DNA from: Tannerella sp.
GTDB taxonomy: Bacteria; Bacteroidota; Bacteroidia; Bacteroidales; Tannerellaceae
Assembly: GCA_031261145.1 (NCBI GenBank)
Contig: JAISJX010000380.1
Location: 1 to 5,609 of the forward strand
Reading direction: 5' to 3'
Length of the DNA stretch: 5,609 nucleotides
The notes below the pieces were generated by a model. It saw only the letters and a program-made list of their open reading frames with translations, searched no databases and was not told where the DNA came from. A program made the translations under genes and the position numbers. Below are positions 1 to 5,609 of the stretch, in pieces. Position 1 is the stretch's first letter, and each line of letters starts with the position of its first letter.

Positions 1-16
1 CAAATCCGCCTGACGT

Positions 17-44
17 TTTTTTTTCGGGATATATCGAAAAAAAA
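17..44. repeat. AT-rich inverted repeat, possible weak terminator or hairpin
   Basis: Eight T followed by CG (17-26) is the reverse complement of CG followed by eight A (35-44), giving a 10-bp stem with an 8-base loop (GGATATAT). Only two pairs are G-C, so the hairpin is weak. It could be a bidirectional terminator for a gene left of the window, or chance pairing of two homopolymer tracts. No coding sequence is visible in bases 1-121. Confidence 0.3.
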
Positions 45-57
45 GAATTATCGAACG

Positions 58-89
58 TTTGCCGATTATAAAATTTTTAGCATCTTTGT
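58..89 (+). promoter_or_regulatory. Bacteroidota-type promoter for the mscS-family gene
   Basis: A TTTG box at 58-61 is followed by exactly 19 bases and then CATCTTTGT at 81-89. That differs only at its first base from the TAnnTTTG -7 element recognised by the Bacteroidota primary sigma factor. Transcription would start near 94-97, leaving a leader of about 25 bases before the ATG at 122. The boxes and spacing are seen directly; promoter activity is inferred. Confidence 0.55.
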
Positions 90-121
90 GCCGGTTTTGG
101 AATGAATAAAACGTTTTAACA

Positions 122-1732
122 ATGAAACTTATTACCCGGTTTTATATCTGTGTGATTGCCCTGTTTGTTATACTGCCCAGCGTGACGGCCGAGAACAGGA
201 TGGAACTGCAACGCGATACGTTGCAGGATGACGTGCCGTCAACCTTGCGGCAACCGTTGGACAGTTGTCCGGTAGTCATGTCGGGCGACACGCTTTTTTT
301 CGTCTATGGCGGGCTGGGGAGCATCAAGGTGGAGAAACGCGCCGCCATTGTTTCCGAGAATATTGCAGAGTTAAAGAACATCCCGTTTTTCGATGCGGAT
401 TCGCTCATCACCGAAGATGGCGCTGAGTGTAGAATCGTTTACAAGCAAAACGTCATTTTCGCCGTCACAGACCGGCAAGCCGGCTATCTGCAGCAGAGTA
501 AAATTGATTTGGCCGGGGCGTATTGCGCCCGCATCGTTGAGGCTGTGACAGACGCACGCTCAACCGTCGTGTGGCAAACCGTCCTGAAACGGGTAGGAGA
601 GGGGATTCTGTTGGTTTTGATCACATTCTTCCTGCTCAAATACCTGAATATCCTCTACCGGAAAACACGCGCGTATATCCTGACGCGGACTGGCAAAACG
701 ATTAAAAAGCTCTATTACCTGCTGGATGCCGAAAAACAGGTTGCGATTGGCGCCGCTATCCTCCGTATCCTGCGCCTGGGGCTTTATCTCATTATACTTT
801 ATTTTTTCCTGTTGATTCTTTTCCTGTTGGTTCCGGGGACAAGATGGCTATCCGACAGACTGTTGGGATACATCATATCTCCTTTGAAAAGCCTTGTTAT
901 GACCGTCTGGGATTTTATTCCCGACTTGATTATCATCATTATTATCATCTTTATTTTCCGGCTTATTCTCAAAGCCATACACGCCATTTCCGAGAAAGTA
1001 AGCAACGGAAGCATTACCATAAACGGGTTCCATGCCGAATGGACGTCGGCTACGTTCAATATTATCAGGGTTATTCTCTATATCTTCATGTTTATCCTGA
1101 TATTCCCCCATCTGCCGAACTCCAATTCAGGCATCTTCCAGGGCGTTTCGGTTTTTGTCGGGGTATTGATTTCGTTGGGTTCTACGTCGTTGATCGGTAA
1201 CCTGATGGCGGGATTGGTCATCACCTACATGCGTCCGTTCAAAATCGGCGACCGTATCCGGGTTGGCGAAAACCTGGGGAATGTAATCGAAAAAAGTTCG
1301 TTGGTGACCCGCATAAGGACAACTAAAAACGAGATTGTCACCATTCCCAATTCGAGTGTCATGTCCACCCAGACCATCAATTATACCGCCTCGGCCACGG
1401 AGTATGGTTTGATTTTGCACACCTCCGTCACGATGGGCTACGAAATATCCTGGCGGCGGATGCACGAGTTGCTGATAGAAGCCGCGATGAAAACGCCTGA
1501 TGTACTGGCCGAACCCAAGCCTTTTGTGCTGCAAACCGCCCTGGATGACTTCTATGTGCGCTACGAAATCAATCTCTATACAAGCCAGGCCAACGAAATG
1601 ATACGAATCTATTCCGACCTGAATAAGAATATCCAGGATATATTCAACCGCGAAGGAATCGAGTTAATGGCGCCTCACATCTACGGCTATCGCAGGATGG
1701 ACAAGGCAGCGATCCCAGAAGAATTTATATGA
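122..1732 (+). CDS. MscS-family mechanosensitive ion channel with exported N-terminal domain
   Basis: This 536-residue protein is expected to be an inner-membrane channel that opens under membrane tension and releases solutes during hypo-osmotic shock. Residues 1-23 look like a signal peptide (cut after VTA). Residues 24-155 form a soluble, presumably periplasmic domain that I do not recognise. Hydrophobic segments lie near 160-178, 215-237, 266-285 and 311-330. The pore-lining helix and start of the MscS beta domain are at about 341-381, with the family signature MRPFKIGD at 370-377. IPNSSV (408-413) is the usual beta-domain motif, and residues 430-525 form the cytoplasmic alpha/beta vestibule. 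By my alignment to E. coli MscS, gate Leu109 corresponds to Leu352, Leu105 to Val348 and kink Gly113 to Ser356. It is about twice the length of E. coli MscS (286 residues), the extra being the N-terminal domain and additional membrane helices. Residues 270-276 are seven consecutive isoleucines. The start is the first in-frame ATG after the promoter and gives an intact signal peptide. Family assignment is firm; gating properties are not known. Confidence 0.95.
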   Translation: MKLITRFYICVIALFVILPSVTAENRMELQRDTLQDDVPSTLRQPLDSCPVVMSGDTLFFVYGGLGSIKVEKRAAIVSENIAELKNIPFFDADSLITEDGAECRIVYKQNVIFAVTDRQAGYLQQSKIDLAGAYCARIVEAVTDARSTVVWQTVLKRVGEGILLVLITFFLLKYLNILYRKTRAYILTRTGKTIKKLYYLLDAEKQVAIGAAILRILRLGLYLIILYFFLLILFLLVPGTRWLSDRLLGYIISPLKSLVMTVWDFIPDLIIIIIIIFIFRLILKAIHAISEKVSNGSITINGFHAEWTSATFNIIRVILYIFMFILIFPHLPNSNSGIFQGVSVFVGVLISLGSTSLIGNLMAGLVITYMRPFKIGDRIRVGENLGNVIEKSSLVTRIRTTKNEIVTIPNSSVMSTQTINYTASATEYGLILHTSVTMGYEISWRRMHELLIEAAMKTPDVLAEPKPFVLQTALDDFYVRYEINLYTSQANEMIRIYSDLNKNIQDIFNREGIELMAPHIYGYRRMDKAAIPEEFI

Positions 1733-1738
1733 TTCATT

Positions 1739-1766
1739 CTCAATTGTCAATTCTCAATTCTCAATT
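1739..1766. repeat. Tandem heptamer array between convergent genes
   Basis: Four head-to-tail 7-base units read CTCAATT, GTCAATT, CTCAATT, CTCAATT. The array fills most of the 34 bases between the MscS stop codon (1730-1732) and the symporter stop codon, whose complement TTA begins at 1767, immediately after the last unit. No GC-rich hairpin with a T-run is visible here, so neither convergent gene has a conventional intrinsic terminator. I recall similar AATTGAG-type arrays between genes in other Bacteroidota genomes; their function is not known to me. Confidence 0.8.
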
Positions 1767-3581
1767 TTACCAGAAATACATATACAGGAATATCAATATT
1801 CCGCAGATACCGATAGCTGCCAGGTTAAACGGCGTTGTTGTCTTAAACAGACCTTTCGTCAGCGTCAAAGCCTTGTTGTTCATTGTCGGGAACCGGGCGT
1901 CCGTAATCATGACGACGCCTAACAGGATAAAGCTGACGATAAGCGTATAAACCGAATCTAATGCGAAGTCCGCATACCGTTTCAGGAAAAACGCCGCCAC
2001 GATACCCATCAATGCCGGCACAGCGATAAACAAACTCCCCCGGCGAACCCTGACCGCCCGTTCCGGTGCGCTCAATCCGGGCGCCGCCGTTTTGTTTTTC
2101 TTCTCCGCAAGGCTCATGCCGACAAATACAACCGTCAGGATGATGAACACGTACCCGATACGCACGATAAAAGGCATGTCCGGCGCTACAAACTTGAACA
2201 CAAACGCCACCGGCAGCGTGAGAATGGCCGTCCACAACGCCGCATTCGATGTTGCCTGCCGCCAGAACACCCCAAGGAAGAATATCAGGAACACACCCGG
2301 ATAGATAAAGCCCGTAAATTCCTGTATCAGCGGATAGACCTGGTCGAATGACGCAAATTTAGGCGCGATAAGCGTGGCGATCAGCAAGGCGACGAAGGCG
2401 ACGATTCGCCCCACCCGTACTAAGTCTTTGTTGGTCGCCTCCGGTTTGATGTACCCTTTATAAATATCCATGGTGAAAATGGTGGACGTACTGTTGATGA
2501 TGGAACTTAGCGACGATACCACAGCCGCTACTAATGCCGCAAAAGCCAGTCCGGTAACGCCCGGCGGGATAATATTGTTGAGCAGCCACGGATATGCCTC
2601 GTCCGATTTGCTCACATCCGCATGTAGCACGTAAGCGACGATACCCGGTATGACCACCAACAAGGGAACCAGCAGTTTGAGGAATCCGGCGAACGCCAGT
2701 CCGTATTGCGCTTCCCTGACGTTCTTCGCCGCCAGCCCGCGCTGAATGATATATTGGTTAAATCCCCAGAAGCACGTATTGGTCAGCCACATCGACCCCA
2801 GGATAACCGCCAGTCCCGGCAAATCCAGAAATGCATCCTTCACCGCGCCTTCCGTCCCGTCGGGAATCGTGTAAATGCCTTTTTCGATAATCAGATGGAA
2901 GCGTTCGGGCGCCTGAACGACGAGTTCCTTGAATCCCGCCAGAATGCCTTCGCCGCCACTCACCGCATTCAACGCGAGGAAGGTGGTAACCAATCCGCCG
3001 CCTATCAGGAACACGATTTGTATCACATCCGTCCATGCCACAGCTTTCAGTCCGCCCCACAACGAATAAATCGCCGAAAAAACCGACAGCCCGATAATTC
3101 CGTAAATCAGCGGGATGCCCAGCACCTTTTCGAGCGCCAGCGCCCCCAGGTAACTCACCGAAGTAAGATTGACAAACACATACATCAGCAGCCAGAAGAT
3201 GGATAAACTCGTACTCACCCTGCGGTCGTAGCGCATGGTAAGGAACTGGGGCATAGTGTAAATTCCCGTTTTCAGGAACACCGGCAGGAAGAACTTCGCG
3301 ACGACCAGCAAGACGGCGGCGGCTATCCATTCATAACACGCGACGGCCAGGCCGATGGCATATCCTGACCCCGACATGGCGATAAAATGTTCCGCGGAGA
3401 TGTTCGCCGCAATTAACGATGCGCCGATAGCCCACCAGGTAAGCGACCGGTTAGCAAGGAAATAGTCCGACGTCGTTTTCTCCGACCCTTTTTTGGTGCG
3501 CGACACCCACAATCCGACCCCTACGATAATGACTGCATATACAATAAAGATAATCCAGTCTATGAATGCAAATTTATTCAT
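1767..3581 (-). CDS. Sodium/sugar symporter, SGLT branch of the SSS family
   Basis: This 604-residue inner-membrane protein is expected to import a sugar coupled to sodium, with a LeuT-type fold and about 14 helices. From memory it aligns closely with Vibrio parahaemolyticus vSGLT through most of its length, including TSDYFLANRSLTWWAIGASL, WTDVIQ, WGFNQYIIQR and NSTSTIFTMDIYKGYI. The vSGLT Na2-site residues map to Ala58, Ile61, Ala353, Ser356 and Ser357, all conserved, and Asp189 maps to Asp185. Sugar-contact residues Glu88, Asn260, Lys294 and Gln428 map to Glu84, Asn268, Lys302 and Gln420, also conserved. Two positions differ. vSGLT Gln69 is His65 here, as in human SGLT1 (His83). Inner-gate Tyr263 is Phe271, followed by the conserved Trp272. 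It is about 60 residues longer than vSGLT, mainly in the hydrophilic linker at about 492-512 and the region before the last helix. The ATG at 3581 is preferred over an in-frame TTG directly before it (3584-3582). The exact sugar cannot be read from sequence, and no polysaccharide-utilisation genes adjoin it. Confidence 0.93.
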   Translation of the reverse strand: MNKFAFIDWIIFIVYAVIIVGVGLWVSRTKKGSEKTTSDYFLANRSLTWWAIGASLIAANISAEHFIAMSGSGYAIGLAVACYEWIAAAVLLVVAKFFLPVFLKTGIYTMPQFLTMRYDRRVSTSLSIFWLLMYVFVNLTSVSYLGALALEKVLGIPLIYGIIGLSVFSAIYSLWGGLKAVAWTDVIQIVFLIGGGLVTTFLALNAVSGGEGILAGFKELVVQAPERFHLIIEKGIYTIPDGTEGAVKDAFLDLPGLAVILGSMWLTNTCFWGFNQYIIQRGLAAKNVREAQYGLAFAGFLKLLVPLLVVIPGIVAYVLHADVSKSDEAYPWLLNNIIPPGVTGLAFAALVAAVVSSLSSIINSTSTIFTMDIYKGYIKPEATNKDLVRVGRIVAFVALLIATLIAPKFASFDQVYPLIQEFTGFIYPGVFLIFFLGVFWRQATSNAALWTAILTLPVAFVFKFVAPDMPFIVRIGYVFIILTVVFVGMSLAEKKNKTAAPGLSAPERAVRVRRGSLFIAVPALMGIVAAFFLKRYADFALDSVYTLIVSFILLGVVMITDARFPTMNNKALTLTKGLFKTTTPFNLAAIGICGILIFLYMYFW

Positions 3582-3657
3582 CAATAATGGTTTTTAATTT
3601 GAAATCCACTCCGGCTCATCCCGGAACGGAATAACTGCTGCTTCAAAAAAATTTCCG

Positions 3658-3688
3658 CAAAAGTAGTAATAATTCTGATTCCTCCAAT
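3658..3688 (-). promoter_or_regulatory. Bacteroidota-type promoter for the sodium/sugar symporter
   Basis: Read on the minus strand, TACTTTTGC (complement of 3665-3657) is a full match to TAnnTTTG plus the favoured following pyrimidine. Exactly 19 bases upstream lies ATTG (complement of 3688-3685), which supplies the TTG core of the -33 box. Transcription would start near 3650, giving a leader of about 70 bases. A short AATT-ATCG-AATT palindrome (3686-3697) overlaps the -33 box and might be an operator, but it is too AT-rich to claim. Confidence 0.65.
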
Positions 3689-3702
3689 TATCGAATTAGA
3701 AA

Positions 3703-3888
3703 TTAATCATTTTCAGCCCGAATAACTTTTTTACGGTCAATTCGCACTTTTCCCCAATATAGTCCATTTAATAACGAATTGACCGTTTCAACGAGGCATC
3801 GCTCCGGCTTTCTTTTTTTGCTCAATTTGATTTTTCGTAAGACAGAAGCCGAATCCATCGTATTTTGAGAGTATATCAAAATAATCAT
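3703..3888 (-). pseudogene. Doubtful small frame, possible transposase remnant
   Basis: From the ATG at 3888 this frame encodes 61 residues (65 if a TTG at 3900 is used) and ends with TAA at 3705-3703. It is very basic in the middle (LRKIKLSKKRKPERC), followed by RCLVETVNSLLNG. That stretch resembles, from memory, the KRALIETVND-type motif near the C-terminus of IS982-family transposases. The similarity stops after about ten residues, there is no flanking transposase sequence, and no promoter is visible. The 12-bp inverted repeat lies inside the frame, which may mean the codons are only incidental. It could be a decayed insertion-sequence fragment or no gene at all. Confidence 0.18.
3733..3786. 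repeat. Perfect 12-bp inverted repeat with 30-bp spacer
   Basis: ACGGTCAATTCG at 3733-3744 is the exact reverse complement of CGAATTGACCGT at 3775-3786. The 30-base spacer is AT-rich and the repeat does not extend outward or inward. It lacks a T-run of terminator type close to either arm. Possibilities are a protein-binding site, a small non-autonomous element or a structured transcript. It lies about 45 bases upstream of the symporter -33 box. Confidence 0.75.
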
Positions 3889-3926
3889 TTGTTTTTTCAA
3901 AAAATCCGGAGAGACACAAATAATCT

Positions 3927-3958
3927 AATTGCTAAAACAAAACCTGAAATTGCTAAAA
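3927..3958. repeat. 11-bp direct repeat, 21-bp period
   Basis: AATTGCTAAAA occurs at 3927-3937 and again at 3948-3958. The start-to-start distance is 21 bases, about two helical turns, so two bound protein subunits would face the same side. It is about 100 bases upstream of the trp promoter. AT-rich composition makes chance possible, and no regulator is identified. Confidence 0.5.
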
Positions 3959-4054
3959 ATAATTTTTTTTGCGATGGAATCGTCTTTCTATGTATCAAGT
4001 AGTTAGTCTTAATTTTTTTTATGAATTGGAAGGCGAAAAAAACTCCAAAATAGT

Positions 4055-4086
4055 TTTGTTTAATAAAAATAATCGTCTAATTTTGC
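4055..4086 (+). promoter_or_regulatory. Strong Bacteroidota-type promoter for trp leader and trpB
   Basis: TTTG at 4055-4058, then exactly 19 bases, then TAATTTTGC at 4078-4086. This is a full match to TTTG-N19-TAnnTTTG with the preferred trailing pyrimidine. Transcription should begin near 4091-4094, about 20 bases before the leader-peptide ATG at 4113 and about 210 bases before trpB. That long leader holds the attenuator. Confidence 0.75.
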
Positions 4087-4112
4087 GTCACGATTAAATA
4101 AAACATCATTCT

Positions 4113-4181
4113 ATGAGCTTTTTGAATAAGACATTTTATTGGCGTCGGCTGAACTTTTTTGTAGTAAACAAGATGGTTTAG
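4113..4181 (+). CDS. trpL: trp leader peptide, 22 residues
   Basis: A short frame runs from ATG at 4113 to TAG at 4179-4181, about 20 bases after the predicted transcription start. It begins MSFLNKTFYWRR. Codons 8-10 are TTT TAT TGG, so Phe, Tyr and Trp are consecutive, and two further Phe codons follow at 15-16. The single Trp codon (4140-4142) sits at the 5' base of hairpin 1:2, and the stop codon lies inside segment 2. Both are the positions needed for a ribosome to choose between the terminator and the antiterminator. Its role would be regulatory, with the peptide itself probably inactive. Upstream bases are A-rich without a Shine-Dalgarno sequence, as usual in this phylum. Translation is inferred from position, not shown. 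Confidence 0.75.
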   Translation: MSFLNKTFYWRRLNFFVVNKMV

Positions 4182-4253
4182 TCGGGCGTCAAATGTTATT
4201 CAAATGAAATCATAAAGAAGACCTGTTGTTTACTGAAAACAGCAGGTCTTTTT
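4139..4253 (+). promoter_or_regulatory. Ribosome-stalling transcription attenuator of trpB
   Basis: Three mutually exclusive pairings can be drawn. Hairpin 1:2 pairs 4139-4154 with 4176-4192 (15 pairs, one G-G mismatch, one bulged T), with an inner TTGT/ACAA helix (4159-4162 with 4168-4171). Antiterminator 2:3 pairs AGTAAACAA (4163-4171) with its exact complement TTGTTTACT (4226-4234), plus GGTTT (4175-4179) with AGACC (4219-4223). Hairpin 3:4 is the terminator at 4218-4250. A ribosome stalled at the Trp codon 4140-4142 would cover segment 1 and free segment 2 to pair with 3, allowing read-through. A ribosome reaching the TAG at 4179 would cover segment 2, so 3:4 forms and transcription stops. 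The pairings are seen directly; the mechanism follows enterobacterial trp attenuation. Confidence 0.8.
4218..4253 (+). terminator. Intrinsic terminator within the trp leader (3:4 hairpin)
   Basis: AAGACCTGTTGTTT (4218-4231) pairs with AAACAGCAGGTCTT (4237-4250): 14 pairs with one T-G wobble and a 5-base loop (ACTGA). Five T end at 4253. No other plus-strand gene precedes it except the leader peptide, so it must act inside the trpB transcript and not at the end of another unit. Confidence 0.85.
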
Positions 4254-4303
4254 AGTTTGTTGAAAACGTAAATTTGAGTATGAATCATATTAATTAATGT
4301 AAC

Positions 4304-5609
4304 ATGGGAAAAACAAAAAGATTTCTTCTGAGTGAAAATGAGATTCCGGAAAAATGGTATAACATCGTGGCCGATATGAAAACCAAGCCGCGTCCTATCC
4401 TGCATCCGGGTACGAAACAACCCCTGAAACCCGAAGATTTGTATCCTATCTTCGCGGAAGAGTTATCGAAACAGGAATTAAACCAGACTGACGCCTGGTT
4501 TGATATCCCCGACGGAGTGCGCGATAAATACAAGGCATACCGTTCGACGCCGCTTGTTCGCGCGTACGATCTGGAAAAAGCATTGGATACGCCGGCGCAT
4601 ATCTATTTCAAGAACGAAAGTGTCAGCCCGGTCGGTTCGCACAAATTAAACTCGGCTTTAGCGCAAGCCTACTTTTGTAAAGAACAGGGTATTACGAACA
4701 TTACGACAGAGACAGGCGCCGGACAGTGGGGTACAGCCTTATCGTATGCCGCCAAAGCGTTCGGGCTGGAACTGGCCGTTTATATGGTGAAAATCAGTTA
4801 TGAACAAAAGCCTTATCGCCGTTCGTTGATGCAAACATGGGGTGCACAGGTAGTAGCCTCTCCGAGTATGTCCACCAAGGCAGGCCGTAAAATCCTGACC
4901 GAAAACCCGACGTACCGCGGAAGTTTGGGAACGGCTATTTCGGAAGCCATCGAATTGGCCATGCAGACGCCTAACTGTAAATATACTTTAGGTAGTGTAT
5001 TGAATCATGTCACTTTACACCAGACTGTTATCGGGCTTGAAGCCGAAAAACAAATGGAACTGGCCGGTGAATATCCTGATATTATCATCGGATGTTTCGG
5101 TGGCGGCTCGAACTTCGGTGGAATCTCGTTCCCGTTTATGCGGCATACGATTCTGGAAGGCAAAAAAACACGTTTCATCGCAGCCGAACCGTCCTCTTGT
5201 CCCAAACTGACACGGGGTGTTTTCCAGTATGATTTTGGCGATGAAATCGGCTACACGCCGCTTTTACCGATGTACACGCTCGGACATAATTTTGCACCCG
5301 CTCATATTCATGCCGGGGGATTGCGTTATCATGGAGCCGGTACCATTGTCAGCCAATTGATTAATGATAATTATATGGAAGCGGTGGATATTGATCAGTT
5401 GGATTCGTTTGAAGCCGGCGTTTTGTTTGCACAAACCGAAGGAATCATTCCTGCGCCCGAATCGGCGCATGCCATCGCTGCCGCCATCAATGAAGCGAAG
5501 AAAGCGAAAGAAGAAGGCGTACAGAAAACCATCCTGTTTAACCTCTCAGGACACGGTTTAATCGATATGACTGCCTACGATCAGTATTTTGCCGGCGATT
5601 TGCTGAATT
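4304..5609 (+). CDS. trpB: Tryptophan synthase beta chain, TrpB2 type (3' end outside window)
   Basis: This PLP enzyme condenses indole with serine (O-phosphoserine has been reported for some TrpB2 proteins) to make tryptophan in the cytoplasm. The 435 codons visible run off the right edge; TrpB2 proteins are about 450 residues, so perhaps 15-20 are missing. GSHKLNSA (111-118) carries the PLP Schiff-base lysine Lys114. TETGAGQWGTA (135-145) holds the catalytic glutamate Glu136. GCFGGGSNFGG (263-273) binds the cofactor phosphate. SGHGLID (415-421) supplies Ser415 next to the pyridine nitrogen, where classical TrpB has SGRGDKD. The long N-terminal extension (1-80), GQW instead of GQH, and the HIHAGGLRYHG segment (334-344) mark the TrpB2 branch rather than the TrpA-partnered TrpB1. 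An upstream in-frame ATG at 4280 is closed by a stop after five codons, so ATG 4304 is the start. The gene has its own promoter and attenuator. No trpA or other trp gene is visible, but downstream genes cannot be excluded. Confidence 0.95.
   Translation, partial: MGKTKRFLLSENEIPEKWYNIVADMKTKPRPILHPGTKQPLKPEDLYPIFAEELSKQELNQTDAWFDIPDGVRDKYKAYRSTPLVRAYDLEKALDTPAHIYFKNESVSPVGSHKLNSALAQAYFCKEQGITNITTETGAGQWGTALSYAAKAFGLELAVYMVKISYEQKPYRRSLMQTWGAQVVASPSMSTKAGRKILTENPTYRGSLGTAISEAIELAMQTPNCKYTLGSVLNHVTLHQTVIGLEAEKQMELAGEYPDIIIGCFGGGSNFGGISFPFMRHTILEGKKTRFIAAEPSSCPKLTRGVFQYDFGDEIGYTPLLPMYTLGHNFAPAHIHAGGLRYHGAGTIVSQLINDNYMEAVDIDQLDSFEAGVLFAQTEGIIPAPESAHAIAAAINEAKKAKEEGVQKTILFNLSGHGLIDMTAYDQYFAGDLLN

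Follow-up and report, generated by a model that had tools for sequence, protein, structure and literature searches.

A non-coding, AT-rich gap of 0.5 kb separates a trpB2 gene from a divergent symporter gene in the Tannerella sp. DNA analysed here (the window, meaning the whole stretch of 5,609 nucleotides). The gap contains a leader that a first-pass annotation had taken for a classical tryptophan attenuator, which raises the question of whether, and by what arrangement, this leader ties the gene to the supply of charged tRNATrp. The product of the gene scored above the curated cut-offs of the profiles NF009057 (693 bits) and TIGR01415 (599 bits), and its score against the canonical trpB profile TIGR00263 was 144 bits, with the cut-off of 392 not reached. 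TrpB2 enzymes join indole and serine, and the trpB2 gene of the window is likely an indole-salvage gene whose enzyme converts indole to tryptophan. For a TrpB2 relative of B. thetaiotaomicron, conversion of cross-fed indole to tryptophan is an inference stated by the authors of one report (PMC11535334). The nearest TrpB2 proteins, in the best 80 of 419 TrpB2 loci of a genome collection, were 80–89% identical and came from Bacteroidales genomes where the order was given. A tblastn search with the symporter and channel genes gave no match in these 80 loci (at most 3 kb per side), while TrpB2 as the positive control matched all 80. The symporter gene runs in the opposite direction, so that the hairpin at 4215-4253 is not its terminator and lies in the 5′ UTR of trpB2.

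Table 1 Features of the window around the leader of trpB2.
Feature	Position	Strand	Remarks
Mechanosensitive-channel-like gene	122-1732		
Sodium/solute symporter gene	1767-3584	-	Divergent from trpB2
TTTG, -33-like element	4055-4058	+	23 nt 5′ of the -7-like motif
TAATTTTG, -7-like element (TAnnTTTG)	4078-4085	+	Bacteroidota-like promoter pattern
Leader peptide ORF, 22 codons, MSFLNKTFYWRRLNFFVVNKMV, stop TAG	4113-4181	+	
Control Trp codon TGG (codon 10)	4140-4142	+	Sole Trp codon of the window leader
1:2 hairpin	4122-4203 (about)	+	-31.3 to -32.6 kcal/mol; z -5.56 at MFE -31.3
Segment 2 antiterminator core, TAGTAAACAA	4162-4171	+	Partner 4227-4236
Segment 3, TTGTTTACTG	4227-4236	+	End of terminator 5′ arm plus loop
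3:4 intrinsic terminator with T run	4215-4253	+	17 pairs; -21.4 kcal/mol
trpB2 (TrpB-like PLP enzyme)	4304-5608	+	Extends past the window end

All the parts named in the first-pass annotation are present between 4078 and 4258: a promoter-like motif, a leader ORF, a 1:2 hairpin, a 9-bp 2:3 pairing and a 3:4 terminator with a T run. The motifs at 4078-4085 and 4055-4058 resemble the -7 and -33 elements of the Bacteroidota promoter pattern. Among the 20 trpB2 leaders aligned below, TAnnTTTG lay 25–47 nt 5′ of the leader start in 19, the exception being L010, and TTTG lay 22–27 nt 5′ of that motif in 11; both are raw counts, uncorrected for chance, and the -7-like motif is AT-rich. A sigma-70 scan gave no promoter at the 4078-4085 site. 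The leader peptide is rich in aromatic residues (F3, F8, Y9, W10, F15 and F16). Its single Trp codon might mean that the switch is less sensitive or responds to aromatic amino acids more broadly, or it might stem from an erroneous base at 4146-4148, which reads CGG in the window and is the place of the second W of W-R-W in 12 of the 20 aligned leaders. The stop codon had been placed inside segment 2; the TAG (4179-4181) falls within the 3′ strand of the 1:2 hairpin, downstream of the 9-nt antiterminator core.

The RNA from 4091 to 4260 had a predicted folding energy of -59.5 kcal/mol (z = -7.84; equalled by none of 200 shuffles), with 1:2 and 3:4 as its main hairpins. One terminator site was found in the region 3900-4400, against a shuffle mean of 0.3. 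The duplex between segments 2 and 3 (4162-4171 with 4227-4236) consists of nine Watson-Crick pairs and one U-G pair, AGTAAACAA (4163-4171) being exactly complementary to TTGTTTACT (4227-4235). This complementarity was equalled or beaten by 139 of 3000 segment shuffles and by 79 of 1500 whole-leader shuffles. It is therefore not rare in the window alone, so that one sequence is no proof and a comparison with relatives is needed. The fold predicted from 4156, roughly the edge of a ribosome stalled on the Trp codon, to 4240, before the 3′ arm of the terminator is complete, contains the antiterminator (-15.3 kcal/mol), and when the 3′ arm is included the terminator is predicted to win over the antiterminator (-27.7 kcal/mol). 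Because the free RNA with the 3′ arm folds as the terminator, antitermination must be kinetic. Kinetic switching is usual in attenuators.

These features, together with the comparisons below, suggest that the leader is a ribosome-mediated transcription attenuator coupling trpB2 expression to charged tRNATrp, a reading to which we give a probability of roughly 0.87. It has a short Trp-codon ORF, mutually exclusive 2:3 and 3:4 pairings and a 1:2 protector, the last of which is weak in several relatives; related Trp-codon leaders also precede trpB1 and trpE. Transcription would start near 4091 from the Bacteroidota-type promoter. When Trp-tRNA is ample, the ribosome would reach the stop codon at 4179 and either cover segment 2 or leave and let 1:2 form; with segment 2 covered or held in 1:2, the geometry predicts that transcription stops at the 3:4 terminator. 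Under a shortage of Trp-tRNA, the ribosome would stall at codon 10 with its front edge near 4152-4156 (given the usual ribosome footprint), disrupting 1:2 and leaving segment 2 free. The free segment 2 would then capture the end of the terminator 5′ arm and the loop, and trpB2 would be transcribed. The likely purpose of such a switch would be to make TrpB2, probably an indole-to-tryptophan enzyme, under tryptophan shortage.

Relatives of the leader were sought upstream of trpB2 in the best 80 of 419 TrpB2 loci. A similar leader occurred in 19 of the 80, and these 19 with the window formed an alignment (A1), chosen by eye for an ORF with WWW or a W-R-W-like motif, followed by a terminator of the GCCTGTTGTTT type (in the member L040 the terminator is GCTATTGTTT). 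Seven loci with a WWW leader and another terminator (L030, L051, L058, L067, L069, L071 and L080) were excluded from A1. These seven may form a further, distinct group of attenuators of trpB2; in L051 and L058, GGAGG was seen by eye opposite CCTCC in the terminator loop. Counted against the attenuator reading, 54 of the best 80 loci had no such leader in the scan, three of them with less than 250 nt upstream. The 54 include the locus of the closest TrpB2 (L001, 89% identity, Candidatus Symbiothrix), in which no such leader was found upstream, so that the leader may be readily gained or lost.

All the aligned leader peptides share a tryptophan codon; examples are MILLNNVFSWRWLDLIVVNSEV (L002), MNFTDSLLYWRWQNYCCKQ (L017) and MSFFDAEFSWRWLNYRFKQ (L010). 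The first TGG was invariant in all 20 sequences of A1, in the context W-R-W in 12, WWW in three, WHW in one and W-R-R, W-R-C or W-R-L in four, including the window. The peptides carry one to four Trp residues (median 2), with two to four in 16 leaders and one in four. Sequence comparison thus supports the claim of a classical tryptophan attenuator ahead of trpB2, since 19 other trpB2 leaders retain both the Trp codon and the terminator. In 15 of the 20 leaders, at least one of the two codons preceding the conserved TGG encoded Phe or Tyr, which makes specificity for tryptophan uncertain. These codons may reflect either AT-rich codon use or wider aromatic sensing. The best surviving alternative is accordingly that the leader senses a general shortage of Phe, Tyr and Trp, since a ribosome halted on the Phe or Tyr codons would likewise leave segment 2 accessible, as the aromatic residues of the window peptide would allow. 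We consider it improbable, because five of the 20 leaders have no Phe or Tyr at this place although the Trp codon is invariant and mostly repeated, because the leaders of trp operons carry runs of Trp codons, and because AT-rich DNA will tend to contain Phe TTT and Tyr TAT codons in any case.

The check on compensatory changes proposed with the first-pass annotation bore out the alternative helices in the trpB2 leaders, for 2:3 and, less evenly, for 1:2. Within A1, 88.1% of the 2:3 cells can pair, compared with 32–60% when the partners are slid by 1–3 columns. The 2:3 covariation score was 0.318 against 0.160 in shuffles, none of 500 being as high. Two of the five 2:3 measures were less extreme: six of the ten pairs changed on both sides, a count reached by 10 of 500 shuffles, and the number of pair types was reached by 35 of 500. 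On average, a leader's segment 2 also paired better with its own terminator than with those of the others (-9.2 vs -6.2 kcal/mol; none of 20,000 swaps as good in 20 leaders), although this and the other swap tests are inflated by the relatedness of the sequences and the 19 leaders had been picked for likeness to the window. Both-side changes were found in five and seven cells of columns 150 and 151, which lie in the terminator loop. Since these columns are not used by the terminator stem, the covariation supports 2:3 itself, beyond the terminator alone. The predicted 2:3 duplex is weak (-4.0 to -5.9 kcal/mol) in L014, L021, L022, L052 and L057.

Covariation bears directly on a second alternative, in which the 5′ UTR of trpB2 holds a constitutive or factor-controlled terminator and both the Trp ORF and the 2:3 match are accidental. 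The frequency with which shuffles of the segment or leader of the window reproduce the match speaks for it, as do L003, L009 and L065, which have a terminator-like hairpin and in which no Trp ORF was found upstream of trpB2. It is nevertheless very improbable given an invariant TGG and a 2:3 pairing that covaries across 20 leaders, the loop columns included. In the same three loci the hairpin lies about 40–100 nt 5′ of trpB2 (in L003 it is CAGCCTGTTGTTTCACAGCTTCAGGCTG) with a promoter-like motif further upstream, and it may represent an attenuator that has decayed or come under different control.

Support for 1:2 was less uniform. In the 1:2 swap test on 20 leaders, none of 20,000 swaps was as good, whereas a control region gave 19,671 of 20,000. 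The mean z of the 1:2 region over A1 was -1.74, with values below -1 in 12 leaders and above -1 in eight, in which the region is thus not clearly more stable than its shuffles. For 3:4, seven of the 13 predicted terminator pairs showed a both-side change in at least one sequence. RNAalifold recovered from A1 the terminator plus two pairs only; the absence of 1:2 is due to a register that differs between members, and swap tests were used instead. The helices and their coevolution thus come from the comparison of sequences, and from them we infer ribosome stalling and the response to tryptophan.

A covariance model (R1) was built from the 19 other leaders with the window left out. It matched the window at 4103-4258 with 96.2 bits and an E-value of 2e-18, the next match scoring 21.9 bits; E-values of R1 are rough owing to a short calibration. 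As the 19 had been chosen for likeness to the window, this hold-out speaks for the coherence of the set more than for an independent discovery.

In its arrangement the window leader resembles the trp attenuator of E. coli, which likewise has a Trp-codon leader peptide, 1:2 and 3:4 hairpins and a 2:3 pairing in which segment 3 is the 5′ arm of the terminator. It differs in preceding trpB2 rather than a biosynthetic operon, in having one Trp codon and in its Bacteroidota-like promoter; the likeness is one of arrangement, with no claim of common descent. TnaC is an arrest peptide. That the window peptide might be a TnaC-like arrest peptide sensing free tryptophan or indole, instead of a slow-codon sensor, is the least probable of the alternatives, for in spite of the single Trp codon in the window and three others of the 20 leaders, the indole that would be the substrate of the gene and the basic residue after Trp in many leaders, the residues after W-R vary, related leaders have the Trp runs that slow-codon sensing predicts, and the 2:3 geometry turns the gene on upon a stall at the Trp codon.

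It had been proposed that the leader is a member or a divergent relative of the RNA family Bacteroid-trp (Rfam RF01692), which appears as a table entry in Weinberg et al. 2010 (PMC2864571). The recommended search of the window with this model gave no match up to an E-value of 10. At the gathering threshold (49 bits) RF01692 matched none of 20 TrpB2 loci, 19 of which have a Trp leader, and up to an E-value of 1 it matched none of 15 trpB2-leader loci (11 re-fetched A1 members and four new ones). In the joint scan with those 15, it matched all five trpB1 or trpE leaders at E-values up to 0.69, one of them over gathering. Membership was therefore rejected. Other Rfam matches in the window, including Streptococcus sRNAs and microRNAs, were all below gathering and were taken as chance hairpin likeness.

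RF01692 itself was present in six of the 16 genomes behind the TrpB2 loci, and the genomes of L002, L004, L010 and L017 carry both RF01692 and a trpB2 leader on separate contigs. A trpB1 gene lies downstream of RF01692 in all six loci; the trpB1 product of L084 is over the TIGR00263 cut-off, as is that of L081, and the five products other than that of L084 are 71–82% identical to the L084 protein. R1 weakly finds the six RF01692 elements (39.7–49.2 bits), which points to a similar construction in both kinds of leader. Like the trpB2 leaders, they are Bacteroidales Trp-codon leaders with a 1:2 hairpin and a terminator. They differ from the window leader in having three Trp codons in each of the six loci and in preceding trpB1. 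In five of them, all but L084, the partner of the GTCGTGAG-like segment 2 is the terminator loop together with the 3′ arm, whereas in the trpB2 leaders an AAACAA is mostly paired with the 5′ arm and loop; this geometric criterion was derived in the present analysis and is no part of how Rfam defines the family. Of the earlier proposal, the second half thus appears to stand: compared at the sequence level, the trpB2 leader is probably a divergent relative of Bacteroid-trp, in the sense of similarity of build and not of established common descent.

Leaders of this build are not confined to trpB2. R1 matched at an E-value of 1e-3 or better in 63 of 393 sampled Bacteroidales genomes (stricter filters). 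At 30 loci with an R1 match, the following gene was trpB2 in six, trpB1 in 12, trpE in nine (best profile TIGR00564, with scores below its cut-off; incomplete within its locus in L125) and ilvD in one (L127); at L133 trpB1 lies further off and at L135 no gene was evident. Two ilvD leaders were found by R1, L127:159-311 (+) and L104:1501-1661 (+), with ilvD over the cut-off of NF009103. The L127 leader encodes MKLLNTVLVVVVVVVLKNIE, which is Val-rich and has no Trp, so that another amino acid is presumably sensed. The ilvD leaders are probably branched-chain amino acid attenuators, and like the trpB2 leaders they pair segment 2 with the 5′ arm and loop of the terminator.

An initial swap test of 28 trp-operon leaders against the 5′ arm and loop gave no signal (own -8.4, others -9.0 kcal/mol; 18,962 of 20,000 swaps as good), and this null led to a search that uncovered the use of the loop and 3′ arm in these leaders. 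A swap test on segments chosen by their own best match was biased and was set aside, and we relied on fixed windows. The trp-operon set consisted of 29 leaders, six from RF01692 loci and 23 others found with R1, of which 28 are followed by trpB1 or trpE; the remaining one, L100, ends in a short trpB1-like stub of 28 residues and was assigned to trpB1 by inspection. L122, L135 and the ilvD leaders were kept outside the 29, and L117 and L118 are near duplicates. The trpB2 side was represented by the A1 leaders, with the seven WWW leaders outside it. Terminators were located automatically, which put that of L014 in the wrong place both in the survey of segment 2 pairing and in the fixed-window test; those of L109 and L113 were overlooked in the survey.

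With fixed windows, 18 of the 20 trpB2 leaders paired segment 2 best with the terminator 5′ arm and loop, the exceptions L022 and L026 favouring the loop and 3′ arm. Their swap test was clear for the 5′ arm and loop (-10.5 kcal/mol with their own partner against -7.7 with those of other leaders; 0 of 20,000 swaps) and less so for the loop and 3′ arm (-6.7 against -6.0; 554 of 20,000). In the window the corresponding values were -10.8 and -5.0 kcal/mol. The trp-operon leaders showed the reverse pattern: 26 of 29 paired best with the loop and 3′ arm (-11.0 with their own partner against -9.4 with those of others; 0 of 20,000 swaps), and the values for the 5′ arm and loop were -6.8 against -7.4 (19,284 of 20,000). 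The segment 2 motif also differs, being GTCGTGAG-like and often containing a TGA stop in trp-operon leaders and CTCACGAC-like in trpB2 leaders. The arrangement of the trpB2 leaders is therefore E. coli-like and that of most trp-operon leaders sampled here is not. We did not find this distinction of two geometries in print in the open-licence literature searched. One tentative and rather doubtful extension is that Bacteroidales have evolved two Trp-sensing solutions separately, loop plus 3′ arm for the trp operon and 5′ arm plus loop, often with fewer Trp codons, for trpB2, by which de novo synthesis and indole salvage would answer different depths of tryptophan shortage.

These comparisons suggest that Bacteroidales regularly employ ribosome-mediated attenuation, ahead of trpB1, trpE, trpB2 and probably ilvD. 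No trpB2 attenuator in Bacteroidota was found in the open-licence literature, judged by titles and the openings of abstracts. The link of TrpB2 to tryptophan shortage is consistent with a role in indole salvage. R1 covers leaders that were missed here by Rfam 15. The analysis also sets two antiterminator geometries side by side in the same genomes. If the predicted response to tryptophan is borne out, it would bear on transcription-translation coupling in the phylum, about which, to our knowledge, little is known. Among the other upstream regions of trpB2, that of L034 contains a small SRP RNA and a tRNA (2363-2545).
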